8,822 bases of DNA, taken from the NCBI GenBank assembly GCA_019232645.1, contig JAFANO010000327.1, positions 1 to 8,822 of the forward strand, given 5' to 3'. A program made the translations under genes and the position numbers. Below the pieces are notes generated by a model that ran no database searches, was not told the origin of the DNA, and saw only the letters and a list, made by a program, of their open reading frames with translations. This DNA is from Planctomycetaceae bacterium. Lineage in GTDB: Bacteria > Planctomycetota > Planctomycetia > Isosphaerales > Isosphaeraceae. Every line of letters begins with the position of its first letter. Position 1 is the first letter of the stretch. Below are positions 1 through 8,822 of this stretch, in pieces.

Positions 1-107
1 AAGAACCGGGTCTCCGGCCCGATCGCGCCCGAGTATTCGCGGCCCTGGAAGTTGCCGAGCAGGTTCGTCAGGTCGGTCAGGATTTCGGCACCGGACGGCA
101 TACTCAT
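1..107 (-). CDS. Probable free-standing acyl carrier protein, N-terminal part (runs off left edge)
   Basis: Only the first 35 codons are in the window. They read MSMPSGAEILTDLTNLLGNF, continue through a GREYSG stretch and end near ETRF. The pattern of an amphipathic first helix (ILTDLTNLLGNF) followed by a loop with an acidic-Thr-Arg-Phe turn is what precedes the Asp-(Leu/Ile)-Gly-x-Asp-Ser phosphopantetheine site in acyl carrier proteins; that serine would lie just outside the window, so the identification is inferred. ATG at 107 is preferred over the second ATG at 101 because GGAG lies 5 nt upstream of it. The gene follows a PKS subunit and a four-helix-bundle gene on the same strand, separated by only 18 bp from the end of the upstream open frame, so it is probably co-transcribed. 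As an ACP it would carry acyl chains as thioesters after activation by a PPTase, plausibly the one fused to the upstream PKS. It could instead be an unrelated small helical protein. Confidence 0.6.
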   Translation of the reverse strand, partial: MSMPSGAEILTDLTNLLGNFQGREYSGAIGPETRF

Positions 108-112
108 CACCT

Positions 113-118
113 CTCCTC
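113..118 (-). promoter_or_regulatory. Shine-Dalgarno sequence for the ACP-like gene
   Basis: The minus strand reads GAGGAG, then AGGTG, then ATG at 107. It is the clearest ribosome binding site in the window and decides the start: 5 nt separate GGAG from ATG 107, against 11 nt to the in-frame ATG at 101. A GTG immediately before ATG 107 is also in frame but would lie too close to the site. Confidence 0.65.
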
Positions 119-125
119 AAAGTCT

Positions 126-293
126 CTATTCTTCAGCGTCTTCCGGATCGCTCATGCCCCGCCGACCTTCCTCGATGATCTTGCGGAGGTGCTCCTCGAA
201 ATCCCTGGCACGCCTCCTCGCGTGGGCAGATTGTCGATCCTGATCCGTCAGATACCGTTGGCCCTTGATCCCGGAGTTCTGCAACGAATCGGC
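126..293 (-). pseudogene. Detached C-terminal tail of the four-helix-bundle gene, beyond an in-frame TAG
   Basis: Reading on in the same frame past the TAG at 296-294 gives 55 sense codons before the next stop (TAG, 128-126). The tail begins ADSLQNSGIKGQRYLTDQDR and then becomes strongly charged and helical (FEEHLRKIIEEGRR), ending MSDPEDAEE. A Trp codon (TGG) at the TAG position would give LRAWADSLQNS, a joint that reads naturally and that I associate from memory with longer planctomycete members of this family; this recollection needs a database check. The only internal ATG (155-153) would give a 9-residue peptide, and I see no ribosome binding site for a separate gene. I therefore interpret the segment as formerly translated sequence that is now silent unless the TAG is read through. 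No frameshift is needed to join the two parts. Confidence 0.55.
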
Positions 294-644
294 CTAGGCG
301 CGGAGCTGCCTCGAAATATTCTCCGCTAATAATTTCAAATTTGAAATTTCAGATTTAAAATTATTAGCAGAGAATCCAGGAAGTTCACACATCAAGCACA
401 GCATCGAGCGAACCTCGCCCGCCGAGCCTCGCGCGATATACAGGAACGTGAGGAGCCCCTGGGTCGTCCCTCGCTCAAAACCCTCGGCGATGTTATTCGA
501 AATCGAGACGGCCGCCCTCTCGATCTGATCTCGAAGGCCGGAGTGCCCCGCGAAATCCGCCCGACTGGTCAAGGCGAAGAGCTGCACGCCGAGCTGGATG
601 CTGGCACGCCAGACCGGGAGGTCTTCGAAGCGCTCGTACGTCAT
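294..644 (-). CDS. Four helix bundle protein (S23/IVS-type family), shortened by an in-frame TAG
   Basis: The 116-residue product opens MTYERFEDLPVWRASIQLGV and contains LRDQIERAAVSISNNIAEGF and FLYIARGSAGEVRSML. These are the hallmark motifs of the four-helix-bundle family first described from proteins encoded in 23S rRNA intervening sequences (the DL-V-W start, the SNIAEG core, and the ARGS-EV helix). Members are small soluble helical proteins of unproven function; several form oligomers. No rRNA gene is present here. The ATG overlaps the stop of the upstream PKS as ATGA, indicating translational coupling; a GGGGAG stretch lies about 10 nt upstream. The core family length (about 115-125 residues) is complete, so the protein may still fold even though a TAG separates it from a further 55 in-frame codons. 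Residues NNFKSEISNLKLL are encoded by an AT-rich palindromic heptamer array, unlike the GC-rich PKS genes around it. The gene looks like a later insertion into the operon; any role with the PKS is unknown. Confidence 0.85.
   Translation of the reverse strand: MTYERFEDLPVWRASIQLGVQLFALTSRADFAGHSGLRDQIERAAVSISNNIAEGFERGTTQGLLTFLYIARGSAGEVRSMLCLMCELPGFSANNFKSEISNLKLLAENISRQLRA
318..375. repeat. 58-bp near-perfect palindrome inside the four-helix-bundle gene
   Basis: The sequence is symmetric about 346/347. The 29-bp arms pair throughout except for two mismatches (324/369 and 336/357) and one G-T wobble (341/352). The outer arms read ATTCTCCGCTAATAATTT on the left and, as the reverse complement of the right, ATTCTCTGCTAATAATTT. 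Transcribed, it would fold into one long hairpin with no real loop. It lies entirely within translated sequence and contributes about 19 residues, including the SNLK segment. It may be a small palindromic mobile repeat or the result of inverted duplication of heptamers. Confidence 0.8.
327..361 (-). repeat. Array of five AT-rich heptamers (coding)
   Basis: On the minus strand the segment divides exactly into ATTTTAA, ATCTGAA, ATTTCAA, ATTTGAA and ATTATTA. Every unit begins with AT and the set follows a 7-bp period. It forms the middle of the 58-bp palindrome. The units ATTTCA(A/G) and ATTTGA(A/G) also occur in the array between the two PKS genes. Heptanucleotide tandem repeats of this general type are known in cyanobacteria (the STRR class) and appear in planctomycete genomes; assignment to a named family would need a search. 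Confidence 0.75.
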
Positions 645-3600
645 CGCAGGCGACTCCCCTCACCCAGCGTCCAGGCCCAGACGAAATCGCCTCGCCGGGC
701 GGTCACGGCGCGGACGGGAATATTCTCCCAGTCGGGTGCCACTGCGAGGAGCTCGGGGCCGGGCACCACCGCAATCTCCCCGGTCCTCGGATCGACTCCG
801 ACAATAGCTGCGCTCAGAGGCCCGGCGAGCATTCCCAGCCCGGTCGCCTTGGCGACCGCCTCCCGGGCGCACCAGAACCGGGCGACCCATTCCTCGCGGT
901 CATGGCCGGCGTCGGCGAGCCGATCGAGCCGGGCGCGTTCGTCCTCCCGGAAGGCGACGGCCTCGAACCCGGGCGGCCGGTCGATCACCGGCTCGACGTC
1001 GACGCCGACGCGCGCGGCCGGGTCGAGCGCGGCCAGGGCGACCGCGACCCCCTCGGCGTGCGCGATCGAGACCGCGGGCAGGTCGTCGCGATCGGGCTCG
1101 AGCAGCGAGCGGAGCCGGGGACGGCCGCGCGGGTCGGGCTCGATGGCCAGGTCGGCCGGGAAGACGGGAGGTCCCCCCCGATCGGCCCAGAGGCGGCGGG
1201 CCGCCTCCTTGGCGGCGATCCGGCCCCAAAGCCGGAGCGTCCTCCGCGCGTCGGGCCCAGGCAACGCCCGGCATGCAGCACGTTCCTCGGGGCCGAGCTG
1301 GACCCACTCCAGCACGTCGCGCCAGACCGGCCGGCCCATGTCGGCCGGGGGTGCCAGCCAGACCGCCCGCACCGTTGAAGCAACCTCCGGCCCGGCCCCC
1401 GGCACGAACAGGGGTTCGCCCACGAAGACCCGGTCGGGCTGGCGGAACTGGTCGCGATAGCGGCTCGGCCAGTAGAACCGCCAGTCCTCCCAGCCGGTGA
1501 TCCGCATCCAGAGTCGGCCGTCGGGGCCGACGAGGTCGGCGTCGGCCAGCACCCGATGCCTTGAGACGTCACGGATCATGATCCGGCAGGCGACCTCGGC
1601 CCCTTCCGGCGGATCGGCACCCAGGATCGCCAGGTCCGCGACCCGGAGCGGGAAGATCACGTCCCCCTCGCCGTCGGGCACCTGGTCCAGCCCCCAGCAA
1701 CCCAGCAGGTGGGTGAAGGCGTCGACCACGATCGGGTCGGTCCGCAGCGCGTGCCGGTCCGACGCGCAGAGCAATCCCCGGCGGGGCAGGACCTTCAGCG
1801 TCCCCTCGATCCCGCATGGCGACGATGGCCCCACCCGGACCAACGCCTGCAAGGCAGGGCCGTGGAAGAGCCACTGGTCGGCGTAGAGCTCCCCGGCGGT
1901 GAACCGGCAGGTGCCCGCCCCTTCCAGGACGAACGGGGGGGCGATCGGTCCCGCCGCGCGGGCGTCGCCGAAGACGACGCGACCCGCGACGACCGGGCCC
2001 TCGACGGCCGACCTGTCGGCGCCATCGCGCCGGGACGACCCGGACCCCTTGTTGTGGATCGCGACGCGGACCTCGTCCGGCCGGACGGGGTCGCGATCCG
2101 CCCGGAGCTCCAGCGTGACCGGATCCTCCTCGTAGCGGATCCAGCGGTACGCCTGGACGTCGCGGAGCGCGACCACCGCGAGGCCGGGCATCAGCATCGC
2201 GGCGGCCTGCGCGAGCATCTCGGCCATCACCGCGAACGGGACGACCGGCAGGCCCTTGCGGCCCGGGTCAAGGGCCGAGACTCGCCTGCCGCCGAGCGTG
2301 TGGTGCTCGGCCACCGGGTCGTCGCGCGGGTCGAGCGTGCGGAGGGCGACCAGGGCGCGTCCCGGTTCCAGGCGCTGGATCGTCCCCACCCAGGGACCGG
2401 GCTCCTCGGATCCCGGCGGCGCCTCGGGTGCGAGGCGCGGCGCCGTCGGGCGGTGGCTCGCGGCGCGATAGGCATCCATCACCTGGTGCTGGGCCTCCAG
2501 GAACGCATCCATCGTCCGCAAGTAAGCCTCGACCGCCCTATCACGCGGGATCGGGGGCGGCGGAGATCGGTGCGCGAGGGCCTCCCCGGGGGAATCACCA
2601 TTCCGCTGCCTGACCGCCCCGGCACCGTTGGTCCCGGGCGCGACCGCTGCGAGACGGTCGGCGAGGAGCGGTCGCAACTCTCCCATGTTGATGTCGTGGC
2701 GCGCGCCGGGGCCGGGCTCGCGGAGCCGGGCGACCAGACCGGCCGAAAGCCGCATCTCGGGGAACCCGACCTTCAGCGCCGATCCCTCGCGCGGGGCGGG
2801 GAGATCGCGATCGAGGTCGATCCGGACCGGGCGGCGTCGGGCGTAGAGGTGATCGGGCCGGATCACCACGCCTTGCGCATAGAGCGACGCCATCAGATGA
2901 TTCAATTGGGTCAGACCCGAGCGCCTGGGGAGGTTGGCGGCGGCCGCGAAATGGGGACGGCCCCGGAGGATGTCCTCGACGAAGCCGGTGAGGTTCCCCC
3001 GCGCCCCGACCTCGACGAAGACCCGGATGCCGTCGGCGTGCATCGCCTCGATCGTCGACCGGAACGCGACGGGGAGGGCCCACTGCTCGATCGCCAGGCG
3101 GCGGATCGCCTCGACCCGATCGGCCATCCGGCCGGCGATCGCGCACGAGTAGATCGGCACCCGGGGGCGGCTCAGCGACAGGTCTTCGAAGAAGGCGCGG
3201 ACCGGCCCCAGCGCCTCCGCGAAGGCGGGCGTGTGATAGGCCCGGTCGAACGGCAGCGGCTCGCAGATCACCCCCCGGCCCCGGAGCCGGCCCATGACCG
3301 CCTCGGCGGCGTCGGCGGGCCCGGCGACCACGACCTGGTGCGGGCAGTTGTCGATGGCGATGGTCAGCCCGTCGCAGCCGACCTCGCGGCAGGCCCGCTC
3401 GACCTTCGCGCGGTCGGCGGCGACGGCGACCAGGCGCGCGCCCGGCACCCGGCCCGAGGCGTCGAGGTCCTCGAAGACCAGCCCCAGCTCGCCGAGCCGG
3501 TCTTCGAGCTGCCGGTCGACCTGCATCGCGCCCGACGCGGCCAGCGCGAGGAACTCGCCGCTGCTGTGTCCGACGACCGCGTCGGGCCGCAAGCCGAGCC

Positions 3601-5596
3601 GCATCAGCAACTGGTGTAAGGCCCATTGCCCCGAGAGCACCACGTTGATCGCCGTGCCGACCGTCCAGAGCCCGTCCCCCTCGTCTCCCGACCCGCCGAA
3701 GAGGACCTCGCTCGGCAGCCGGGCATACCCCCGCTCGAGGGCCACGCGGTCGGCCGTGTCGAACAGGGCGCGGACCTCGGGGAAGTGGGCGCAGAGGTCG
3801 GCCATCATGCCGGGATATTGCGAGCCCTCGCCGGGGAACAGGAAGGCGAGCGTCCCGGGGCCGGCCAGCGGCTGCTCCCAGAAATAGGCGCCGCGTGCGT
3901 CGCGGATCGATCGGCAGGCCGGGTCGACCAGCCGCGCGACCAGCGCCTTGAGCCGGTCCCCGAGGTCGGCCGGCGATGAAGCCACCAGCCCCGCGCGGGT
4001 CGTCGCCTCGGCCTGGCCGACGTTGATCGTGAACGCCAGGTCTTTCAGAGGGACGGAGCAGTTCCCGTCCCGCTCGAGCCAGTCGAGCAGCCCCCGCGCC
4101 CGGTCGATCAGGCCGGCGCGGTCGGGTGCGCCCAGCAAGATCGCCTCGGTCTCCCAACGGGTCTGGCAGCCGGGCGTGAGCCCGTCGGCCGACCGGGCGT
4201 GCTCTTCCAGGACCGCGTGCGCGTTGATCCCGGCGAAGCCGAAGGCGTTGACCCCCGCTCGCCTCGGATGGCGGCGGTCGCCGTGGATCCAGGGCCGGGC
4301 CGTCGCGCTCAGGGCGAAGGGGCTCCCCGCGTCGGCGAGCAGGGGGTGCGACGGGTCGGCGACCGGCGAGGGGGGCAGCACGCGATGGTGCAGCGCCAGG
4401 GCCGTCTTGATCAGCGCGGCCATCCCCGCCGCGGGCATCGCGTGCCCGATCAAGGCCGCGACGGCCCCCAGCGTGCGACGACCTCGGGGCGGCTTCGGGA
4501 AGACCGCCCGCAGCGCGCGCAGCTCGGCCCGGTCGGAGGCGGGGACCCCCAGGCCGTGCCCCTCGACGAGCCCGACCGACGCCGGGTCGATGCCCGACCG
4601 CCGGTATGCCCGCCGGATCGCCCGCGCATGCCCCTTGGCACCAGGCGAGGCCAGGCCGCACCCCCGGCCGTCACTGGCCAGCCCCACCCCCTTGAGCACC
4701 GCGTAGACGCGGTCGCCGTCGCGCTCGGCGTCCCGGAGCCGCTTGAGCACCACGACGCCCACCCCCTCGCCCGGCAAGGTCCCGTCGGCGTCCCGCGCGA
4801 AGGGCCGCGCCCGGCCCGACCTCGACAACGCGCCGAGCTGGCAGAAGACCATCGGGAAATCGACGTCGGCCGCGAGGTAGACCCCGCCGACCAGCGCCAG
4901 GTCGGCATGGCGGTCGACCAGGGCCCGCGCGCCGAGGTCGAGCGCCACCAGCGACGACGCGCTCGCGGCGTCGACGACGAAGCTCGCGCCGGCCAGGTCG
5001 AGCCGGTCGGCGACCCGCCCGGCGGTGGCGTTGGTCAACTGGCCGGGGATGGTCTCCGGCCCGAACGGCGGCAGGCTCGCCTTGAGGTCGGCGCGGACCG
5101 CCTCGGCGACCTCGTCCGTCCACTCGGGGTGCAGCATCCGGAGGATCGCGACCGTCTGGGCGACGATCCGGCCGTGCTGGAGCCGGGTCAGGTTCCCGCG
5201 GTTGAAATAGTTGCCCCGGCCGATCACGACCTGGACGCGACGGCCGTCGGGGACGCCGTCGGCCAGCCCGGCGTCGGCCAGCGCAGCCCGGGCCGCGTCG
5301 AGGACCAGGAACTGCTCGGGCTCGCCCCCCTCGACGGTCCGGGGCATGATCCCGTACGCCGCGGCGTCGAAATCGATCGCCCCGTCGAGATACCCCCCGC
5401 GCCGGCAATAGACCCGGTCGTTGGCCGTCGCGTCGGGGTCGAAGAAGACGGTCGGGTCCCAGCGATCGGGGGGGACGTCGCCCGTGCGCTCCCGAGCCGC
5501 GACCAGGTCCTCCCAGAACGCGGCGGCGTCGCGCGCCCCAGGGAACCGGCACGCCAGCCCAACAATCGCGATATCCAGCGGTCGACCGGCGTTCAT
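641..5596 (-). CDS. Type I polyketide/secondary-lipid synthase subunit: KS(Ser)-AT-DH-PPTase
   Basis: A 1651-residue multidomain synthase, probably cytoplasmic and iterative. Residues ~8-465 are a ketosynthase opening DIAIVGLACRFPG, but the active-site motif is VDAASASS with Ser212 for Cys. HGLGV keeps His347 and IGH keeps His385, while the usual Lys five residues before it is Ala380. Residues ~580-885 are an acyltransferase with FPGEGSQYPGM, GHSSGE (Ser678) and YHT (His788); Glu703 sits where malonyl-specific enzymes have Arg. A linker carries a helical motif (AFLEAQHQVM, 1031-1040). Residues ~1085-1375 are a double-hotdog dehydratase with His1098/His1099 in EHHTLGG and Asp1292 in VDAFTH. 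Residues ~1400-1645 are an Sfp-type phosphopantetheinyl transferase with GRP (1491), SIAH (1510), GVDVE (Asp1533, Glu1535) and WCAREAVAK (Glu1579, Lys1583). No ACP domain is present, so it should act on the ACP of the upstream subunit. The start is forced: ATG 5596 is the only start codon after an in-frame TAA at 5629-5627, and no clear Shine-Dalgarno is seen. The architecture recalls Pfa-type PUFA and heterocyst glycolipid synthases; the product cannot be predicted. Confidence 0.93.
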   Translation of the reverse strand: MNAGRPLDIAIVGLACRFPGARDAAAFWEDLVAARERTGDVPPDRWDPTVFFDPDATANDRVYCRRGGYLDGAIDFDAAAYGIMPRTVEGGEPEQFLVLDAARAALADAGLADGVPDGRRVQVVIGRGNYFNRGNLTRLQHGRIVAQTVAILRMLHPEWTDEVAEAVRADLKASLPPFGPETIPGQLTNATAGRVADRLDLAGASFVVDAASASSLVALDLGARALVDRHADLALVGGVYLAADVDFPMVFCQLGALSRSGRARPFARDADGTLPGEGVGVVVLKRLRDAERDGDRVYAVLKGVGLASDGRGCGLASPGAKGHARAIRRAYRRSGIDPASVGLVEGHGLGVPASDRAELRALRAVFPKPPRGRRTLGAVAALIGHAMPAAGMAALIKTALALHHRVLPPSPVADPSHPLLADAGSPFALSATARPWIHGDRRHPRRAGVNAFGFAGINAHAVLEEHARSADGLTPGCQTRWETEAILLGAPDRAGLIDRARGLLDWLERDGNCSVPLKDLAFTINVGQAEATTRAGLVASSPADLGDRLKALVARLVDPACRSIRDARGAYFWEQPLAGPGTLAFLFPGEGSQYPGMMADLCAHFPEVRALFDTADRVALERGYARLPSEVLFGGSGDEGDGLWTVGTAINVVLSGQWALHQLLMRLGLRPDAVVGHSSGEFLALAASGAMQVDRQLEDRLGELGLVFEDLDASGRVPGARLVAVAADRAKVERACREVGCDGLTIAIDNCPHQVVVAGPADAAEAVMGRLRGRGVICEPLPFDRAYHTPAFAEALGPVRAFFEDLSLSRPRVPIYSCAIAGRMADRVEAIRRLAIEQWALPVAFRSTIEAMHADGIRVFVEVGARGNLTGFVEDILRGRPHFAAAANLPRRSGLTQLNHLMASLYAQGVVIRPDHLYARRRPVRIDLDRDLPAPREGSALKVGFPEMRLSAGLVARLREPGPGARHDINMGELRPLLADRLAAVAPGTNGAGAVRQRNGDSPGEALAHRSPPPPIPRDRAVEAYLRTMDAFLEAQHQVMDAYRAASHRPTAPRLAPEAPPGSEEPGPWVGTIQRLEPGRALVALRTLDPRDDPVAEHHTLGGRRVSALDPGRKGLPVVPFAVMAEMLAQAAAMLMPGLAVVALRDVQAYRWIRYEEDPVTLELRADRDPVRPDEVRVAIHNKGSGSSRRDGADRSAVEGPVVAGRVVFGDARAAGPIAPPFVLEGAGTCRFTAGELYADQWLFHGPALQALVRVGPSSPCGIEGTLKVLPRRGLLCASDRHALRTDPIVVDAFTHLLGCWGLDQVPDGEGDVIFPLRVADLAILGADPPEGAEVACRIMIRDVSRHRVLADADLVGPDGRLWMRITGWEDWRFYWPSRYRDQFRQPDRVFVGEPLFVPGAGPEVASTVRAVWLAPPADMGRPVWRDVLEWVQLGPEERAACRALPGPDARRTLRLWGRIAAKEAARRLWADRGGPPVFPADLAIEPDPRGRPRLRSLLEPDRDDLPAVSIAHAEGVAVALAALDPAARVGVDVEPVIDRPPGFEAVAFREDERARLDRLADAGHDREEWVARFWCAREAVAKATGLGMLAGPLSAAIVGVDPRTGEIAVVPGPELLAVAPDWENIPVRAVTARRGDFVWAWTLGEGSRLR

Positions 5597-5636
5597 CGGT
5601 GGCCCGGGGTCCCGTGTAAAATCATTTTAGAATAAT

Positions 5637-5663
5637 ATTATATATTTAAATATTTAATCTCAA
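5637..5663 (-). promoter_or_regulatory. Possible sigma-70-like promoter before the second PKS subunit
   Basis: The minus strand has TTGAGA (5663-5658) and, 15 bp on, TATAAT (5642-5637); with TAATAT (5640-5635) instead, the spacing is 17 bp. Transcription would start about 30-35 bp before ATG 5596. The segment is almost pure A+T, so such matches are expected by chance, and part of the -35 box belongs to the heptamer array. It may give the second subunit extra expression independent of the operon promoter. Confidence 0.22.
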
Positions 5664-5693
5664 ATCCGGAATCTGGAATATGGAATCTGAAAT
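5645..5693 (-). repeat. Array of seven AT-rich heptamers between the PKS genes
   Basis: The minus strand divides exactly into ATTTCAG, ATTCCAT, ATTCCAG, ATTCCGG, ATTTGAG, ATTAAAT and ATTTAAA. All seven units start with ATT and keep a strict 7-bp period. It makes up the centre of the 128-bp gap (5597-5724) between the PKS subunits, which otherwise holds only a GC-rich leader before ATG 5596 and a short stretch after the stop at 5725. The last units include a 12-bp perfect palindrome (5646-5657). It belongs to the same kind of repeat as 327-361 and has the same orientation. Confidence 0.75.
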
Positions 5694-5724
5694 TTCAAAG
5701 AGCCTGGGATCTCGAGCCGCCGGA

Positions 5725-8700
5725 TCATCGCGACACGGCCTCCTCGGGCCGGACGTCGAGGTCGCCGTCGGCGGTGGGGTCGGAGGTGGCCGGATCCTCG
5801 AGGGACCCGAGGTCGCCCGCGACCACGACCTCGACATCTCCCCCGGTCCCTCGACTCAGCTCGTCGGCCAGGCGCGACGCCCCGAGCTCGGGCACGATCA
5901 TCCCGAGGCCGCGGCGGCCGAGGTGGTCCTCCAGGTCGGAGACCATGCCGACGCCCGACCAGGGGCCCCAGATCATCGAGACGACCCGGCCCGGCCAGCG
6001 CCGGTCGAGCCAGATCGCCAGCTTGTTGAGGGCTTCGTTGGCGGCGGCATAGTCGGCCTGTCCGCGGTTGCCGAACCGGCCGGCCACCGACGAGAAGAAT
6101 GCGGCGAACCGCAGCGACTCGGGTGCGACCAGTCGGGCGAGCGTCAGGGCCCCTTCCACCTTGGTGCCGAGCACTCGGTCGAACGACTCGGGGGTCTTGT
6201 CGCGGAGCAGCCTGTCCTGGATCACCCCCGCGCCGTGGATCAGCCCGGCGATCGGGCCGAACCGCTCGCGCCAGCGGTCGAGGACCTGGCGCATCGCCTC
6301 GTCGTCGCGGACGTCGGCCCGCGCGTATTCGACGGTCGCCCCCGCCTCCTGGAAGATTTTGAGGTTCTCGCGGATCTCGCGCTGGCGGCGCAACGCCTGG
6401 TAGGCCCGCTCCAGTTCGGGGGGGCTGACCGGCATCCCCCCGCGCGCGAGGACCTGGTGGAGGATGGTCTTGAGTTCGGCCGGCGCGGTGACGCCGCGAG
6501 TAGCCGGTTCCTCGGACTTGGAGGGCAGCGGGCTGGTCCCGACCAGCAGGAGGGTCGGCCGCCAGCGGCGGGCCAGGTCGGCCGCGACGGCCGCCGTGAT
6601 CCCGCGCGCCCCGCCCGTGATCAGGAGCGGCTCCCCCTGGGCGAGCGCGACGCCGAGGCCCTCGGCGTCCGGCAACGCGGCCTCGACGGCGCGGAGGACC
6701 ATCCGTCGGCGCTGGACGTAGCCGACTTCCGCGCAGCCATCGCGGGCCTGGACTTCCTGGACCAGGTCCGCGGCCCGGAGTTCGACGTCGAGGAGCGGGT
6801 CGAGGTCCACGACGCGGACGCGGACCGAGCGGGGCCACTCGCGGGCGAGCGTCTTGACCAGCCCCGCGACGGCGCCATGGCCGGGGAAGAAGTCGGCGGG
6901 CACCAGGCCGGCGGTGGCGAAGCCTCCGCCCATCGCGGTCGCCGCGATCAGGCAGGCGCCGCCGCGACCTGCCGCGCGGGCCAGGTCGTCCGCCGAGGCC
7001 CGCGCCAGCAGGAACAGCCCCCGGACCTCCGGGCCCAGCCGCGACGACCAGGCCTGCGGATCGAGGCCGGCCGGGGGCATCTCCCGGAGCGGCAGCGCGT
7101 GCACGATCCCCGCCAGCGGGCCGAGTCCCCGGACGCGGTCGAGCAGCGCGGCCACCTCGGCCGGAGAGGTCAGGTCGGAGCACTCGACGGTCTCCCCCGG
7201 CCCGGCCAGGGGGGCCGACCCGTGCCCGACCCGGATCACCGGATGCCCCTTGGCGCGAAGGTCGGCGGCCACGGCACGCGCGACACCCTGGCGGTCATCG
7301 GTCACCAGGACCAGGCCCCCTGCCATCAATCCCGTCCCTCGGGGACAATGGGGCAGCGGGGCGGCGACCGCCTCGAGCGTGAGCCGGCGGACCCGCGCGT
7401 CGGGCTCGTGGCCCTGACCGCGTGCCGGTGCGGGAGGCGTCGAGGGGCCGGTGGCCGCCTCGCGCGGCCCGGTCGCGTCGACCGCCCGGGCCAGCCGATC
7501 GACGATCGCCCCGAGCGTCCGGGCCCTCGAGAGCTGGTCCATCATCTCGGAGTCGGAGCCGAACGCCGACGAGGGCAGGGCCTCGCGCAGGCTCCCCAGG
7601 ATCTCCACGCGCTTGATCGAGTCGATCCCCAGGTCGGCCTCCAGGTCGAGGTCGAGCCGGAGCATCTCGGCGGGATACCCCGTCCGCTCGCGGACGATCG
7701 CCAGGAGGCGCGCGGCCAGTTCCTCTCGGCCCAGGCGTTCGGGGGCGGATACGGGCTTCGGCGGCGCCGGCTCGACCCGCGCCGGCGGTGCCGCGGGGGC
7801 GCGACGGAGGAGATCCGGCTCTTCCTCGATGTGGAGGGGACGGGAGGGCAGGTCGGGTGCGCCTTGCCCAGTGAGGAGCGTGAGCATCGCCGTGCGTTGG
7901 ACTTCCAGGAACGCCTGCATGGTCTTCTGGAATTCTACGAACGCGCGCTCGACGCCGTCGGACGGGCCGGAGGCGGCCGAGGTGATCGGGCGGGCCCCGA
8001 GCTCGGGCAGGACCGTCCCATTCTTGTGGGGGGCGTGGGCCGTCCCGTTGCGAGACAGGGCCGGTCCCGGCGCAGGCAACGCGGGGCCGACACCGAGGCG
8101 CGCCGGCTCGGGGCCGGAGGCCGGGCGTGCCCGGCTGCCGTTGACCAGCCAGGCGGAGGGGGAGAGCGGCTCGGCGTCGGGTTCGGCCGTGAATCGGGTC
8201 GGGTCGAGCCGGCGCGCGGCGCGGCCTGCGGTCAGCCGATCGAGCCGCAGTGGCACGCCCGCGACGAGCAACCGGCCCAGCGTCATCAAGAGGCCCGGCA
8301 GGCCGCGTTGCCCCGGGGGCTCGCAGGCCACCGCCAGGTGCGGCCGGTCGCCCAGGATCGAGCCGACCATGCCGGTCAGGGCCGCGCCCGGGCCGACCTC
8401 GACGAAGATCCGGGCGCCTTCGGCGTGCATCGCCTCGACCATCTCCGCGAACCGGACCGGCCGCGTCAGGTGGTCTCCGAGCTGCGCGGCGATCGCATCG
8501 ACCTCGGCCGGATAGGGCGCGGCCGTCACGTTCGAGAAGACGGGGAGGCGCGGGGGCTTCATCCCGATCCGGGAGGCGAGCGCGGCCAGCGGTTCCCGCG
8601 CCCCGGCCACCAGCGGCGAATGGAAGGCGCAGGCGACCGGCAGGACCTGGCCCCGGACGCCGGCCCGCCGGGCCCGCTCGACCGCCTCGGCCACCGCCGC

Positions 8701-8822
8701 CCGGGTCCCCGAGATCACCGTCTGACTCGGCCCGTTCCAGTTGACGGCGGCGACGTCTCCCAGCCCTTCCAAGATCGCGGCGACCTGCTCAGGCCCGGCC
8801 ACCAGCGCGGCCATCGCACCCG
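5725..8822 (-). CDS. Type I polyketide/secondary-lipid synthase subunit, C-terminal part: AT-ACP-KR (starts beyond right edge)
   Basis: The frame is open to the window end, and the codons before the Met at 8814 read Gly-Ala, giving GAMAAL, an internal acyltransferase motif. The true start is therefore outside the window, and an upstream KS plus the rest of the AT are expected there. Numbering from codon 8814: residues 1-205 are the AT C-terminal part with catalytic His65 in CAFHSPL; 206-360 are a low-complexity linker containing a helical motif (AFLEVQRTAM, 301-310) and a Pro/Ala-rich segment; ~362-445 are one acyl carrier domain with LGIDSIKRVEIL, where Ser399 takes phosphopantetheine; ~495-705 are the non-catalytic half of a ketoreductase; and ~725-1000 are the catalytic half with TGGARGIT (NADPH binding), HGAGVIQD, Ser909, Tyr922 (DYAAAN) and Asn926. 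The ACP and KR motifs closely resemble PfaA and heterocyst glycolipid synthases, but only one ACP is present rather than a tandem row, and no DH follows the KR; the DH is on the next gene. The protein would load, carry and reduce the growing chain in the cytoplasm. Confidence 0.92.
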   Translation of the reverse strand, partial: GAMAALVAGPEQVAAILEGLGDVAAVNWNGPSQTVISGTRAAVAEAVERARRAGVRGQVLPVACAFHSPLVAGAREPLAALASRIGMKPPRLPVFSNVTAAPYPAEVDAIAAQLGDHLTRPVRFAEMVEAMHAEGARIFVEVGPGAALTGMVGSILGDRPHLAVACEPPGQRGLPGLLMTLGRLLVAGVPLRLDRLTAGRAARRLDPTRFTAEPDAEPLSPSAWLVNGSRARPASGPEPARLGVGPALPAPGPALSRNGTAHAPHKNGTVLPELGARPITSAASGPSDGVERAFVEFQKTMQAFLEVQRTAMLTLLTGQGAPDLPSRPLHIEEEPDLLRRAPAAPPARVEPAPPKPVSAPERLGREELAARLLAIVRERTGYPAEMLRLDLDLEADLGIDSIKRVEILGSLREALPSSAFGSDSEMMDQLSRARTLGAIVDRLARAVDATGPREAATGPSTPPAPARGQGHEPDARVRRLTLEAVAAPLPHCPRGTGLMAGGLVLVTDDRQGVARAVAADLRAKGHPVIRVGHGSAPLAGPGETVECSDLTSPAEVAALLDRVRGLGPLAGIVHALPLREMPPAGLDPQAWSSRLGPEVRGLFLLARASADDLARAAGRGGACLIAATAMGGGFATAGLVPADFFPGHGAVAGLVKTLAREWPRSVRVRVVDLDPLLDVELRAADLVQEVQARDGCAEVGYVQRRRMVLRAVEAALPDAEGLGVALAQGEPLLITGGARGITAAVAADLARRWRPTLLLVGTSPLPSKSEEPATRGVTAPAELKTILHQVLARGGMPVSPPELERAYQALRRQREIRENLKIFQEAGATVEYARADVRDDEAMRQVLDRWRERFGPIAGLIHGAGVIQDRLLRDKTPESFDRVLGTKVEGALTLARLVAPESLRFAAFFSSVAGRFGNRGQADYAAANEALNKLAIWLDRRWPGRVVSMIWGPWSGVGMVSDLEDHLGRRGLGMIVPELGASRLADELSRGTGGDVEVVVAGDLGSLEDPATSDPTADGDLDVRPEEAVSR

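Follow-up and report, generated by a model that had tools for sequence, protein, structure and literature searches.

The window analysed here is a stretch of 8822 bases that makes up the whole of contig C359, from a fragmented genome assembly (777 contigs, 81% complete). On its minus strand a frame running from 5596 to 641 translates into a protein of 1651 residues, the second subunit of a fatty-acid-type synthase of Isosphaeraceae planctomycetes, whose Pfam matches to ketosynthase (KS), acyltransferase (AT), dehydratase (DH) and phosphopantetheinyl transferase (PPTase) domains agree with the fusion described in the original prediction. The N-terminal pseudo-ketosynthase, which we call KS', spans residues 1-465 (4202..5596, minus strand) and is supported by matches to the N- and C-terminal ketoacyl-synt families and by an AlphaFold2 model. 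It is followed on the same strand by AT2 (residues 585-880; 2957..3844), identified by an Acyl_transf_1 match and motif counts, by a dehydratase region matching PS-DH (residues 1238-1368; 1493..1885) and by a 4'-phosphopantetheinyl transferase domain matching ACPS (residues 1529-1595; 812..1012). The upstream subunit enters the window with its 3' part (5725..8820, minus strand), in which Pfam recognises the end of AT1, an ACP and a KR; judging from the ER-KS-AT-ACP-KR order of this subunit in Singulisphaera acidiphila, KS1 and the ER lie past the contig end.

The two genes are separated by 128 bases (5597-5724, minus strand), an AT-rich stretch within a GC-rich locus. At the other end lies a small minus-strand ORF (294-644) whose start codon overlaps the synthase stop codon as ATGA and whose product matches PF05635, the four-helix protein of 23S rRNA intervening sequences. 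The FKSEISNLK tail of this ORF gives the impression of a repeat element that may be related to the gap between the subunits. In S. acidiphila a phosphopantetheine-binding ORF (L020:14832-15257) lies directly downstream in its place, and in Singulisphaera sp. GP187 (L012, L070) the second subunit is found in two overlapping frames with a break near residue 636.

The upstream subunit of related loci carries what appears to be a complete ketosynthase. KS1 reads VDAACGSS at the nucleophile in 19 of 19 loci, and its HGTGT motif and Lys are intact in the loci listed, a list that excludes G016 and G019. The KS1 signature is absent among the 10 KS hits across the 777 contigs of the 81% complete window genome. 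AT1 has the malonyl-site Arg together with Phe-His in all 21 rows compared (19 genomes, two of them counted twice). In S. acidiphila a PfaD-like enoyl reductase of the nitronate monooxygenase fold is fused ahead of KS1 (L020:2521-9921, plus strand), and the same fusion is seen in the upstream subunit of the acidobacterial locus L013, a subunit that ends in a dehydratase.

Translation of KS' bears out the residues named in the original prediction. The nucleophile motif is VDAASASS, with Ser212 (AGC, read from 4963 to 4961) in place of the catalytic Cys; Ala380 (GCG, 4459-4457) stands where Lys is expected; and His347 (4558-4556) and His385 (4444-4442) are both present. What the prediction did not mention is that His347 belongs to an HGLGV motif (residues 347-351; 4544..4558, minus strand) standing where HGTGT is expected, so that two further conserved residues, both Thr of HGTGT, are lost. 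In the 120 best-listed homologues of the Ser set, Leu invariably takes the place of the first Thr, and Val that of the second in 111. The signature of an active beta-ketoacyl synthase, Cys-His-His with Lys and HGTGT, is therefore broken in the window protein at Ser212, Ala380 and HGLGV.

These losses are shared by the relatives of the window protein. Within the best 120 of 6432 homologues, 116 carry Ser at position 212 and the other four Gly, Lys never occurs at position 380 and His385 is found in all 120. A search that started from a gutted relative (best 120 of 1058) contributed 72 further proteins, which brought the total to 192. Two of them lacked a recognisable AT motif and 16 were truncated or badly aligned at the N-terminus; the 174 usable ones divide into 161 full-length and 13 gutted. 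Among the 16, P0261, P0263 and P0264 retain the first KS strand and lack a KS catalytic motif, and they were taken as gutted as well. The 161 full-length close relatives listed have Ser (156), Gly (four) or His (one) at position 212 and never Cys; none has Lys at position 380, His347 is kept in 155 and His385 in all. Loss of the Lys is thus shared by all 161, but the Ala named in the prediction is uncommon (4 of 161), Ser being the commonest residue and the one found in P0001. As P0001, 99% identical to the window protein, has Ser212 too, and as Ser recurs there in 116 of the best 120 of 6432, a sequencing error or a strain-specific mutation is ruled out, and Cys-bearing orthologues, which would have spoken against the prediction, were not seen among the 161. 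A KSQ-type starter, one of the roles it had entertained, finds no support and is rejected, since neither Gln nor Lys occurs at the respective positions in any of these 161 proteins. Any spread of the Ser type beyond the Isosphaeraceae is judged from the best 120 of 6432, of 7988 and of 1058 matches and from 17 loci.

Cys-bearing versions of the second subunit do exist. Homologues of the second subunit of the acidobacterial locus L013 (best 120 of 7988) show Cys-His-Lys-His in all 119 that are readable there, the remaining one being cut off, and a paralogous gene pair within the Isosphaeraceae has Cys in the five genomes read. Three of these, G011, G027 and G031, carry both gene pairs. In the paralogous second subunits (L058-L062) the second His motif reads ISH and not IGH, consistently across the five genomes. 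A tree was built from 73 hand-picked KS domains stripped of their catalytic motifs. Its 28 Ser rows form one branch (100/100) nested among 55 second-subunit rows (group support 100/94), and a single change of state accounts for the Ser type. One protein chosen as a Cys-type second subunit, L019, was placed outside this group, beside a PKS of the window genome. As the upstream KS1 group has Cys too, Cys is taken as the older state, and the tree indicates that the Ser-type KS' arose once, from a Cys-bearing type.

The original prediction held that the domain is under selection, and identities among relatives argue in its favour. Across ten genomes with a full-length domain the mean pairwise identity of KS' is 0.683, compared with 0.756 for KS1, and exceeds that of AT2 (0.561), AT1 (0.556) and DH (0.526). 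These values come from ten full-length and six degraded genomes out of 19 loci, the table omitting G008, G031 and G038; in two of these no second subunit was found by motif, and the third has a short frame. Recent decay of the window gene is ruled out, as the gene is full-length and conserved. Conservation is high in the altered pocket itself: its three segments fall at the 94th, 96th and 90th percentile among sequence windows of the Ser set. As the pocket has been remodelled (Ser212, HGLGV, His385) and is nevertheless strongly conserved, the full-length KS' has probably acquired an extra, non-condensing role in binding or folding, one given up by some lineages. Block 131-185, which by FabF numbering holds residues that point towards the acyl pocket of the partner, varies more than any other stretch in the active KS2 domains (0th percentile) and lies at the 44th to 53rd percentile in KS'. 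In KS1, however, the same block stands at 0.74 in these loci as against 0.53 in other KS1, a similar shift indicating that sampling explains part of the signal in KS'.

In six of the 19 loci KS' is degraded. G040 still has 443 of the 465 positions but neither the nucleophile nor either of the His, and its KS' diverges fast (end branch of 1.38 in the tree of 73 KS domains); 303 positions are left in G027, 199 in G021, 195 in G019 and 159 each in G016 and G017. G018 is a seventh genome, with a short N-terminus like that of G016. In a 20-row tree built from the remainder of both genes, well-supported branches force four changes to the degraded state, indicating about four losses, three of them down to 159-303 of the 465 positions, barring a regain of the full domain in G013, which we think implausible. 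The gutted relatives lack the pocket sequence of the Ser type, and by eye their cores are alike, sharing the first strand IVGM, the AL.DAG helix, LKR..DA.R.GDRIYAVI, L.L.HRV.P, RPW...PRR and the final strand. Since AT2 and KS1 of the six degraded genomes hold mean identities of 0.543-0.606 and 0.717-0.782 to the full-length ones (0.561 and 0.756 among the full-length genomes themselves), the neighbouring domains are not decaying along with KS'. G021 falls below the others throughout (for example 0.569 versus 0.654 for ER), and three genomes (G016, G017 and G021) have a shortened phosphopantetheinyl transferase.

The fused acyltransferase differs from that of the upstream subunit. AT2 of the window reads GHSSG with Ser678 and RAYHT with His788; the Arg of the malonyl site is absent here and from all 240 AT2 domains compared (120 best-listed each of the Ser and Cys sets), as against 21 of 21 rows of AT1, and Tyr-His is found in 120 of the 120 best-listed Ser-set proteins. 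In nine of 120 Ser-set and one of 120 Cys-set AT2 there is an Arg-Gly pair no more than three columns from the malonyl site, so a few of them could be misaligned. In PMC12895367 the xAFH motif is described as specific for malonyl transferases. As the Cys-type AT2 lacks the Arg too, the AT type by itself is no argument for a dead KS; the distribution in these alignments suggests that the non-malonyl AT likely predates the death of the ketosynthase.

The AlphaFold2 model of the window KS' has the KS fold, superimposing at 1.7 A over 411 residues on the PksL KS (5e5n). In the model of residues 1-905 (2882-5596, minus strand) the predicted position of the AT relative to the KS differs from that in the listed didomain PKS structures, alignments over both domains giving 21-25 A. 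The PfaB structure of Shewanella baltica (9RY8) is absent from the best 50 matches listed for the window model, the lists being filled with full-length KS and KS-AT entries. The model of the gutted relative L017 aligns with 9RY8 at 3.8 A over 543 residues and with didomain synthases at 17-22 A; 9RY8 ranked 24th and 32nd in two structure searches and was not the top match by E or Z, and the KS remnant of the model has low-confidence stretches (residues 40-77). Structure alignments covered 67 of the 240 listed proteins.

Based on these data we propose that KS', having lost Cys and Lys, likely serves as a non-condensing, PfaB-like scaffold for AT2, a reading we put somewhat above even chances, and that KS1 is predicted to make all C-C bonds. 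Subunit 1 (ER-KS1-AT1-ACP-KR) would elongate with malonyl delivered by AT1, and subunit 2 would supply dehydration through DH and activation of the ACP through PPTase, while AT2 may transfer or off-load the long chain and KS' would position AT2 and possibly the ACP too. The proposal draws on the residue losses among relatives, the single Cys-derived origin and the intact KS1 motif of the paired loci, together with an AT2 devoid of the malonyl Arg, the repeated degradation of KS' with its neighbours kept and the PfaB-like arrangement predicted for L017.

We regard as unlikely the chain-length-factor-like KS' of the original prediction, a partner in trans for the KS1 of the upstream subunit; in such a heterodimer KS' would help to form the acyl tunnel where the two chains meet. 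The adjacency of the two subunits on one strand fits such a pair, and so do the whole-domain conservation of KS', which approaches that of KS1, and the rise of block 131-185 from the lowest percentile in active KS2 to the middle range in KS'; yet that block is also better kept in KS1 of the same loci. Three things make us disfavour the heterodimer: about four lineages have a degraded KS' without KS1 clearly changing in conservation, the fused AT2 is of a non-malonyl type, and the gutted relative is predicted to arrange its KS and AT in a PfaB-like way. In addition, KS' groups with the KS2 domains (86/77) and not with the KS-CLF-like protein encoded separately on contig C481 of the window genome, although the data do not reject a clade with that long-branch CLF (p-AU 0.267). 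A catalytic role of Ser212 and His, in the manner of a KSQ-like malonyl decarboxylase or of an acyl transferase with a Ser nucleophile, seems to us very unlikely. Near-constant Ser212, invariant His385 and the highly conserved pocket segments would suit it, but position 212 is Gly or His in five and His347 is replaced in six of the 161 full-length relatives listed, the gutted relatives do without the pocket sequence, and both HGTGT Thr, a pair that binds phosphopantetheine, are gone along with the Lys. The least probable reading takes KS' for a functionless relic in the course of being lost; about four degraded lineages and the fast divergence of G040 are what such a relic would show, whereas in the ten full-length genomes KS' is more conserved than the neighbouring AT2 and DH, and the gutted forms share similar core elements.

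The scaffold that we favour does not account for everything, as the conservation of the pocket exceeds what a plain scaffold needs and the near-uniform HGLGV finds no explanation in it. A bolder scenario, which we offer tentatively and would not bet on, is that we see a condensing enzyme on a stepwise path to a PfaB-type pseudo-ketosynthase, with all stages extant; the Ser-type pocket would have taken on a new task other than condensation, for instance that of keeping the completed acyl chain for AT2, before some lineages shed it. If true, the stages would be an active enzyme (homologues elsewhere and the paralogous pair of the family), the Ser type with its pocket of Ser, HGLGV, Ser and His, a full-length domain without catalytic residues and a gutted core of about 160-200 residues. 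As Cys-bearing, dead full-length and gutted forms can be aligned with one another, the family offers a way to ask what in a ketosynthase is needed to hold an AT. KS' passes both Pfam ketosynthase cut-offs, and genome mining by domain models would therefore miscount a working extension step at such loci.

Several known systems resemble this one in part. KSQ loading domains (GfsA, PikA1) likewise place a Cys-less KS of the same fold ahead of an AT, but they have Gln where KS' has Ser, and KS' is without Lys and HGTGT; KSQ domains keep the Lys and both His. The KS-CLF didomain of PfaC (6riw) is another case of a Cys-less KS-fold domain in a PUFA-type synthase, its CLF following the KS on one chain, whereas here the dead KS stands alone at the N-terminus. 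The C481 protein (L006, L010) matches 6riw over both domains, and its CLF has VSSEETSG at the nucleophile with the Lys and both His columns kept. Against the PfaA subfamily model TIGR02813 the window protein scores 495.2 bits, below the cut-off of 1010.1, which indicates kinship with PUFA-type synthases only. Secondary lipid synthases (Shulse and Allen 2011, PMC3098273; PMC13291983) also have a fused pfaBC gene, which unites domains resembling PfaB and PfaC and lies beside a PfaA-like gene; in Ottowia, pfaD is described as fused to pfaA and the pfaBC as lacking the KS-CLF. In the sections of these two papers considered here, neither mentions a Ser-type KS, the former does not mention Singulisphaera or Isosphaera, and the latter does not mention planctomycetes.

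The closest parallel is PfaB of the PUFA synthases of marine omega-3 fatty acid producers. Both have an inactive KS ahead of a non-malonyl AT, the gutted relative L017 is predicted to fold with the domains placed as in 9RY8, and KS' is an N-terminal pseudo-ketosynthase without the full Cys-His-His, having lost Cys (and Lys) and kept both His. It differs from PfaB in that KS' is of full length with both His, is part of a fusion with DH and PPTase, and belongs to a subunit with Cys-bearing homologues at the same gene position. The window protein reaches 17.3 bits against the PfaB model TIGR02816 (cut-off 144.3), and GHSSG and RAYHT of AT2 depart from GYSxG and [NT]A[IM]H[ST], the motifs given for bacterial PfaB ATs in PMC12895367. 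As family model, AT motifs and gene architecture all mismatch, we do not file the protein as PfaB. That paper reports PfaB as monomeric, its authors propose a scaffold role for the pseudo-KS, and the latter shares about 18% identity with active domains, so that its history is hard to read. By analogy, KS' of the window may be seen as a PUFA-synthase-type pseudo-ketosynthase that would be PfaB-like in its role and whose evolutionary path appears to be readable.
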